A program made the translations under genes and the position numbers. From Ruminococcus sp. (GTDB lineage: Bacteria > Bacillota > Clostridia > Oscillospirales > Ruminococcaceae): a stretch of DNA of 64,000 nucleotides. The stretch lies in the NCBI RefSeq assembly GCF_017549005.1, contig NZ_JAFYYT010000003.1:159990-223989 (forward strand), given 5' to 3'. The notes beneath the pieces are model-generated. The model was not told the origin of the DNA and made no database searches. It was given only the letters and a program-made list of their open reading frames with translations. Positions 1 through 64,000 of the stretch are shown here, piece by piece. Every line of letters begins with the position of its first letter. Within the stretch, counting starts at the first letter, position 1.

Positions 1-1
1 T

Positions 2-748
2 ACGACGCTTGCAGGCAGTATAGCTGAAAGCGCATTGTACGGAAGCAATGTGAAAAAAATGAATTTTACTATCGCAGAGAACGATTATGCTGCGGAGTTA
101 TGTTCCCAGATAAACGGTATGGGATACTATGTCACAGTCAACCGCGATAAGATAGAGCAGTTCTATCTTTCGGGAGAAGATGTGGACCACAAGATATACG
201 ATTATATCAGGCATATGAACAGCAAGCAGCTGGACGACGAGGAGACATTCACCGTTAAGCTCCATGACTGTTATGCCGTATCCGCAAGCAATTTCATAGC
301 AAAGAAGCTCAGCCCGTATTCAGCGGAATACGCTGCCGAGCAGATAAGAAAGAACCCCCAGAAATACTGGCAGTTCATGCAGCTTTTAGGTGATGAGTAC
401 GATACAAAGCCGGCCGCTGAGTTCCTTGTAAAGAACTATGTCCAGCCGCCGTACACGACTTTGATAAGACTTATCATATACCTCATAGCATTTGTGGTAC
501 TGCTGCTTATTTTCCTTGCAATAGCTCACTCGTTCAGCAGGAACGACCATACGGAAAACGGCTTCTTTACCGTATCCCTGAGAGTTATCATAGGTGTCGG
601 CAAGGCGGCTGCGATAATACTTGCTATCGCTGTTATAATACGTCTCAACGTGATAACGGGCAACGACAAAATGCTGTTCTTCAATCACGAGGCGATAGAC
701 AAGACCTATATCTTTAAATATTTCTATTCCTTTATAAGGACATGGTAA
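2..748 (+). CDS. Membrane protein of unknown function, 5' end cut by window edge
   Basis: The reading frame is open to the first base of the window, so the true start is probably upstream; the first internal start-like codon is TTG at 35. The visible protein has a soluble N-terminal part of about 140 residues. Two strongly hydrophobic segments follow, one starting near TTLIRLIIYLIAFVVLLLIF and one around VIIGVGKAAAIILAIAVII, with a short tail after them. I recognise no catalytic motif or family. It ends 70 bases before the clpE start and lies on the same strand, but a strong ribosome site between them suggests clpE is translated independently. Function is unknown; the call as a real gene rests on length, codon pattern and the membrane segments. 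Confidence 0.7.
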   Translation, partial: TTLAGSIAESALYGSNVKKMNFTIAENDYAAELCSQINGMGYYVTVNRDKIEQFYLSGEDVDHKIYDYIRHMNSKQLDDEETFTVKLHDCYAVSASNFIAKKLSPYSAEYAAEQIRKNPQKYWQFMQLLGDEYDTKPAAEFLVKNYVQPPYTTLIRLIIYLIAFVVLLLIFLAIAHSFSRNDHTENGFFTVSLRVIIGVGKAAAIILAIAVIIRLNVITGNDKMLFFNHEAIDKTYIFKYFYSFIRTW

Positions 749-818
749 TCATAAATATACCGTTCATACCGTAATGACGGTCGGAACGGTCATAACTAAC
801 TACAGGAGGAACTGCCTG

Positions 819-3161
819 ATGATAATGTGCAGTAAATGCAAAAAAAGACCTGCGGTGGTGTTCATCACCTCTGTTCAGGGCAACGAAAAGAAGAATGAGG
901 GACTCTGCCTTTCCTGTGCGAGGTCGCAGAATATCCCGCAGATAAAGGAATATATGGATAAGCTCGGCATCACCGACGAGGAGCTTGACCAGCTCTCAGA
1001 CCAGATGCTCGGTATGCTCGACGGAGACAGCTTTGAAATGGGCGGCTCGGGCGTACTTCCCGACTTTATCACGAATATGTTCGGCGGCAGTGACTCTGAC
1101 AGCGACGGCGGCGACAGCAGCAAGGGCGGATTTGACCCGAGAAGCCTCTTCGGGAACAAGAAGTCCGATGACGACAACAAGGACAGAAAGAACAGCCCTT
1201 TCGGACGCGGCAAGGACAAAAAGCCCAAGGAGCCAAAGTTCCTGGGAAGCTACTGCACCAATCTTTCGCAGAAGGCTGCTGACGGAAAGCTCGACGCCAT
1301 TATCGGCAGAGACATGGAAATAGATCGTGTTATACAGATACTTTCAAGACGTACAAAGAACAATCCCTGTCTTATCGGTGAACCCGGTGTAGGTAAGACG
1401 GCTATCGCAGAGGGTATAGCTTTGCGTATTAACGAGGGAAACGTTCCCTTCAACCTTGCCGACAAGAAGCTTTATCTTCTCGACCTTACAGCTCTCGTTG
1501 CCGGAACTCAGTTCCGCGGACAGTTCGAGAGCCGTGTAAAGGGACTTGTTGACGAGGTAAAGCGTGAGGGCAATATCATACTCTTTATCGACGAGGTGCA
1601 TAACCTTGTGGGCGCAGGAGACTCAGAGGGCTCAATGAACGCCGCAAACATCCTCAAGCCTGCCCTTTCGAGAGGCGAGGTACAGGTAATAGGCGCGACT
1701 ACCTTCGGCGAGTACAGAAAGTACATCGAAAAGGACTCCGCCCTTGAAAGACGTTTCCAGCCCGTTACAGTCAACGAGCCCACTATCGAGGATACAGTAA
1801 ACGTCCTTGTGGGCATAAAGAAGTATTACGAGGATTTCCACAGGGTACACATATCCGATTACCTTGTGAGAGTCTGTGCCGTACTCTCAGAGAGATACAT
1901 CACTGACCGTTTCCTCCCCGATAAGGCCATAGACCTCATGGACGAGAGCTGCGCCTATGCTTCCATACGTTCGCCCGAGATAGGGGAGTACGAAAAGAAC
2001 AAAAAGGAAATAAAGGTGCTTGAGGATATGGAGAGATCCTTATCCGAACAGGAAGAAATAGATTATCAGGCTCTTGCAGAGGTCAAGGGCAAGCTCATAC
2101 ACCTGCGCGATGACGGTGAGGAGCTCAGGAAAAAGGCTGACAGCGTAAATGTTGAGGAGTCCGACGTTACAAAGGTAGTTGAGCGCTGGACGGGTATACC
2201 TGCAAGCAAGATAGCAGAGAATGAATTCCTCAAGATAGCAAGACTTGACGAGGCTCTGAAAAAGAGAGTCGTCGGACAGGAAGAGGCTGTAGGAGTCCTT
2301 ACAAAGGCTATCAAGCGTACAAGGGTACAGCTCAGCAAACGCCGCAGACCTGCGTCCTTCATATTCGTTGGACCTACCGGCGTGGGCAAGACAGAGCTGG
2401 TAAAGGTACTTGCGGAGGAGCTCTTTGACTCGCCCGATCCGCTTATCAGGCTTGATATGACGGAATATATGGAAAAGCACTCGGTTGCGAGAATGATAGG
2501 CTCGCCTCCCGGATATGTGGGCTACGACGAGGCAGGACAGCTCACCGAAAAGGTGCGCCGCAAGCCGTATTCGGTAATACTCTTCGACGAGATAGAGAAG
2601 GCTCACCCCGATGTAATGAATATACTCATGCAGATACTTGACGAGGGCAAGGTGGACGACGCTCACGGAAGAACGGTAAACTTTGCGAATACTATCATCT
2701 GCATGACCTCAAACGCAGGCTCTACCGACAAGAGCATAGGCGTTGGCTTCAACCGTACAGAGAACGAGATAACACGCGAAAAGGCCATGAAGGGTCTGAG
2801 GGATTTCCTCCGTCCCGAGTTCATCAGCCGTATCGACGAGATAGTTGTATTCAGGGATCTCACCAAGGAGAACTACGCCGATATCGCAGCTCTTACTCTC
2901 GACGAGATGAAAGAGCCTCTTGCCGAAAAGGATATAACTCTCGAGTACACAAAGGAAGCTCTTGAGCTTATCGCGGAGAAGTCCTTCGGAAAGCCATACG
3001 GCGCAAGAGATATCCGCCGTGTTATCCGTCAGGAGATAGAGGACAGCATTGCCGACCTCATAATAGAAAAGGCATCAAGCATAAATAAGATAGTTATATC
3101 TGTCAAGGACGGTGCATTTGCCGTTGAGGGCAGAAAGGAGAATACAGAAAATGAAGCGTAA
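819..3161 (+). CDS. clpE: ClpE-type AAA+ ATPase (Clp protease ATPase subunit)
   Basis: This encodes a cytoplasmic HSP100 unfoldase that feeds substrates to ClpP. The N-terminus carries a zinc-finger-like pair, CSKC near residue 4 and CLSC near residue 30, which is the hallmark of ClpE as opposed to ClpC with its N-domain repeats. A Gly/Asp/Lys-rich spacer leads into AAA module 1 (Walker A GEPGVGKT, Walker [10 protein letters not shown]), a short coiled middle region and AAA module 2 (Walker A GPTGVGKT, Walker [14 protein letters not shown]). A VGF tripeptide after the second module fits the ClpP-docking loop. At 780 residues it is longer than Bacillus ClpE because of the spacer. The start at 819 is chosen over upstream codons because AGGAGG at 804-809 sits 9 bases before it. 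The stop overlaps the next gene by 11 bases. Confidence 0.9.
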
Positions 3162-3885
3162 GATCATGGCGGCGCTGCTTTCAGTGCTGGTTGCGGCGTC
3201 CCTGACGGGGTGTCTTTCGGACGGCTCCTCAAAGCCCGAGGAAAAGGAAAAGACTACAGTTGGAACTGTCCCGAAATCGGACGAAAAAACGGACAACTCC
3301 CAGAACGGCGGCAATAACGCCGCATCGGGCAGCAACGGCGAGATAACCGAGAGCATGGAGCTCATGAGACTCAAGTTTGCAGATGTTCCCGAGATAGAAA
3401 GCGGTCCCGAGCTGAAAATAGCAGACGTTACCGCAAAGCCCGGAGATATAGCAGCCGTTACGGTATCTGTAAAGGGTACGGGCGATAACTGGAACAACTG
3501 CGGTATCCATATAACCTACCCCGAGGTGCTCAAATGTCAGCTCGAGAACGAGGAAACACGCGACGTCAAGTACGAGCCGGGTCCTGCTATAAAGAAGAAT
3601 GCAGGCTTTGTAGCTATGGAATGGCAGGATAACCTTGACGAGGAGCTCATCAGGAATCACGAACGTTCACTGTTCTTTACCGCCATATTCTGGGACAGCG
3701 CAGGAACGGACGGCGATATAGCTACGTTCTACTTCAAGGTGCCCGACGACGCAAAGCCCGGAACGGTCTACGACCTCGGATACTTCTTCATGGATTCGGA
3801 TATGTTCAGAAATGTCAGCGACGATATCTCATATGAGAAGTATACCTTTGAACATCTCCAGGGCGGCAGCATTACAGTAAGATAA
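3151..3885 (+). CDS. Lipoprotein with a cohesin-like beta-sandwich domain
   Basis: The N-terminus is a lipoprotein signal ([21 protein letters not shown]) with lipobox LTGC, so the protein should be anchored on the outer face of the membrane. A polar linker of about 60 residues is followed by about 160 residues that resemble a cohesin. They begin with KIADVTAKPGDIAAVTVSV, contain a hydrophobic strand before a YPEVLKC segment (cohesins have FDLxYDxxxLK here), then IATFYFKVPDDAKPGTVYDL, and end with GGSITV. These are the characteristic first, middle and last strands of the cohesin fold. Known cohesins bind dockerins, and dockerin proteins are abundant in this window. Whether this divergent copy binds one is inference. 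AAGGAG 10 bases upstream supports the start inside the end of clpE, so the two genes are translationally coupled. Confidence 0.7.
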   Translation: MKRKIMAALLSVLVAASLTGCLSDGSSKPEEKEKTTVGTVPKSDEKTDNSQNGGNNAASGSNGEITESMELMRLKFADVPEIESGPELKIADVTAKPGDIAAVTVSVKGTGDNWNNCGIHITYPEVLKCQLENEETRDVKYEPGPAIKKNAGFVAMEWQDNLDEELIRNHERSLFFTAIFWDSAGTDGDIATFYFKVPDDAKPGTVYDLGYFFMDSDMFRNVSDDISYEKYTFEHLQGGSITVR

Positions 3886-3902
3886 ATTTAATACGTATTT
3901 AT

Positions 3903-3937
3903 CGGGGAAAACCTTTCTGAGGAAAGGTTCTTCCCCG
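3903..3937. repeat. Inverted repeat hairpin downstream of the cohesin-like lipoprotein
   Basis: The arms CGGGGAA-AACCTTTC and GAAAGGTT-CTTCCCCG pair around a 4-base loop. There is no clean T tract directly after it, so it may be a factor-assisted terminator or part of a composite repeat with the next palindrome. Confidence 0.55.
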
Positions 3938-3965
3938 AACCCCTTTCCAAAGACTTTTAGCTGAA

Positions 3966-4039
3966 TTTTTCCGACACAGGACGACCATGAAAGATCGATA
4001 AGCGGCTTTGCTGCTGTTGGTCGTCCTATGTCGGAAAAA
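3966..4039. repeat. Long palindrome with nearly perfect 22-base arms
   Basis: The left arm TTTTTCCGACACAGGACGACCA and its near-exact reverse complement at 4018-4039 flank about 30 bases. One arm ends in a run of A and the other begins with a run of T, so transcripts from either strand would form a long hairpin. It could terminate the upstream lipoprotein gene or be a small non-autonomous palindromic element. Confidence 0.65.
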
Positions 4040-4167
4040 ATCAAATAAAGGCTCGGGAAAAGATACGAAGAGACCTTCTTCAAATGTTTTTTCTCAATAA
4101 TAATAATTAAATTTATATAAACGTAATGTTATGCAGTTTCAGACTGCAAAAGAAAGGAAAAAATACA

Positions 4168-5295
4168 ATGAATAAAAAGGAAACAGCAGAAATAAAGAAG
4201 AATTTCTCCGATAAAAGCGGATTTTTCATTATGGAGCGAGTTCTTACAGCGTTTATCGACGCGGATAAGAACGTAAGATACCACAATGTAAGCTCCTGTC
4301 TTACCATGCCTGTGGAGGAGCACGATGTTTACGACGAGACTTTGAAAAAGGTCCTCAACACTAATGTAGGCAAGGCTTTTGTGGAGTATGAGTTCCCCAA
4401 TGAAGCCTACGACGAGGGACAGCCGCAGAATATCCTTTATACCCTCCTCACCTCCGAGCTCAAGGACGATATCGCCTGTGAGGAGTTCCTCAACCATATC
4501 GCCAATAATATCGCATACACAGGCCCTTTCGCGGTGATAACCTCTTACTGTACATATACTATCCGCAAAAAGGACAAGAACGACGAGTTCGCAGAGGGCG
4601 ATGACGAGATATACCGCTATATCCTCACGGCTATCTGTCCCGTGAATACAAGCAAGGACGGCTTTATATTCGACAGCGTCGGAAACGAGATAACCAAAAA
4701 GGTCAATACCGAGCTCATTATCAGCAAAGCTCCCTCGGACGGCTTCCTTTATCCTGTTTTCAGCAACAGGAGCTCCGATATCAATCACGTTATGTACTAC
4801 ACAAAGAATGTGAAGTCGCCGAACGTTTCCGTTGTGGAAAACGTGCTGGGCTGCAGCTTTGTTATGTCGGCTGAGAGCGAGAAGAACAGCTTCCAGAGCA
4901 TTCTCAAGAACGTTGTTGGCGACGACCTTGACTATATGCTCATAAAGACCGTAAACGAGAAGATACAGGAGGTCGTTGAGGAGAACAAGGACGATACGGA
5001 CAGAGTCGTTATCGACAACGCAAAGCTCAGGGATATCCTTGTTGATGTGGGACTTCCCGAGGAGCGCGCGAATATGGTCGAGCCCGTATACGAAAAGGTC
5101 TGCGGAACAGCTCCCCTTACGGCTGCCAATCTTGTAGAGACCAAGACCGTTCTCACCTCCCCGGGTATCACTGTGAATATCAAGCCCTCAGCGGCGGATA
5201 AGGTACGCACAAGCGTGGTAGACGGCAGAAGGTGTCTCCTTATTGATATCGACGACCCGACTATCGAGATAAATGGGCTGCCTGTTACTCTGTAA
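4168..5295 (+). CDS. DUF4317 family protein
   Basis: This 375-residue soluble protein has no signal peptide or membrane segment. Its opening (MNKKETAEIKKNF), the mid-region TGPFAVITSYCTYTI and the conserved ending around LLIDIDDPTIEINGLPV match my recollection of the DUF4317 family found in Clostridia. That family has no known biochemical function. The start at 4168 is chosen because an AGAAAGGAAA ribosome site precedes it; the longer frame from 4126 has none. The gene stands alone between a palindromic repeat and a terminator, so neighbours give no functional clue. Confidence 0.7.
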   Translation: MNKKETAEIKKNFSDKSGFFIMERVLTAFIDADKNVRYHNVSSCLTMPVEEHDVYDETLKKVLNTNVGKAFVEYEFPNEAYDEGQPQNILYTLLTSELKDDIACEEFLNHIANNIAYTGPFAVITSYCTYTIRKKDKNDEFAEGDDEIYRYILTAICPVNTSKDGFIFDSVGNEITKKVNTELIISKAPSDGFLYPVFSNRSSDINHVMYYTKNVKSPNVSVVENVLGCSFVMSAESEKNSFQSILKNVVGDDLDYMLIKTVNEKIQEVVEENKDDTDRVVIDNAKLRDILVDVGLPEERANMVEPVYEKVCGTAPLTAANLVETKTVLTSPGITVNIKPSAADKVRTSVVDGRRCLLIDIDDPTIEINGLPVTL

Positions 5296-5314
5296 CAGCT
5301 CTTAGCCGTTAGCA

Positions 5315-5340
5315 CGGACGCCATGTTGGCGTCCGTTTTG
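5315..5340 (+). terminator. Rho-independent terminator after the DUF4317 gene
   Basis: The stem CGGACGCCA/TGGCGTCCG is followed by TTTTGTTTTG. Confidence 0.85.
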
Positions 5341-5341
5341 T

Positions 5342-5376
5342 TTTGTTTGCAGGCTGCCAAAGGCAGTCCCTACAGG
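5342..5376 (-). repeat. TGTAGGG-type short palindromic repeat
   Basis: On the minus strand it reads TGTAGGGACTGCC-TTT-GGCAG. The TGTAG lead and the following G+C palindrome resemble copies near 9258, 9315 and 36720. Confidence 0.45.
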
Positions 5377-5379
5377 CTG

Positions 5380-5411
5380 AAAAATCCCTCACAACAGTGA
5401 GGGATTTTTTC
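5380..5411. terminator. Bidirectional terminator between DUF4317 and NUDIX genes
   Basis: AAAAATCCCTCAC and GTGAGGGATTTTTT pair around a short loop, with A/T tracts on both sides. It can serve the convergent NUDIX gene on the minus strand. Confidence 0.85.
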
Positions 5412-5823
5412 AATGATTCTCTTTTATAGCCGCCTTTGCCTTGGCAACGATGGTTCGGTCGTTTTCGTAGGAAAGAATATTTGCTGCGTAGGATATATCC
5501 ACCCAGCGTATCTCTGCTATCTCTCCCTCCTGCGGTGAAAAATCCACATTCTTCGCCTTTGCAAGGAAGTAAACGACAACCTTTACGGTGTCCTTTTTGG
5601 GTGAATAGGTCACCGTTTCTCTGAATGTCGGGTCAATAATTACGTCGATCGAGGTCTCTTCCATTATCTCACGACGAGCAGTCTCAATCTCGGTCTCGCC
5701 ATTTTCAACGTGTCCTTTCGGAAAGGACCAGTGACCGCTGTTGATATGCTTTATCAGCAGAATTTCCGTATTGCCGTGGTATTTCCTGTAGACAATCGCG
5801 CCGCATGATTTCTCGTGAAGCAT
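5410..5823 (-). CDS. NUDIX hydrolase, probably of the Ap4A-hydrolase/MutT type
   Basis: This 137-residue cytosolic enzyme should hydrolyse a nucleoside diphosphate linked to another group. It contains a full Nudix box, starting GHVENGETEIETARRE and ending EE, that matches GX5EX7REUXEEXGU. The preceding SGHWSFPKGH is characteristic of the bis(5'-nucleosyl)-tetraphosphatase-like branch. The substrate cannot be read from the sequence. It is transcribed toward the DUF4317 gene with a shared bidirectional terminator, and has its own promoter near 5910-5938. Length is normal for the family and the catalytic Glu residues are present. Confidence 0.9.
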   Translation of the reverse strand: MLHEKSCGAIVYRKYHGNTEILLIKHINSGHWSFPKGHVENGETEIETARREIMEETSIDVIIDPTFRETVTYSPKKDTVKVVVYFLAKAKNVDFSPQEGEIAEIRWVDISYAANILSYENDRTIVAKAKAAIKENH

Positions 5824-5909
5824 ATATTATCCTTTCTTGCCCCTGTTTTTAGGGCAGAATAAAAGCAGTTCATTAATTTAAATGCCGCTTTTTTATGTAG
5901 TTCACAATT

Positions 5910-5938
5910 ATTATAGCATATTTTGTCTATTTTGTCTA
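5910..5938 (-). promoter_or_regulatory. Promoter for the NUDIX gene
   Basis: On the minus strand TAGACA and TATAAT are separated by 17 bases, a near-consensus sigma-A promoter upstream of the NUDIX start. Confidence 0.6.
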
Positions 5939-6057
5939 TACCTGACTTTGTAAATTTGTAATGAATTTTATCATAAATGGTTGTCAAACAGGCTGTTCTA
6001 AATAATTGTTTTTCTGAATATGATTACATAAACCAAACTTCAAGGAGGTCGACCTTT

Positions 6058-7611
6058 ATGGATCTGAAACTTACAAAAGAGACAGTTCCTGCGGCAGAGA
6101 TGATCTATGACGGCTTGCAGGAACAGCCTGTCGAGCTTGACTATATTCTCCCCGATTACTGTCCCGACATATTCAGGCTCGTGCGCTGTGAGGCTTTTCC
6201 CGTTATCACTGAATGGGCGGTTAGCGGCGATAAGCTCACATACGAGCTCAGGTGCGATATACACATACTCTACTGCGGCGAGGACGGCAGTACCGTGCAG
6301 GCGGTGGATCAGCAGCGGAGCTTCACACGTACTGCGGAGCTTGGAAAAAGCGTGAGTTCGCCCGAGGTAAGGATAATTGCAAAGACGGGCCATGTGAACT
6401 TCCGTGCTGTCAACAAGCGCCGTATCGACCTTCGGGGAGCTGTTTCCGTGAAAATAAGCGTTGCAGGCGAGCAGCAGCAGGAGGTCATATCCGACGCTGA
6501 GGGGCTGAATATACAGTTGAAAAAGGTGCCTGTGAAGTATGCCGCCCAGAGGCTGAACGCCGTGAAGAACGTGCATATCGAGGAGGAGATAGAGCTCACG
6601 GCGGCTCAGCCCGATATATCGGGTATCATCAGCTGCCGTTGCAGTGCTTCGGGCTGCGAGATGAAGCTTATCTCGGGAAAGCTCCTTGCAAAGGGTGAGG
6701 CTGATGTAGAGCTTCTCTACGCAGGTGGCGGCGGCGAGAGCATGACTGTTGAGCCTATGAGCTTTTCTCTCGGTTACAGTCAGATAATCGACGTTGACGG
6801 GCTTGACGACAGCTTCGACTGTACTGTTTCCCCTGAAGTGGTCAGCTGCGATATAAGCATAACAGGCGGCAGGGACGGCGATAACCGCGTTCTGCGCTGC
6901 GAGGCGGAGCTGCGGCTCTGCTGCCGTGCAGTCAGGACGGCTACTGTTATGATAGCGGAGGACGCTTTTTCAACAGTGTACCCGTGCAATGTTGAAATAT
7001 CCGACATAAAAGCCGAGCAGATACCTGTTGTCTACGATGAGAGCTTCCGTCACAGCGCCCGACTTGCGGCAGGGGACGATGTTCCGCAGAATATCTACGC
7101 AATGTGGAGCGAGCCCAAGAATATCAACGCCCACATCGGCGATGACGGGCGTTCTGTGGTCATAAGCGGTATGCTGGTATATTCTATGGCGGCAAAGGAC
7201 AGAACAGGAAGTATGATTATGCCCGACCGCGAGGAGGCTTTCGAGGAAACTATCGGTCTTCCCGACAATATCGGCGGCTCCGAGGTAACAGCGGAGGTGA
7301 GAGTCCGCGAAACTTCCTACGATATCTCCGCTGAGGGAGTTCTTACCGCAAAGGCGGATATGGCTGTGAAGCTGTCCGTGTACAGTTCCGACTCCATAAA
7401 AGCGGTGACAGATATATCCGTTGATGACAGTTCCCGAAAGGAGAGGGACGGAGATTACGCAATAAAGCTCTATTTCGGCACTGAAAACGAGAGCGTGTGG
7501 GACATAGCAAAGCGCTACAGCACCAGTGTTTCCGCAGTAATGGAGGAAAACGAACTCACAGGCGAAAGGCTTGAAAGCGGCGGAATGCTGCTCATACCGA
7601 TCGTATCCTGA
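6058..7611 (+). CDS. sipL: SipL-like spore coat morphogenesis protein (SPOCS/DUF3794 repeats plus LysM)
   Basis: In Clostridia SipL binds SpoIVA and is needed to assemble the spore coat around the forespore. This 517-residue protein has the SipL layout. N-terminal SPOCS/DUF3794 modules contain the recurrent motif VELDYILPDYCPDIFRLVRC near residue 25. A C-terminal LysM-like domain follows, with WDIAKRYSTSVSAVMEENEL and LLIPIVS. In C. difficile the LysM region contacts SpoIVA. The next gene is spoIVA, which makes the assignment strong. The start at 6058 is set by AAGGAGG at 6042-6048. No sigma-E promoter could be identified with confidence. A repeat-rich gap of 130 bases separates it from spoIVA. 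Confidence 0.85.
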   Translation: MDLKLTKETVPAAEMIYDGLQEQPVELDYILPDYCPDIFRLVRCEAFPVITEWAVSGDKLTYELRCDIHILYCGEDGSTVQAVDQQRSFTRTAELGKSVSSPEVRIIAKTGHVNFRAVNKRRIDLRGAVSVKISVAGEQQQEVISDAEGLNIQLKKVPVKYAAQRLNAVKNVHIEEEIELTAAQPDISGIISCRCSASGCEMKLISGKLLAKGEADVELLYAGGGGESMTVEPMSFSLGYSQIIDVDGLDDSFDCTVSPEVVSCDISITGGRDGDNRVLRCEAELRLCCRAVRTATVMIAEDAFSTVYPCNVEISDIKAEQIPVVYDESFRHSARLAAGDDVPQNIYAMWSEPKNINAHIGDDGRSVVISGMLVYSMAAKDRTGSMIMPDREEAFEETIGLPDNIGGSEVTAEVRVRETSYDISAEGVLTAKADMAVKLSVYSSDSIKAVTDISVDDSSRKERDGDYAIKLYFGTENESVWDIAKRYSTSVSAVMEENELTGERLESGGMLLIPIVS

Positions 7612-7614
7612 GAT

Positions 7615-7724
7615 TTAAGAACTAAGAGCTAAGAATTAAGAACTAAGAGCTAAGAAGTATATAATGAGAACTAAGAAATATCAGTTTAACTATCTTAGTT
7701 CATAGAGCTTAGATCTTAGTTCTG
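7615..7724. repeat. Short GAACTAAGAGCTAAGA repeat array between sipL and spoIVA
   Basis: The units AACTAAGAGCTAAG, AATTAAGAACTAAGAG and GAACTAAGAA occur in direct order from 7619 to about 7677. Inverted copies (CTTAGTTC, GAGCTTAGATCTTAGTTC) lie at 7693-7722. The array can fold on itself. It lies in the only gap between two genes whose products interact. Confidence 0.7.
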
Positions 7725-7741
7725 ATAAAAAGGAGTATTGT

Positions 7742-9217
7742 ATGGCTAAAGATATATACAGCGATATTGCCGAGCGTACAGGCGGCGATATCTACATAGG
7801 CGTGGTGGGACCTGTACGAACGGGTAAATCGACCTTTATCAAGAGGTTCATGGAGTCGCTGGTGATACCCAATATCAACAGCGAGTTCAAGCGTGAAAGA
7901 GCTCTTGACGAGCTGCCTCAGTCCGCCGCAGGAAAGACCATTATGACTACCGAGCCGAAGTTTATCCCCGAGGAGGCAGTCCGCATAGACCTCGGCGACG
8001 GAGCTTCCTTCAATGTGCGGCTCATAGACTGCGTGGGCTATATCGTACCCAGCTCTCTCGGCTATATTGAAAACGAGCAGCCCCGTATGGTAATGACCTC
8101 GTGGTTCGACGAGGAGATACCCTTTAATATGGCGGCGGAGATAGGCACTCAGAAGGTCATCACCGACCACTCCACTATCGGGCTGGTCATTACCACGGAC
8201 GGCTCCGTGACAGATATCCCGAGAGAGGAGTATGAGGAGTGCGAGGAGCGGGTTATCCGCGAGCTGAAAGAGCTTGGCAAGCCGTTTGTGGTCATACTCA
8301 ATACCGTTGACCCTGATTCTCCCGAGGCAAAGGCGCTTGCGGCAAGGCTGACTGACCGCTACGACGCGAAAGTAGTCCCCGTAAACTGCCTTGAACTGGA
8401 CGAAAACGACATTCGCGGCATAATGCGGGAGATACTCTTTTCGTTCCCCATAAAGGAAATAAATATCCGCACGGCGCGGTGGATAAATACTCTCGGCAAG
8501 GGTCACTGGCTCAAGTCCGAGATACTGGACTGTATACGCAATGCGGCGAAGGATATACGGCTCGTCCGTGAAGCCGAGGACGCGGCGTCAGCCATAGCCG
8601 AGTGTCCCGATGTTGTAAAGGCGGAGATAAGCGGTATCGACCTCGGCAAGGGAGCTGTCACCATTACCGCAGAGCTTGACAACAGCCTTTTCTACAGGAT
8701 ACTCGGCGAGACAACGGGTATCGAGATAGAGAGCGAAAGCGACCTCATGCCGCTTTTGTCGGAGCTCAACGACATACGCCGCAAGTACAAGCGTATCGAG
8801 CCTGCACTTGCGGAGGTAGAAGCTACGGGCTACGGAATAGTCATGCCCGAGCTTGAGGAGATGTCCCTCGAGGAGCCGAAAATAATCAGACAGGGCGGCA
8901 AATACGGGGTGAAGCTCAAAGCCTCCGCTCCGTCAATACACCTTATGAAAGCCAATATCAATACCACTATCAGTCCTATCGTGGGTACGGAGCGGCAGTC
9001 CGAGGAGCTTGTGATGTATCTCCTTGACGGTTTTGACGACGACCCGAAGAAGATATGGGAGAGCAATATCTTCGGAAAGTCCCTGCACGAGCTGGTGAAC
9101 GAGGGGCTACACAGCAAGCTGTTCAAAATGCCTGTGGACGCGCGTATGAAGCTCCAGGAGACTCTCGAGCGAGTCATAAACGAGGGCTGTTCGGGGCTTA
9201 TATGCTTTATACTATGA
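7742..9217 (+). CDS. spoIVA: SpoIVA, spore coat basement-layer ATPase
   Basis: SpoIVA is a cytoskeletal ATPase made in the mother cell that polymerises on the forespore surface and carries the coat. The 491-residue length is typical. The N-terminal P-loop is GPVRTGKSTFIKRFMES, the distinctive SpoIVA Walker A, followed by the switch-like LIDCVGYIVPSS and VTDHSTIGLVITTDGS-type segments. The C-terminus VINEGCSGLICFIL matches the conserved hydrophobic tail used for membrane or polymer contacts. An AAAAAGGAG ribosome site precedes ATG 7742 and a terminator follows the stop directly. Adjacency to sipL matches their physical interaction. No defect is visible, suggesting an intact coat-assembly pathway at this step. 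Confidence 0.95.
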   Translation: MAKDIYSDIAERTGGDIYIGVVGPVRTGKSTFIKRFMESLVIPNINSEFKRERALDELPQSAAGKTIMTTEPKFIPEEAVRIDLGDGASFNVRLIDCVGYIVPSSLGYIENEQPRMVMTSWFDEEIPFNMAAEIGTQKVITDHSTIGLVITTDGSVTDIPREEYEECEERVIRELKELGKPFVVILNTVDPDSPEAKALAARLTDRYDAKVVPVNCLELDENDIRGIMREILFSFPIKEINIRTARWINTLGKGHWLKSEILDCIRNAAKDIRLVREAEDAASAIAECPDVVKAEISGIDLGKGAVTITAELDNSLFYRILGETTGIEIESESDLMPLLSELNDIRRKYKRIEPALAEVEATGYGIVMPELEEMSLEEPKIIRQGGKYGVKLKASAPSIHLMKANINTTISPIVGTERQSEELVMYLLDGFDDDPKKIWESNIFGKSLHELVNEGLHSKLFKMPVDARMKLQETLERVINEGCSGLICFIL

Positions 9218-9247
9218 AAAAAGGAGACCTTTGGTCTCCTTTTTTCA
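9217..9247 (+). terminator. Terminator of the sipL-spoIVA region
   Basis: AAAAAAGGAGACC and GGTCTCCTTTTTT form a stem with a TTT loop and a T tract, starting at the spoIVA stop codon. Confidence 0.9.
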
Positions 9248-9256
9248 GCCGTTAGC

Positions 9257-9345
9257 TTGTAGGGGAGCCCGCCCACGGGCTCCCGAGAGTTATGATGAAA
9301 TTACGTTGTCCCATTGTAGGGGACGGCGTCCTCGACGTCCCGTTA
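9257..9345 (+). repeat. Two TGTAGGGG palindromic repeats in tandem
   Basis: TTGTAGGGGAGCCCG with CGGGCTCCC at 9257-9285 and TTGTAGGGGACG with CGTCCCG at 9315-9343 share the TGTAGGGG lead followed by a G+C hairpin. Related copies occur near 5342 and 36720. Confidence 0.55.
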
Positions 9346-9353
9346 TTTTTAAT

Positions 9354-9482
9354 GTGCAAATTACATTGGATCAACTAAAACATCTTCGATTCCCTGATGT
9401 GAAGCGGCACCTTTACCCCGATGAGATTATACTGCTGAAAAAGCTTCTCGGCGTCAGCTATGACGATATATTTGAAGTATAA
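9354..9482 (+). pseudogene. Possible gene fragment of about 42 codons
   Basis: From GTG 9354 a frame reads through TLDQLKHLRFPDVKRHLYPD and ends GVSYDDIFEV, directly before a strong terminator. Composition looks protein-like (amphipathic helices, charged ends), but there is no convincing ribosome site and I do not recognise a family. It may be the tail of a decayed regulator or a real small protein. The rest of 9247-9655 holds only repeats and terminators. Confidence 0.3.
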
Positions 9483-9512
9483 AAAAGAGTACCCATGCGG
9501 TACTCTTTTTTT
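9481..9512 (+). terminator. Terminator hairpin
   Basis: AAAAAAGAGTACC and GGTACTCTTTTTTT pair around a 4-5-base loop. Confidence 0.85.
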
Positions 9513-9532
9513 GTCAGGGACTAAAAACAAGA

Positions 9533-9558
9533 AAGCCGTACTGCTCAAGTACGGTTTT
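9533..9558. terminator. Second terminator-like hairpin
   Basis: CCGTACT and AGTACGG flank a 5-base loop and TTTT follows. Confidence 0.6.
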
Positions 9559-9605
9559 CCTGTTCTGATTTGTCCCTTACAATTCAGTTTTTGAGTTATA
9601 TCAAT

Positions 9606-9638
9606 CTGTGCGGCGCGTTGTGCAGATGCACCGCACAG
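9606..9638 (-). terminator. Hairpin downstream of the xylanase gene
   Basis: CTGTGCGG and CCGCACAG pair around a 17-base loop just past the xylanase stop. The minus-strand transcript continues into a moderately U-rich stretch. Confidence 0.55.
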
Positions 9639-9655
9639 ATCAACATCGAAAAGAA

Positions 9656-12600
9656 TTATGACATTGACCAGCTGTCGAAGCTGAGGTCGCCGTTAGCTAT
9701 GAAGTAGATATCAGTTGCACCGCTCGGGATCTCTCCGAGTGCTGTCTGGATCTCTGTCATAGAGCCGCCTGCAGGAACTTCGATATAGCTGATAGCATTG
9801 CCTGTTCTTGAACCTGCAACTACCTTGATGATAGCGCCGTTCTTAGAAGAAGCCTTTGCTGTAAGTGTTCCGCTTGAAACCTTGGAGAAGTCAACTCCGC
9901 TAACCTTAGCCCATTCGCCCTTCTTGAACTGTACAGCAGTATTGCCTACGCCTGATATGCTGATGTTCTTGGACTGGTTGGACATTGTAGCTGCACGTAC
10001 AGTCTGTGTAGGATCGAGTTTCTCGATCTGGCTTACACCATTCTGTGAACCGTTACAAGTGATCTTTCCGTTGCTTATAGTTGCCTTATCGATACAGGGT
10101 GATCTGTAGTTAAGACCCTTGCCGCCGTTAACGCCCATACGCATTTCAAGCTGACGTGAGTGATAAAGTACATAGTAGCTGCCCTTGAATTCGATAATTG
10201 AGTGGTGGTTGTTACCGCCGTTGTCAAGTCTCTGTGTACCGGTGTTCTTGAATACAACACCCTGATACTGGTATCCGCTGAGCGGATTTGTTGATGTCAT
10301 GTAACCGATATCAGCGTTGCTGAATGACTGACCGTTAACACTTGTACCGCCGGGAACATTCCAGTTGTGGCAGAATGAATAATACCATGTGTTGCCGATC
10401 TTGATCATGCTTGAATCTTCGAAGAGGTAAGGTGTACCGGGATCGATAGGTGTACCTACGATCGAGATCATGTCATCGCCGAGCTTAGCGATACGTCCCT
10501 GCTTTGTATTAGCAGCCTGTCCGTCAGGAACACCGCCGCCGTATGCAATGATACCGGTGTCTGTATCGGGATCATAGTAAACGCCAGGATCGAAGAGCCA
10601 TGTTACGTTACTGTTAGGTGTGCTTCTTGAAATGAGTTCATGTCCGAGAGGATCCTTTACATTTTTGGTAAATGTCGGGTCGTCAGCTGTGATAACGCCG
10701 ATACCTGAACCGTTGTTTGCAAAGTAAAGGAAGAACTTGTCCTGACCGTTGATCTTTTTCCATGCAGCATCAGGAGCCCATGCGTTATTAGCCCATCTTG
10801 CAATAGGAGTGCCGTTTACTCTTGTTTTTGCAACAGGGATCTGACCGTGGTCTGTCCAGTTTACAAGGTCTGCTGTTGATAAGCAGTTGATATAGCCTGA
10901 GGAGTAATCGTTTTCAATAAGCTGATTATTCTTGTATGCGAATTCATCAGCTGTTGTGTAAACGTAAAGTCTGCCGTCATATACGAGCCAGCCGGGGTCT
11001 GCACCGAAACGCTGAGTATACAGAGGATTGTTCTCAGTATCCTTTTTATAGGACTCTGCCAGTGTAACGCTGCCGAACTTGCTTGCGAGAGCTGAAAGGT
11101 CAACCTCGGGAGCTGCGGGCTTGTTTACGGGGAATTCCTTGATCTTGCCAATAATGAATTCCTGGAGGCAAACGAGGTCTGTTACGTCAAATTCTCTGCT
11201 CTGGTCAACGTCTGCAGCCTTCTGAGCGTTTGAATCGCTGAAGCCGCCCTTGACGATAGCCTTTCTTGCTGCTATCATGTCTAAGGAGTTGATAACGCCG
11301 TCGTAGTTGATGTCACCGAGGTGGAGTGTAGTTGATGTCTGTCCGCCTGATGAATTCTGTCCGCCGCTTGGGAGGGCAGGCTGTCCTGCGCCGCTTATCT
11401 TTGTGCCTGAAGGAGCAGCGACAGCTTCGTCGATGAAGAAGTCAACAGTATTGTCTTCGTCAGTAGTCTCAACATAGATCTGCATATTTGAAGCGTCAGC
11501 AGGGAGCTTATAGCTTGTGTTTGCAAGCTGTACCCACTCGCCCTTAGGAGCTGATGCTGTAGCAATCTCTGCGTAGTTTGTTCCGGAGCTGTCCTCATAC
11601 TGGAGAGTGAACTTGAACTCGGTAGTGCTGCCGCCCTCGTTGGTCATAGCGTTGACCGAGAAGCTGTAGGTCTCACCGGGCTGGAAGATCCTTGAGTTGA
11701 GGGAAATAGCTGCACCGTTCCATGAAGCAGTACGTCCGCTTACATAGAGTGACTTGCTGCCTGCGAACTTAGCGGAGCTGCTGGTCTCAACAGAAGCTGC
11801 ACCTCTGCCGCTCCAGTTGTCCTCTGAGCTCTCGAATGTGCTGTGGAACCAGTATCCGTCACCGTCTACCTCGGGAGGTGTAACAGGTGTGGGAGTAAAG
11901 TTGCTGCTTCCGGGGCCTGTGTAAGGCTTGCCTTCGCCCCACTCGCTGTCGGGAACGAGGCTTGTAAGAGCTGTATATGCCTCCTTGGGCTGGTTGCTTC
12001 CGTTGTAGAGAAGACCGTTGCTGCCCGAGCTGAGCCATGAATTGGAGTCGTTAGGACCCCAGATCTGAACAAGGGTTACCTTGTTGTCGTGACCCGAGCT
12101 GTTCCAGTCCATAGCGTGCTTGAATATAGCCTTGTACTTGTTGGCCTGATCTGTATATGAGTACTTGCCGTTCTCAACGCTGATATCGAGCTCTGTTACC
12201 TGAACGTCGATACCGAGGGCGAGATAATCGTCCATAGCCTTGAGGTAGGAATTTGTATCGCCCCATGCGTTGCTTGCAGCAGCGTTTACGTGGGACTGCA
12301 TTCCCATACCGTCGAGGACGCCCTTAGCCTTGAGAGGCTTGAGGATCGAGTTGATGATGCTGTTCTTCTTGCCGTCAGCAAACTCGTTATAGTCGTTATA
12401 GAAGAGCTTGCAGGTGGAAGGAGCGTACTTTCTTGCATAAGTGAAAGCCTGCTCGATGAAGCTGTTGTCGCCGTAAACCTGAACCCACGGTGAGTTGCCG
12501 TTGCCGTAGCCTCTGCCTCTCGGGCCGCCGTTGCCGCCGTCAGAGATACACTCGTTACATACGTCGTAAGCGTAGAGGTCAAGGTCAGGATACTGTGTAG

Positions 12601-13552
12601 CGAAGGCCTCGAACATATGCTGGATATAGCTTTCCATACGCTTGTTCATTGTGCTCTTGTCTACCCAGCTTCCGTTGTTGTTGAAGCCGCTCTTGAAGAA
12701 CCACTCAGGAGTCTGGCTGTGCCATACAAGAGTATGTCCTCTGAAAGCGATATTGTTCTTTACGCAGAAATCGCATATAGCAGCACAGCTGCTGAGTGAT
12801 ACCTTTACGTTTGTATCCGATGAACCGCTCTGAACCAGAGTTGCATCGGGCTTTGTCTCGTTCTCGCACTCCACAGCGTTGTGGTCCTTGAGAATGATAC
12901 CCTGGATACCGCTGTTGCTGATAGTACCTCTGTTGAAGATATTACCTACGCGGAAATAGTTTGCGAACTCGTCCTTGAGGCCCTTGCCCGAGGGAGCAGC
13001 GTGTGCTTCCTGAGCCTCCTTGTCGCCTGTGATGAGGAAATCGTCGAAGATGAAGTCCTCTGTAGAGTCGTTTGTGATGCTGAGCTTGAACTCGTAGCTG
13101 TCCTTGGGAGCCTTATAGCTGCCCTTGAGCTCTGTCCATTCTCCTGCCGCAACATTCTTTGAATCGAGCTCGACAGTAGTTTCCTTGCCTGTCTTTTCGT
13201 CGATCGTCAGAAGTGAAAAATGGAATTTCTGAGCTGACTCGCTGTATACCTTAACGCTGTAGGTGTATTTGTCTCCGCCGAAGAGGTAGAGTCCCTTCGA
13301 TGAAACTGCGCCCTGTGAAGCTGTGCTTCTGCCTGAGATCTTCATGCCTCGTGAAGAACCGAAGCCTGCGCCTGTCAGTGCTGTGACGTCAACATTATCC
13401 CCTTCGCCGTACCAGCCCTCGTAGTTGCGCTCGAAATCGTTGTAAACGATCTCAGCAGCATAAGTGCGCGAAACTACGTCAGGTAAGACTGTAATCACTC
13501 CTGAAAGGCAGCTTGCAGCCGTAAGGCCTGCAACTAACTTTTTTACTTTCAT
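9656..13552 (-). CDS. Secreted bifunctional xylanase/arabinofuranosidase: CBM22-GH10-CBM22-dockerin-GH43-CBM6
   Basis: This 1298-residue cellulosomal enzyme combines an endo-xylanase with a GH43 enzyme for xylan side chains or xylo-oligomers. Order: signal peptide (1-33), CBM22 (about 35-178), GH10 (about 190-535; acid/base E334 in DVCNE, nucleophile E454 in VTELDIS), a second CBM22 (about 568-715), an internal dockerin (about 743-803, loops DINYDGVINSLD and DVDQSREFDVTD), GH43 (about 820-1150; base D852 in ADPGW, D988 in WLFDPG, acid E1045 in FEDSSM) and a C-terminal CBM6 (about 1170-1298). The second dockerin loop is less canonical than the first. GH43 activity could be xylosidase or arabinofuranosidase; sequence alone does not decide. 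AAGGAGGAGA precedes ATG. The gene is divergent from the GH31 alpha-xylosidase, suggesting joint use of xylan or xyloglucan breakdown products. Confidence 0.93.
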   Translation of the reverse strand: MKVKKLVAGLTAASCLSGVITVLPDVVSRTYAAEIVYNDFERNYEGWYGEGDNVDVTALTGAGFGSSRGMKISGRSTASQGAVSSKGLYLFGGDKYTYSVKVYSESAQKFHFSLLTIDEKTGKETTVELDSKNVAAGEWTELKGSYKAPKDSYEFKLSITNDSTEDFIFDDFLITGDKEAQEAHAAPSGKGLKDEFANYFRVGNIFNRGTISNSGIQGIILKDHNAVECENETKPDATLVQSGSSDTNVKVSLSSCAAICDFCVKNNIAFRGHTLVWHSQTPEWFFKSGFNNNGSWVDKSTMNKRMESYIQHMFEAFATQYPDLDLYAYDVCNECISDGGNGGPRGRGYGNGNSPWVQVYGDNSFIEQAFTYARKYAPSTCKLFYNDYNEFADGKKNSIINSILKPLKAKGVLDGMGMQSHVNAAASNAWGDTNSYLKAMDDYLALGIDVQVTELDISVENGKYSYTDQANKYKAIFKHAMDWNSSGHDNKVTLVQIWGPNDSNSWLSSGSNGLLYNGSNQPKEAYTALTSLVPDSEWGEGKPYTGPGSSNFTPTPVTPPEVDGDGYWFHSTFESSEDNWSGRGAASVETSSSAKFAGSKSLYVSGRTASWNGAAISLNSRIFQPGETYSFSVNAMTNEGGSTTEFKFTLQYEDSSGTNYAEIATASAPKGEWVQLANTSYKLPADASNMQIYVETTDEDNTVDFFIDEAVAAPSGTKISGAGQPALPSGGQNSSGGQTSTTLHLGDINYDGVINSLDMIAARKAIVKGGFSDSNAQKAADVDQSREFDVTDLVCLQEFIIGKIKEFPVNKPAAPEVDLSALASKFGSVTLAESYKKDTENNPLYTQRFGADPGWLVYDGRLYVYTTADEFAYKNNQLIENDYSSGYINCLSTADLVNWTDHGQIPVAKTRVNGTPIARWANNAWAPDAAWKKINGQDKFFLYFANNGSGIGVITADDPTFTKNVKDPLGHELISRSTPNSNVTWLFDPGVYYDPDTDTGIIAYGGGVPDGQAANTKQGRIAKLGDDMISIVGTPIDPGTPYLFEDSSMIKIGNTWYYSFCHNWNVPGGTSVNGQSFSNADIGYMTSTNPLSGYQYQGVVFKNTGTQRLDNGGNNHHSIIEFKGSYYVLYHSRQLEMRMGVNGGKGLNYRSPCIDKATISNGKITCNGSQNGVSQIEKLDPTQTVRAATMSNQSKNISISGVGNTAVQFKKGEWAKVSGVDFSKVSSGTLTAKASSKNGAIIKVVAGSRTGNAISYIEVPAGGSMTEIQTALGEIPSGATDIYFIANGDLSFDSWSMS

Positions 13553-13632
13553 ACATTCTCCTCCTTGTAAAAAGTGTATATTTTTCGTTCAACGTAATGA
13601 TATTATTCATATCATATCATGCTGTTACACAC

Positions 13633-13662
13633 ATTGTACTATATTTGTACAGATAAATTCAA
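13633..13662 (-). promoter_or_regulatory. Promoter candidate for the xylanase gene
   Basis: On the minus strand TTGAAT and TACAAT are separated by 18 bases, about 80 bases upstream of the xylanase ATG. Confidence 0.5.
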
Positions 13663-13858
13663 CCCCAAAAATAAAGATTAGGTGCAAAAAACGCAGACAA
13701 AGTCCAATATGTGTCAAAATTAAATTATTTTTAGATAAGAAATTGGTATTTTTTACATAAAATTACAATTGCTCAAAATGCATTGTTATGAGCATTATAT
13801 GCTTTGTTTTTGAAGAAAAATTGAATTTATGAAGTCAATCCATGTCAGTATGCTTAAT

Positions 13859-13870
13859 TTGTATATACAA
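13859..13870. promoter_or_regulatory. Palindromic operator candidate TTGTATATACAA
   Basis: This is a perfect 12-bp palindrome with the same outer half-sites (TTGTA/TACAA) as the one at 14093-14104. Confidence 0.45.
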
Positions 13871-14092
13871 TTTTGTGAAATGTGACCATTTGTTAAAAAT
13901 ACAACCGCCTTTATGTACAGTCGGGAATATTTACGAAAAATATTACTATTATAATAGTATCCTGCATAATCTGCACCTGTGGTTTGATTTTTTATGAACA
14001 GGTGCTTTCGTGTACAATTGCCTATTGCAAATTGCTGAAATTAATGTTATTATTAAACTATACAACGGTACAATAAAATGTGATCGAAAAAG

Positions 14093-14104
14093 TTGTACGT
14101 ACAA
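14093..14104. promoter_or_regulatory. Palindromic operator candidate TTGTACGTACAA
   Basis: This perfect 12-bp palindrome ends only 20 bases before the GH31 start codon, where a bound regulator could block transcription or translation initiation. Confidence 0.5.
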
Positions 14105-14124
14105 ATTAAGGGGAGAATACAATT

Positions 14125-16443
14125 ATGAAGGTATCAGACGGTTTCTGGATGAATAAAACAGGCTATAATGTACACTGGGCTTCGCAGATCTACGAGGCGG
14201 ACGCCGACGAGCGCTCTGTTACGGTCTATGCGACGCCGTACCATGTTGCCAACAGGGGGATGACTCTCGGCGGACCTGTTCTGACCGTGACTTTTACATC
14301 TACCCTCGAAAACAGCATACAGGTGAAGATAGAACATTTTACGGGAACTGCCCCGAAAAAGCCCTCTTTCGCCCTTAACGAGGACAGGGACTTCCGCCCT
14401 GTTGTCAGGGAGCTCCCTGACGGCAGCCGGGAGCTGATATCGGGAAAAACCTCGGTCCGTATCGGCTGCGAAAGGAAAAAATGGGACATTTCCTATTATT
14501 TCGACGGTAAACTCCTTACAAAGTCCGATTGGCGGACAACTTCCGTGATAGAGGAGGAGCCGTGGCACAGAAAGCAGGCCGAAGCCGTACAGGCACAGGA
14601 GCGCTTCTTTGCCCGCACCGACAGCGGAGAGAGCGTGTTTATCCGCGAAATGCTGGGACTTTCCGTAGGAGAGTACATCTATGGATTCGGCGAAAAGTTC
14701 ACCTCTTTCGTAAAAAACGGACAGACTGTCGAGGTCTGGAACAACGACGGCGGCACCTGCACCGGGCAGAGCTACAAGTCCATACCGTTTTTCGTGTCCT
14801 CACGGGGCTACGGCGTGTTTGTGAACCACCCCGAAATGGTGAGCTTCGAGGTTGGCAGCGAGAATGTGTCGAAAACCGCTTTTTCGGTACAGGGCGAGAG
14901 CCTTGAGTACTTTATTTTCGGCGGAGAGAACGTAGCCGGCGTAATAGAGCGTTATACGGCGCTTACGGGCAGACCTGCCCTGCCGCCGCCCTGGTCCTTC
15001 GGGCTGTGGCTCTCCACCTCATTTACCACGGATTACGACGAAAAAACGGTGAATTCCTTCATCGACGAGATGAAAAACAGGGATATCCCTCTTGATGTGT
15101 TCCATTTCGATTGTTTCTGGATGAAGGAGTTCCAATGGTGCGGATTTGAGTGGGACAGTGAAAAATTCCCCGACCCCAGGGCGATGATAAACCGCCTGAA
15201 GTCCAAAGGACTGCGTATATGCGTGTGGGTGAATCCCTACATCGGACAGCGCTCTCCGGCATTTGCGGAGTGCGCCGGAAAGGGATATTTCATCAGAAAG
15301 AAGGACGGTTCCGTGTTCCAGTGCGATATGTGGCAGCCGGGCATGGCGATTATCGACTTCACCAATCCCGAAGCGCGGATATGGTTCGCGGAGCAGATAC
15401 GAAAGCTTGCGGACCTCGGTATCGACGCGGTAAAGACCGATTTCGGCGAGCGTATCCCCACCGATGTACAGTACTCCGACGGCTCCGACCCTTACAGAAT
15501 GCATAATTACTACGCATATCTGTATAATAAGACTGTATTTGAAGCCCTCGAGGGCGCAAAAGGAGTGGGAAATGCCTGCCTTTTCGCACGTTCGGCATCG
15601 GCAGGCTGTCAGCAGTTTCCCGTACACTGGGGAGGCGACTGCTTCTCGGCTTATGAGTCCATGTGGGAGACCCTGCGCGGCGGACTTTCCCTGTGTATGT
15701 CGGGATTCGGCTATTTCTCCCATGATATCGGTGGATTTGAGTCCACGGGAACTCCCGACATATACAAGCGCTGGACGGCTTTCGGACTTATGTCGACCCA
15801 CTCACGCTATCACGGAAACAACTCTTACCGCGTACCTTGGCACTTTGACGAGGAGAGCTGCGATGTTGCGCGTCATTTCGTAAAACTCAAGGGCAGGCTC
15901 ATGCCTTATCTGTGGGCGAACGCCGTAAAGGCCCATGAAACCGGCGTTCCCATGATGAGGGCGATGGCTGTGGATTTCAGCTCCGACCGCAATACCCTTA
16001 CCCTTGATACGCAGTATATGCTTGGGGAGTCGCTTCTTGTTGCGCCTGTTTTCAGCGAGGACGGCGAGTGCAGCTTCTATCTGCCCGACTGCGGCACATG
16101 GACGGATATACAGACAGGCGAAGTCCTAACAGGCGGCAGGTGGTACACGAAAAAGTACGATTATTTCGGTATGCCGCTCTATGCGAAGCCGCGTTCCGTT
16201 ATAGTTTACGGAAATTACAGGGAAACTGCCGATTACGACTACCTTGACGGCATGAAGATAGTGCTCTACGGCATGGACGAGGGAAGTACCGCGGAAACTG
16301 CGGTATACGACAGCAGCCACAGTAAAAAAGTGGAAATAAAGGCGGTCAGCAAGGGCGACTGCATTGAGCTCAACGTCAGGGGAGCGGACCGTCCTTTTAC
16401 GGCGGAAAGCCCTCAGGGACTCGACATCGTGATAATTGACTGA
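14125..16443 (+). CDS. yicI: Intracellular alpha-xylosidase, GH31 (YicI-like)
   Basis: This enzyme should release alpha-linked xylose from the non-reducing end of xyloglucan oligosaccharides such as isoprimeverose. The 772-residue length equals E. coli YicI. The (beta/alpha)8 catalytic domain contains KTDFGERIPTDV (nucleophile D439) and HWGGDCFSAYESM (acid/base D505). GERIPTDV and GGDC are specific to the alpha-xylosidase branch rather than alpha-glucosidases. Upstream is the N-terminal beta-sandwich, and the C-terminal beta domains follow. No signal peptide is present, so it acts on imported oligosaccharides. AAGGGGAG precedes ATG 14125. It is divergent from the secreted xylanase and has a palindrome directly upstream, suggesting sugar-responsive control. 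Confidence 0.92.
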   Translation: MKVSDGFWMNKTGYNVHWASQIYEADADERSVTVYATPYHVANRGMTLGGPVLTVTFTSTLENSIQVKIEHFTGTAPKKPSFALNEDRDFRPVVRELPDGSRELISGKTSVRIGCERKKWDISYYFDGKLLTKSDWRTTSVIEEEPWHRKQAEAVQAQERFFARTDSGESVFIREMLGLSVGEYIYGFGEKFTSFVKNGQTVEVWNNDGGTCTGQSYKSIPFFVSSRGYGVFVNHPEMVSFEVGSENVSKTAFSVQGESLEYFIFGGENVAGVIERYTALTGRPALPPPWSFGLWLSTSFTTDYDEKTVNSFIDEMKNRDIPLDVFHFDCFWMKEFQWCGFEWDSEKFPDPRAMINRLKSKGLRICVWVNPYIGQRSPAFAECAGKGYFIRKKDGSVFQCDMWQPGMAIIDFTNPEARIWFAEQIRKLADLGIDAVKTDFGERIPTDVQYSDGSDPYRMHNYYAYLYNKTVFEALEGAKGVGNACLFARSASAGCQQFPVHWGGDCFSAYESMWETLRGGLSLCMSGFGYFSHDIGGFESTGTPDIYKRWTAFGLMSTHSRYHGNNSYRVPWHFDEESCDVARHFVKLKGRLMPYLWANAVKAHETGVPMMRAMAVDFSSDRNTLTLDTQYMLGESLLVAPVFSEDGECSFYLPDCGTWTDIQTGEVLTGGRWYTKKYDYFGMPLYAKPRSVIVYGNYRETADYDYLDGMKIVLYGMDEGSTAETAVYDSSHSKKVEIKAVSKGDCIELNVRGADRPFTAESPQGLDIVIID

Positions 16444-16459
16444 AATTTGCCGTTATCTC

Positions 16460-16488
16460 TTTACTTTTGCCGTAAGTTATGTTAAAAT
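16460..16488 (+). promoter_or_regulatory. Promoter for the first CPBP protease gene
   Basis: TTTACT and TAAAAT are separated by 17 bases, 41 bases before the start codon. Confidence 0.5.
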
Positions 16489-16529
16489 GAATATCAGATA
16501 TACGGAGAAAGGACTGAGATAACAGATAT

Positions 16530-17717
16530 ATGAACGAATCACAGGGCTACACCGCTGAGTATGCGGCGCTGAGCCATGAAATATACAGTCTTACAAAGCA
16601 GCTCGAGGAAAAGGAAAAGGAGTACAGGGAGTCCACAAAGACCGACCTCCGCGACCCGTTCAGGAATCCTACTGAGTTCAGGTGGTACAGGGACGACTAT
16701 TCGGAGATACTTCCCTGGGCGACAATGCCCGAGTTCACTGTGCCCTTTGAGCCTGCAAAGGTGGAAAAGAGCGCTATAAGGCGCTATTACAACATCGGCG
16801 GATTTATGATGCTGATACAGTTCTTCGCGTCCAGCATCTTTGCGTATCTGCTCCTTGCGCTCATAAACCTTATGCTGACCAGCATGAACCCAAACGCTGC
16901 AAAAGGCGCTGTATCGCACTATATGCAGAACGGTTCCATAATGGCGTCCATAAACCTCATCACCTACCTCGGAGCGAACGTGGGATTTACCTTCCTTGCA
17001 CTGAAATGGGCAAAAATAAAGCCCTCATTCATGTTCAGAACAAGGGATTACCACTTTTACGACGCAGTCCAGCACTGTCTTGCGGGAATATTCATCTGGT
17101 ACACGTCAGCTATCATAGCAGGCGGTATCGACAACGTCTTTGAAAAGTACGGTTTTTCCACGGACGTTCTGGATATGGACATGGGAAAAACGGGGCTCGG
17201 CTTTACGGTGCTCCTCATGTACAGCTGTATCATAGCGCCGCTCACGGAGGAGCTCTTCTTCCGCGGAGCTATAATGAAGATATTCTCAAAGTCGAACCAG
17301 CGCTTCGGAATATTCATGTCGGCGTTCTTCTTCGGACTTGCTCACGGCAATCTTCCGCAGTTCGTGCTTGCATTCCTGATAGGAATATTCTTCGGTCACA
17401 TCGACATGAAGCACAATTCCATAGTTCCGTCGATAGTTGTCCACATACTGATAAATACTCTTGCGACGGTCCTGACTGAGTTAAAGGACAATACCTTTGT
17501 TATGGGCATAAGCGGAATGCTGCTGATACTCTGCTATATCACGGGAATAATAATGCTCGTGATATTCCGTAAGAACTGTAAGCTCCCGGTATCGACTCCC
17601 GCGCAGAGCCGCAGAGGGATAGCCATAGCAAAGACCTCCGTGGGCGTGATACTTGCGGTAGTTGTCCACATTGCATATACCGTACTTGTTATATATCAGA
17701 CAAAGACCTCGGCATAA
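16530..17717 (+). CDS. CPBP-family intramembrane metalloprotease
   Basis: This 395-residue membrane protein belongs to the CPBP/Abi (CAAX-protease-like) family. The three active-site motifs are present in order: EELFFRGAI, FGLAHGN and the later HILINTL. They supply the paired Glu and the His ligands of the glutamic intramembrane proteases. About 90 hydrophilic residues precede the first of roughly eight hydrophobic segments; that cytosolic extension begins with a charged coil. In bacteria such proteins mature peptides, give immunity to bacteriocins or act on membrane proteins; the substrate here is unknown. It is convergent with a second CPBP gene at 17768-18754 and shares a terminator with it. 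Confidence 0.85.
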   Translation: MNESQGYTAEYAALSHEIYSLTKQLEEKEKEYRESTKTDLRDPFRNPTEFRWYRDDYSEILPWATMPEFTVPFEPAKVEKSAIRRYYNIGGFMMLIQFFASSIFAYLLLALINLMLTSMNPNAAKGAVSHYMQNGSIMASINLITYLGANVGFTFLALKWAKIKPSFMFRTRDYHFYDAVQHCLAGIFIWYTSAIIAGGIDNVFEKYGFSTDVLDMDMGKTGLGFTVLLMYSCIIAPLTEELFFRGAIMKIFSKSNQRFGIFMSAFFFGLAHGNLPQFVLAFLIGIFFGHIDMKHNSIVPSIVVHILINTLATVLTELKDNTFVMGISGMLLILCYITGIIMLVIFRKNCKLPVSTPAQSRRGIAIAKTSVGVILAVVVHIAYTVLVIYQTKTSA

Positions 17718-17721
17718 AAAC

Positions 17722-17757
17722 AGCCCGTATACGGCATTACACCGTATACGGGCTTAT
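17722..17757. terminator. Bidirectional terminator between two convergent CPBP genes
   Basis: AGCCCGTATACGG and CCGTATACGGGCT pair around 7 bases, with an A run on the left and a T-rich stretch on the right. Confidence 0.85.
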
Positions 17758-17767
17758 TATTTGCATA

Positions 17768-18754
17768 TTATTCAGCCTCGGCAGGGGCAGGCTCTGTTTC
17801 GGGAGTTTTCTTCGAGAGCATATACAGCTCCGAAGCTATGCCGATACCGAGGATAACGGTAGTGACTATACTTCCCTCGATACCGAACTTACCTCCTGTG
17901 AGGAAAGCGTGAGATGACTGCGGTACGCTGCGTAACACGGATTCCGCGTCGGCAGAACCGCTGACGCTTATTCCGTATAAGTTGCCCTGTGCGAAGTTCC
18001 ATATTGAGTGGATAGCGCAGGCTCCCCATATATTATCGAATATCACCACACAAAGTGCGGCAAAAGCTCCGAAAAGGAAGAGATTGACGAAGGGGAGAGG
18101 TCCGAATCCTGGATTTCCCGCGTGAGCAAGGGCGAATCCCACAGAGCTTATAAGGACGGCAACAGCGGTATGCTTGCCGCTTCCGCCTATGGTAGTCATA
18201 AGGTAGCCGCGGAAGATGAACTCCTCGCTCATGCCCTGAACTATGAATCCCAGCAAAAACAGGGCGATAATGCCGAAATTGATATTGCTGCAAAGCTTGA
18301 TCCTGTTTATGCCGAGAGCGGCGCTGAGAAGAGCTATGGCGGACATCATTATCAGTCCGCAGAGAAGTCCCGAGAAATAATGTGAAAAGAAGCCGTTTTT
18401 GCGGGCTCCCATTGAGCGGACGGGTCTCATTTCAATGCAGCGGCAGTAGAATATTGCCGCAAGAGTTCCGAATCCTGTGGACAACAGGGTCGGGACCATT
18501 ACCTTAGGCGCGGAAGCTACCTTAGTGGCGAGCTTCGTTGCTTCTGTGACGCTGATTATCTCTCCCGAATCGAGGTAGCCCTGCTTACGCAGCTCCTCTA
18601 TCATGGGCTTGAGCGTGACAACGGCAGGTACGACCGATTCGAGCAGCAGTATAACGATGAATACTGCCAGAAAGCACAGTAATATTATGAAAATGTTCTT
18701 GGAAGCGTGAGATTTTGAAGCTTCGCTGAACATTTTGGGTCTGTAATCGAGCAT
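17768..18754 (-). CDS. CPBP-family intramembrane metalloprotease
   Basis: This second CPBP protein (328 residues) carries EEFIFRGYL, FALAHAGNPGFG and a His-containing last motif in GACAIHSIWNF, so all three active-site regions are present. About eight hydrophobic segments span the protein. The start at 18754 is chosen because CGGAGGTG lies just upstream; the longer frame has no such site. It is convergent with the CPBP gene at 16530 and divergent from the ABC exporter operon, with back-to-back promoters between. A link between this protease and the exporter (peptide maturation and export) is possible, but no peptide gene is visible. Confidence 0.85.
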   Translation of the reverse strand: MLDYRPKMFSEASKSHASKNIFIILLCFLAVFIVILLLESVVPAVVTLKPMIEELRKQGYLDSGEIISVTEATKLATKVASAPKVMVPTLLSTGFGTLAAIFYCRCIEMRPVRSMGARKNGFFSHYFSGLLCGLIMMSAIALLSAALGINRIKLCSNINFGIIALFLLGFIVQGMSEEFIFRGYLMTTIGGSGKHTAVAVLISSVGFALAHAGNPGFGPLPFVNLFLFGAFAALCVVIFDNIWGACAIHSIWNFAQGNLYGISVSGSADAESVLRSVPQSSHAFLTGGKFGIEGSIVTTVILGIGIASELYMLSKKTPETEPAPAEAE

Positions 18755-18773
18755 AGCAACACCTCCGTAATTA

Positions 18774-18802
18774 ATTTTACTATGTTCAAAGCCGATTGTC
18801 AA
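18774..18802 (-). promoter_or_regulatory. Promoter of the second CPBP gene
   Basis: On the minus strand TTGACA and TAAAAT have 17-base spacing. Confidence 0.65.
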
Positions 18803-18826
18803 GGGAATTTTAGTACTGCTTCCGAA

Positions 18827-18855
18827 TTGACAACAGTACCTGCAAATGGTATAAT
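18827..18855 (+). promoter_or_regulatory. Promoter of the ABC exporter operon
   Basis: Consensus TTGACA and TATAAT are separated by exactly 17 bases, 36 bases before the first exporter start. Confidence 0.8.
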
Positions 18856-18891
18856 AAAATTTAGACTACTTTCAAAAAAGGGGGATCGCCG

Positions 18892-20619
18892 ATGTACAAA
18901 ACCATACTGTCACACATCGGAAAGTATAAGAAAGAGGCGATACTTTCGCCTGTGACCATTATCGGAGAGGTCGCTATGGAAGTCCTCATACCTACCATAA
19001 TGGCAATGATAATCGATAACGGCGTCAAAAAGGGAGATGTCGGTTATATCGCAAAAATGGGCGGACTTATGGCGCTCATGTCCGTATTTTCCCTTTGCTT
19101 CGGAGCTCTTGCAGCCCGTTTCTGTGCAGTTGCGGCCATGGGATTTGCCAAGAACCTCAGGAGCGCACTGTTCAGGAAGGTGCAGAGCTTTTCGTTTGCT
19201 AACGTTGACAAGTTCTCCACAGCCTCGCTGACGACCCGACTGACCACGGACGTCACCAATGTGCAGAACGCCTTTATGATGTTCGTGCGAATGGCTTTTC
19301 GTTCGCCGATCATGCTGGTCTGTGCCACGATAATGGCTGTCAGGGCCAATGCGAAGCTGTCGGTCGTGTTTATCTTTGCGATACCTCTGCTGGCGCTTGC
19401 AGTCATACTGATAATCTCGAACGCTCACCCGAGATTTGAGAAAATGCTCAAAAAGTACGACGAAATGAACGCCAAGGTACAGGAAAACCTTGTGGGGATC
19501 AGAGTCGTAAAGGCTTTTGCCCGTGAAAACTATGAGACTGAGAAGTTCGAGGAAAACACGAAGAACGTCCGTCTTGCTCAGTTTGCGGCTGAAAAGCTGG
19601 TAATACTGGGAACTCCCGCAATGCAGCTGGTAATGTACGCAAGTATAGCCACTATCCTCTATTTCGGCGGAAGAATGGCTGTAGACGGCGATATAGCAAC
19701 AGGTACGCTTTCAAGCTTTATCACATATGTCGGACAGATACTTCTCTCGCTTATGATGATGTCCATACTGTTCATCACCTTTGTTATCTCGAGAGCCTCT
19801 ATCCAGCGTATCTACGAGGTGCTCAGCGAAGAGCCCGCAATAGAGGACACTGAGGGCTCGGAGGTATCGGCTGCTGACGGCTCCGTCAGCTTTGAGAATG
19901 TGAGCTTCAGCTACTATGACGATATGAGGAACCTTGCCCTTGAGCATATCAACCTGAAGATAAAGTCAGGCGAAACTATCGGAATCATAGGCGGTACCGG
20001 TTCGTCGAAGACCTCCCTTGTACAGCTCATACCGAGGCTTTACGAAGCCACTGACGGAAGAGTAGTGGTAGGCGGTCACGATGTTAAGGAGTACTCGCTG
20101 AAAACTCTCCGCGACCAGGTGGCGATGGTATTGCAGAAAAACGTTCTCTTCTCGAGAACTATCAGGGACAATCTCCGCTGGGGCGACGCTGATGCCACTG
20201 ACGAGGAGATAATCGAAGCCTGCAAGGCTGCCTGCGCTCATGACTTTATCATGGGCTTCCCCGAGGGCTACGACACCGACCTGGGACAGGGCGGCGTAAA
20301 TGTTTCGGGCGGTCAGAAGCAGAGGCTCTGTATCGCGAGAGCTCTTCTCAAAAAGCCCAAGATAATCATACTTGACGACTCCACAAGCGCAGTGGATACC
20401 GCTACAGACAGCAGTATCCGCAAGGCTTTCCGCGAAAAGCTGGCTGATACCACAACTATCATAATAGCTCAGCGCATAAGCTCCGTTATGGACGCCGACC
20501 GCATAATCGTCATGGACGGCGGAAAGATAACCGATATCGGCACACATGACGAGCTCATGCAGAAGAGCGAGATATACCGTGAGGTATACGACTCGCAGCA
20601 GAAAGGAGCTGATGAATAA
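18892..20619 (+). CDS. ABC exporter half-transporter, subunit with degenerate ATP site
   Basis: This 575-residue type IV exporter half has an N-terminal six-helix membrane domain (1 to about 310) and a C-terminal nucleotide-binding domain. Key motifs depart from consensus: Walker A is GGTGSSKTS, the residue after Walker B is Asp (IIILDDSTS instead of DE), and the switch His is Gln (IIIAQRISS). The signature VSGGQKQR is canonical. In heterodimers such as TM287/288 and BmrCD one subunit contributes the non-hydrolytic site in this way, so this copy should pair with the downstream subunit. It ends in a TAATG overlap with that gene, which implies coupled translation. The substrate (drug, lipid or peptide) cannot be inferred. 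Confidence 0.9.
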   Translation: MYKTILSHIGKYKKEAILSPVTIIGEVAMEVLIPTIMAMIIDNGVKKGDVGYIAKMGGLMALMSVFSLCFGALAARFCAVAAMGFAKNLRSALFRKVQSFSFANVDKFSTASLTTRLTTDVTNVQNAFMMFVRMAFRSPIMLVCATIMAVRANAKLSVVFIFAIPLLALAVILIISNAHPRFEKMLKKYDEMNAKVQENLVGIRVVKAFARENYETEKFEENTKNVRLAQFAAEKLVILGTPAMQLVMYASIATILYFGGRMAVDGDIATGTLSSFITYVGQILLSLMMMSILFITFVISRASIQRIYEVLSEEPAIEDTEGSEVSAADGSVSFENVSFSYYDDMRNLALEHINLKIKSGETIGIIGGTGSSKTSLVQLIPRLYEATDGRVVVGGHDVKEYSLKTLRDQVAMVLQKNVLFSRTIRDNLRWGDADATDEEIIEACKAACAHDFIMGFPEGYDTDLGQGGVNVSGGQKQRLCIARALLKKPKIIILDDSTSAVDTATDSSIRKAFREKLADTTTIIIAQRISSVMDADRIIVMDGGKITDIGTHDELMQKSEIYREVYDSQQKGADE

Positions 20620-22511
20620 TGCCGCCAAGAGGACCTCAGAGACCAATGGCAAAGCCGCAGAACACTATGGGCGCCCTGAAGCGCATATTCAGTTATATGC
20701 ACGGGTTCAGGATACAGTTCATATTCGTAGTTCTCGGTATATTTTTCAGCTCGGGCGCAGGAATAGCGGGAAATTACCTGCTGAAGCCCATAATCGACAA
20801 CATTGAGGACGCCCTGAAGACGGGCAGCTGGAAATACGGCAGATTCATAGGACTTATCATCGTAATGGTGGTAATTTACGCTCTCGGAGCTTTTTCCACA
20901 CTGTTCTATCAGAGAATGATGCTGAAAATATCCACAACGACGCTCATGCGTATCAGAAACGACCTTTTCAGCAAAATGGAAATGCTCCCCATACGCTACT
21001 TTGACAAGCACACCCACGGCGAACTCATGAGCCTTTACACCAATGATACCGACGCTATCCGCGAAATGCTCAGCAACAGTATCTCACAGTTCATAGGCTC
21101 TGCCATAACCATCGTGGGAGTATTCTCGGCAATGCTCGTTTACAGCTGGAGACTTACCATACTTGTCGTGGCTATGCTCTTTATCATCTTCAAGGTCATC
21201 GGCTTTGTAGGCTCAAGGAGCGGCAAGGGCTTTGCAGCCCAGCAGAGAGCTCTCGGAAGAGTCAACGGCTATATTGAGGAAATGATAGACGGACAGAAGG
21301 TCGTAAAGGTTTTCTGCCACGAGGAAAAGGCTGACGAGGAGTTCGACAGGCTCAACGAGGAGCTCTGCAGTGCTTCCACACACGCTCATACCTTTGCGAA
21401 CATACTCATGCCTATCATGAACAACCTCTCCTATATCCACTATGCGGCAACTGCCATAGCAGGCGGCATAATGGCAGTAAAGGGCATAGGCGGCATGACT
21501 GTGGGAACCGTAGTCTCGTATCTGCAGTTCACACGTTCCTTCTCAATGCCCATAACTCAGGTATCACAGCAGTTCAACTCAGTACTCACGGCGCTTGCAG
21601 GTGCGGAGCGTATCTTCCGCGTTATCGACGAGGAGCCCGAGGCTGACGAGGGCTACGTTACACTTGTAAATGCAAATATCGCAAAGGACGGCACTATCAC
21701 CGAAGCCGACCACCGCACGGGCCGCTGGGCATGGAAACACCCCCACAAGTCCACGGGCACTACCACTTATACTGAGGTGCGCGGAAATGTGGAGTTCGAC
21801 GACGTTGTATTCGGCTATGAGCCCAACAAGACCGTACTCAACGGCATATCCCTCGTTGCGGAGCCGGGACAGAAGATAGCCTTCGTAGGCTCGACAGGTG
21901 CGGGAAAAACCACCATAATCAACCTTATAAACCGTTTTTACGATGTTCCCGAGGGAAAGATACGTTATGACGGCATAAACATCAACAAGATAAAGAAAGA
22001 CGACCTGAGGCGCTCGCAGTCCATAGTATTGCAGGATACCCACCTATTTACGGGAACTGTCATGGAGAATATCCGCTACGGAAAGCTTGACGCCACAGAT
22101 GAAGAGGTCTATGCGGCTGCGAAGCTCGCAAACGCGGACAGCTTCATAAAGCATCTGGAAAACGGCTATGATACCATGCTCACCGCTGACGGAGCAAACC
22201 TTTCTCAGGGACAGAGACAGCTCCTTGCGATTGCCCGTGCGGCAGTTGCGGACCCGCCTGTGCTCATTCTTGACGAAGCTACCAGCTCTATCGACACACG
22301 TACAGAGTCCCTTATCGAAAAGGGCATGGATTCGCTCATGGAGGGCAGAACGGTATTCGTTATCGCTCACAGACTGTCGACTGTACGCAATTCCCATGCT
22401 ATCATGGTGCTTGAGCACGGCAGGATAATCGAAAGAGGAAACCACAAAGAGCTTATTGCTCAGCAGGGCAAGTACTATCAGCTGTACACGGGAATGTTCG
22501 AGCTCAGCTGA
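20619..22511 (+). CDS. ABC exporter half-transporter, catalytically canonical subunit
   Basis: This 630-residue partner of the preceding subunit has a positively charged N-terminal tail, six membrane helices (about 30-330) and an NBD with canonical Walker A (GSTGAGKTT), Walker B plus catalytic Glu (LILDEATS) and switch His (VIAHRLST). The signature is LSQGQRQ. An insertion of about 45 residues rich in His, Lys and Thr separates the membrane domain from the NBD (around DHRTGRWAWKHPHKSTG), which is seen in other Clostridial BmrD-like proteins. Together the two genes encode a heterodimeric exporter. AAAGGAG precedes the start. The downstream lipoprotein gene follows after 22 bases and may be cotranscribed. 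Confidence 0.92.
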   Translation: MPPRGPQRPMAKPQNTMGALKRIFSYMHGFRIQFIFVVLGIFFSSGAGIAGNYLLKPIIDNIEDALKTGSWKYGRFIGLIIVMVVIYALGAFSTLFYQRMMLKISTTTLMRIRNDLFSKMEMLPIRYFDKHTHGELMSLYTNDTDAIREMLSNSISQFIGSAITIVGVFSAMLVYSWRLTILVVAMLFIIFKVIGFVGSRSGKGFAAQQRALGRVNGYIEEMIDGQKVVKVFCHEEKADEEFDRLNEELCSASTHAHTFANILMPIMNNLSYIHYAATAIAGGIMAVKGIGGMTVGTVVSYLQFTRSFSMPITQVSQQFNSVLTALAGAERIFRVIDEEPEADEGYVTLVNANIAKDGTITEADHRTGRWAWKHPHKSTGTTTYTEVRGNVEFDDVVFGYEPNKTVLNGISLVAEPGQKIAFVGSTGAGKTTIINLINRFYDVPEGKIRYDGININKIKKDDLRRSQSIVLQDTHLFTGTVMENIRYGKLDATDEEVYAAAKLANADSFIKHLENGYDTMLTADGANLSQGQRQLLAIARAAVADPPVLILDEATSSIDTRTESLIEKGMDSLMEGRTVFVIAHRLSTVRNSHAIMVLEHGRIIERGNHKELIAQQGKYYQLYTGMFELS

Positions 22512-22533
22512 TGATACCGGAAAGAGGAAAAGA

Positions 22534-23250
22534 ATGAAACTCAGAAGAAATGCAGCATTTGCCGCAGCGCTGGCGCTTCTTGTATGCTCCGCTTCATGCA
22601 GCAGGAGCAGCGGAAAGGTAGGCAGCGCTGAGCTCCCTACGGAGCTTGTAACAGTCGAGGGCGTTGACATAAACGACGCTGTTGAAGCAGCCGCAGGCGA
22701 CGCTTACCTTGCCATAACCGACGAGGCATGGGAAGTCCAGTACCTCGGCAACAAGGACGTCAACGGCAGCGACCAGCTCTCATACGACGCAGGAGTTGCA
22801 CACATAAATGGAAACGGCGAGTACACAGTAAGCGTTACCGCCGATACCAACGGCTTCAGATACGACGAAACAGGTGACATAAACGGCGAATATACCATAA
22901 AGGGCATAGGCTTTGCGGCAGTTATCATCGACAATGCCGAGGAAGTCCTGCCCAATGCGGTAATAACGATAAACAGCGTAAAAGTGGACGGAAAAGAGCT
23001 GGAGCTCAGAAAAAAGAGCTACACCAACACGGAAAGCGGCTCAATACGCGCCAATATCTTCAACGAGTGGGTATCGGACGACGCTCTCCCTGCCGACGCA
23101 AGGACCGCGGAGGGAGCTCTCTTCGAGAACGGCGATACCTCTAAGCCCACGGCTGTCAACGACGGCAGCTGTTCCGCACAGATAATAGACCGTTCCGAGT
23201 TTGCCGAGTGGAAAAACGTAGAGGTCGGATTTACCGTATCGGGGCTCTGA
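22534..23250 (+). CDS. Lipoprotein with a beta-sandwich module, possibly carbohydrate-binding
   Basis: The start at 22534 gives a 238-residue protein with a lipoprotein signal ending LVCSASC, so it should be membrane-anchored outside the cell. The mature part contains one module with W-V-Q near YLAITDEAWEVQYLG, HINGNGEYTVSVTADTNGF, IKGIGFAAVIIDNAEEVLPN and ITINSVKVDGKEL. This pattern resembles beta-sandwich modules that I associate with Ruminococcus cellulases and scaffold proteins, but I cannot assign a CBM family. It lies 22 bases behind the exporter genes, so it may share their transcript. The function could be glycan capture or an exporter accessory role; both are guesses. Confidence 0.6.
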   Translation: MKLRRNAAFAAALALLVCSASCSRSSGKVGSAELPTELVTVEGVDINDAVEAAAGDAYLAITDEAWEVQYLGNKDVNGSDQLSYDAGVAHINGNGEYTVSVTADTNGFRYDETGDINGEYTIKGIGFAAVIIDNAEEVLPNAVITINSVKVDGKELELRKKSYTNTESGSIRANIFNEWVSDDALPADARTAEGALFENGDTSKPTAVNDGSCSAQIIDRSEFAEWKNVEVGFTVSGL

Positions 23251-23400
23251 TGTCACAGTTTACTCGTCAGGATTTTTCACTTAGTTCAGCTTTTTGTCAC
23301 AGAATAATCATATGGGTGGGATATAATACCATCATGGAAGAGAAAAACTTCCGAACGGTAATGACAGCCACATTTTTTCATATAAACCACCCTAAAGGTC

Positions 23401-23426
23401 AAAGCGTCCAGAAATGGGCGCTTTTT
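23401..23426 (+). terminator. Terminator after the exporter-lipoprotein unit
   Basis: AAAGCGTCC and GGGCGCTTT pair (with one G-T) around a 6-base loop, followed by TTT. The rest of 23251-23524 shows no gene. Confidence 0.7.
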
Positions 23427-23447
23427 CCATTGTTTCCCCTGCCGTGA

Positions 23448-23476
23448 TTGACAAAGCCCGGCTTGTATGTTATAAT
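23448..23476 (+). promoter_or_regulatory. Promoter of the YbjN-like gene
   Basis: TTGACA and TATAAT are separated by 17 bases, 48 bases before the start. Confidence 0.8.
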
Positions 23477-23524
23477 GTGGTATAGCATTTTTAACAAAAA
23501 ATCAACCGTAAGGAGAAAATAACC

Positions 23525-23977
23525 ATGGACGAAAACAAAAATGAAATGAACCCTGTTGTTGCGGATTTCTGTACTCTTCTCGAGAGTCGCAACGTATCCT
23601 ACGAGCGCAACCAGCAGGACGTGAATATGATAAGATTCCGCACAAAGCTGCCAAATCACGACGCAGCTCCGTTCATACTTATTCACTTTAACCCTCAGAA
23701 CAGTGCTCTCAGCCTTGCTCTCAGCAGACTTGCACTGTTTTCAAGCGTAAGCGAGGACCTCTACAAGCTTATGAACGAGTTCAATTCCGACCCTGCAAAC
23801 TTTGCCTGCAAGATGTTCACAGACAAGGACGGCCAGATAATCGTGCTGACAAACGCTATACTCAAGGGCGAGAATACGAACGCTCAGATCGAGGAGTATA
23901 TCAACATCAGCGTGCTCGCTGTTGACAAATATTTCGGAAAGATCTCCGAGCTTATTGACAGCAGCAACAATAATTAA
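23525..23977 (+). CDS. YbjN-like / type III secretion chaperone-fold protein
   Basis: This small acidic cytosolic protein (150 residues) has no signal or membrane segment. Its pattern fits the YbjN fold: an N-terminal helix VVADFCTLLESRNVSY, a beta strand region with MIRFRTKL, the segment LYKLMNEFNSDPANFACKMF and a C-terminal long helix. YLMNEFN-type motifs are typical of YbjN proteins. The molecular role of this family in Firmicutes is not established. Strong promoter and AAGGAG sites indicate a monocistronic, well-expressed gene. Confidence 0.55.
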   Translation: MDENKNEMNPVVADFCTLLESRNVSYERNQQDVNMIRFRTKLPNHDAAPFILIHFNPQNSALSLALSRLALFSSVSEDLYKLMNEFNSDPANFACKMFTDKDGQIIVLTNAILKGENTNAQIEEYINISVLAVDKYFGKISELIDSSNNN

Positions 23978-24171
23978 CGAAAAACCGCTAAATATTGAAT
24001 TATTTCCAGGATAATCCGGAGCCGATAATACCATATGTAAAGAAAGCATTGTACAAAACGTAGAATTTTATTGTACGAACTGACAAATTATGCATTTTTC
24101 TCTTTTAATATTTGGATATTTGTGCTAAACTATAATTACACAAGTATTTCATATGAGAGGGAGGTGTTTGC

Positions 24172-25011
24172 ATGAGTACAATGAAAAAACTTTCAGGCAG
24201 GATATCTGCTGCTGTGGTTGCATTTGCTATGATGTTCTGCGTACTTGCGAGCTTCCCGACCAAGGCTGTGGCGGAGGATAAACAGGACCTTTCCGCAAGG
24301 TGCGGCGAGGTAGTCGTTCTTATCAACGAAGCGAGAACTGATGCAGGTCTCGAGCCTTTGAAGATAGTTCCGTATCTCTGCGATATAGCGTATATCCGTG
24401 CTACCGAGTGTACGAGAATGTTCAGCCATACCCGTCCCAGTGATATCATTGATTACAGGGAAGAAAAGAACGGCGAGAAGTATTTCGGCTTTGATACTGC
24501 CATAGACGTTTCGATAGTGCCTTTTTTGTGGGCAGGAGAGAACTTAGCGGCAGGAAATTCCTCGGCAGAAGCTACTTTCGAGCAGTGGAAGGCTTCCGAG
24601 GGACACTGGAAAAACATAATGAACCCGAATTACACCCATATCGGAATAGCCGCTGTGTATGCGGAGGAAGACCCCAATAATTTCCATTATTACTGGGAAA
24701 CTCTGTTTATCGGCTGCGATATCGAACTGAAAAACCAGTATCTCCCCGAAACTGTCAGGGAAAGACCTGTGAGCTCGGGAGACATAAACGGTGACGGCGA
24801 GATAGATTCCTTTGATCTTATAACACTGAACAAGTTCCTTGCAGGCAAGAAGGAGCTCAATACTCTTCAGCTGGAAAGCGCGGATATGCTCGATGACGAT
24901 GAGGTAAACGCCGACGACGCTGAGGTGCTTGCGATGTACTTGCTCGGCGAATGCGATACTCTGCCGGTAACGGCGGAAATGCTGTTGAAGATGCTTAAAG
25001 AATGGAAATAA
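24172..25011 (+). CDS. Secreted CAP/SCP-domain protein with C-terminal dockerin
   Basis: The 279-residue protein has a signal peptide (about 1-34), a CAP domain (about 40-190) and a dockerin (about 202-279). The CAP domain shows INEARTDAGLEPL, MFSHTRPSD, WAGENLAAG, FEQWKASEGHWKNIMNPNY and THIGIAAVY, which correspond to the conserved CAP signatures including the two His. The first dockerin loop is canonical (DINGDGEIDSFD); the second (DMLDDDEVNADD) is degenerate. CAP proteins in bacteria often associate with the cell wall; the dockerin would place this one on a cellulosome. GGGAGGTG precedes ATG. It lies immediately upstream of the glycan cluster but has its own terminator. Confidence 0.88.
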   Translation: MSTMKKLSGRISAAVVAFAMMFCVLASFPTKAVAEDKQDLSARCGEVVVLINEARTDAGLEPLKIVPYLCDIAYIRATECTRMFSHTRPSDIIDYREEKNGEKYFGFDTAIDVSIVPFLWAGENLAAGNSSAEATFEQWKASEGHWKNIMNPNYTHIGIAAVYAEEDPNNFHYYWETLFIGCDIELKNQYLPETVRERPVSSGDINGDGEIDSFDLITLNKFLAGKKELNTLQLESADMLDDDEVNADDAEVLAMYLLGECDTLPVTAEMLLKMLKEWK

Positions 25012-25050
25012 ATGAATGAGAATAATATAGAAGGTGTGTTCATGATAAAA

Positions 25051-25076
25051 ACGGCTGAGAGATCAGCCGTTTTTAT
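25051..25076 (+). terminator. Terminator of the CAP-dockerin gene
   Basis: ACGGCTGA and TCAGCCGT flank GAGA and are followed by TTTTT. Confidence 0.85.
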
Positions 25077-25312
25077 TTATGAACGGAAGTATAATTTTTA
25101 AAATAATGAGATTTTTCAGAATGAACAAAAGGTATAATTTTTCACTGCCCGATATGCGTGAAAGCACGGTATATGGCTTAAAATACATAAAAATCACCGT
25201 GCCTCGAAATAATACTGATAGTAATTTGTGAACAGAGTATTACAAGTTATATAAATTCGGGGTTGTATATAAGTTGTTATTAGGTACAGTCTCCAATCTT
25301 TATTGGGAAATA

Positions 25313-25342
25313 TTGACAAAATGTATATCTGTATGCTATAAT
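25313..25342 (+). promoter_or_regulatory. Promoter of the surface-glycan cluster
   Basis: TTGACA and TATAAT are separated by 18 bases and lie about 280 bases before the first gene. Bases 25077-25312 upstream are A+T-rich with no recognisable gene. Confidence 0.75.
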
Positions 25343-25348
25343 ACATTA

Positions 25349-25622
25349 TGTTGAGGAGTAATACATTTTTGTATTTCTCCGACAGAGTCTTGCCGCGCGG
25401 GGCCGTACAGAAATATACGGCGGTTTTCCGCACAGATAAAAACAGGCGAGGCTGATGTTGATCGTTCGTGAAAAACTCTGTTTTTTTACACACTGAATCA
25501 ATTTTATATCAACTGCTGCAAAAAGACGGAGCAAGAGGCTCGTATTGCAAAGTACAGGTCTCAGTTGAAGAGGCATAGGGAAAAACAAAAATCATTTTTT
25601 TAATTTCATTGGGGTGACGATT
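25349..25622 (+). ncRNA. Structured 5' leader with possible attenuator before the glycan cluster
   Basis: A predicted transcript starting near 25349 has about 270 untranslated nucleotides. It contains local hairpins (CCGCGCGG; CCGTA...TACGG; GAGC...GCTC). ACAGAGT at 25383 can pair with ACTCTGT at 25475, which is followed by seven T. That arrangement resembles an intrinsic terminator closing a structured domain, as in transcription attenuation. I recognise no known riboswitch consensus. The reading is inference from complementarity and position. Confidence 0.45.
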
Positions 25623-26144
25623 ATGAATAATTTACTTATTATCGGCGCGGGTCAGTATGGCATGGTAGCGAAAGAGATCGCTGAGTCAACGGGCGAGTAT
25701 GATAAGATCGCATTCCTTGACGACAATAATCCTGCCGCGATCGGCAAAATAAGCGATTACGCAAACTTCCGCAGCGAGTACGACTATGCTGTCGTAGCTG
25801 TTGGAAATTCGGATTTCCGCCTCAGCTTTATCAATAAGCTGTTCAATGCGGGTTACAAGATACCTAAGCTCATTCATGCAAGAGCTTATGTTTCGCCCTC
25901 TGCGAAGATAGGCATGGGCTGCTTTGTTGAGCCTATGGCTGTTGTGCATACAGATGTTACTATTATGTCAGGCTGTATCATATCGGCGGGCGTAATAATA
26001 AATCATAACAGTGTTATCGAGGAAGGCTGCCACATAAACTGCGGCTCCATCGTAAAGTCGGGAGTACAGGTAGCAGCAGGTACACGAAGCGGATACGGTG
26101 ATCTGTTCGACAATGATTACCACCACGGCTCGTTAGCAGTGTGA
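25623..26144 (+). CDS. Sugar O/N-acyltransferase, PglD/NeuD type
   Basis: This 173-residue protein has an N-terminal Rossmann-like half starting LLIIGAGQYGMVAKEIAE and a C-terminal left-handed beta-helix of hexapeptide repeats (VSPSAKIGMGCFVEPMAVVH and on). This is the layout of NeuD and PglD, which acetylate amino-sugars using acetyl-CoA. As the first gene of the glycan cluster, followed by a phosphoglycosyl transferase and later a DegT aminotransferase, it most resembles PglD in a UDP-4-amino-sugar pathway. The repeat is somewhat shorter than in PglD. The start at 25623 is preceded by GGGGTGA. Confidence 0.8.
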   Translation: MNNLLIIGAGQYGMVAKEIAESTGEYDKIAFLDDNNPAAIGKISDYANFRSEYDYAVVAVGNSDFRLSFINKLFNAGYKIPKLIHARAYVSPSAKIGMGCFVEPMAVVHTDVTIMSGCIISAGVIINHNSVIEEGCHINCGSIVKSGVQVAAGTRSGYGDLFDNDYHHGSLAV

Positions 26145-26166
26145 TAAATATCAAAGGGGAGACGGT

Positions 26167-27054
26167 ATGGGTATAAATTGGACTAAGACATTTGCAGTTG
26201 CAGGAGCCGCTCTTGGAACTGCATTTGTTGCTTTAAATGTTATTGCGAAAAATAAAAAGTCGGGCTCGGTCTACAGGAACGAGCCCGACCAGCAGAACAA
26301 AATGCAGGGCAAAAAGGTAGTTTTTGTCGAGGACGAGAACGACCCGATAAATGCCGACGGAAAATGCGGCCATCTTGAAGCTATCGGCGAAAGTGAGCAT
26401 ATTCCCACAGTATACGAGAGATACATAAAACGTGCTTTTGACGTTTCGCTCTCGTTCTGTGGACTTGTTGCACTCTCGCCTGTTTTTGCTGCTACGGCTC
26501 TTGCCATAAAGCTTGACGACCCCGGTCCGGTACTCTTTACGCAGAAGCGCGTCGGACAGGATAAGCAGTACTTTATGCTCCACAAGTTCCGTTCCATGAA
26601 GATGTGTACGCCTCACGACGTTCCCACGCATATGCTGGACAATCCCGACCAGTACCTGCTGAAAGTCGGAAAGGTCATCAGAAAGCTCTCTATCGACGAG
26701 CTTCCGCAGATATGGGACATTTTTATCGGCAATATGAGCATAATCGGTCCGCGTCCGGCTCTCTGGAATCAGGATTACCTCACCTCGGAGCGCGACAGGT
26801 ACGGCGCTAACGATATCAAGCCCGGACTTACTGGACTTGCTCAGATAAAGGGCAGAGATGAGCTCGAGATCCCCGAAAAGGCAAGACTGGACGGCGTTTA
26901 TACGGACGCTCTCAAGGGCAGCAGTGCAAACGGGCTCCTTATGGATATGAAGGTGTTTATGGGCTCTGTTTCTTCCGTTCTCAGAAGCGAGGGAATCGTA
27001 GAGGGCGGTACAGGACAGATGGCAAAGGAATTTAAAAAGGCAGAAAAAAGATGA
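26167..27054 (+). CDS. Undecaprenyl-phosphate phosphoglycosyl transferase (PglC/WcaJ-core type)
   Basis: This enzyme should transfer a sugar-1-phosphate from a UDP-sugar to undecaprenyl phosphate, starting glycan assembly on the membrane. Conserved monotopic PGT motifs are present: the re-entrant hydrophobic helix near FDVSLSFCGLVALSPVFAA, KRVGQDKQYFMLHKFRSM, the catalytic DE pair in LSIDELPQIWDI, GPRPAL and KPGLTGLAQIKGR. An unusual N-terminal extension with one hydrophobic helix and about 80 polar residues precedes the core, so the protein is 295 residues instead of about 200. Its stop overlaps the next ATG by 4 bases. Confidence 0.9.
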   Translation: MGINWTKTFAVAGAALGTAFVALNVIAKNKKSGSVYRNEPDQQNKMQGKKVVFVEDENDPINADGKCGHLEAIGESEHIPTVYERYIKRAFDVSLSFCGLVALSPVFAATALAIKLDDPGPVLFTQKRVGQDKQYFMLHKFRSMKMCTPHDVPTHMLDNPDQYLLKVGKVIRKLSIDELPQIWDIFIGNMSIIGPRPALWNQDYLTSERDRYGANDIKPGLTGLAQIKGRDELEIPEKARLDGVYTDALKGSSANGLLMDMKVFMGSVSSVLRSEGIVEGGTGQMAKEFKKAEKR

Positions 27055-29117
27055 AGAAAATAATGATAACAGGCGCAGGCTCATACATAGGAGAATGCGT
27101 AAAGGACTATCTTCTGAGCGAACCCGATAAATACTCTGTCGATATCATAGATACTATGGGCTTTGAGCCGAAGCCTGATGATTTTGCAGGCTATGACGTT
27201 GTTTTCAATGTTGCGGGAATCGCTCATATCAAGGAGACCGACGAGAACAGGGCGCTGTACTTCAAGGTCAACAGGGACCTTGTTATAAAGATCGCAAAAG
27301 CTGCAAAAGCAGGAGGAGTCAAGCAGTTCGTCCTGCTTTCTTCCATGTCTGTCTACGGTAAGCTTACAGGCAGGATAAGCAAGAAAACAAAAGCAGCTCC
27401 CACAAATGCTTACGGAAAGTCAAAGGCGCAGGCAGATGCCGCAATAGCAAAGCTTGCGGACGACAGCTTCAGATTTGCCTGCCTCAGACCGCCTATGGTC
27501 TACGGCAAGGGCTGCAAGGGCAACTATCAGACCCTGAGAAAATTCGCGCTGGCTTCACCTGTTTTCCCTGATTACAGGAACAAGCGTTCAATGGTATATA
27601 TCGGAAATCTCTGCGAGTTCGTAAAGCAGGTCATCGACGAGGAAAAAAGCGGCTTGTTCTTCCCCCAGAATGCCGAATATGTGAATACCTCGGAAATGGT
27701 CAGAAGAATTGCAAGGCTGAACGGAGAAAAGATCCGCCTTACAGGTCTTTTCAATGCAGGGATAAAGCTTGCGAAATTCAACGTGGTCAAGAAGGTCTTC
27801 GGAGACCTGATATATGAAAAGGTAGATACAGTCGACAAGTTCGGCTTTGAGGACAGCATAAGCCTTACAGAAACAGGCGAGTGTTTAAAAAAAACGGTAA
27901 AATCCGATGAGAAAATGAGGATCCTTGCAACCTGTCAGTACGGTTGGCCCGAGCCCTATCCGTCGCTGTATCCTATGGAGGAAATGGCAAAGCGCGGACA
28001 CTATGTACACGCAATAACGGGTACGCCTAATTATCCTATGGGCGATGTTTTCGAGGGCTACCGCAACAAGACGAGCAAGGAACAGCATAACGGGATAGAT
28101 ATCACTCATGTTCCCGTTATCCCGAGGAAAAAGGACACAGTACACAGAATGCTGAATTACCACAGCTACCCTGTTTCTGCTAAGTTCTTCCTCTCACGTC
28201 TGAAAGGAAAATACGACGTGATATTCGCAAATCAGTCCTCACCCGTAATGATGGTGGAGCCTGCCATTGCGTATGCAAAAAAACACGATAAACGAGTAGT
28301 TATGTACTGTATGGATCTCTGGCCCGCAAGCCTCTGCGTCGGCGGAGTAAGCAAGGATTCGGCAGTATATAAGTTCTACTATAAAATATCAAAGAAGATA
28401 TATCAGCAGGTGGACGTTCTGCTCGTTACCTCGAGGAAGTTTAAGGACTACTTCATGGAGGAGTTCGGTATCCCCGGGAATAAGATAGTATATCTGCCTC
28501 AGTATGCTCTTTCTACATTCAATCATATCCCACAGGGCGGCGAAAAAGACACCACAGATCTTGTGTTTGCGGGAAATGTCGGAACCGCTCAGAATATAGG
28601 CGTCATACTGAGAGCAGCTGCTATAATCCAGAGAGAGCAGATAACGGATAACGGAAAAAGGATAGTTTTCCATATCGTCGGCGAGGGTCAGGAGCTTGAT
28701 AACCTGAAGAGCTATGCGAAAAAGGAAGAGCTTGAAAACGTTATCTTCCACGGCAGGAAGCCTTCCGAGGAAATGCCGAAGTACTACGGACTGGCTGACG
28801 CCATGATAGTTACCCTTCTGCCCGATCCGCTCATATCACTTACTCTCCCTGCAAAGGTGCAGAGCTATATGGCGGCAGGCAAACCCATAATCGCCTCTGC
28901 TGACGGCGAGATACCCGATGTCATAAGCGAGAGCAGGTGCGGCTTCTGTGCAAAGGCAGATGACGAGCAGGACCTCGTAAGAGCTGTAAAGGAGTTCATT
29001 GCTTCTCCCGAACGTCAGGAGCTCGGCGAAAACGGCAGAAAGTATTATTCTCAGCATTTTGCAGTGGATATCGTTATGGATAAGCTTGAGGATATCCTGA
29101 GAGAAAATTGCAGATAG
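27051..29117 (+). CDS. Fusion of NAD-dependent sugar epimerase/reductase and GT4 glycosyltransferase (WbuB-like)
   Basis: The 688-residue protein joins two enzymes usually encoded separately. Residues 1 to about 285 form a short-chain epimerase/dehydratase (GAGSYIG nucleotide-binding loop, SSMSVYG, catalytic Tyr-Lys in NAYGKSK, RPPMVYGKG), like reductases that make UDP-QuiNAc-type precursors. Residues from about 289 form a GT-B glycosyltransferase beginning MRILATCQYGWPEPY, with a C-terminal GT4 donor site (KVQSYMAAGKPIIAS). The second part resembles WbuB, an L-FucNAc transferase, which fits the capEFG genes nearby. The junction lies right after TTTAAAAAAAA at 27884-27894; a one-base change there would split the gene in two. 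It could therefore be a true fusion or a slippage site. Confidence 0.82.
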   Translation: MKKIMITGAGSYIGECVKDYLLSEPDKYSVDIIDTMGFEPKPDDFAGYDVVFNVAGIAHIKETDENRALYFKVNRDLVIKIAKAAKAGGVKQFVLLSSMSVYGKLTGRISKKTKAAPTNAYGKSKAQADAAIAKLADDSFRFACLRPPMVYGKGCKGNYQTLRKFALASPVFPDYRNKRSMVYIGNLCEFVKQVIDEEKSGLFFPQNAEYVNTSEMVRRIARLNGEKIRLTGLFNAGIKLAKFNVVKKVFGDLIYEKVDTVDKFGFEDSISLTETGECLKKTVKSDEKMRILATCQYGWPEPYPSLYPMEEMAKRGHYVHAITGTPNYPMGDVFEGYRNKTSKEQHNGIDITHVPVIPRKKDTVHRMLNYHSYPVSAKFFLSRLKGKYDVIFANQSSPVMMVEPAIAYAKKHDKRVVMYCMDLWPASLCVGGVSKDSAVYKFYYKISKKIYQQVDVLLVTSRKFKDYFMEEFGIPGNKIVYLPQYALSTFNHIPQGGEKDTTDLVFAGNVGTAQNIGVILRAAAIIQREQITDNGKRIVFHIVGEGQELDNLKSYAKKEELENVIFHGRKPSEEMPKYYGLADAMIVTLLPDPLISLTLPAKVQSYMAAGKPIIASADGEIPDVISESRCGFCAKADDEQDLVRAVKEFIASPERQELGENGRKYYSQHFAVDIVMDKLEDILRENCR
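27884..27894 (+). promoter_or_regulatory. Possible slippery site inside the epimerase-GT fusion
   Basis: The zero-frame codons are TTA AAA AAA after a T, a T-TTA-AAA heptamer extended by more A. A -1 shift meets TGA about 25 bases later, and loss of one A gives TAA within about 8 bases, both just before the internal ATG at 27915. Functional slippage is inference. Confidence 0.3.
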
Positions 29118-29127
29118 AAGGTACAAA

Positions 29128-30297
29128 TTGAAGGTTTTGATGATAAACAGCGTCTGCGGTATCCGCAGCACTGGAAGAATATGCACCGACCTGGCAGACG
29201 CACTGACAGCTCAGGGACATGAGGTCAGGATAGCATACGGCAGGGAAACGGTTCCCGAGAAGTATCAGAAATACGCTGTCAAAATAGGCAGCGATACGGA
29301 TACGAAGATACACGCTCTGCGTTCGAGACTGCTTGATGATACGGGCTTCGGTTCGAAAAGAGCTACGGAACGCTTTATAGAGTGGGTCAGGAGCTACGAT
29401 CCCGATGTTGTTCACCTGCATAATATCCACGGCTATTACATAAACATCGAGGTGCTGTTCCGCTATCTTGCGGAAACCCAAAAGCACGTGATATGGACAT
29501 TGCACGACTGCTGGCCTTTTACGGGCCACTGTCCTCACTTTGAGTATGAAAAGTGCGGCAAGTGGAAAACAGGCTGCTTCGATTGTCCGAAGGACAAGAA
29601 AGAGTATCCTGCAAGGCTCCTGCTTGACAATTCCGCCAGCAACTGGAAAAAGAAAAGAAAGCTCTTTACAGCGGTAAAGGACATGACGCTGGTCACTCCG
29701 TCGAAATGGCTGGGCGACCTTGCAAAGCAGTCCTTTTTAAAGAAATGTCCCGTAAAAGTCATACATAACGGCATAGATACAGACGTTTTCAGACCGACAG
29801 AAAGCAATTTCAGGGAAAAGAACGGTCTCGAGGGCAAAAAGCTGCTTCTCGGAGTAGCAAGTACATGGTATGATAAAAAGGGGCTTGGAGACTTCATAAG
29901 GCTTTCAAAAAAGCTTGATGATCCCTATAAAATAATCCTTGTCGGACTGACAGATAAACAGCTTGAGACTATGCCGAAGAATATCCTCGGCATAACCCGC
30001 ACCAACAGCACCAAGGAACTTGCCGAGATATACACGGCGGCTGACTATTTTATCAACCTGACCTATGAGGACAATTACCCGACGGTAAATCTTGAAGCTC
30101 AGGCGTGCGGAACTCCTGTTATCAGTTACAGAACAGGCGGAAGCACCGAGAGCGCAGTAAGGTTCGGCACTGTTGTTGAACAGGGTGATCTTAAATCTGT
30201 TGCAAAGCTTGTCAGGTCATCTGCGAAGTTTGAAAAGAATTGCAGTCAGGACGACAGCTGGGAGTATTCGTTAAAAGAATATCTGGAACTGTACTGA
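29128..30297 (+). CDS. GT4-family glycosyltransferase
   Basis: This 389-residue cytosolic GT-B enzyme should extend the lipid-linked glycan on the inner membrane face. The N-terminal domain starts LKVLMINSVCGIRSTGRI and includes VVHLHNIHGYY and WTLHDCWPFTGHC, typical of the WcaC-like branch. The donor domain has VIHNGIDTDVF and the EX7E-like TYEDNYPTVNLEAQACGTPV. A cluster of Cys at 140-165 (CPHFEYEKCGKWKTGCFDCP) may bind a metal and is common in this branch. The start is TTG at 29128 with AGAAGG upstream; ATG at 29140 is the alternative. The donor sugar is unknown. Confidence 0.88.
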   Translation: MKVLMINSVCGIRSTGRICTDLADALTAQGHEVRIAYGRETVPEKYQKYAVKIGSDTDTKIHALRSRLLDDTGFGSKRATERFIEWVRSYDPDVVHLHNIHGYYINIEVLFRYLAETQKHVIWTLHDCWPFTGHCPHFEYEKCGKWKTGCFDCPKDKKEYPARLLLDNSASNWKKKRKLFTAVKDMTLVTPSKWLGDLAKQSFLKKCPVKVIHNGIDTDVFRPTESNFREKNGLEGKKLLLGVASTWYDKKGLGDFIRLSKKLDDPYKIILVGLTDKQLETMPKNILGITRTNSTKELAEIYTAADYFINLTYEDNYPTVNLEAQACGTPVISYRTGGSTESAVRFGTVVEQGDLKSVAKLVRSSAKFEKNCSQDDSWEYSLKEYLELY

Positions 30298-30324
30298 GAA
30301 AGCTCTCTGCGTACATTTCCGTTT

Positions 30325-30367
30325 GGATAAGCAGGCGCTGCTTTGTGGCATTGCCTGCGTTTTATCC
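30325..30367. terminator. Hairpin after the first half of the glycan cluster
   Basis: GGATAA-GCAGGC and GCCTGCGTTTTATCC pair around about 16 bases, with a TTTT inside the right arm. It may terminate or attenuate transcription before the aminotransferase gene. The remaining gap to 30741 holds a promoter but no gene that I can support. Confidence 0.5.
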
Positions 30368-30633
30368 GTGTAGGGCAGTATGCCGCGCAATGCTGTAACT
30401 GCTGCACGGGCTCTGCGTCAGAGTTTGTATTCGCTTCTCCTTCAACAAGAGGGGCGTTTCTGATTTTTACCATAGTATCGCATACAACAGAAAGTAATGG
30501 CAGCAATGGAAAAAGTCCTGACAAAAAGAAAAATATGTTTTTTGTGGTCGTTATTTCGGGAATGTTTGCGCGATTTTCAGTATCGCATACATCGGGTTCG
30601 TCAGAAATACCGTTTGCAGCGTTCATTCAAGTC

Positions 30634-30661
30634 TTGACAAATCCTATGAGTGTGGTATAAT
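30634..30661 (+). promoter_or_regulatory. Internal promoter of the glycan cluster
   Basis: TTGACA and TATAAT are separated by 16 bases, 80 bases before the aminotransferase start. Confidence 0.65.
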
Positions 30662-30741
30662 AAACAATTGCGAACGTATATAGTTTAATAATGTTCCCGA
30701 AAAGATATTTGACCAAATATATATAATTACTGAGGTGTGAA

Positions 30742-31863
30742 ATGGCGGATAAAATTCTGGTCACACGTTCCTCAATGCCAGACTATGAGGAATACTGTGA
30801 GGAAATAAAGGGATTGTGGGACAGCCACTGGCTGACCAATATGGGTGCAAAGCATCAGGAGCTCCAGACAGAGCTTGAAAAGTTTCTGGAAGTCCCTCAT
30901 GTGGTGCTCTATACAAACGGACATCTTGCTCTCGAGAACGTTCTTGCAGCAATGAATTTCCCGAAAAACGGAGAGGTAATAACTACTCCGTTCACATTTG
31001 CTTCGACGACACACGCCATAGTACGCAACGGCCTTGTTCCTGTGTTCTGCGACATAGACCCTGTTGACTACACTATAGACGTTACCAAGATAGAGGCGCT
31101 TATCACTGATAAGACCTGCGCTATAGTTCCTGTTCATGTTTACGGAAATATATGCAGGGTAGAGGAGATACAGCGTATTGCGGACAAGTACGGACTCAAG
31201 GTCATCTATGACGCCGCACACGCTTTTGGAGTAAGGTATAAGGGGGTCAGCTCGGCTTGCTTCGGAGACGCTTCGATGTTCAGCTTCCACGCTACAAAGG
31301 TGTTCAATACCATTGAGGGCGGTGCAGTCTGCTTCAAGAAGGACTATTTAGTGCAGCTTCTCAACGATATGAAGAATTTCGGAATACACGGTCCCGAAAG
31401 AGTTGAGTTTGTTGGCGGAAATGCTAAAATGAACGAGTTCCAGGCAGCTATGGGCATATGCAATCTCCGTCATCTTGACAGGGAGATCGGAAAGCGAAAG
31501 GCTGTAATGGAGCGTTACCGTGAGAGACTTTCGGGAACAGAGGGTATAACCCTTTGTCCTCTGCAGGCGGACGTTGAGCCTAATTACGCTTACTGTCCTG
31601 TAGTATTCGAGCCTACGCTTTTCGGCTCCACCCGAAACGAGGTATTCGCAGCTCTTGCGGAAAACGGTATCGGTGCAAGAAAGTACTTCTATCCGCTGAC
31701 AAATACCTTTGACTGCTTCCACGGAGCATATGATATAAACAATACCCCTGTTGCACTCCATATAAGCAAGAGAGTGCTTACCCTGCCTCTGTATGCAGAC
31801 CTCAGCCTTGAAGATGTAGACAGGATATGCGATGTTATACTGAGGTGTAAAAATGGAAAATGA
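30742..31863 (+). CDS. DegT/DnrJ/EryC1-family nucleotide-sugar aminotransferase
   Basis: This 373-residue PLP enzyme should transfer an amino group to a 4-keto (or 3-keto) nucleotide sugar. The family motifs are visible: TNGHLALENVLAA, TTPFTFASTTHAI, the substrate/PLP region VIYDAAHAFGVRYKG and the Schiff-base Lys in FSFHATKVFNTIEGG. It is closest in feel to VioA/WecE/PglE-type enzymes. Together with the dehydratase (capE) and the PglD-like acyltransferase it could make a 4-acetamido sugar. GAGGTGTGAA precedes the start, and the stop overlaps the acyltransferase gene by 11 bases. Confidence 0.9.
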   Translation: MADKILVTRSSMPDYEEYCEEIKGLWDSHWLTNMGAKHQELQTELEKFLEVPHVVLYTNGHLALENVLAAMNFPKNGEVITTPFTFASTTHAIVRNGLVPVFCDIDPVDYTIDVTKIEALITDKTCAIVPVHVYGNICRVEEIQRIADKYGLKVIYDAAHAFGVRYKGVSSACFGDASMFSFHATKVFNTIEGGAVCFKKDYLVQLLNDMKNFGIHGPERVEFVGGNAKMNEFQAAMGICNLRHLDREIGKRKAVMERYRERLSGTEGITLCPLQADVEPNYAYCPVVFEPTLFGSTRNEVFAALAENGIGARKYFYPLTNTFDCFHGAYDINNTPVALHISKRVLTLPLYADLSLEDVDRICDVILRCKNGK

Positions 31864-32995
31864 TGTGATCGCAAAGACAGGGGGGAAGCGCGATTCAAAC
31901 ATCGAATTGTTCCGTATTATTGCAATGCTGCTTATAGTTGCACATCATTATGTCATTAATTCAGGACTGATGAATTACGGCGGACCTATAGCCGCGGATC
32001 AGATGTCGGGAAGATCGGTTTTCCTTCTGCTTTTCGGAGCATGGGGAAAAACAGGCATAAACTGCTTTGTTATGATAACAGGCTATTTTATGTGCAGATC
32101 AAAGATAACTGCGAAAAAGTTTGCTAAACTGCTGCTTGAAATAATGTTCTACAGGATAGGAATATATATCATATTTCTTATGACCGGATACGAAAGATTG
32201 TCGGCAATGCGGCTCGTTCAGGCTGTAATTCCCGTTACGTCAGTGAAGCAGAATTTCTGGGGCTGTTTTATCGTATTCTTTCTGTCGATACCGTTTCTTA
32301 ATGCGCTGATACAGTCGCTGAACGAGCGTCAGCATATAAGACTGCTGCTGCTGTGCTTTTTCACTTATGTACTGTTCGGGACGATACACGGCGGTCCGTT
32401 CGGTGTAACTATGAATTACGTTTCATGGTTCATGGTGATATATTTCATTGCAGCCTATATCCGCTTATATCCTAAGGAACTGTTTTCGGACAGAAGAAAA
32501 TGCGGACTGATTCTGCTTTTGTCGCTTTTTGTTTCAATAGCAAGTATATTATGCTGTGCTTTTATCGGCTCAAAGAAAGGCATATTTGCTCCGTTCTATT
32601 TTGTTACGGATTCAAATTCTTTCCTGCCTGTTGTGGTGGGGATATTCGCTTTCCTGTTCTTTAAGTCGATCAGGATACCCTACAGCAAGTTTATCAATAC
32701 CGTTGCAGCTTCGTCCTTTGGCGTACTGCTTATACACGCTAACTGTGACGCGATGCGTAAATGGCTTTGGAATGATGTTCTTGACAATGTCGGCACCTAT
32801 GGAAAGAGCTATATTTTCCTTCATGCCATAGGAAGCGTTATCATCATATACGCTGTCTGCACAGTGGTAGATATATTAAGGATAAACCTTTTGGAAAAGC
32901 CCTTTTTCAAATGGTGGGATAAGCACTGGGATAGCTTTTCAGCAAAAATGAGAAATAAAGAGGATAAACTCTTTAAGAAACTGCATATCGGATGA
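31853..32995 (+). CDS. Membrane acyltransferase (acyltransferase-3 / OafA family)
   Basis: This is a 380-residue polytopic protein with about ten hydrophobic segments. The N-terminal RDSNIELFRIIAMLLIVAHH places the conserved Arg and His-His pair of acyltransferase-3 enzymes. Such proteins acylate surface sugars at the membrane. The location between an aminotransferase and capE points to decoration of the same glycan. No SGNH domain is attached. Translation is probably coupled to the aminotransferase because the genes overlap by 11 bases. Confidence 0.87.
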   Translation: MENDVIAKTGGKRDSNIELFRIIAMLLIVAHHYVINSGLMNYGGPIAADQMSGRSVFLLLFGAWGKTGINCFVMITGYFMCRSKITAKKFAKLLLEIMFYRIGIYIIFLMTGYERLSAMRLVQAVIPVTSVKQNFWGCFIVFFLSIPFLNALIQSLNERQHIRLLLLCFFTYVLFGTIHGGPFGVTMNYVSWFMVIYFIAAYIRLYPKELFSDRRKCGLILLLSLFVSIASILCCAFIGSKKGIFAPFYFVTDSNSFLPVVVGIFAFLFFKSIRIPYSKFINTVAASSFGVLLIHANCDAMRKWLWNDVLDNVGTYGKSYIFLHAIGSVIIIYAVCTVVDILRINLLEKPFFKWWDKHWDSFSAKMRNKEDKLFKKLHIG

Positions 32996-33068
32996 CGGAC
33001 AGGGGCAGAGATATCTGCTCATAGCTTCAGCATAGGATATGCAAACATATAACTCGGAGGAATGAAAA

Positions 33069-34112
33069 ATGTCATTATTTAAAGATGCGACCCTTATGAT
33101 CACAGGAGGTACAGGCAGCTTCGGAAACGCTGTACTCAACCGCTTCCTGAAAACAGATATCGGTGAGATAAGAATTTTCTCCCGTGACGAGAAGAAGCAG
33201 GACGATATGCGTCACCACTTCCAGGCAACAATGCCAGAAGTAGCTGACAAGATCAAATTCTACATAGGCGACGTGCGTGACCTTCAGTCCGTAAGAGGCG
33301 CTATGTACGGAGTTGACTATATCTTCCACGCAGCAGCCCTCAAGCAGGTGCCCTCATGCGAGTTCTTCCCTATGGAAGCAGTACGTACAAACGTTATCGG
33401 TACAGACAACGTCCTCACAGCCGCTATCGAGGCAGGCGTAAAGAGCGTTATCTGTCTTTCCACCGATAAGGCTGCATACCCGATAAATGCTATGGGTATA
33501 TCAAAGTCTCTCGAGGAAAAGGTCGCTATCGCAAAGTCAAGAACATCGGGCAAGACCAAGATATGCTGTACACGTTACGGCAACGTTATGTGCAGCCGCG
33601 GTTCTGTTATCCCGCTGTGGATAGACCAGATCGCAAGCGGTCAGCCTATCACTCTTACCGAGCCCACAATGACACGTTTCATCATGTCCCTCGAGGAAGC
33701 TGTGGACCTCGTTCTCTTTGCCTTTGAAAACGGCGAGAACGGAGACCTTCTCATTCAGAAAGCTCCAGCTTGTACTATCCAGACACAGGCAGAGGCTGTA
33801 TGCGAGCTCTTCGGCGGAAAGAAGGAGGATATCAAGATAATCGGTATCCGCCACGGCGAAAAGATGTATGAGACCCTTCTCACCAACGAGGAGTGTGCTA
33901 AGGCGATCGATATGGGCGATTTCTACCGTGTTCCTGCCGACAACAGAGGTCTCAACTACGATAAGTACTTCAAGGAAGGCGACGAGGAGAGAAATGTTCT
34001 CACTGAGTTCAATTCAAGCAATACAAAGCTCCTCACAGTTGCCGAGACCAAGGAAAAGATAGCTTCACTTTCATATATCCAGGAGCGCCTCGCAGAAATG
34101 GGGTTAAAGTGA
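33069..34112 (+). CDS. capE: UDP-GlcNAc 4,6-dehydratase/5-epimerase
   Basis: CapE starts the UDP-N-acetyl-L-fucosamine pathway by converting UDP-GlcNAc to a 4-keto-6-deoxy-L-talo sugar. The 347-residue protein has the Rossmann loop ITGGTGSFGNAVL, the catalytic region LSTDKAAYPINAMGISK characteristic of the CapE/FlaA1 branch, RYGNVMCSRGSVIPLW and the substrate motif TRFIMSLEEAV. Length and motifs match S. aureus CapE and P. aeruginosa WbjB. GGAGGA lies 8 bases before ATG. It is the first of three contiguous genes with 1-base overlaps in the order capE-capF-capG, the same as in S. aureus. Confidence 0.93.
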   Translation: MSLFKDATLMITGGTGSFGNAVLNRFLKTDIGEIRIFSRDEKKQDDMRHHFQATMPEVADKIKFYIGDVRDLQSVRGAMYGVDYIFHAAALKQVPSCEFFPMEAVRTNVIGTDNVLTAAIEAGVKSVICLSTDKAAYPINAMGISKSLEEKVAIAKSRTSGKTKICCTRYGNVMCSRGSVIPLWIDQIASGQPITLTEPTMTRFIMSLEEAVDLVLFAFENGENGDLLIQKAPACTIQTQAEAVCELFGGKKEDIKIIGIRHGEKMYETLLTNEECAKAIDMGDFYRVPADNRGLNYDKYFKEGDEERNVLTEFNSSNTKLLTVAETKEKIASLSYIQERLAEMGLK

Positions 34113-35311
34113 TGAATATACTCGTAACAGGCGCAAAGGGCTTCGCAGGAAGAAACTTAGTAGAGAACCTCAGGAATATACGTGACGGCAAGAACCGTAC
34201 ACGCAGCTTTCAGATAGAAGAGATATACGAATTCGATATCGATACGGACAAGGCTCTCCTTGACGAGTACTGCGCTAAGGCTGACTTCGTTTTCAATCTT
34301 GCAGGCGTTAACCGCCCCAAGGACAACAGCGAGTTCATGTCGGGAAATTTCGGATTTGCAAGCGAGCTTCTCGACGCTCTCAAGAAGCATAATAATACCT
34401 GCCCCGTAATGATATCCAGCTCTATACAGGCTACACTTATCGGAAGATACGGCGAGTCCGACTACGGCAAGTCAAAGCTTGCAGGCGAGAACCTCTTCTT
34501 CGACTACGGAAAGGAAACAGGCGCAAAGGTGCTTGTTTACCGCTTCCCGAACCTCTTCGGAAAGTGGAGCAGACCAAACTATAACAGCGCTGTTGCCACA
34601 TTCTGCAACAATATCGCAAACGACCTTCCCATACAGGTCAACGACCGCTCTACTCAGCTGGAGCTTCTCTATATCGACGACCTTGTTGAGGAGATGTTCG
34701 ACGCTCTTGAAAACAAGGAGCACCACTGCGAATACGACGGACTTGAGCCTGTTGCGAAGGACAACGGAAAATACTGCTACGTTCCCACAACTCATAAGGT
34801 AACTCTCGGCGAGATAGTTGATCTTCTCGAGAGCTTCAAGGCACAGCCGAGCACTCTCCTTATGCCCGAGATACCGGATAACAGCTTTGCGAAGAAGCTC
34901 TACTCCATGTATCTCAGCTATCTCCCCAAGGAGAAGACCATATTCGACCTGAAGATGAACTGCGACGACAGAGGAAGCTTCACGGAGCTCCTCAAAACTG
35001 CGAACTGCGGACAGTTCAGCGTGAATATCTCCAAGCCCGGCATAACAAAGGGTCAGCACTGGCATAACAGCAAGTGGGAATTCTTCATCGTGGTTGCAGG
35101 TCACGGACTTATCCAGGAGCGTAAGGTAGGCACCGATGAGGTAATAGAGTTTGAAGTCAGCGGAGACAGGATACAGGCTATACATATGCTCCCAGGCTAT
35201 ACTCACAATATCATAAACCTCTCCGATACGGAGAACCTTGTTACGGTAATGTGGGCAAACGAGCAGTTTGACCCCCAGCACCCCGATACTTTCTTTGAGG
35301 TAGTGAAATAA
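34112..35311 (+). CDS. capF: UDP-2-acetamido-2,6-dideoxy-hexulose reductase/epimerase with cupin domain
   Basis: CapF catalyses the second step toward UDP-FucNAc. The protein of about 399 residues has an N-terminal SDR domain (LVTGAKGFAGRNL, YGKSKLAGENLF) and a C-terminal cupin with metal-binding His residues in GQHWHNSKWEFFIVVAGHG. This bifunctional layout is specific to CapF/WbjC. ATG 34112 overlaps the capE stop by one base (TGATG), so translation is coupled. The catalytic YGKSK is intact. Confidence 0.93.
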   Translation: MNILVTGAKGFAGRNLVENLRNIRDGKNRTRSFQIEEIYEFDIDTDKALLDEYCAKADFVFNLAGVNRPKDNSEFMSGNFGFASELLDALKKHNNTCPVMISSSIQATLIGRYGESDYGKSKLAGENLFFDYGKETGAKVLVYRFPNLFGKWSRPNYNSAVATFCNNIANDLPIQVNDRSTQLELLYIDDLVEEMFDALENKEHHCEYDGLEPVAKDNGKYCYVPTTHKVTLGEIVDLLESFKAQPSTLLMPEIPDNSFAKKLYSMYLSYLPKEKTIFDLKMNCDDRGSFTELLKTANCGQFSVNISKPGITKGQHWHNSKWEFFIVVAGHGLIQERKVGTDEVIEFEVSGDRIQAIHMLPGYTHNIINLSDTENLVTVMWANEQFDPQHPDTFFEVVK

Positions 35312-36495
35312 TGGATATAAAAACAGATTATTCTGATGTAAAATGGAAAAATAACGGCAAGCTCAAGCTTCTTATCATCGTTGGCACAAGACCTGAGATA
35401 ATCCGTCTTGCCGCAGTTATAAACAAGTGCAGAGAGTACTTCGACTGCATACTCGCACATACAGGTCAGAACTACGACTACAACCTTAACGGTGTATTCT
35501 TCAAGGACCTCAAGCTTGCAGACCCTGAGGTGTACATGGACGCTGTAGGCGACGACCTGGGCGCTACAGTTGGCAATATCATCAACTGCTCATACAAGCT
35601 CATGAGCCAGATAAAGCCTGACGCCATGCTCATTCTCGGTGACACAAATTCGTGTCTCTCGGCTATTCCCGCAAAGAGGCTCCATATCCCGATATTCCAC
35701 ATGGAAGCAGGAAACCGCTGCAAGGACGAGTGCCTCCCCGAGGAGACAAACCGCCGTATCGTGGATATCATCAGCGATGTCAACCTTGCTTACTCCGAGC
35801 ACGCAAGACGTTATCTTGCAGACTGCGGACTTCCCAAGGAGAGAACTTACGTTACAGGTTCTCCTATGGCAGAGGTGCTTCATCAGAACCTTGCCGAGAT
35901 AGAGGCTTCCGATATACACAAGAAGCTTGGCCTTGAAAAGGGCAGGTACATACTTCTTTCGGCTCACCGTGAGGAAAATATCGACACGGAAAAGAACTTC
36001 ATGAGCCTTTTCACAGCTATCAACAAAATGGCTGAAAAGTACGATATGCCTATACTTTACAGCTGTCACCCACGCTCTAAGAAGCGCCTTGAGGCAAGCG
36101 GCTTCAAGCTCGACAAGAGAGTTATACAGCATGAGCCTCTCGGTTTCCACGACTATAACTGCTTACAGATGAACGCTTTCGCAGTTGTTTCCGACAGCGG
36201 TACTCTTCCCGAGGAGAGCAGTTTCTTCACAAGCGTAGGTCATCCGTTCCCTGCAATATGCATAAGAACTTCCACAGAGCGCCCTGAGGCACTCGACAAG
36301 GCTTGCTTCATACTTGCAGGTATCGACGAGAAGTCCCTCTTACAGGCAGTAGATACAGCTGTTGAGATGAACAGGAACGGCGACTACGGTATCCCTGTTC
36401 CCGACTACGTTGAGGAGATCGTTTCAAATAAGGTAGTCAAGATAATCCAGTCTTACACAGGCGTTGTGGATAAGATGGTATGGAGAAAGTTCTGA
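35311..36495 (+). CDS. capG: UDP-N-acetylglucosamine 2-epimerase-like enzyme, last step to UDP-FucNAc
   Basis: CapG epimerises C2 to give UDP-N-acetyl-L-fucosamine. The 394-residue protein has the WecB/CapG family motifs: LIIVGTRPEIIRLAAVI, HTGQNYDYN, LGDTNSCL, HMEAGNRCKDECLPEETNRR and SAHREENI, plus the late SDSGTLPEESSF. The HMEAGNRC variant (instead of HVEAGLRT of WecB) is typical of the CapG/WbjD branch. It overlaps capF by one base (TAATG). Two terminators follow, so this is the operon end. Confidence 0.92.
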   Translation: MDIKTDYSDVKWKNNGKLKLLIIVGTRPEIIRLAAVINKCREYFDCILAHTGQNYDYNLNGVFFKDLKLADPEVYMDAVGDDLGATVGNIINCSYKLMSQIKPDAMLILGDTNSCLSAIPAKRLHIPIFHMEAGNRCKDECLPEETNRRIVDIISDVNLAYSEHARRYLADCGLPKERTYVTGSPMAEVLHQNLAEIEASDIHKKLGLEKGRYILLSAHREENIDTEKNFMSLFTAINKMAEKYDMPILYSCHPRSKKRLEASGFKLDKRVIQHEPLGFHDYNCLQMNAFAVVSDSGTLPEESSFFTSVGHPFPAICIRTSTERPEALDKACFILAGIDEKSLLQAVDTAVEMNRNGDYGIPVPDYVEEIVSNKVVKIIQSYTGVVDKMVWRKF

Positions 36496-36530
36496 GAGCT
36501 TTTCAGTAATCAGTAATAAGTGATCAGTAA

Positions 36531-36557
36531 GGGCGGCTTTTGCCGCCCGTTTTTTTG
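36531..36557 (+). terminator. Terminator of the glycan operon
   Basis: GGGCGGC and GCCGCCC around TTTT, followed by GTTTTTTT. Confidence 0.9.
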
Positions 36558-36666
36558 CGGGAAGAAAAAGCTTTTCTATAAGGGGGGCAAAACAGGGGCT
36601 TTTTAAACGGAAAACCGTTTAATAAGAAAAAAATAATTTTGAAAATCTGCGTTTCGCATAAAAGTT

Positions 36667-36710
36667 AAGCTCTGTTATTGTTGAGTGTGCACAATAACAG
36701 AGCTTGTTTT
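36667..36710 (+). terminator. Second terminator with perfect 15-bp stem
   Basis: AAGCTCTGTTATTGT (36667-36681) and its exact complement (36691-36705) flank 9 bases, followed by GTTTT. Confidence 0.85.
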
Positions 36711-36719
36711 ATTATGGTA

Positions 36720-36750
36720 TGGGTGGGCGGATAGTATCCGCCTCTACAGA
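36720..36750 (-). repeat. TGTAG-type palindromic repeat
   Basis: On the minus strand it reads TGTAGAGGCGGATACTATCCGCC, matching the TGTAG-plus-hairpin pattern of the repeats near 5342 and 9258. A further TGTAG fragment with a GGCGG motif lies at about 36790-36803, inside the end of the next gene. Confidence 0.45.
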
Positions 36751-36793
36751 ATGGTATATGCAGACTGTTGATAAAGGCGCTTGATGCCGTCCG

Positions 36794-37486
36794 CTACAGG
36801 GCGGAAGTCCTGTCATAGTCGGTGATATCGCTGCCGAGCTTTGAGTACAGCTCGGGGACGGTCATTTCCTTGTTTTTTACCGCAAGGAGCTCGTCATTGG
36901 TACAGCCTATGAACTCCACAAAATCGACCTTTCCATTTGGCGTGGACAGGGACTTCACGTCCTTGTCGGCAATGAGGATAAAGCCTGTCAGGTCGCTCTT
37001 CTGATGAAGGTCGATACCCGTTGTCTGACCTGTGTAGATGTACTCATATGCGCGGAACAGCTCGCCGTTTGAGAAGGTTATCCTTGCGACCTTCTGCAAT
37101 ATGCCGCATACGCAGCGGAGCTCCCCGTCCTCGTCCTCAGGGGCGATACAGGAGCGTTTCAGCTTGAATGTGAACTCCATGCCGTAACCGCTGATCTCAG
37201 GATCGTCGGTCTCTTTCTCAAATATTTCGCTGAGACCGTAGGTGACAAAGTGGTAGTATTCGGCAGTTTCGTAAATGCTTATGCCTGTCAGGGGATCGTC
37301 TCCGCCAAGCTCCCAAGGCACAAGAACGCCGTAGTGCTTCGGATTTTTCTGGTCCGGATAGAGCTCCTCAAAGGCGGCGGTTATTGCGTCCCAGCCCGAA
37401 CATTCCGGCTTTTCGAGCTCTATCATCTCGTCGGCTTCTTCCTGCGGTTTTTCCTCTTTTTTCCTGAATTTGTCAAACAGTCCCAT
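36794..37486 (-). CDS. SUFU (suppressor of fused)-domain protein
   Basis: This 230-residue cytosolic protein begins MGLFDKFRKKEEKPQEE, a charged tail, followed by a SUFU-like domain from about residue 40. Recognisable pieces are HYGVLVPWELGGDDPLTGIS, HFVTYGLSEIFEKE and ISGYGMEFTFKL. Bacterial SUFU proteins appear in toxin-immunity contexts or alone; none of that context is seen here. The start at 37486 is chosen because AAAAGGAGAAT precedes it, whereas the longer frame lacks a ribosome site. The DUF3237 gene lies upstream on the same strand with a gap of about 40 bases, so they may be cotranscribed. Confidence 0.75.
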   Translation of the reverse strand: MGLFDKFRKKEEKPQEEADEMIELEKPECSGWDAITAAFEELYPDQKNPKHYGVLVPWELGGDDPLTGISIYETAEYYHFVTYGLSEIFEKETDDPEISGYGMEFTFKLKRSCIAPEDEDGELRCVCGILQKVARITFSNGELFRAYEYIYTGQTTGIDLHQKSDLTGFILIADKDVKSLSTPNGKVDFVEFIGCTNDELLAVKNKEMTVPELYSKLGSDITDYDRTSAL

Positions 37487-37527
37487 AATATTCTCCTTTT
37501 CTGTGAAGTTTACTTTCAGTTCAGCCG

Positions 37528-37923
37528 TTAAACGTCCTGGGCATATATCCTTACGGTCACGCCTGATTCTGTGATGTCCACGGTTGCCGTCAGCGGCAGC
37601 TTTTCCCAGCTGCGGAGGTACTCGCTGTCGGTGACTATTGTTGGTTTCCAGCAATTGTCGCCCTGCTGCTCGTTTTCGATGAATATCCGGCAGCTTTGTC
37701 CGTTCCTGTCAGTTCCCTGCAGCATATACCGCGCGGAAAGTCGGCACTTGCCGCTGCTTAGGCTGTATTTCTGGGTGTCCACGGCGTTTCCCATGACTTC
37801 GCCGCGGAAATGCTCGCTGTGAGCCGTTCCACTGAAAGGTACCATTACGACTTCGGTCACGGAACCCCTGACAGAAAGAGGTTCGCGGCATATAACATCT
37901 ATTGTCAGTAAAAGCTTTTCCAT
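37528..37923 (-). CDS. DUF3237-like small protein
   Basis: This 131-residue soluble protein has a predicted beta-barrel pattern resembling DUF3237: an N-terminal strand LLLTIDVICREPLSV, then VVMVPFSGTAHSEHFRGEV and a SARYMLQGTDRNGQSCRIFIEN segment. No catalytic function is known for that family. The start at 37923 is set by AGGAGGAAT directly upstream. It is followed on the same strand by the SUFU gene. Confidence 0.55.
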   Translation of the reverse strand: MEKLLLTIDVICREPLSVRGSVTEVVMVPFSGTAHSEHFRGEVMGNAVDTQKYSLSSGKCRLSARYMLQGTDRNGQSCRIFIENEQQGDNCWKPTIVTDSEYLRSWEKLPLTATVDITESGVTVRIYAQDV

Positions 37924-38285
37924 ATTATTCCTCCTGCTAAACCGGTCTGTAGTTTCAGTGTAACACATATTACGGGAAAAAGCAACTGATTTAAGCACAA
38001 AAGCAAATATATATTCAGTGAGGACGCCGTATCGGCTGCAATAGCACATTAATGTCAATAAATGCACAAAACGTTATATAACAAGTACGAAACGCTATTG
38101 CGTACTGCCCTTTGTTCTGATACAATATAGATGTAAAAGCACAAAATGATATGCCGACTTTAGCATAATACTGAGCTTTCTCAAATCCTGTATACGGTAT
38201 GTTCATACCGTATCTGCACTGTACGGGACTTGACCAAAAGCACATTATGTTACTCGGCGAAAACGTAACTGAGAGGGAATCAAAA
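37924..38285. other. Intergenic region upstream of the GH9 endoglucanase
   Basis: This gap of 362 bases contains no supported gene. TTGCGT and TACAAT with 17-base spacing (about 38099-38127) are a weak forward promoter candidate. Confidence 0.4.
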
Positions 38286-40799
38286 ATGAAAAATCTTACT
38301 ATCAAACGCTGTGCAGCTGTTTTTGCAGCCTGTACAGTCCTTGCGGCTGCTCTGCCGTACAGCGGAGCTCCTGTCATTGCCGCAGGGAACATTATCAGCA
38401 ATTCCACATTTGAGAGCGGCACCACCGGCTGGGGCACCTACAAGGAGAGCGGCGGTAAATGCTCTCTAGGCACTGAGGACGGACAGCTTGCTCTGACAGT
38501 TTCCAACGTCGGAAAGCTCAATTATGCCGTACAGGTGTTCTACGACATCGTTCCGCTCTATCAGAACGGCGTTTACCGCCTCAAGTACGACATTTCTTCA
38601 AGTGAACCACGCTTTATCGAGGGAATGATACAGCAGAACGGCGGTACCTATCAGGCTTACACCTGGAAGGGCCTTCAGCTTACTACAGAGCCACAGACTG
38701 TGGACTATGAGTTCACAATGGAAAAAGAGACCGATATCATGGCAAAGCTCGTTTTCAACTGCGGTATACAGGAGAAGTACGAGGGAGAGCTCCCCGAGCA
38801 TACTATCTATATAGACAATGTTTCACTGGAGCTCGTTGACGACAGCAATGTTGACTATGCTTCCAGCCGTCCATATGCTCCGTCCATAAACGTGGACCAG
38901 GTGGGCTACAGGACTGACGGAAGGAAAAAAGCTGTATTCCGCGACGTTACCGATCAGACCGAGTTCAAGGTCGTTAACGCGGATACAAAGGAGGCTGTAT
39001 TTACAGGAAAGCTGGAAAACAGGACAGAAAACAAGAGAGCAGACGAGACAAACTGGACGGGTGACTTCTCATCAGTCAGTGAGGCAGGCAAGTACTACAT
39101 CTCCTGCGAGGGACTCGACGATTCATATACATTCGAGATAGGGGACAAGGTCTACTCAAACCTCATTGACGACAGCGTCAGAATGCTCTATTTACAGCGC
39201 TGCGGCGTCAAGATAGAGGACAAGGACTTCGGTCATGATGCCTGCCATACGGATATGGCTACAGTTTACGGCACAAACGAAAAGATAGACGTGAGCGGCG
39301 GCTGGCACGACGCAGGCGACTACGGCAGATACGTTGTTCCTGCAGCAAAGGCTGTTGCAGACCTGCTTTACGCTTATGAGGCTGCTCCCGAGCTTTACAG
39401 CGACGATATCGGTATCCCCGAGAGCGGCAACGGAACTCCCGACATACTGGACGAGGCACGTTTCGAGCTTGAGTGGATGATGAAGATGCAGACTGCCGAC
39501 GGCGGTGCATACCACAAGGTATCATGCGCTAATTTCCCTGCATATGTTATGCCTACAAAGGAGACCGCAGAGCTTATCGTTACTCCCGTAAGCTCAACTG
39601 CTACCGCTGATCTCTGCGCTTCTATGGCGCTTGCTGCGGAGTTCTATGAGAAGTACGACAAGGACTTCGCAAAGAAGTGCATGGACGCTGCTGATAAGGC
39701 ATGGGTTTGGCTTGAGGCTAACCCGAACTTCCTGTTCAAGAACCCTGCCGACATCGTTACAGGCGAGTACGGCGACAAGACCGACAAGGACGAGCGCTAC
39801 TGGGCAGCTGTTCAGATGTACCGCGCTACAGGTGACGAGAAGTACCTTTCAGGCGTCAGCAGAGCCGTTACGGGTCTTGACTGGTCAACAGTGGGCGACT
39901 ACGGCAATATCGCTCTCCTCACAATGAAGAACGCAGACAAGGAGTCAGAGGCATACAAGGCTGCATACGAAAATGCTGTAAGCGCTGTTGAAAAGCAGGC
40001 AAAGTCGCTTCTCAGCACTTCCGGGGCTTCGCCATACGGAGAAGCTATCTCGATGTACAACTGGGGCAGCAATATGACTATCGCAAACGGCGGTATTATA
40101 CTTGCACTTGCAGGAAAGCTCACAGGCGAGCAGAGCTACTATGATGCTGCACAGGCTCAGCTCAACTATCTCCTGGGCGTCAACCCCTGCGGTACTTGCT
40201 TCGTTTCGGGCTATGGTACTGTATCTCCCGAGAATCCGCACCACCGTCCTTCAATGGCTGTAGGCCATGCTATGAAGGGTATGCTTGCAGGCGGCGTAAA
40301 CCAGAACCTCGAGGACAGCGCTGCAAAGGCTTACTGTCAGGATCAGCCTGCGGCTAAGTGCTATGTTGACAACTCCGAGAGCTATTCCACAAACGAGATA
40401 ACTATATACTGGAACTCTCCGCTCACATATCTGCTCTCGCTTACAGAGAATACAGGCTCGGGCGAGCAGCAGCAGTCAACAACTACTACCACAACTGCTG
40501 CGACAACGACAACAACTACTACCACCACCACAATTGCTACATCAGAGGTCGGTGAAGAGGCAAGTCTTTACGGTGACGCTAACTGCGACGGCGCCGTTGA
40601 CATGGGCGACGCTGTACTCATCATGCAGTCTCTTGCAAATCCAAATAAGTACGGCGTGAACGGCTCTGACGAGCACCGTATCACATCAAAGGGACTTGCA
40701 AACGCTGACGTAAGCGACAGAGGCGACGGCGTTACTACAGGCGACGCACAGGCTATACAGGCATATCTGCTGCATATGATAGAAAAGCTTCCCAGATAA
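38286..40799 (+). CDS. Cellulosomal GH9 endoglucanase: CBM4-Ig-GH9-dockerin
   Basis: This 837-residue secreted enzyme should cut cellulose or related beta-glucans. Order: signal peptide (1-33), CBM4-type module (about 35-185), Ig-like domain (about 196-285), GH9 catalytic domain (about 290-720), a Thr-rich linker (about 730-752) and a C-terminal dockerin (about 760-837). GH9 signatures are GGWHDAGDYGRYVV with D342 and D345 and the proton donor E704 in STNEITIYWNSPL; the substrate His region is NPHHRPS. The dockerin has first loop DANCDGAVDMGD and second DVSDRGDGVTTGD, and resembles the dockerin in the protein at 53370. The start at 38286 follows GAGAGGGA. The Thr linker is a likely O-glycosylation site. 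Confidence 0.95.
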   Translation: MKNLTIKRCAAVFAACTVLAAALPYSGAPVIAAGNIISNSTFESGTTGWGTYKESGGKCSLGTEDGQLALTVSNVGKLNYAVQVFYDIVPLYQNGVYRLKYDISSSEPRFIEGMIQQNGGTYQAYTWKGLQLTTEPQTVDYEFTMEKETDIMAKLVFNCGIQEKYEGELPEHTIYIDNVSLELVDDSNVDYASSRPYAPSINVDQVGYRTDGRKKAVFRDVTDQTEFKVVNADTKEAVFTGKLENRTENKRADETNWTGDFSSVSEAGKYYISCEGLDDSYTFEIGDKVYSNLIDDSVRMLYLQRCGVKIEDKDFGHDACHTDMATVYGTNEKIDVSGGWHDAGDYGRYVVPAAKAVADLLYAYEAAPELYSDDIGIPESGNGTPDILDEARFELEWMMKMQTADGGAYHKVSCANFPAYVMPTKETAELIVTPVSSTATADLCASMALAAEFYEKYDKDFAKKCMDAADKAWVWLEANPNFLFKNPADIVTGEYGDKTDKDERYWAAVQMYRATGDEKYLSGVSRAVTGLDWSTVGDYGNIALLTMKNADKESEAYKAAYENAVSAVEKQAKSLLSTSGASPYGEAISMYNWGSNMTIANGGIILALAGKLTGEQSYYDAAQAQLNYLLGVNPCGTCFVSGYGTVSPENPHHRPSMAVGHAMKGMLAGGVNQNLEDSAAKAYCQDQPAAKCYVDNSESYSTNEITIYWNSPLTYLLSLTENTGSGEQQQSTTTTTTAATTTTTTTTTTIATSEVGEEASLYGDANCDGAVDMGDAVLIMQSLANPNKYGVNGSDEHRITSKGLANADVSDRGDGVTTGDAQAIQAYLLHMIEKLPR

Positions 40800-40811
40800 G
40801 AGTAATATAAG

Positions 40812-40850
40812 AAAAAGCGTAAAGAAGAATTGCTTCTTTACGCTTTTTTC
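40812..40850. terminator. Bidirectional terminator after the GH9 gene
   Basis: AAAAAGCGTAAAGAAG and CTTCTTTACGCTTTTTT pair around a 5-base loop. It also ends the convergent membrane-protein gene. Confidence 0.9.
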
Positions 40851-40853
40851 TTT

Positions 40854-42695
40854 TCAGACCGTAAATTCCGCGTATATCATTTCTGTGTCAAAATCTTCCG
40901 GGGAGCGGAAGTCTAAGAACTCCTTACCTATACGGTATCTGCCCTCGGTAAGCTTTCCGTAGAGCCATTCCCAGTCAATTTCCCATGAGGTCGTGTCGTT
41001 CAGGGGGACTGTATCCGTTACCCAATTGACCTCAGCTGTTTGCGGCAGCTCATTGACATTTACCCATGAGCTGCCGATAAGCTGCTGGATAACAAAGTTG
41101 CCGTGCGCTTTCAGCTCGGAAAAGTCCTTGCCGCCCGACTGTGTGCATTTCAGTGTAAGGCCGCTGCTTGTGACATTTTCCGCTGTGAGAGCAATGCCCC
41201 AGTCATGTTGTGTGAAATTACACTTTCCTGTGAGCTGGTCGAGGGTGAAATAGCTCAGTCCGTTACTGTCTCGCCGGACATAGACCTTGTCATACTTGTA
41301 GAGTATGCCGTATTCATGACCGGGAGCACTGTAGGTGCCGTCTTCGTTGTTTGTTACGAAGAAAGCGTATTCATTGCCTGCTATGGGAACTTCTCCGCTG
41401 TCGATTATCTCATGGTAATAGGTGTTGTCTATCTCCTCTTCGGTCATGCTGATACCGTCGCCGTACTTGCCGCCTGTTTTGTACAGTGTATCGCCTGTTC
41501 TGTCTCTCATGGAGATGTAGCCGCCCAGCATATAAATGCTGACTTTTTCGCCGCTTTGAAGTTTGCCTGCGGCGTCTTCGGATACGGTCACATCTATCTG
41601 AGTGTACGGCGTTCCGCCGCTCTCATATGTAAGAGCCTTATACGATATACCGTTAACTCTGCCGATGATGATATTATCGGCGTTTGCGGTGATATTGTCA
41701 AGTACACTGTAATCATAGGCAAATTCGTATATGGGAGTCATGTCTATGATGTTCTTGCCCCTGAGCTCGTCAGTGAGGGGAGCTTCTTCAAAGAAGTCAT
41801 CGGGAGGAGAGAGGACATTTTCCCATACTATGCTGCCGTTCTGGTATACGATATTGTTTACGGAGTCAGCAGTAACGAGGTTATACTCCTGATCTACCTG
41901 TTCAAAGGTGATATTTCCGCTGTAGGGAGCGCCTGCAAGAAGCGTGACAACGGTATTGTCCTCGTAAATGCCATAGGTGCCGTCAACTGTTGTGAAAAGC
42001 GCTAAATCGCCTTTTTGTACAGCTTCGTTGAGCTGCGGCGCAAACATCTGACCGCCCCAGTATGAAGGCTCGGGAGAGTCAGAGCCGGCTCGGCTCATAC
42101 CGCAGTTCGCAAAGCCTAAATATTTACCGTCATAGACCACGGGAAACATCCAGTTCTGAAGGGTAGCCACTACGGAATCGCCGTCAACGAGCAGGGATCT
42201 GAAGGGCTTAGCAACTGCTGCGTCGGGATAAGGTCCGCCGCTGAGCTGCAGGGGATTTCCCTCACTTGTGAAGTTGTCAATAGTCATCAGGAATTTTTTA
42301 TTTTCAAGGAAGAATTCATATGGAATGTAGGGCATCTCTCCTGCGGAGGCAATCATTTCTTCGATAGTGAGAGTATCACCGCCGTATCGTTTGTCTTTGA
42401 AATTGTTTTTATAGAAAAGCGCTCCGCCCGTTACCGCCGAGCCTATGAGCACCAGCGAAGCCGCTGTGGCAAGGAGCTTTTTCCATACGGGTCTGCGGTA
42501 GACTTCAACTCCCGAAACAGTAGAGGAGTATTCGCCGTCGCTTTCAGCGGCTCTGTTTTTGAAGAGCTTTTCGCTCCTTGCAAAAAGCCTTGAAACATCG
42601 CTGTCCGACAGTGATTTATAGTTTTCGGAAAGCGTTTCTATGGTCTTAGTGTCCGCATTTTCGAGAATATCCAGGTCAAGTTCATCTTTTTTCAT
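40854..42695 (-). CDS. Membrane-anchored partner of an ECF sigma factor, probable anti-sigma factor with extracellular domain
   Basis: This 613-residue protein has a cytosolic N-terminus of about 75 residues (MKKDELDLDILENADTK), one membrane helix (KKLLATAASLVLIGSAVTGG) and a large outside part of about 510 residues. The C-terminal 110 residues (LTAENVTSSGLTLKCTQSGG to KEFLDFRSPEDFDTEMIYAEF) look like a bacterial Ig-like domain of the Big_14 type. The sigma-factor gene lies 12 bases upstream on the same strand, the usual arrangement for an anti-sigma factor. The middle extracellular region is unknown and could be a sensor. No protease motifs are present. The anti-sigma role is inferred from gene order and topology. 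Confidence 0.75.
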   Translation of the reverse strand: MKKDELDLDILENADTKTIETLSENYKSLSDSDVSRLFARSEKLFKNRAAESDGEYSSTVSGVEVYRRPVWKKLLATAASLVLIGSAVTGGALFYKNNFKDKRYGGDTLTIEEMIASAGEMPYIPYEFFLENKKFLMTIDNFTSEGNPLQLSGGPYPDAAVAKPFRSLLVDGDSVVATLQNWMFPVVYDGKYLGFANCGMSRAGSDSPEPSYWGGQMFAPQLNEAVQKGDLALFTTVDGTYGIYEDNTVVTLLAGAPYSGNITFEQVDQEYNLVTADSVNNIVYQNGSIVWENVLSPPDDFFEEAPLTDELRGKNIIDMTPIYEFAYDYSVLDNITANADNIIIGRVNGISYKALTYESGGTPYTQIDVTVSEDAAGKLQSGEKVSIYMLGGYISMRDRTGDTLYKTGGKYGDGISMTEEEIDNTYYHEIIDSGEVPIAGNEYAFFVTNNEDGTYSAPGHEYGILYKYDKVYVRRDSNGLSYFTLDQLTGKCNFTQHDWGIALTAENVTSSGLTLKCTQSGGKDFSELKAHGNFVIQQLIGSSWVNVNELPQTAEVNWVTDTVPLNDTTSWEIDWEWLYGKLTEGRYRIGKEFLDFRSPEDFDTEMIYAEFTV

Positions 42696-42707
42696 AGATA
42701 TGCCCCC

Positions 42708-43271
42708 TTATAAAGAGATATCCGCTTTTTCAAGCATTTCTTTCAGCTTCCTGACGGCACGTCCGCTGCGGACACGGATATTTTCGGGTGTGAGCCCCAC
42801 TATATCGGCTATTTCCCGTGCGCTGCGCCCGTAGTAGTATTTCTGTATGATTATGGAGGAATCGGGCTCGCCAAGTCCTGCTATCAGGCTGAGTATTACT
42901 CTGCGCTGTTCATTAAGAGCGGTTTCGCTCTCCACGTCCTGTTCCGAGCTCAGCTGTTCTGACAGCTCGTCGTCAATAGAAACGGTTTCAGCGGAGGATA
43001 TCCTGCTTTTATACAAGGCAGCTGCCTTGCGCCTTGCGATGGTCCCGATAAAGCCTGATATATCACCGTCAATTTCCTTTTCGGTGTCATAATAGCAGTA
43101 AACGTCCGCGAAAACGTCGCAAACGCACTCCTCTATGTCCTCGCGGCTCGCACAGCTTCTTAGCCTGTTGAAAACTATGGTGTAAACATAGCCGCAGTAG
43201 GCTTCAAAAAGCTCTTTGTGCGCCTTTTCTGAGGATATTTTCAGTTTGCTGCGAAATTCCTTGTGCGTCAT
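42708..43271 (-). CDS. ECF-type RNA polymerase sigma factor
   Basis: This 187-residue cytosolic protein has sigma-70 region 2 (KELFEAYCGYVYTIVFNRL, then EDIEECVCDVFADVY) and region 4 with a helix-turn-helix (SREIADIVGLTPENIRVRSGRAVRKL-like, around YYYGRSAREIADIVGLTPEN). The start at 43271 is preceded by GGTGAGG and gives a normal ECF length; a longer frame to 43349 exists but lacks a ribosome site. It precedes its membrane-bound partner by 12 bases, so both form one operon. The inducing signal and regulon are not visible. Confidence 0.88.
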   Translation of the reverse strand: MTHKEFRSKLKISSEKAHKELFEAYCGYVYTIVFNRLRSCASREDIEECVCDVFADVYCYYDTEKEIDGDISGFIGTIARRKAAALYKSRISSAETVSIDDELSEQLSSEQDVESETALNEQRRVILSLIAGLGEPDSSIIIQKYYYGRSAREIADIVGLTPENIRVRSGRAVRKLKEMLEKADISL

Positions 43272-43376
43272 TCGCCTCACCGCCTTTATAAATGCATTTA
43301 TTTTGGCTTTCACTATATCTATTGAAAAAAACGGAGCGAAACATAACATATTTCTGAAAAATTTCCGGTATTAAGT

Positions 43377-43408
43377 GAGGGTGTGATAAATTTCTTTACC
43401 ACACCCTC
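43377..43408. terminator. Inverted repeat between the sigma-factor and DUF4349 genes
   Basis: GAGGGTGTG and CACACCCTC pair around 14 bases. It sits at the 3' end of the minus-strand DUF4349 gene but lacks a strong T tract. Confidence 0.5.
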
Positions 43409-43417
43409 TGAGAAAGG

Positions 43418-44542
43418 TCACTTATTGTCCTTATTGTCGCTGTTATTGCCGCTGTTATCGCTGCTTGCAGGCGGTGCGGCAGGCGGAGGTGCCTGCGGCG
43501 GTACGTTAGGCGGTATCATCTGCGGATTGGGCGGCATAGGAGCTCCCTGCATAATTGGCGGAGCTTGCTGCATTCTCTGCTGATACTTTGCCTTTTTGCG
43601 CTTTTCTGCACGCTTGCAGAAGAATTTTATTATCTTCACTATTATGAATATGATGATTCCGAAAACAAGCAGGAACGGAAGCATCCTTATTATGATGAAC
43701 AGCAGGTTTTCCAGGAAATACAGGAAGCTGTCCCATGTCTTGGTCAATGTGTTCTTCAGGCGCTGTCCGAATGTGTCCGTCCTCTCGACGACCGGCTTGT
43801 CGGAGTACTTGCGGACTTCGTTCACGGTGAGATTGATGAAGGAATAAGCAACGTCGTTTTCGATGTTGTTCATACGCGTCTTTATCTTGGCGATCTCGAT
43901 CTGAATGCTCGTGAGCTCGTTCTCAACGCTGATAGCGTCCTGTTCGTCCTTGATATCGGCAAGGATATCGAGATAGCGCTTTTCCTTTGCTTCATAAATG
44001 CTGAGGGTGGTCCTGAGGTCGGAATACTCGGTGGTGAGGTTCTGCACTGAGGAGCTCTTCCTGCGCATATCACCGATGTCCTCGGCATCCTTGCAGAAGT
44101 CCTCATAATCGGCGCTTGGTATTCTTATGGTAGTATAAAGAGTCTTCCATTTCTCGTTGTCCGTGTACTGCCATCTGGTGCTGCCTCCGCCGTCATTGTA
44201 GTTTTCGCTTTCGATAAAGCCATTGTAGTTGTTGATGAGTTCGTGTATCTTGTCAACGGCCTGATCGAATTCGAGAACATCAATGCTCATGTCGCATGAA
44301 TAAACGAGCATCTGCTTGTTTATAGCCTTTACTTCCGACTGCTTGTAGCTCATGGAGCTGCTTTCGCCGTTTTCAAATGCTTCCGAATCGGCATAAGCCT
44401 CGTCGCTTTTGTAATCTGCAGAGCTGCCTGCCTGATTTGCAAAAGAGTTGGTTTCTGCTCTGTCTGCCGTTTTCATTCCCTCACCGCATGAAGTGAGCAG
44501 CATAGTGCCTGCCAGAGCAAGCGGTATTAGTATCTTCCTCAT
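43418..44542 (-). CDS. DUF4349-domain lipoprotein
   Basis: The 374-residue protein has a lipoprotein signal with lipobox LLTSC and a Ser-rich spacer. A DUF4349 domain follows (about 75-280), seen in the opening VYSCDMSIDVLEFDQAVDKIHE, the TTIRIPSADYEDFCKDAEDIG region and the coiled-coil VENELTSIQIEIAKIKTRM. A hydrophobic helix (LLFIIIRMLPFLLVFGIIIF) and a basic then Pro/Met-rich tail ending NNSDNKDNK follow. DUF4349 proteins are surface lipoproteins of unknown role. AAGGAGGAAT precedes the start at 44542. The Pro-rich tail should lie in the cytosol. Confidence 0.8.
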   Translation of the reverse strand: MRKILIPLALAGTMLLTSCGEGMKTADRAETNSFANQAGSSADYKSDEAYADSEAFENGESSSMSYKQSEVKAINKQMLVYSCDMSIDVLEFDQAVDKIHELINNYNGFIESENYNDGGGSTRWQYTDNEKWKTLYTTIRIPSADYEDFCKDAEDIGDMRRKSSSVQNLTTEYSDLRTTLSIYEAKEKRYLDILADIKDEQDAISVENELTSIQIEIAKIKTRMNNIENDVAYSFINLTVNEVRKYSDKPVVERTDTFGQRLKNTLTKTWDSFLYFLENLLFIIIRMLPFLLVFGIIIFIIVKIIKFFCKRAEKRKKAKYQQRMQQAPPIMQGAPMPPNPQMIPPNVPPQAPPPAAPPASSDNSGNNSDNKDNK

Positions 44543-45072
44543 TTTTATTCCTCCTTTATGGGTGGCTTTGTATATATATAATAACATTTTGTTTGTAATA
44601 AGTCAACGAATATCTCATAACAATAAGGTTAAAAATCGTTTACAAGCGATAAAGAACTTGTCGTTCCTGTGGGCTTATCCATTGAGTCCTTGCCCTTCAT
44701 AAGCCTGTTTGATATATATGTGTCTGGCAAAGATACTATTGTTGCATGGAGTTTTCATTTTTGGTATTTCACACAAATTGTGTGGAACGGATTAGTGCAT
44801 TGCGATGAAAATATTTCAAGTGCCATTTTTGAAGGTCGATTATGAAAGGGGGGAGTATTACAGCTTGTATCTGTTTACATCTGCATCATTATGCTTGAAA
44901 TAGCTCCTGCAAAATCAATAAAGAACATAAAAGCTGCTGAATATTTGTTATCGCTGCATTATTATCTCAAAATCAATGATATCATCTGATTGGCTCAGGC
45001 AATGCTTTTTTTCATAAACAGGCTATATACAGTCATTTGCGGTACGTACATAAATTTTTTACATTCAGGTGT
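44543..45072. other. Intergenic region without supported gene
   Basis: About 530 A+T-rich bases. One frame (about 44630-44845) is open for about 70 codons and reads DIYVSGKDTIVAWSFHFWYF, but has no start codon or ribosome site; it may be decayed coding sequence. No RNA gene was recognised. Confidence 0.4.
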
Positions 45073-45102
45073 ATTGACAAACGAATGAAGGTGTGTTATA
45101 CT
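45073..45102 (+). promoter_or_regulatory. Promoter of the GntR-ABC operon
   Basis: Consensus TTGACA (45074-45079) and TATACT (45097-45102) with about 17-base spacing. The -10 box lies inside the palindromic operator. Confidence 0.85.
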
Positions 45103-45132
45103 GTATATACGATGATATATACAGTATAACAC
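45093..45132. promoter_or_regulatory. Perfect operator palindrome of the GntR operon
   Basis: GTGTTATACTGTATATA and its exact reverse complement (17-bp arms) flank CGATGA. It covers the -10 box and the start of the transcript and ends near the ribosome site of the GntR gene, which points to autorepression. Confidence 0.85.
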
Positions 45133-45143
45133 AGGAGTGCACT

Positions 45144-45515
45144 ATGAAGATAGTTATAAAAAATAAATCTGAACTGCCTATCTACGAACAGATAGAGCAG
45201 CAGATAAAGACTCAGATACTTGAAGGCAAGGTCGCAGAAGACGAGCAGCTGCCGTCTATCCGCCAGCTTGCAAGAGATCTGAAAATAAGCGTTATCACCA
45301 CCACAAGAGTATACAACGACCTTGCTGAGGAGGGCTTTATAATCTCTGTTACAGGCAAAGGATATTTCGTTGCGCCAAGCAACAACGAGCTTCTCCGCGA
45401 GCGTATGCTCTGCGAAATGGAGGAAGGCTTCGAGAAAGCCGTTCTGAACGGCAGAAATGCGGGACTTTCCGATGACGAGATCATCGCCGCGTTAAAAAAA
45501 TTTATGGAGGAATGA
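45144..45515 (+). CDS. GntR-family transcriptional regulator, YtrA type
   Basis: This 123-residue repressor has an N-terminal winged helix-turn-helix with the GntR signature: PIYEQIEQQIKTQILEGKV, DEQLPSIRQLARDLKISVIT and YNDLAEEGFIISVTGKGYFV. A short C-terminal tail of about 45 residues replaces a ligand domain, as in YtrA regulators that control ABC-transporter operons. The gene lies directly behind a palindrome overlapping its promoter and 3 bases before the ATPase gene. YtrA regulators respond to cell-envelope stress or nutrients; the signal here is unknown. CAGGAG precedes ATG. Confidence 0.9.
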   Translation: MKIVIKNKSELPIYEQIEQQIKTQILEGKVAEDEQLPSIRQLARDLKISVITTTRVYNDLAEEGFIISVTGKGYFVAPSNNELLRERMLCEMEEGFEKAVLNGRNAGLSDDEIIAALKKFMEE

Positions 45516-45518
45516 TTT

Positions 45519-46403
45519 ATGGAGAACATTCTGGAGATAAAAGGACTCAACAAGGCTTACGACAGCTTTGCACTGAAGGATGTCAACTTTTCCCTGCCCA
45601 AGGGCTATATAATGGGATTTGTTGGTGAAAACGGCTCGGGTAAGACCACTACTATCCGTTCCATACTCAATATGGCTAATATAGACAGCGGCAAGATAAG
45701 CGTTTTCGGCCTTGACAGCGTTAAAGACACTATCGCCATAAAAGAAAAACTGGGCGTAGTATTTGACAGCCTTTACCTTGCAGAACACCTTACTGCAAAA
45801 CAGATCGAAAAACAGCTGAAACCCTTCTACAAGGACTGGGACAGCAAGGAGTTCGCAGGCAGACTTAAATCCTTCGGACTCCCTGACAACAAGCGTGTCG
45901 GCGAGTTTTCAAAGGGCATGAAAATGAAGTTTATGATAGCTATTGCACTGTCTCACAAGGCTGACTTTATGATACTCGACGAGCCTACAAGCGGTCTTGA
46001 TCCCGTTGCCCGTGACGAGCTTCTCGATATTCTTGCGGAGTACATCGAAAACGAAAACAGGAGCGTCCTCTTCTCCACACATATCACATCTGATGTGGAG
46101 CGTATCGCCGACTACGTTACAATACTCCACAACGGCAGGGTTTGGTTCACGGGAACTAAAGATGAACTCAACGAAAAATATGTTATTCTCAGAGGCGCTG
46201 AGGAGGACATCTCCTCTGCACTGCGTGAAAAATGCATAGGCTTCCACGGCTACAGAAACGGATTCGACGCACTTCTCAGCACCGAGTATCTGAGTGAAGT
46301 CACCGACAAGCTTGAGACCGAAAAGGCTGATATCGACGAGATACTTGTCTATGTTGCAAAGGAGGACAGACATGAACGAAATGATGAAAATGATAAGGTT
46401 TGA
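45519..46403 (+). CDS. ABC transporter ATP-binding protein (YtrB-like)
   Basis: This 294-residue ATPase has Walker A GENGSGKTTT, signature FSKGMKMK (a variant of LSGGQ), Walker B FMILDEPTSG and switch His STHITSD. The C-terminal 80 residues are characteristic of the YtrB/YxlF-like group. Signature motifs of that group often carry KGM. It powers the two following membrane proteins. The stop overlaps the first permease by 32 bases, and the GntR gene is only 3 bases upstream, so the genes form one operon. Confidence 0.9.
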   Translation: MENILEIKGLNKAYDSFALKDVNFSLPKGYIMGFVGENGSGKTTTIRSILNMANIDSGKISVFGLDSVKDTIAIKEKLGVVFDSLYLAEHLTAKQIEKQLKPFYKDWDSKEFAGRLKSFGLPDNKRVGEFSKGMKMKFMIAIALSHKADFMILDEPTSGLDPVARDELLDILAEYIENENRSVLFSTHITSDVERIADYVTILHNGRVWFTGTKDELNEKYVILRGAEEDISSALREKCIGFHGYRNGFDALLSTEYLSEVTDKLETEKADIDEILVYVAKEDRHERNDENDKV

Positions 46404-47085
46404 CCTTATCACCGTCAGCAGGCTCACTGTACCTTATGTAGCCGTATTTGTCGCAGTAAGCATTATAGCCTCACTGTTCGGCCTCACCTTTGGTATCCTT
46501 TGTGTAGTAAACTTTGTAATGATCATAGCGCCAATACAGGGAATCAACAATTCAAACTGCAAAAGGCTCTACGGTATGCTGCCTGTACGCAGGAGCGCCG
46601 TCATAAAGGCGCTTTTTACTGAAATGTTCGTTACTATGTTCATAGGCGAACTGCTCTCTTTTCTGTGTCTGTTCATATGCAGGGGTTCCTCGCTTTACAA
46701 GATACTCCCAGAAAGACTTTCGCATATAGCAAGCAATTTTCACAAATTGCCTGAGAGCAAATATATGAAAATGTATCTGTTTGCTGCTGCGGCATTTGCT
46801 TTCTTAACTATTGTCCTCTGTTTTACGCAGATGCGCTCAGAGATAAAAAATATGGAGGCTGCCATACGTGAATTCCTGATAATTGTGGCTGTATTTGCTG
46901 CAGTAGCTACAGTCATATCTGTTATGATATACAACGATAAGATTGACGCATTAAAGGATATACTGCTGCCGCGGACTTCGGCAGGAAAATGGCTGTCCAT
47001 TGCCATACTGAATGCAGTCACCTTAGCAGCAGCTTACATTTTCTGTACGGTCACCGTTAAAAAGGCTTCTGACAAAGAGCTTTAA
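46372..47085 (+). CDS. ABC-2 type permease
   Basis: This 237-residue integral membrane protein has about six hydrophobic helices. It starts MNEMMKMIRFDLITVSRLTV, as in ABC-2 permeases of GntR-linked operons. AAAGGAGG lies before ATG 46372; the longer frame from 46294 is inside the ATPase gene. Likely partner of the ATPase and of the following permease, together forming an exporter or resistance transporter. No substrate can be inferred. Confidence 0.8.
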   Translation: MNEMMKMIRFDLITVSRLTVPYVAVFVAVSIIASLFGLTFGILCVVNFVMIIAPIQGINNSNCKRLYGMLPVRRSAVIKALFTEMFVTMFIGELLSFLCLFICRGSSLYKILPERLSHIASNFHKLPESKYMKMYLFAAAAFAFLTIVLCFTQMRSEIKNMEAAIREFLIIVAVFAAVATVISVMIYNDKIDALKDILLPRTSAGKWLSIAILNAVTLAAAYIFCTVTVKKASDKEL

Positions 47086-47096
47086 GGAGGGAAAAC

Positions 47097-47876
47097 ATGA
47101 AAAAGATAATCGATCTCATCCGAGTCGATCTCATATCGGCAAAGGGCAGGAACAAGGGCAAATTCTTCCTTATTTTCATGCTGACTGCTATGTTTGTAGT
47201 CGTTGGAATGCTGACTGAATCCATATTCATGGTATACAGCATCGTTGTAGTGGGAGTTATGCTCGTGCCTTCTATCACAATGGCAGAAAAGACTCATAAT
47301 ACCGGAAAGATATTCACTGTTCTCCCCACTGACAGAAAAAGCATAGTAATTTCCCGTTTTGCTCTGACTACAGTAATATACACCATTTTTTCCGTCATTA
47401 TCTTTATCCTGTACTTAATAATGGAAAAATTCAGTGATTTCCACACCTCTGTCATTTCTAAGGACATAAGCAACTTATACGAAGTATCAAGCGGTTTCGG
47501 TACAGGTATACAGATGAGGGCTATGACGAACTCAATGTTCTGGCTTTTTTTCGCTGTTACGCTCATGGTAATGGCCGGTCAGCACAGGAGATATTTCAAA
47601 AAGGGTATTTCAAGCAAGAACAACTCCCTGCTGAGAAGCTTTCTTAAATTCTTAGGCGGAATTGCAATATTCTATGCTGTATCATCTGTCATTCTTCTGA
47701 TATTCAATATAGATATACTGAAGCCTGCACTTATCGTGTTTGTAAATATGCTCATTGCACTTGCAGCTCCCATGAACGGTCTGCTGCTCAGCATTATACT
47801 GATTTTTATCGGCTTCGGCTTCACCCTTTATCAGCTTGTTTGCTCGGTAGTGGACTATGAAGCCCGCGAGCTCTGA
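47097..47876 (+). CDS. ABC-2 type permease
   Basis: This 259-residue protein has about six hydrophobic segments and begins MKKIIDLIRVDLISAKGRNK, resembling the previous permease's start (an amphipathic cytosolic helix). Its TVLPTDRKSIVISRF segment parallels GMLPVRRSAVIKALF in its neighbour, so the two are probably diverged paralogues that assemble as a heterodimer. GGAGG precedes the start, 11 bases after the previous stop. It is followed by the beta-lactamase-fold gene after 14 bases. Confidence 0.8.
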   Translation: MKKIIDLIRVDLISAKGRNKGKFFLIFMLTAMFVVVGMLTESIFMVYSIVVVGVMLVPSITMAEKTHNTGKIFTVLPTDRKSIVISRFALTTVIYTIFSVIIFILYLIMEKFSDFHTSVISKDISNLYEVSSGFGTGIQMRAMTNSMFWLFFAVTLMVMAGQHRRYFKKGISSKNNSLLRSFLKFLGGIAIFYAVSSVILLIFNIDILKPALIVFVNMLIALAAPMNGLLLSIILIFIGFGFTLYQLVCSVVDYEAREL

Positions 47877-47890
47877 GGAGGTGGATATAG

Positions 47891-49816
47891 ATGAAAAGAA
47901 TACTTCGCAGAACTGCCGCTATCATTGCTGCGGCGGTGCTTACAGTCTGCACTCAGCCATTCAGTGCCTTTGCAGAAGATGAAGACGTTCTTGAATTTCC
48001 GTCGGGAGCAACAGTCAGCTCTGTTATAAAAATTCAGGAAAAATGGGACTCACATCGCAACAATATCGAAAGAAGAGACAAATCCAACGCTCGTGTGGAG
48101 CTTATTTTCCACGGCGACGAGATACTCTATACCCGTTACTACGGCTGCACAAATATCGAAGAGCACACCCTTGCTGACGAAAACAGCGTGTTTGAATGGG
48201 GAAGTATCTCCAAGACCTTTACATGGGTGAGTATCATGCAGCTCTGGGAACAGGGAAAAATTGACCTTGAAGCAGATATACGCACATATCTCCCCGATAA
48301 CTTTTTCCGCCATCTTAAATACGACGATCCGATTACACTAACGGATATTATGAACCACAAGGGGGGCTGGTGCGAGAAGTTCTACGACTCCACCTCAGAG
48401 GACATGGCTGAAATGCCGTCACTTGAAGAAGCTCTCAGAAATACCGAGCCCGCCCAGACCTACCGTCCGGGAGAGGTAGCTTCCTACTCAAACTGGGCAG
48501 CTGCTCTTGCAGGACTTATTGTTCAGCGTGTCAGCGGCATGGACTATGTTGAGTACGTACATAAGAATATCTTTGAGCCCCTCGGTATGGAGCATACCTC
48601 AGCAGGTCCCGACTTTACCGATAATCCGTGGGTAAGAGAGCAGCGTCTGAAAACGATCTGCTACGAATCATCCTTGCATACAAACTATAAAGAAAATGAA
48701 GACGGAACAATAGAGGAAAGGGTAGTAGAAGAATACGAGCCCAAGGGCACCTGCCTGTTCAACGATCAGCTCTACCCCTGCGGCGCCGTAACGGGTACTC
48801 TCGGTGACCTCGCAACTTACGCACAGGCTTTCGTCAACGATGACCACCCACTTTTCCGGAATGCCGAAACTCAGGAGAAGCTCCTGTCAGGCTCGTCATT
48901 CTACGGAAACACGGATATTCCCGGCTTCAGCTACGGCTTTGACGTCAAGGAATACAATAACACCCGCACTTTCGGACATACAGGTGCTACCTTCGGCTGC
49001 GTTGCAAATATGGAATTTGATCCCGTATCAAAGTTCGGAGTCGTAGGCCTTTCAAACTGCGGCGATGATTTCCCAAATTCATTTGGCGGATCTGTTTTCG
49101 GCAGATTGAAGCTGAAAAAATATATAGGTGAAAACTACGAAAAAGCAGATATGACACCATACAGCGGATACTATTCAGATACCCGTACCCATGCAGCAGG
49201 TATCGGAAAATTCATATTATATATGGACGCATTTTCAATTGACAGTATAAACGCTGCAAAGGTTGCTGATGATGTGTTTTTTGAATATCATTCCGAAGAC
49301 TATTACGATGATACTATATTTAGCATAGTTGAAAACTCGGACGGCAGACGTGGCCTTGTAAACTGCTGCTCGGAATATCTTGAAATAAAGAATTATATAC
49401 CTAAGCTCTGTCTCCTTGCAGGCTTCATGCTCTGCGGAGTTGCTTCGCTGTTCATACTCCTTGCAAAGCGGAAGCTCAATAAAGCAGGCAAGGCTGCTCC
49501 GCTTTCCTTTGCTCACATCATCACCGCAGGACAGTTTGCAAAGATAATATCACTTGCCGCAATAATATCCATTGTGGTCATTCGCGTGAAAGGAGACAAA
49601 CACGGTCTCACCAGGACCGAGGGTGCTGTCATCGGAGTTATACAGCTTATTTGTCTGGCATTATGCGGTCTTGCGCTTCTTGCCGCTGCTTACTCATTCA
49701 TTTCAAAAAAGAAGCTCCCTTACGGAAGAATACGCAGTCTGTCCTGCTTTACAGGCAACCTTATAACCGTATCCGCAATGGTATTCTTTGAGATGTACAA
49801 CTTCTGGTGCTGCTGA
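47891..49816 (+). CDS. Membrane-anchored beta-lactamase-fold serine hydrolase
   Basis: This 641-residue protein has a signal peptide (1-30), a class C beta-lactamase/DD-peptidase fold (about 45-440) and four to five C-terminal membrane helices (about 510-640). Active-site motifs are SISK (S-x-x-K, catalytic Ser), YSNWA (Y-x-N) and HTGATFG (the KTG equivalent). Such proteins hydrolyse D-amino-acid peptides or esters on the outside of the cell. Its place at the end of a GntR-ABC operon suggests a cell-envelope or antimicrobial-peptide response; that is inference. GAGGAGGTG precedes ATG. Confidence 0.9.
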   Translation: MKRILRRTAAIIAAAVLTVCTQPFSAFAEDEDVLEFPSGATVSSVIKIQEKWDSHRNNIERRDKSNARVELIFHGDEILYTRYYGCTNIEEHTLADENSVFEWGSISKTFTWVSIMQLWEQGKIDLEADIRTYLPDNFFRHLKYDDPITLTDIMNHKGGWCEKFYDSTSEDMAEMPSLEEALRNTEPAQTYRPGEVASYSNWAAALAGLIVQRVSGMDYVEYVHKNIFEPLGMEHTSAGPDFTDNPWVREQRLKTICYESSLHTNYKENEDGTIEERVVEEYEPKGTCLFNDQLYPCGAVTGTLGDLATYAQAFVNDDHPLFRNAETQEKLLSGSSFYGNTDIPGFSYGFDVKEYNNTRTFGHTGATFGCVANMEFDPVSKFGVVGLSNCGDDFPNSFGGSVFGRLKLKKYIGENYEKADMTPYSGYYSDTRTHAAGIGKFILYMDAFSIDSINAAKVADDVFFEYHSEDYYDDTIFSIVENSDGRRGLVNCCSEYLEIKNYIPKLCLLAGFMLCGVASLFILLAKRKLNKAGKAAPLSFAHIITAGQFAKIISLAAIISIVVIRVKGDKHGLTRTEGAVIGVIQLICLALCGLALLAAAYSFISKKKLPYGRIRSLSCFTGNLITVSAMVFFEMYNFWCC

Positions 49817-49859
49817 CTGTTAAATGCATAGTGCAGTATATAATATTAATAGTAATGTG

Positions 49860-49970
49860 ATGTTTTATTCATGTGAGCCCTGGAATCACGATCAGGCAGC
49901 CTGGAAGATCATTTACGATGGAAACAGATCTGTTGGTCTTCAGCTGATCGATGACAAGATCACAGATTAA
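49860..49970 (+). CDS. Possible 36-residue small protein
   Basis: ATG 49860 opens a short frame (MFYSCEPWNHDQAAWK..., ending IDDKITD) that stops 10 bases before a strong terminator. The residue mix looks protein-like, but there is no clear ribosome site. It may be the tail of a decayed gene. I recognise no family. Confidence 0.3.
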   Translation: MFYSCEPWNHDQAAWKIIYDGNRSVGLQLIDDKITD

Positions 49971-49979
49971 AAACAATAA

Positions 49980-50011
49980 GGCTCTCACGGTTCTGATTGT
50001 GAGAGCCTTTT
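49980..50011 (+). terminator. Terminator after the GntR operon
   Basis: GGCTCTCAC and GTGAGAGCC around 10 bases, followed by TTTT. Confidence 0.88.
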
Positions 50012-50298
50012 GTTTCAGAAAAATAGTTTGTGTAAAGTGGTAAGGATAGCATTCCGGCATACTTCCGAAGGAGATATATGTTTTGAAAGTCATATAGTAT
50101 ATACAGAGGACGGTACTCGCCGTCCTCAAATATATTATGTAGCTGCCTTTCTGCTTGGCAGGAATGTACATACTGTCAAGGCCTTCCGGAGCTTATATTG
50201 TTCAAGCTTCAGCTTGCCTTCGGGGTGGCAACCGGATGTATCAGGATAAGGAAAGGTACTATTCCGAACATCCTGAAAGAAAATACAGATAAGTATAA
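50012..50298. other. Intergenic region, possibly decayed coding sequence
   Basis: A forward frame open to 50249 reads GDICFESHIVYTEDGTRRPQ and is protein-like in the middle. It has no supported start and I cannot match it to a family. A GGACGG/CCGTCC hairpin lies at about 50109-50125. Confidence 0.3.
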
Positions 50299-50338
50299 AA
50301 AAGCTCCCCTATGCGTATCACACATATATGGGAGCTTT
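50299..50338. terminator. Terminator of the NatAB-like operon
   Basis: AAAGCTCCC and GGGAGCTTT flank about 22 bases that can pair further; A/T tracts on both sides allow use by either strand. Confidence 0.8.
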
Positions 50339-50355
50339 GATGTATGCTGATGATA

Positions 50356-51522
50356 TCAGCCGTTTACGATCTTTTCTCTTCTGAAAAGCTTTCCGATAAA
50401 TACAATGCCCAACAGAGCAACGGCAATGTTTAAACCGAATGTTATGCCTGCATTTGCCCATGAATAGCTGACCTTGATACCGTCCTGAAGAAGCTTTACT
50501 GAATTCCATACAGGAATGAGGTAGTTTGTTGTGCCAAGCTTTTCAACACTTGATGAAAAGCTTTCGGATGAGCACAGTACCGAAGGTATCATAATGACCA
50601 GAAGAAGGATAGGCGAAAGAGTTGTTGCCTGTTTTACATCCTTGGCAATTGTAGAGAAGATAAGGAGCACAACTGCAAATACGAATGCGCCAGTTATAAC
50701 TGCGCCAAGAAGTAATGCATAATCAGCTATGCTGTAGCTTGTGTTTTCGGATATTTTCAATGCCTTTGAGAATTTCGGCAGCGATAATGCCATTCCTAAA
50801 AATGCCGAGCAGCTTGCAATGACAGCTACCAGAAGTATAGCAAGAGACTTTCCTGCTGCAAGACTTTCACGCTTAATAGGCGTTATAAGCAGCGTATTGA
50901 GGAAGCCCTTTTCCTTGTCGCCTGCGATAGAGTTTGCTGCAAGGTTCATGCAAACCATGTATACAGCCATAAATACCATAAGAGGTATTATTCCGCCGAG
51001 AAGATTTCTCATCATTGCTGCCTTGTCAATGAGGTCGTATTCAACATCTGCGGCTTCATTGAATGTAAATATGCGCGGCTGCATTGTGGTGAATACAAAC
51101 GTGGCCTTGGAATAAAGCTCCATAGATGAATTCTTGTCGGAATTATAGAAAATATCTATATTTGACAGTGAATCTGAATCAGATGCGCCCATTTTGAAAT
51201 CATCGGGGAATACCATGAGCATATCTGTATCCTTGGATTTGATCTGTGACTTATATTTCTCAATGTCATTATCAGGTGCCGGCTTTATACCAAGTTCTTT
51301 CAATGCTGAACTGAACTCGGCAGGAGCATTTATGCTGTAGGCATTGATAGATATGTTATCCTGTGATGCATGCTCCTCACGTGTATTTGACCATGTTGCC
51401 GTCATGAGCATACCATAGCCGAATACTATGACAAAGGGCAGCAAGAACATCTGCATCAGGATGGCCTTGTCACTGAAAAATGCCCTTATTTCTTTTTTTG
51501 CAACTGTAATAATATCTCTCAT
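50356..51522 (-). CDS. ABC-2 permease, NatB-like
   Basis: This 388-residue protein has one N-terminal helix (MQMFLLPFVIVFGYGM), an extracellular domain of about 140 residues and a C-terminal block of five to six helices containing AGDKEKGFLNTLLITPIKRE, the conserved ABC-2 loop. This topology matches NatB and related Na+ or drug exporters. Upstream codons are discarded because the ATG at 51522 has GATGAGGTG before it. The start overlaps the end of the ATPase ORF closely, so translation is coupled. Confidence 0.87.
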   Translation of the reverse strand: MRDIITVAKKEIRAFFSDKAILMQMFLLPFVIVFGYGMLMTATWSNTREEHASQDNISINAYSINAPAEFSSALKELGIKPAPDNDIEKYKSQIKSKDTDMLMVFPDDFKMGASDSDSLSNIDIFYNSDKNSSMELYSKATFVFTTMQPRIFTFNEAADVEYDLIDKAAMMRNLLGGIIPLMVFMAVYMVCMNLAANSIAGDKEKGFLNTLLITPIKRESLAAGKSLAILLVAVIASCSAFLGMALSLPKFSKALKISENTSYSIADYALLLGAVITGAFVFAVVLLIFSTIAKDVKQATTLSPILLLVIMIPSVLCSSESFSSSVEKLGTTNYLIPVWNSVKLLQDGIKVSYSWANAGITFGLNIAVALLGIVFIGKLFRREKIVNG

Positions 51523-51524
51523 GG

Positions 51525-52304
51525 TCACACCTCATCATTTCCGCCGTTAAGGCTTGTATAGATATCGTAGAATGCGTCCTCAAGAGAGCGTCCCTGCATG
51601 AGGTTTTCAAGCGTATCGTCTGCAACTATCTTGCCGTCCATTATCATGGCGGCTCTGTCACAGACCTTTTCTACGAGGTCGAAAAGGTGAGTGGAGATTA
51701 TTACGCACTTGCCTGATTTTTTCATATCAAGTATGAACTCGCGCACAACGCGGGCAGCGATGATATCCAGTCCGTTTGTAGGTTCGTCAAGAATTACGAA
51801 CTTCGGATCGTGAATTACGGAAATTACCAGAGATACCTTCTGTCTCTGTCCCTGTGAGAGCTTTGATATCATGGTATCTGCAAACTTATTTATGCCGAAC
51901 TCGTCAAAGAGTTCCTTTTTGCGCTTATCTGCAGCGTCCTTTGGTATGTGATAAAGCTCCGCGAAGAAGTCAAACATGATGTTTGGTGTGGACTTCATGT
52001 CAGGCTTTAAGTCTGTAGTGAGAAATGCCAGCTGTGAGCGTATCTCCTCGGGGGATTTTACAGCGCTCACGTCATTGTAGAGAGCGTCACCGCTGTCGGG
52101 AATAAGAAGAGTAGCCAGCATACGCATGGTAGTTGTCTTGCCTGCACCGTTAGGTCCGATAAGTCCGAACACTTCGCCTGATCTTGCGGTAAAACTGATA
52201 CCGTTGACGGCGACCTTTGTCTTTTCGGTTATACCGAGGGCTTTTCGCTGTTTTTCACTGATAGTGAATGTTTTTACGAGTTTTTCTGCTTTCAGAATTT
52301 CCAT
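51525..52304 (-). CDS. ABC transporter ATP-binding protein, NatA-like
   Basis: This 259-residue ATPase has Walker A GPNGAGKTTT, signature LSQGQRQK, Walker B FVILDEPTNG and switch His STHLFD. The N-terminal EKLVKTFTISEKQRKALGIT insert is typical of NatA-type subunits. It energises the NatB-like permease downstream. ATG 52304 follows GGAGGA; the ORF-extending TTG upstream is unlikely. A promoter lies at 52384-52412. Confidence 0.9.
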   Translation of the reverse strand: MEILKAEKLVKTFTISEKQRKALGITEKTKVAVNGISFTARSGEVFGLIGPNGAGKTTTMRMLATLLIPDSGDALYNDVSAVKSPEEIRSQLAFLTTDLKPDMKSTPNIMFDFFAELYHIPKDAADKRKKELFDEFGINKFADTMISKLSQGQRQKVSLVISVIHDPKFVILDEPTNGLDIIAARVVREFILDMKKSGKCVIISTHLFDLVEKVCDRAAMIMDGKIVADDTLENLMQGRSLEDAFYDIYTSLNGGNDEV

Positions 52305-52383
52305 TTCATCCTCCAATAATTATTGCAGCATATAATGTATACAGCAATATTGATAACAACTCTCATCATGAGTTTATATATAC

Positions 52384-52412
52384 ATCATACATATTAGCAA
52401 CAAGTTTGTCAA
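52384..52412 (-). promoter_or_regulatory. Promoter of the NatAB-like operon
   Basis: On the minus strand TTGACA and TATGAT are separated by 17 bases. An AACTC/GAGAGTT dyad lies between it and the ATPase start. Confidence 0.7.
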
Positions 52413-52457
52413 GTAGTTAACAAAAAAACATCATTTTTTATTTCAGAGCATATGCGG

Positions 52458-52598
52458 TTATTGTTTCGGGAATTCTTCAATAGGCATTATGTCCCCTGAT
52501 ACTGTTGAAACATAAGCATGGTATGCAAGTACAGAGGAAGCAACAATAGCGTTTATTATGCCGTTTTTAACGACATATGCGGCACAGCCGTGTCGGAG
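52458..52598 (-). pseudogene. Decayed dockerin (C-terminal half)
   Basis: On the minus strand a frame reads KNGIINAIVASSVLAYHAYV, then STVSGDIMPIEEFPKQ and a stop. This is the second half of a dockerin of the same type as those at 55774 and 57056 (DVNHDGFIDAVDASKILSYY). A Val replaces a calcium-binding Asp (INAIV versus INAVD), His replaces Tyr, and the frame upstream is not dockerin-like. No start or first repeat is present. It is a remnant of a former dockerin gene. Confidence 0.7.
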
Positions 52599-52655
52599 CC
52601 TGTACGTTATCTGTGATATGATCTATGACAGATAACATCAGACATTCATGATACT

Positions 52656-52991
52656 ATGCCGAGGAAAACTAAAGCGTATACGGACTTTGACTGCGTGAAT
52701 GCAGTCGGTACTCTTATTGCTCCTGGCAGCATAATATCTCACTTCAACAAGCTGTTTGATGCAAACGGTCTTCCGCATATAAAGTTCCATGCACTCCGTC
52801 ATTCTTGCATAAGTTTCCATGCTAACGATAATAGCTTCTCGATGAAGCAGATACAGGACTATGCAGGACATGTAGACTTCCTTACAACATTCAATGTCTA
52901 AAGTCATGCTGATGATTCATCTAAAAAGACTGAGATGGACTTCATTACCAGCTGTTTCACTGAGCTTTTTGACAGCAGCAACGAAGAATAA
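52656..52991 (+). pseudogene. Tyrosine-recombinase (integrase) C-terminal remnant with stop at the catalytic Tyr
   Basis: The frame reads ISHFNKLFDANGLPHIKFHA, LRHS and QIQDYAGHVDFLTTFNV, which are the integrase box with the HxLRHS motif and the GH pair. TAA at 52899-52901 then falls where intact integrases have the nucleophilic Tyr (NVYSHA becomes NV-stop-SHA). The same frame continues after it (SHADDSSKKTEMDFITS) to TAA 52989. The N-terminal two-thirds of the enzyme is missing. It marks the former end of an integrated element. A hairpin follows. Confidence 0.8.
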
Positions 52992-52995
52992 AACA

Positions 52996-53021
52996 GTAAG
53001 TCTCCGCTAGGGGACTTACTC
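52996..53021 (+). terminator. Hairpin after the integrase remnant
   Basis: AGTAAGTC and GACTTACT pair with a G+C core; only a weak T-rich stretch follows. Confidence 0.5.
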
Positions 53022-53037
53022 GTTCATATATATATTC

Positions 53038-53067
53038 TTGACTTTTGGCGACAGTGCAGTGTATAAT
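53038..53067 (+). promoter_or_regulatory. Promoter-like CTTGACTTT element, no gene directly behind it
   Basis: TTGACT and TATAAT are separated by 18 bases. Sequence after it (TTGCTATGATAAATCT) recurs at about 60676. The stretch 53068-53290 holds no supported gene and may be the leftover promoter region of a lost gene. Confidence 0.5.
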
Positions 53068-53291
53068 ATGGATAATATATAAGTTGCTATGATAAATCTG
53101 ATTTAGCTTAGTACCATGATAGTTCAAAGCTTATGAAAAAATGATATGGAGAGTTCACGCAGTTGAGGGGGATGTATTTTTACATAGGTTACTGAAAGGG
53201 GCGTATGCAAAAGACACTTTAGCCCGACAGCGAAAATCCCTGCTTTGCAGTAAACAAAAGTCTTCGAGGCATGGCAGTTGTCTCAATTCTC

Positions 53292-53320
53292 TTGCCAAAT
53301 GCCTGAATATAGTGTATAAT
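53292..53320 (+). promoter_or_regulatory. Promoter of the multi-EF-hand dockerin protein
   Basis: TTGCCA and TATAAT with 17-base spacing, 50 bases before the start codon. Confidence 0.65.
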
Positions 53321-53369
53321 GAAAAAAGTTCCGTGCATGCCAAAACATAATCAAAGGAGTGATATCATT

Positions 53370-55724
53370 ATGAAAAAAATCATGTCTTTTGCAGCGGCTA
53401 TGCTGACTGCGGCAGCAGCCATGCCCTGCATACCCAAAGCAGATATTGAACTGAATGTTAAGAACAAACCTCATCTCACATACCTACATTCTCTGGAAGT
53501 CGAACAGAAGACTGTGCGGTATATCACTGAGAATAACCTTGATATCGACTTCAACTCAGACGGAAAGTTCGATCATCTTGACTGCTATCTCCTTGATCGA
53601 TATAACGACTATCCCGGCTCCCATGACTATCTGCCGGAGGATATCAGGACAAAGATAGCTGCCAATGCCGATCTTGACGGTAACGGAAAAGTAGATGAAA
53701 AATTGGAAATTATTTGCCATTTTCTCCTATACTGTGATATTGATACATCTTATTTTGCACAGTCAACATATGAAGCATATGATGATGAGCTGGGCATTCG
53801 TCACGGTCCAAGCTATAACAGTAACAATTTCAGCATAAATTTTATAGATACACTTAATAACAGGACAATATATCTTGGCGTACATTATCTTTTCCTGCAA
53901 AAGATGATCGAGGAGGGAAAAGTCGATCCTGATGTCAATAATGACGGTAAGTTTGACATATCCGATGTTCTGGATTTTGAAATAGCCACAACTTCCGAGC
54001 CGTGGATAGGCATACAGGATCCTGATACGGGCATATGGTCATATAAATGTTCTCCCGATAAGAAAATAGAGCTTGATGATGAGATAAAGGCAAGGGCAAA
54101 GGCAATAACGTTGGAGCAGAGTAATTACGGATTCATACAGGATTATGATACTTCGGCACTTCTTGACTGCCTTTTCATGACAGAACCTGTTCTTCCCGAA
54201 TATTCAGATAACATATACTATGAAAAGTTCCATGAGGGAGCGCAGTATTACTATATAGGCGATTATGTCAAGGCTTATCTTGAATACAGTAAAGATGAAA
54301 GTATTTCTGTGCCGTCACTGGATGAAATTGAAAAGCAGGCAAGTGAAAAGGAAAAACTTCAAAAGCAGTTCTTCGATGATATAGAATCAGGAAAAATACC
54401 TGCTCCTGACCTTAATTTTGACAATAAAATAGACGGAAGAGACCTGCATATTGCCGACCTCTTTCACGGTGACAGGTTATACGGCAGAACAGCTGAGGAA
54501 AGCAAGCTTACAAAGGAAGAATATGATAATCTGGATCAAAACTGCGATTACAACAATAATGGCATAAGCGGTGATGACGATGATCTGGAATTGATCAGTA
54601 CCTACATTCTTAATTCTGTCATTGAAAGAACAAATGCAATGGCAACTGACAGTACAGGTGAATTTTACAAGGAATATGCAGATGCGCTTTTCGCAAAGGA
54701 AATGGATCCGGATAATAATATTGATGTATTTGCTCCTTTCCGTCTTTATGATGATAAATACGAAAATTTTGTATTTCCGACTTTAGAAGATCATTATAAA
54801 AACTATTTGGCAGGAGTTGCATCAAAGATGAAATCTGCGCCTGACATTGACGGAAACGGAACAGTCGATGAACTTGATAAAATGTATGCAGAGTCATATG
54901 TAACTTACCTTCAAACCGGGAAAATGGGAGATACTGAGATACCTGACGATGTTCTTGAAAGAATAAAGAACGAATGCGATTTCACAAGTGACGGCAACAG
55001 CGGTCTGTTGTATGATATGCAGGTTGCTGCGCTCTATATCGACAGAGTAGTGCTCAAAAAGAGTGATCAGGGTACTGAGGAGACCTCTTCGCAGCCGGAT
55101 CCGGAGCTTACAGAAAAGCTTTCAGGTGATACAAACTGCGATGGCGAGATAAATATGGCAGATGCAGTACTTATCATGCAGGCTCTTGCAAATCCCAATA
55201 AATACGGAATAAACGGTACAGACGAGAATCACCTTACCGAACAGGGCAAACTCAACGGTGATATGAACGGCGACGGACTTACTGTCGGCGACGCACAGGC
55301 GATACAGTATAAACTGCTTGGTATCAAGGAAGAAAAAAGTGAAGTTAAACCTGAATTGAGTGATATCGTATCAATCAAGACAAGATATAATCCTGTAATG
55401 AGCGACTGGTCGGGACTTGGCATACTGCTTGAAATTGATCCTCCTGGATATCCTGTTACACTGACAGCTAACGCCGGTTACTTTGCAGACTGTTATCTCA
55501 ACAGTGAAAGTGAAGCTGTTATTGTTTCCGGAAATACCTGCGATATAAAAAACTGCGGCTATGTATTATGGTCGCCCGATGATCAGTGTTATCAGAACGA
55601 CTGTTATATCGAGATACTGGTTGAGGGAACAGAAGGTGACAAGCGTATCCAGCTTGGGAAAATATACATTTATGAGACAGCAGGACTCGGTTTTAGTGCT
55701 ACGCTTGAAAAGGGAGCGATTTGA
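53370..55724 (+). CDS. Secreted protein with about nine EF-hand/dockerin-like loops and one canonical dockerin
   Basis: This 784-residue protein has a signal peptide (1 to about 25). It then carries a series of calcium-loop-like segments: DIDFNSDGKFDHLD (about 57), DLDGNGKVDEKL (101), DPDVNNDGKFDISD (186), DLNFDNKIDGRD (347), DYNNNGISGDDDD (393), DIDGNGTVDELD (492) and DFTSDGNSG (537). The canonical dockerin follows, with DTNCDGEINMAD (587) and DMNGDGLTVGD (631). The early loops fall in pairs 40-45 residues apart, the same period as dockerin repeats, so the protein looks like four degenerate dockerin-like units plus one standard dockerin. A beta-rich domain of about 130 residues ends it. No catalytic motif is recognised. 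The start at 53370 has AAAGGAG. It lies in a dockerin-rich locus. Confidence 0.85.
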   Translation: MKKIMSFAAAMLTAAAAMPCIPKADIELNVKNKPHLTYLHSLEVEQKTVRYITENNLDIDFNSDGKFDHLDCYLLDRYNDYPGSHDYLPEDIRTKIAANADLDGNGKVDEKLEIICHFLLYCDIDTSYFAQSTYEAYDDELGIRHGPSYNSNNFSINFIDTLNNRTIYLGVHYLFLQKMIEEGKVDPDVNNDGKFDISDVLDFEIATTSEPWIGIQDPDTGIWSYKCSPDKKIELDDEIKARAKAITLEQSNYGFIQDYDTSALLDCLFMTEPVLPEYSDNIYYEKFHEGAQYYYIGDYVKAYLEYSKDESISVPSLDEIEKQASEKEKLQKQFFDDIESGKIPAPDLNFDNKIDGRDLHIADLFHGDRLYGRTAEESKLTKEEYDNLDQNCDYNNNGISGDDDDLELISTYILNSVIERTNAMATDSTGEFYKEYADALFAKEMDPDNNIDVFAPFRLYDDKYENFVFPTLEDHYKNYLAGVASKMKSAPDIDGNGTVDELDKMYAESYVTYLQTGKMGDTEIPDDVLERIKNECDFTSDGNSGLLYDMQVAALYIDRVVLKKSDQGTEETSSQPDPELTEKLSGDTNCDGEINMADAVLIMQALANPNKYGINGTDENHLTEQGKLNGDMNGDGLTVGDAQAIQYKLLGIKEEKSEVKPELSDIVSIKTRYNPVMSDWSGLGILLEIDPPGYPVTLTANAGYFADCYLNSESEAVIVSGNTCDIKNCGYVLWSPDDQCYQNDCYIEILVEGTEGDKRIQLGKIYIYETAGLGFSATLEKGAI

Positions 55725-55738
55725 TCTGTATAATAATG

Positions 55739-55768
55739 AAAAAGGAGGACTTCGGTCCTCCTTTTTTG
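55739..55768. terminator. Bidirectional terminator between convergent dockerin genes
   Basis: AAAAAGGAGGAC and GTCCTCCTTTTTT with a TTCG-type loop. Confidence 0.9.
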
Positions 55769-55773
55769 CAAGT

Positions 55774-56838
55774 TTAAGTCTTTATGTATTCCTCTAAAGG
55801 CATTATATCATCTTTAGCTGTAGAGAGATATGCATAGTAGGAAAGTATTTTCGATGCGTCAACAGCGTCTATGAAGCCGTCGTGATTTACATCAGCGGCA
55901 AGCTTCTGACCTGCTGTAAAGGTACTGAACCGGGCAGATGAGACTATTGCGTAATATTCAAGAACAGATGAAGCGTCCACTGCATTTATGAGACCGTCGT
56001 TGTTGACGTCACCAAGCTTATATTCGGGATTGGGAACAGGAGGCGCTGTTGTCACAGCAGTGGTGGTTGTTGTTTTAGTTGAAGTAGTAGTTGAGGTGGT
56101 CGTTGTCGTAGTTTGCTTCTCGCCGTTGATCTTGAGGTAGCCGTTATATATGCCCTTTGTGAAAACGTAGGTCATCTGAAGTCTTCCCGCCTCGTCCTGC
56201 TGCGAATTGATAAACATATCTGGTACTATACCGTCATCAACGTACGAAATACCGATGGGATAGACATCACCCTGTTCTGCATCTTCGGGAATTATAAAGT
56301 CAATGGTGAATAAACTGGCGTTATCCAGCAGGATATTCTCATCTGAATATGCATAAAACGCCAGCTGACCTTCCTCCACCATTGAAGAACCTGTTGTGAA
56401 GCTTTTTACAGCTTTGCCGGAATTAACGAATTCACCGTTTGAGTTTTCTTTGACGGTAAGTCTGGTATCATAAAAAATGTGGAACTTAATCAGGCTTACA
56501 GGCTCGGTTGCTCCTCTCACACTGAAGTATACACGCTGCACCTTGCCGTTGGCATAGCCGGCATCAAATCCTATCTTGTCAAAAAAGAGCATAATACCGC
56601 CATTATAATCCTTAGGTCTTATGGTCGGGACATTCCATTTCACAGGCTGTACCCAGCGTGAACCGTCGTAGGGGACTTCCATATCGTCCTGCTTGTTGCA
56701 CGGATTGTAGGAACTATCATAAGAGGTGACTGCCGATACAGCAGCAGATGGAGCTGAGGCTGTAGCTGCTGCGGGAAGCGTATAACATGAAACTGACAGC
56801 AGCACAGAAGCGGCAATCATGATCCTTTTTAGTTTCAT
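55774..56838 (-). CDS. Cohesin-like domain plus dockerin protein (adaptor-scaffoldin layout)
   Basis: This 354-residue secreted protein has a signal peptide (1 to about 28), a polar region, a cohesin-like domain (about 82-245), a Thr-rich linker (about 247-270) and a C-terminal dockerin (about 276-354). The cohesin-like part shows VQRVYFSVRGATEPVSLIKF, IFYDTRL (the YD signature), EEGQLAFYAYSDENILLDN, FTIDFIIPEDAEQGDVYPI and a closing GYLKING strand. The dockerin has two canonical loops (DVNNDGLINAVD, DVNHDGFIDAVD). A cohesin plus a dockerin is the design of the R. flavefaciens adaptor ScaC. Whether this divergent cohesin binds a dockerin is untested. AAAGGAG precedes ATG 56838. Confidence 0.8.
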   Translation of the reverse strand: MKLKRIMIAASVLLSVSCYTLPAAATASAPSAAVSAVTSYDSSYNPCNKQDDMEVPYDGSRWVQPVKWNVPTIRPKDYNGGIMLFFDKIGFDAGYANGKVQRVYFSVRGATEPVSLIKFHIFYDTRLTVKENSNGEFVNSGKAVKSFTTGSSMVEEGQLAFYAYSDENILLDNASLFTIDFIIPEDAEQGDVYPIGISYVDDGIVPDMFINSQQDEAGRLQMTYVFTKGIYNGYLKINGEKQTTTTTTSTTTSTKTTTTTAVTTAPPVPNPEYKLGDVNNDGLINAVDASSVLEYYAIVSSARFSTFTAGQKLAADVNHDGFIDAVDASKILSYYAYLSTAKDDIMPLEEYIKT

Positions 56839-57012
56839 ATCTAAACTCCTTTGCATAAATCATAAACGAAGTGTTTTATGAACATTATATCACATGAATC
56901 GGAAAATATCAAGAAATAAGGTTCTCTTTGCGGTATATATTCAAAAAAAGGGCCGTTGTGTTGTTGTTCTTGGTGAAGTCATAGTGCCTGCAAGAGGAGG
57001 TATACATAAAGC

Positions 57013-57038
57013 AAAACCGCCCGTGAAAAGGGCGGTAG
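57013..57038 (-). terminator. Hairpin at the end of the dockerin gene on the minus strand
   Basis: ACCGCCC and GGGCGGT around GTGAAAA; the minus-strand transcript continues with TTTTGC. A near copy (ACCGCCC-ATGAA-GGGCGG) occurs at 58248-58269. Confidence 0.65.
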
Positions 57039-57055
57039 CTAATCTAAATATATTC

Positions 57056-57940
57056 TTACTTCTTCATGTATTCTTCCATTGATATCGGAGCTTCTTTTGT
57101 AGTAGAGGAGTAAGCGTAGTAAGCAAGTATATTAGATGCATCAACAGCATTGATCATTTTGTCATGATTAACATCAGCTGAAAGCTTCTGATCTTCAGTG
57201 TATTCGCCGATTTGATTCGTAGAAATACGGGCATAATATGCAAGTACCTTTGAAGCGTCTACTGCGTTAATATATCCGTCAGCGTTTACATCTCCAAGTG
57301 TTTCAATTTCTATAGTTTCGATTTTGCTGCCAGGAGCAGGACCGTGACGGAAAGTTATTCCGCTGTAAACAAGAGGATTCTGCTCAGTCCACACAGATAT
57401 GAGCTGATACAATCTTACAATTGCATCCTCATCAGTAATAGAAGGATCTATCTCAACATCTATTGATGCGAGTTTTACGTAAATATCCTTAGCATTACCG
57501 TCAGCATCGATTTCAGACTTTTTATAGAATGCAAAATCATTATTTTCAGCATTGATTCTGTAATATTTTTCTGGCATATTCAGTTCTGATGTGATCTTCT
57601 CAAAGTCATAATCATAATAGTTTTTACTTTTCATATCACTTGAATTTTCGCTTTCAAGCAGATCGGTCACGCCTTTGAGCATATAGTCTTTTGGCATAAC
57701 TGCTACCCATTTTCCGCGTCTGATTTCGAGTATTGATTTAGCTGATTCTTTGCTTATATATGTCAGATCATTCTTTGAACAATACTGCTCAAGTTCATTT
57801 TCCTCTAAAGCATATAGTTCCTCAAATGTCATTGATCCTGATGAAGCAGCAGCCGATATTGGTGATTTGACGGAAAGTATGGCTGTTCCAAACGGAAGCA
57901 TTGCACACATCAAAGCTGCTATTATTCTTTTACAATTCAT
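57056..57940 (-). CDS. Secreted dockerin protein of unknown function
   Basis: This 294-residue protein has a signal peptide (1 to about 32) and a helical/beta N-terminal region of about 180 residues without recognised catalytic motif. A C-terminal dockerin (about 216-294) with loops DVNADGYINAVD and DVNHDKMINAVD follows. In the second loop Lys-Met replaces Gly-x. The dockerin belongs to the same group as that at 55774 and the remnant at 52458. AGGAGG precedes ATG 57940. The HhH gene ends 14 bases upstream, so the two are likely one operon driven from 58209-58237. Confidence 0.85.
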   Translation of the reverse strand: MNCKRIIAALMCAMLPFGTAILSVKSPISAAASSGSMTFEELYALEENELEQYCSKNDLTYISKESAKSILEIRRGKWVAVMPKDYMLKGVTDLLESENSSDMKSKNYYDYDFEKITSELNMPEKYYRINAENNDFAFYKKSEIDADGNAKDIYVKLASIDVEIDPSITDEDAIVRLYQLISVWTEQNPLVYSGITFRHGPAPGSKIETIEIETLGDVNADGYINAVDASKVLAYYARISTNQIGEYTEDQKLSADVNHDKMINAVDASNILAYYAYSSTTKEAPISMEEYMKK

Positions 57941-57954
57941 AGTATACCTCCTGT

Positions 57955-58176
57955 CTATTCAACATCTAAGAATTTCTCAATAACGACCATAATCTCCTCA
58001 AGGCGCTTACCGCCGATACCTTTGATCTTACTGAGTTCTGACTCAAGAGCCGGGAGGTCTATGGTTTTGCCTTGTTCTCCGAGAAGCTGGTCACCATATC
58101 GAAGAATGAACTTTGTAAGCTCCGCTCGTTTCATCTTCTTATATGTATATCTGTCAATAATTTCTCGATTTGCCAT
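57955..58176 (-). CDS. Small helix-hairpin-helix protein
   Basis: This 73-residue protein ends with an HhH-like motif (LSKIKGIGGKRLEEIM), the non-specific DNA-binding element found in many DNA-processing enzymes. The N-terminal half (MANREIIDRYTYKKMKRAEL) is basic and helical. No other domain is present. The ribosome site is weak (AAGAAG). It is followed after 14 bases by a secreted dockerin gene, an odd pairing of a putative DNA-binding protein with an exported one. Confidence 0.6.
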   Translation of the reverse strand: MANREIIDRYTYKKMKRAELTKFILRYGDQLLGEQGKTIDLPALESELSKIKGIGGKRLEEIMVVIEKFLDVE

Positions 58177-58208
58177 ATGTTACTTCTTTGTCAATTCTCT
58201 TGTCACCA

Positions 58209-58237
58209 ATTATAGCATAATACCGATATAATGTCAA
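58209..58237 (-). promoter_or_regulatory. Promoter of the HhH-dockerin operon
   Basis: On the minus strand TTGACA and TATAAT are exactly 17 bases apart, 33 bases before the HhH start. Confidence 0.8.
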
Positions 58238-58382
58238 TACATAAAACAGAACCGCCCATGAAGGGCGGCACTTAATTGAAATTCTAAGCCATAGTATTTT
58301 TGATATAAAGGCGGTAGTAATCTGGTGTATAAAAGAAGAATCATTGTTCATACCGCAACCGCAGGGGCGTGTATAGGTATTC

Positions 58383-58411
58383 TTGACTTTGGGCGCTGGA
58401 AAAGTTATAAT
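58383..58411 (+). promoter_or_regulatory. Promoter of the transglutaminase-like gene (CTTGACTTT family)
   Basis: TTGACT and TATAAT are 17 bases apart, preceded by TATTC as in related sites at 53038 and 60644. Confidence 0.75.
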
Positions 58412-58471
58412 ATGAAGAGTGCACCGATTACTGTATAAAGCAGAATTTAAACTATTAATATGAGGAATGTA

Positions 58472-59383
58472 ATGAAAGAGAAATTAAAAAACAATAAAAC
58501 AAAAATTGCGATCATTGTTTTAAGCATATTGCTTGTATCAAGTATAGGCTTGAACATTTATGCATATGCAGGTACAGATTCTGAAGAAGCTCCGCTTTTC
58601 TGGCTTCAGTCTGAGGAATTTGTCGAAGAGACCATAAACGGCATCTTAAAAAATTCCAAGGATTTCAGAGACGGAGAAAAAATAGTCTTTGAGTATGATT
58701 TCGACAATAAGGAATATGATACCCTGCTTGAAAAATATCATCTTAAAGAAACTGCAGGTGAGGGAAGCGAGTTTGCTAAGGCAAAAAATCTTATGCATGA
58801 GTATGCGGGACGTATCAGACATAACAGTACAGCTAAGGTGCTCCCCGAAAACATGAATGCAGAATATCTGCTTGCTGCATATCTGGATAATAAAAAAGAA
58901 GGAACGTACTGCAAGGCGAAAGCTCAGATACTGAACGAGATGTGTTTAGCTCTCGGTATCTATGCAAGAAAGCTATGGATAGAATCTTTATCTGTTTATG
59001 AAAATGAATGTCATGTAGTAAATGAAGTGTGGGATTCTGAGTATGAGAAATGGATAATGCTGGATATTTCCAATGATCTTTATTGGGTCGATGAAAATGC
59101 TGCACCGTTATCAGTGCTCGAAATAAGAGATAAGATAATAAACAATGAATTCTGCACACCCGTTATTTCAGATGATGATTTGAAGGATCTGCAAAAGAGC
59201 CGTGAAGCGTATGAATATTATTATGCATACTATGTTAAGAATCTGGCAGTGCTTGAATATATGGATAGATATACCGTCGGAGAAACTCAAGGATTCTGCC
59301 TTATGCCTGTGAATTATACAGCTGAGGAAGATGAGATAAGACTGATATCAAGAGACTCTGTTGAGGCGAGTCCGATAAGGTAA
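58472..59383 (+). CDS. Membrane-anchored transglutaminase-like protein
   Basis: This protein of about 303 residues has one N-terminal membrane helix (KIAIIVLSILLVSSIGLNIY) after a basic stretch, and a transglutaminase-like core with the Cys-His-Asp triad: Cys in EGTYCKAKAQILNEM, His in NECHVVNEVWD and Asp in WIMLDIS. Such domains act as peptidases or cross-linking enzymes, often on the cell wall. A C-terminal acidic/helical extension follows. ATG 58472 is chosen because GAGG lies 7 bases before it; ATG 58460 is the alternative. Its own promoter precedes it. Confidence 0.8.
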   Translation: MKEKLKNNKTKIAIIVLSILLVSSIGLNIYAYAGTDSEEAPLFWLQSEEFVEETINGILKNSKDFRDGEKIVFEYDFDNKEYDTLLEKYHLKETAGEGSEFAKAKNLMHEYAGRIRHNSTAKVLPENMNAEYLLAAYLDNKKEGTYCKAKAQILNEMCLALGIYARKLWIESLSVYENECHVVNEVWDSEYEKWIMLDISNDLYWVDENAAPLSVLEIRDKIINNEFCTPVISDDDLKDLQKSREAYEYYYAYYVKNLAVLEYMDRYTVGETQGFCLMPVNYTAEEDEIRLISRDSVEASPIR

Positions 59384-59528
59384 ATAAGAATGATACAGAA
59401 AGTCACCGCACTCGCGGGGACTTGTCCGTATAGCAACATGAATTACATTCATACTCTTGACTTAAAAAAACAAAGTGATAAAGTATTGTTATAACAAAAT
59501 AGTTTCAAATCAGAAAAAGAGGTGTTTT

Positions 59529-60581
59529 ATGGCTTATACAAGAAAAGATCATCCTATAAATTCTGCTGATTTTTACCCGCTTGCCAAAGCTGAAATTGAT
59601 TATATACGCAGGTGTAAGGTCAGCCGCTTGATTCCGTTCATAATAGCAAGCATTGTAATAATATCTGTAACTTTCTTTATATATATCATGTCAGGGAGCA
59701 ATTTCAGTTCGGGTTTTATTCCTTTTCTGGTATTCAGCTCTGTTGGCTGGATATGTCTGATAGTATCTGTTTGTCAGATATTCCGCTGTCCTGTCGGAGG
59801 ACGCTATGCGACCATTGTATCCTGCTATGCAACACAGGAAACGACAGGGGGCAGTGGGGATGAAACCACAAATACAACACATTACTTTACTGTAAAATTT
59901 GATGATACAGGCGCTGAGATAAGGAATTTTACAGGCTCTATGTATGCAAAGGTCTTCCAAACAGGATCAAGGGTGTTGGTGGTAAAAAACAAGATCAGCA
60001 ACTACGATGTTTTTCCTGCTGAGCCGCTTATTTCTTCAGGTATATACTCTGCCCCGATCATGCCGCCTGAGGAGACTGAACAACGGTTGTACGAAAGCAG
60101 AGCAAAAACAGCGTTTATAGACAGCATCAGCTTTTATCAGCTTTCGGAGGCTGATGTTGATTCCATAAAGACTCTCAGAAAGAAACAGTTCAAAACTCTG
60201 CTTATTATTATTGCCGCTATGGATCTGGTATCGGTGATAGTCACGGCGGTATTTCACGGTATGTCTTTGATTATCATGCTTGCCATACTGATCATATCCT
60301 CATTTGTGATCGGATACTTATTCAAAAAGCTTCTGACGGGCGATCCGAGAGAAGAATATTCGGCAAGACACGTTATAATAAAAGGCAGGAGATCAGAAAG
60401 CGTTATGTATTCATCCGGCGAGAGCAGCAATACCTATTTCTATACTCTTGAAACATCGGATACACATGAAATCCTGAGCGATATAAGTCTCAATGACAAG
60501 GAAGCTCTTGTTCGCAGTAAGGGCACTGAGGTCATACTTGTAAAAGATAAAAAAGGAATGTATAAGATTTTCAACATCTGA
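59529..60581 (+). CDS. Membrane protein of unknown function with two helix pairs
   Basis: This 350-residue protein shows two hydrophobic helix pairs (about residues 32-50, 60-80 and 215-235, 240-260). Each pair is followed by a soluble region that contains a beta-rich stretch (HYFTVKFDDTGAEIRNF; TYFYTLETSDTHEILSD). The two halves look like a duplicated unit, each ending with a motif such as SRVLVVKNKISNYDVF or GTEVILVKDKKGMYKIF. I do not recognise a family. AAGAGGTG precedes ATG 59529. Upstream at 59453 is a further CTTGACTT element with a poor -10. Confidence 0.7.
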   Translation: MAYTRKDHPINSADFYPLAKAEIDYIRRCKVSRLIPFIIASIVIISVTFFIYIMSGSNFSSGFIPFLVFSSVGWICLIVSVCQIFRCPVGGRYATIVSCYATQETTGGSGDETTNTTHYFTVKFDDTGAEIRNFTGSMYAKVFQTGSRVLVVKNKISNYDVFPAEPLISSGIYSAPIMPPEETEQRLYESRAKTAFIDSISFYQLSEADVDSIKTLRKKQFKTLLIIIAAMDLVSVIVTAVFHGMSLIIMLAILIISSFVIGYLFKKLLTGDPREEYSARHVIIKGRRSESVMYSSGESSNTYFYTLETSDTHEILSDISLNDKEALVRSKGTEVILVKDKKGMYKIFNI

Positions 60582-60862
60582 TCGCTGATCATTAAAACCA
60601 ACTTATCTTTAGGGCGGCGGATATCCGGCAAGCTATGCATTCTTGACTTTGATTATAGTATGGATATTAAGTAGGTTACTATGATAAATCTAAATTAAAT
60701 TTTAGTTTTTGGCAATGTATGGCTAAGTTGCGTAAACGATGATATATTGCGAAGTATCCAAGTTATTCTATAATCATTTTGGGCAACATTTTGCAGACTA
60801 AGGTAGCTTTGTTGACCAATTGTTGCCCCAAATAATAATGAAATGACAGTCGAATATTCAAT
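60582..60862. other. Intergenic region with promoter-like element and dyad
   Basis: No gene is supported. It holds TTGACT/TATTAA (60644-60671, 16-base spacing) with downstream sequence like that at 53080, and an imperfect dyad TTTTGGGCAAC/GTTGCCCCAAA at about 60778-60834. Confidence 0.5.
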
Positions 60863-60899
60863 AACGGGACAGATGCATTCATTACACATCTGTCCCGTT
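60863..60899. terminator. Terminator downstream of the minus-strand lipoprotein
   Basis: AACGGGACAGATG and CATCTGTCCCGTT form a 13-bp perfect stem. Confidence 0.85.
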
Positions 60900-60909
60900 T
60901 GTCTTATTA

Positions 60910-61808
60910 TTAATTAACTCCATATTTATCAAGATTGATTTCTTCTCTTTCACATACTATTTTGTCATTATCCATTTTATATACTGAAAACGACGTATTG
61001 GTATAGCTTAAATTCTCATCTACAAATAGACCTATGTCAAATTCCATTTGATTATCATCATAAAAATCAGTATAGTTATCAAAGGTAATGGAATCAAAAT
61101 CCCTATCATAAATCACTGTTATTCTTGTATTACCATAAATGCCTTTCTGATATAGCCATTTATAATAATCAACTGTGAAATGCTTAAACTTTTCCGCATT
61201 ACATAGCTCATCTGAAATAAATATTTGATTTTGTCCGTGAATTTTACAGTCATAAAAAACATCATTCATTTCACTGATATCTTCATAATCACATTCAAAA
61301 TGGCTGATGAATACAACAGCTTTGTCTGAACGAAAATAATCCTGAACGAAGTCATTATACATCTTTTCAAACTTATCTCTTAGAGTAGCACTGACATAAT
61401 CGTCTGTAAATTCTCCCTTATCATTTGTTCTGACTGTTACGTAGTTCCTTCCGCCGTCTGTGCCGAGCTCCTTCGAATATGCAAAAAACTGTTCTTTTTC
61501 CATTAGTCCCGCAGGAATATATCCCGCATACTCGAACTCCATACCGTATTTATCATCAAGATATTTCTTCATTTCATACATACGGCGTATTGCTATCTTC
61601 TGCGAAACATCTAGCTCGTCATATTCTGTCGGCAGTCCCTGTGCTTCAAGCACTTTCTTCTGCCAGTCGTTGAGGGATTCATTAATATTTTCGGTCTGAG
61701 AAGTACTTGTTCCCGTATGTTGTGATGTCTGAGTTGTTGTTTTACTACATGAACTACAACACATTATTGCTGTGACAATCGCAGCAAATATTGTAATAAT
61801 TTTTTCAT
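60910..61808 (-). pseudogene. Lipoprotein gene with one-base frame disruption in the signal peptide
   Basis: The downstream frame encodes about 284 residues from an internal Met (MCCSSCSKTTTQ). Just upstream, ATG 61808 with ribosome site AAGAGGAGT (61816-61824) opens a different frame: MKKLLQYLLRLSQQ then stop. With seven A instead of six at 61800-61805, the start would read MKKIITIFAAIVTAIMCCSS, a perfect lipoprotein signal. So the gene is intact except for one base in a homopolymer. This may be a sequencing or assembly error, a phase-variable tract or transcriptional slippage. The mature part is acidic, without membrane helices or recognised domain. Confidence 0.75.
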
Positions 61809-62212
61809 TGATATCACTCCTCTTTCAAAAGTATAACATTTCTGCTACGGACTTGAAAGAGGTCATTTGTCACATCCTTAAATCAGATAGCAGCTTCTTT
61901 TTGGAGGAATTTAATTTTATATTTGCCTCGCAGAGCGCACATACCATGAAAATGGTATATAAGTGCGCCCTTAAGTCAGGGAAAGAAAAAAGTAGCATCA
62001 TAGTATAATATAGAGCGATGAAACTGCGTTCTTAGCATTCTTGTCATCACTGCTTTTATCAAGAATTGAGTAAAAATAGGAGAGTGAAGATAAGCTGCAA
62101 GTCGCAATTCCGTTAGTTGTTTCAGCTATGATACTGCTTTTGCATATGTTCTGCACAAATCTGTTCCAAGGCAGAAGTTCCTCAAATATAAAGACTTTCA
62201 GGTCATATATAC
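61809..62212. other. Intergenic region with hairpin, no supported gene
   Basis: A dyad GCGCAC-ATACCAT-GAAA-ATGGTAT-...-GTGCGC spans 61935-61968. A minus frame at 61998-62231 codes 77 protein-like residues (FIFEELLPWNRFVQNICKSS) without ribosome site and may be decayed coding sequence. Confidence 0.4.
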
Positions 62213-62241
62213 TTGACTTTGAAGTGCTCATATGTTATAAT
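62213..62241 (+). promoter_or_regulatory. Promoter of the zinc-ribbon membrane protein (CTTGACTTT family)
   Basis: TTGACT and TATAAT are 17 bases apart, 125 bases before the start codon. Confidence 0.75.
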
Positions 62242-62365
62242 TTGCTCGTATTAGGCAACCGCTTTACAGCAGTTGCCGCGTAAACCCTTTATTTAAAGGC
62301 AAATCTGCGAATCACACTAATATACATGATTTGAAAGAAATAATAACAAAGAGGCGGTGATTTCT

Positions 62366-63634
62366 ATGGCAGATGTAAAGGAGTACAAATGCCCATCATG
62401 TGGAGCTCCGATGCGTTTTGATATCAATAGGCAACGCATGGTCTGTAACTTTTGCTCAAAAGGTTTCAGCCTTGAATATATACGGTCGCATTTCTTCAAT
62501 GAAGTGGCAGATGAAAACCAATCCGACTTTGACTGGGTTGACAGGACAAAATATGTATGGGAACCCGATATGCTCGAGGAGCTTGCGGAGTATACATGTT
62601 CCTCATGCGGCGGAAACATCATAACCAAGAATAACTCAGCTTCTGCCAGATGTCCTTTCTGCAATCATGACTTAATCATTTCTTCTAATTTTTCCGGTGA
62701 TCTGCGTCCCGACAGGGTCATACCTTTCAGGGTCGGAGCTGAAGAATTTGCGGAAAAGTACAGACAAAACATCGCAAGATATGCCCCAAAGGCTTTCAGA
62801 GATCCTTCGGTAACGGATAATATTGTCGGATGTTATATACCAATATGGCTTTATAGCTGTGTCTGTGACACATACGGAGATCATTCTAACAAACGCTCCT
62901 TTAAAGTAACGGATTTCCCAGTTCTCGGAACAGATATAAAAAAGGATGTTTTCTATTCTGTTGCTCCTTTTTGGTTCAATCATTCGGTAAAATTTACCGA
63001 ATCCTGCCTTACCGGCTTTTACGCAAGCAGATACTCCATAAGAGCCGAGCATGCAATGGAATTTGCAGACGAAGAAGTAAAAAAAAGTTGTTGTTTACAA
63101 AGAGTCGGCGCACTGGATAGTGTGTGTCGTTTTCCCGACTCCTTCGACGTAAATGCACACAGCAAGATAAGAAATCAGAAGCTGACCTATTACCTTGTGC
63201 CGATATGGTTTATGAATTTTAAATACAAAAGAAAAGAATATACAATTGCCATGAACGGTCAGACAGGCAAACTGGCTTCTCCTGATGTGCCGTTCAGTTA
63301 CAAGGGTAAGCTGGTTTATGGGTTGATTTTTGCCTTTTTTGAGTTGCTGACCTTTGTGCTTTGGTATTCATTTCTTAAGATTGGCAGCACGTTTTCAGAC
63401 GCCTTGGTGTATGCAATAATATTTACCATGATGTGCACGTTGTTGCCTTATATGGCAACGGAGGGGATATGGTCGAAAATCTCCTATAAATATATCGGAG
63501 GAATTAGAAGCACACCAAAATACTACTATAATGTTCAAAAGCACTATGATAAAAAGGCCAAATTAAAAATGAAAAAAAATAATGGCGGGCAGGCGGACGT
63601 AAGTCGTACTTCTGCCGACAAAAAGCATCTTTGA
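62366..63634 (+). CDS. Zinc-ribbon membrane protein of unknown function
   Basis: This protein of about 422 residues has two zinc ribbons at its N-terminus: YKCPSCGAPMRF with VCNFCSKGF, and YTCSSCGGNII with RCPFCNHDL. A soluble region of about 220 residues with many aromatic residues follows (YLVPIWFMNFKYK resembles other zinc-ribbon/TM proteins of Clostridia). Two membrane helices come near residues 315-365, then a basic tail. The double ribbon followed by membrane helices is known in uncharacterised TFIIB-type zinc-ribbon proteins. ATG 62366 is taken because GAGGCGGTG precedes it; GTG 62357 is the alternative. Confidence 0.78.
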   Translation: MADVKEYKCPSCGAPMRFDINRQRMVCNFCSKGFSLEYIRSHFFNEVADENQSDFDWVDRTKYVWEPDMLEELAEYTCSSCGGNIITKNNSASARCPFCNHDLIISSNFSGDLRPDRVIPFRVGAEEFAEKYRQNIARYAPKAFRDPSVTDNIVGCYIPIWLYSCVCDTYGDHSNKRSFKVTDFPVLGTDIKKDVFYSVAPFWFNHSVKFTESCLTGFYASRYSIRAEHAMEFADEEVKKSCCLQRVGALDSVCRFPDSFDVNAHSKIRNQKLTYYLVPIWFMNFKYKRKEYTIAMNGQTGKLASPDVPFSYKGKLVYGLIFAFFELLTFVLWYSFLKIGSTFSDALVYAIIFTMMCTLLPYMATEGIWSKISYKYIGGIRSTPKYYYNVQKHYDKKAKLKMKKNNGGQADVSRTSADKKHL

Positions 63635-63765
63635 AATTGTCAAGAATTCTCAGATGAATCATATTTTAATACTTTCTGAGTATTCTGAATATAAGGTACA
63701 GAATCAATCAAAACTAACCGTTAAAATATAAACGTCAAATAAAGCGCGTCACATAAGATACAAAA

Positions 63766-63790
63766 TTACCCTCGCCATAGGCGAGGGTAA
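63766..63790. terminator. Perfect 11-bp hairpin after the zinc-ribbon gene
   Basis: TTACCCTCGCC and GGCGAGGGTAA flank ATA. It may terminate transcription in either direction. The following stretch to the window end holds no supported gene. Confidence 0.7.
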
Positions 63791-63881
63791 ACTTTATCAA
63801 TTCTGATAAACTGTACATGATCTCAGCTTTATAAAAAAGAAGTCCTCGGGAAAAAGTAATTTTCATCTGAACTTGAAAAAT

Positions 63882-63981
63882 GATGTATTTGGTGTATTCG
63901 ATGTATTCATATACGGTGTTAAGCCGTTTTCGGATACATACTGAATACATCGGAATACATCGCCGCTGTATCAGATGTATT
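63882..63981. repeat. Cluster of GATGTATTC / GAATACATC iterated sites
   Basis: GATGTATT (63882), GTGTATTC (63892) and GATGTATTC (63900) are in direct order; GGATACAT (63932), GAATACATC (63943) and GGAATACATC (63952) are inverted; GATGTATT recurs at 63974. Seven related 8-9-bp sites lie within 100 bases, like iterons or a multi-site operator. Confidence 0.65.
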
Positions 63982-64000
63982 TTTGAAGTGTCGGATTACA

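Follow-up and report, generated by a model that had tools for sequence, protein, structure and literature searches.

Regulation of the cellulosome parts of ruminococci in the rumen is yet to be understood, as stated in PMC4081043. Among described systems, the RsgI anti-sigma-I factors of Clostridium thermocellum and Acetivibrio are membrane-spanning proteins of anti-sigma type with an extracellular part that occur in cellulosome producers (PMC3413522 and PMC11557425), and the long relatives reported here share these traits. The described components closest to the gene studied here are the type I dockerins of Ruminococcus flavefaciens group 1 (5m2s and 5m2o) and the cohesin-dockerin adaptor scaffoldins of the ScaH and ScaE types. 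Here, we analyzed a gene for a secreted dockerin protein in a 64,000-nucleotide stretch of DNA from a Ruminococcus sp. (referred to as the window) together with its relatives in other genomes. We favor the view, with somewhat better than even confidence, that the window protein is a stand-alone secreted version of an ectodomain that is otherwise tethered as an anti-sigma-type protein, with two products proposed for the tethered genes.

The window gene, its calcium loops and its dockerin

The longest open reading frame for the window protein begins at 53319 and overlaps the −10-like TATAAT of a promoter identified by its resemblance to the consensus. The start codon is therefore likelier to be the one at 53370, which is preceded by a Shine-Dalgarno (SD) sequence that was read by eye (Table 1). 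A stretch resembling this promoter was also seen by eye 5' of the nearest relative, L076. By eye, no ECF-like motif was seen upstream of 53370, and neither a sigma gene nor an anti-sigma N-terminus was found upstream of this start.

Table 1. Coordinates of the features of the window gene and its neighbors
Feature	Position	Strand	Remark
Promoter, sigma-70-like, TTGCCA-17-TATAAT	53292..53320	+	Likely for stand-alone copy; by eye, consensus resemblance
Shine-Dalgarno sequence AAAGGAG	53353..53359	+	Duplex energy −9.3 kcal/mol to the anti-SD
EF-loop/dockerin protein, short family form	53370..55724	+	784 aa, secreted; stop codon included
Signal peptide, ~residues 1-24	53370..53441	+	K-K, then hydrophobic stretch; cleavage site approximate
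EF1 (60-71) and EF2 (101-113), dockerin-like pair	53547..53708	+	Dockerin_1 27.9 bits, cut-off 22.9
EF3 (188-199), single loop	53931..53966	+	By eye, alignment and model
EF4 (347-358) and EF5 (393-405)	54408..54584	+	EF5 of NGxSGD type; no Dockerin_1 match
EF6 (492-503) and EF7 (537-549), extra pair	54843..55016	+	Dockerin_1 13.8 bits, below cut-off
Dockerin, residues 585-652	55122..55325	+	Loops 587-598 and 631-641; Dockerin_1
C-terminal tail, residues 652-784	55323..55721	+	Modeled mostly as strands, low confidence
Secreted cohesin and dockerin protein	55774..56856	-	Convergent neighbor of window gene
Secreted dockerin protein	57056..57940	-	Pfam Dockerin_1 E 9.4e-9

A sequence-only reading of this gene had described about seven calcium loops ahead of a dockerin in a 784-residue secreted protein without a catalytic domain, and both the count and the segments proved right. 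Dockerin_1 matched the protein in four stretches (E 1.5e-12), and no other domain, catalytic domains included, scored above the Pfam cut-off. The seven EF-type loops were chosen by eye; the three pairs proposed at a spacing of 40-45 residues measured 41, 46 and 45 residues, and one loop is single. A regular expression for the loops gave 6 matches in residues 26-570; when the residues of this segment were shuffled 2,000 times, the average was 0.081 matches and no shuffle gave more than 2. Among 24 aligned relatives, whose columns average 23% identity, all eight invariant columns (D30, G35, D41, D158, G163, D169, D317 and D328, corresponding to window residues 60, 65, 71, 188, 193, 199, 347 and 358) map inside the EF1, EF3 and EF4 loops. 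The EF6-EF7 pair is found in the clade of the window protein and in some other family members.

In the predicted structure (model residue = window residue minus 24), all seven loops are flanked by two helices, and their blocks have a mean pLDDT of 76-92 in a model of middling confidence that was built from a 7-sequence alignment (overall mean pLDDT 69.3, pTM 0.47). With dockerin-spaced pairs whose loops lie between helices, the model does not show the loops scattered over an unrelated fold, the outcome that would have spoken against the sequence-only reading. A calcium-stabilized rod formed by the EF pairs is plausible on this model, and the loop sequences suggest that they bind calcium.

To what extent the EF pairs count as dockerins differed from pair to pair. 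Using Pfam, EF1-2 by itself cleared the Dockerin_1 cut-off and was the only one of the three pairs to do so, EF4-5 having no match and EF6-7 a score below the cut-off (Table 1); the three pairs are therefore not all recognized as Dockerin_1 dockerins. In profile comparisons, EF4-5 matched EF1-2 (96.7%, E 3.3e-10), while the matches to the true dockerins of the family were 35.8% (E 3.8e-4) for EF1-2 and 2.6% (E 0.018) for EF4-5. When the entire EF region was used as a profile, solved dockerins were found through EF1-2 (4fl4_A, E 4.6e-8) and calmodulins more weakly. In a fold search, the dockerin rows covered the terminal dockerin alone, and the EF part was barely probed, with no row there. The invariant Asp and Gly residues of three loops together with the profile scores support a constraint on the loops to act as calcium sites, with a likeness to dockerins that fades outside them. 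Dockerin-like units, as first proposed, are thus borne out in spacing, in the modeled helices and in the Dockerin_1 match of EF1-2, but not for EF4-5 and EF6-7 as Dockerin_1 domains. The accompanying suggestion that several units engage cohesins found no support, given the unmatched EF4-5, the sub-cut-off EF6-7 and the weak profile match of EF4-5 to dockerins.

Residues 585-652 contain two calcium-loop repeats and match Dockerin_1, as defines a type I dockerin, and are nearest by sequence to 5m2s (E 9.9e-22) and 5m2o (E 4.8e-14). The dockerin is expected to plug into a scaffoldin cohesin. A tail of ~130 aa, absent from the earlier reading, lies behind it, and the dockerin is accordingly not C-terminal. 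Large ORFs in three genomes (G034, G461 and G457) end in sequences that share 85-93% identity with the dockerin and 83-87% with the tail; the one large ORF scanned, L176, encodes a GH9 enzyme with a dockerin (Pfam). The tail is common to the GH9-type ORFs L175, L176 and L177 of other genomes and absent from the orthologs of the window gene itself. We interpret these data as an apparent exchange of the gene end between the window gene and GH9-type dockerin ORFs. Because L076 has no tail and yet has a dockerin 87% identical to that of the window protein, the evidence for this exchange comes from the tail. Another ortholog, L014 (EF part 56%), terminates in a different dockerin, 39% to that of the window protein, suggesting that the dockerin is exchangeable between orthologs.

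The convergent neighbor of the window gene encodes a ScaE-type cohesin and a ScaH-like dockerin. Using phmmer, its product matched the cell-wall anchoring protein chains 8ajy_A (E 2.9e-16) and 4iu2_A (E 3.3e-16), ScaE (2zf9_A, E 1.3e-12) and the ScaH dockerin (8ajy_B, E 3.6e-16). A cohesin 71% identical to that of this neighbor sits upstream of the sigma gene of the relative L072.

Long relatives, their sigma genes and their internal start

The layout of the window protein had been taken as undescribed, but the search of Ruminococcus genomes suggested alongside that reading gave relatives, and the layout is not unique to this protein. In a first search, 18 of 60 genomes had matches, the window's own genome included, all within its genus. 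A profile of the EF region (A1) matched 58 of 125 genomes of the genus at E up to 1e-20, again including the window's own, and across 398 phylum-wide genomes matched in the window's own genome alone; copy numbers are lower bounds, with up to 13 (genus) or 4 (phylum) candidates scored per genome. Among the named hosts, R. flavefaciens UBA1190 and ND2009 each have two loci; the others are two Ruminococcus sp. In the window's own genome, 73 places match the window protein, mostly through the dockerin alone, and three paralogs (L009, L010 and L011) match the EF region.

To the earlier loci we added 60 further places taken from among the genus matches listed. The resulting 122 matching ORFs were reduced to 100 without repeats and, after removal of three cut by the edge of the retrieved stretch (L069, L084 and one of L100), to 97, of which 79 are long and 18 short, L082 being assigned by eye to the long and L116 to the short forms. 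By a rough regular expression, 90 of the 100 ORFs have a dockerin-like repeat close to their end; by eye, the 10 misses comprise 6 with a dockerin, 2 cut at the edge of their stretch (L059 and one of L112) and 2 without a dockerin (L124 and L134). The last two are long, keep their EF units and are also without a strong internal ribosome-binding site.

The 79 long forms comprise, in one frame, an N-terminus with a predicted cytosolic stretch and a membrane helix, a Ser/Thr-rich linker, a signal peptide and the EF region, in most cases followed by a dockerin. In the linker, taken as the 110 residues that lead up to the internal signal peptide, Ser and Thr together average 33%, against 11% for the EF part; this signal peptide mostly starts with Met-Lys-Lys or similar. 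A hydropathy peak of at least 1.4 was present in the N-terminus of 77 of 79 long forms in the pre-curation set, the exceptions (L024 and L032) being cut at the start. Because the fused form has a second hydrophobic stretch, its topology is uncertain.

Using tblastn with three sigma queries (E up to 1e-3, up to 1,800 nt upstream), we detected an ECF-type sigma gene ahead of 73 of the 74 long members whose available upstream sequence was 400 nt or longer; only L099 gave no match. The 18 short members gave 0 such matches. Three of the sigma proteins were scanned with Pfam and each matched Sigma70_r2 and region 4; two were scanned with NCBIfam and both passed as sigma70-ECF. The first start of the long genes, before the membrane helix, has a strong SD sequence in 70 of the 73 sigma-linked members. 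In the regions upstream of the sigma genes (63 members printed), we saw by eye, and without statistics, recurrent motifs that resemble ECF promoters, such as TGCGACA/CGTATAA, CTAAGATAA/CGTCTAATA, CTTCGACA/CGACTAATAAG and TGCACATC/CGTCAATCAT. The pattern before the L010 sigma gene occurs a single time in its own genome, before the L010 operon itself, which argues against a broad cellulosome regulon and fits a self-contained operon. Based on these data, the best reading of the long relatives is that they are anti-sigma proteins with the EF-dockerin block as ectodomain; the anti-sigma-like membrane N-terminus in 79 of the 97 ORFs favors an ectodomain over a scaffold. By eye, three of the EF loci have another sigma-like gene nearby, again accompanied by a gene for a membrane protein (L010, 1014-3609; L011, 1565-3315; and L074, 968-3699).

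The start of the internal signal peptide is preceded by an SD sequence with a duplex energy at or below −9 kcal/mol in 65 of the 79 long genes, and after clustering in 62 of 75 (90% identity), 54 of 62 (70%) and 35 of 42 (50%). Synonymous recoding of the seven codons before the internal start (300 draws) gave a mean of 9.0 and a maximum of 18 such genes. Other in-frame start codons reached this energy in 19 of 1,777 cases, counted in 75 long ORFs of the pre-curation set, L116 included. The peptide encoded by the internal SD sequence varies (ERS, EGS, RRV and EEV), and the L075 start is GTG. The excess over the synonymous null and the retention of the SD sequence with differing peptides indicate that selection acts on the nucleotides, and on these sequence comparisons we conclude that the internal ribosome-binding site of the long forms is under nucleotide-level selection. 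A strong SD sequence is missing in 14 of the 79 long members, L010 of the window's own genome among them, and two products are therefore not universal; on the tree of the family, this trait changes 6 times. An A-x-A cleavage motif was found in 2 of the 14 members without a strong SD sequence versus 33 of the 65 with it, and a relaxed cleavage motif in 7 of 14 versus 63 of 65. With kinship counted, the link between the loss of the SD sequence and the loss of A-x-A was not significant (median p 0.625).

Ten sigma genes of the L010 type (E below 1e-48) are present in the window's own genome, two of them directly ahead of fused members (L010 and L011). At the remaining eight loci (L156, two in L157, L158, L159, L160, L161 and L162), a separate secreted protein follows. 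A dockerin is supported at six of these eight, by Pfam above the cut-off (both L157 loci, L159 and L162) or in the search with the window protein (L160, L161 and both L157 loci); the dockerin of the L156 protein was seen by eye alone, Pfam reporting none, and no dockerin protein was seen at L158 among the ORFs read. The secreted partners include two serpins (L157 and L160), a GH11 xylanase with a CBM and a GDSL lipase (L161), and an esterase with a CBM (L162). The membrane protein behind the sigma gene matches the profile of the long-form N-terminus at seven of the eight loci (E 1.3e-6 or better), and the ORF at this position in L162 does not match that profile. Comparison of the eight loci supports that the usual plan is a sigma gene, a membrane protein and a secreted dockerin protein. 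Genes two and three of this plan form a single reading frame in the EF family, and this frame keeps the start signals of the third gene.

Three sigma classes were assigned from start motifs, and a tree of 66 classed members requires 11 or more changes between them; the EF-dockerin block is therefore joined to more than one anti-sigma type. The short forms are divided between two clades that lie among the long forms. One clade unites the window copy with five further short members (SH-aLRT 96) and is joined next by the long member L015 (100), which has a sigma gene. Most likely, the window lineage lost its sigma and anchor parts, a loss that we infer from a tree that is unrooted and quick. A short ORF upstream of the window gene (52656-52901), which by eye we take to resemble the end of a tyrosine recombinase, is possibly the scar of the event that removed these parts.

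A proposed mechanism and its rivals

The fusion, the sigma linkage and the selection for the internal start can be read from the sequences, and the remainder of our explanation is inferred from them. In our proposal, the window protein would be a chain of calcium-loaded EF-hand pairs that docks into a scaffoldin cohesin via its dockerin, and each long gene would give rise to a tethered and a free product. The tethered form would hold the sigma factor and read the outside, while the free form would dock in the cellulosome; cohesin occupancy or the calcium state would alter the release of the sigma factor, which, once released, would drive its own operon. The window copy would be transcribed from its housekeeping-type promoter. 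A more specific and more tentative version, which we rate at about one chance in three, is that the family comprises genus-specific sensors of cellulosome occupancy, in which tethered and free copies from a two-start ECF-linked gene compete for cohesins and stand-alone copies such as that of the window tune this competition. If true, this competition would tell the cell how full its scaffoldins are.

Three other explanations bear on parts of this proposal. The window protein might be a structural or substrate-binding rod stiffened by calcium and without signaling, the fusion merely coupling expression and the internal signal peptide being cut to give one free ectodomain. This explanation, which we consider about half as probable as our main proposal, is in agreement with the other sigma loci of the window's own genome, where the secreted dockerin protein is separate from the membrane protein, with the large retention of the signal peptide within the long forms, and with a window copy that has a housekeeping-type promoter and no sigma gene. 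However, it leaves without a clear reason the persistence of a stop-free fusion in 73 of 73 sigma-linked members across three sigma classes. That the internal ribosome-binding site is an unused relic of gene fusion is improbable: the unfused operons do show a possible origin for it, and 14 of the 79 long members have lost the strong SD sequence, but its retention in 35 of 42 clusters at 50% identity is far above the synonymous expectation and it changed only 6 times on the tree.

We give an equally low probability to a multivalent connector, in which each EF pair would be a cohesin-engaging dockerin and the protein would cross-link scaffoldins. The Dockerin_1 match of EF1-2, the solved dockerins found by the EF-region profile (4fl4_A), the helix-loop-helix modeled at every loop and the adjoining cohesin-dockerin gene fit such a role; the failure of EF4-5 and EF6-7 to reach the Dockerin_1 cut-off, the 2.6% match of EF4-5 to true dockerins and the retention of EF units without a dockerin in L124 and L134 speak against it. 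We therefore retain the reading of the window protein as a freed ectodomain. With a membrane anchor, calcium-loop pairs, a dockerin and ECF-type sigma control in one family, the assembled cellulosome would be linked physically and directly to transcription, and the window family may belong to how these bacteria sense their fiber-digesting machinery. The conserved internal start offers a clean experimental handle.

Comparison with known systems

In the open-licence literature, including PMC11557425, PMC12484212, PMC3413522, PMC2930009, PMC4081043, PMC5301203 and PMC3573020, we found no description of dockerin-bearing anti-sigma proteins or of ECF-controlled dockerin genes in Ruminococcus. The main text of the paper on R. 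flavefaciens FD-1 dockerin proteins of unknown function has no word beginning with "sigma".

Compared with the group 1 type I dockerins of R. flavefaciens, the window dockerin differs in having seven loops before it and a tail after it. The adaptor scaffoldins combine a cohesin with a dockerin, and the convergent neighbor of the window gene likewise carries both modules, whereas the window protein has no cohesin match by Pfam. Two polypeptides from one frame with a common stop codon have likewise been proposed for phage endolysins (PMC9430671); the long forms differ in that they are cellular genes and in that both proposed products would enter the export path. We also considered the long relatives as RsgI proteins and rejected this assignment: Pfam reports no RsgI domain in the N-termini of L010 and L071 or in L072 and L074, and the sigma partners score as ECF type and not SigI. 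The ectodomain differs as well, consisting of EF pairs and a dockerin in the long relatives and of a CBM or GH in RsgI. The RsgI proteins of other cellulosome bacteria nevertheless have a role comparable to that proposed here for the long relatives.
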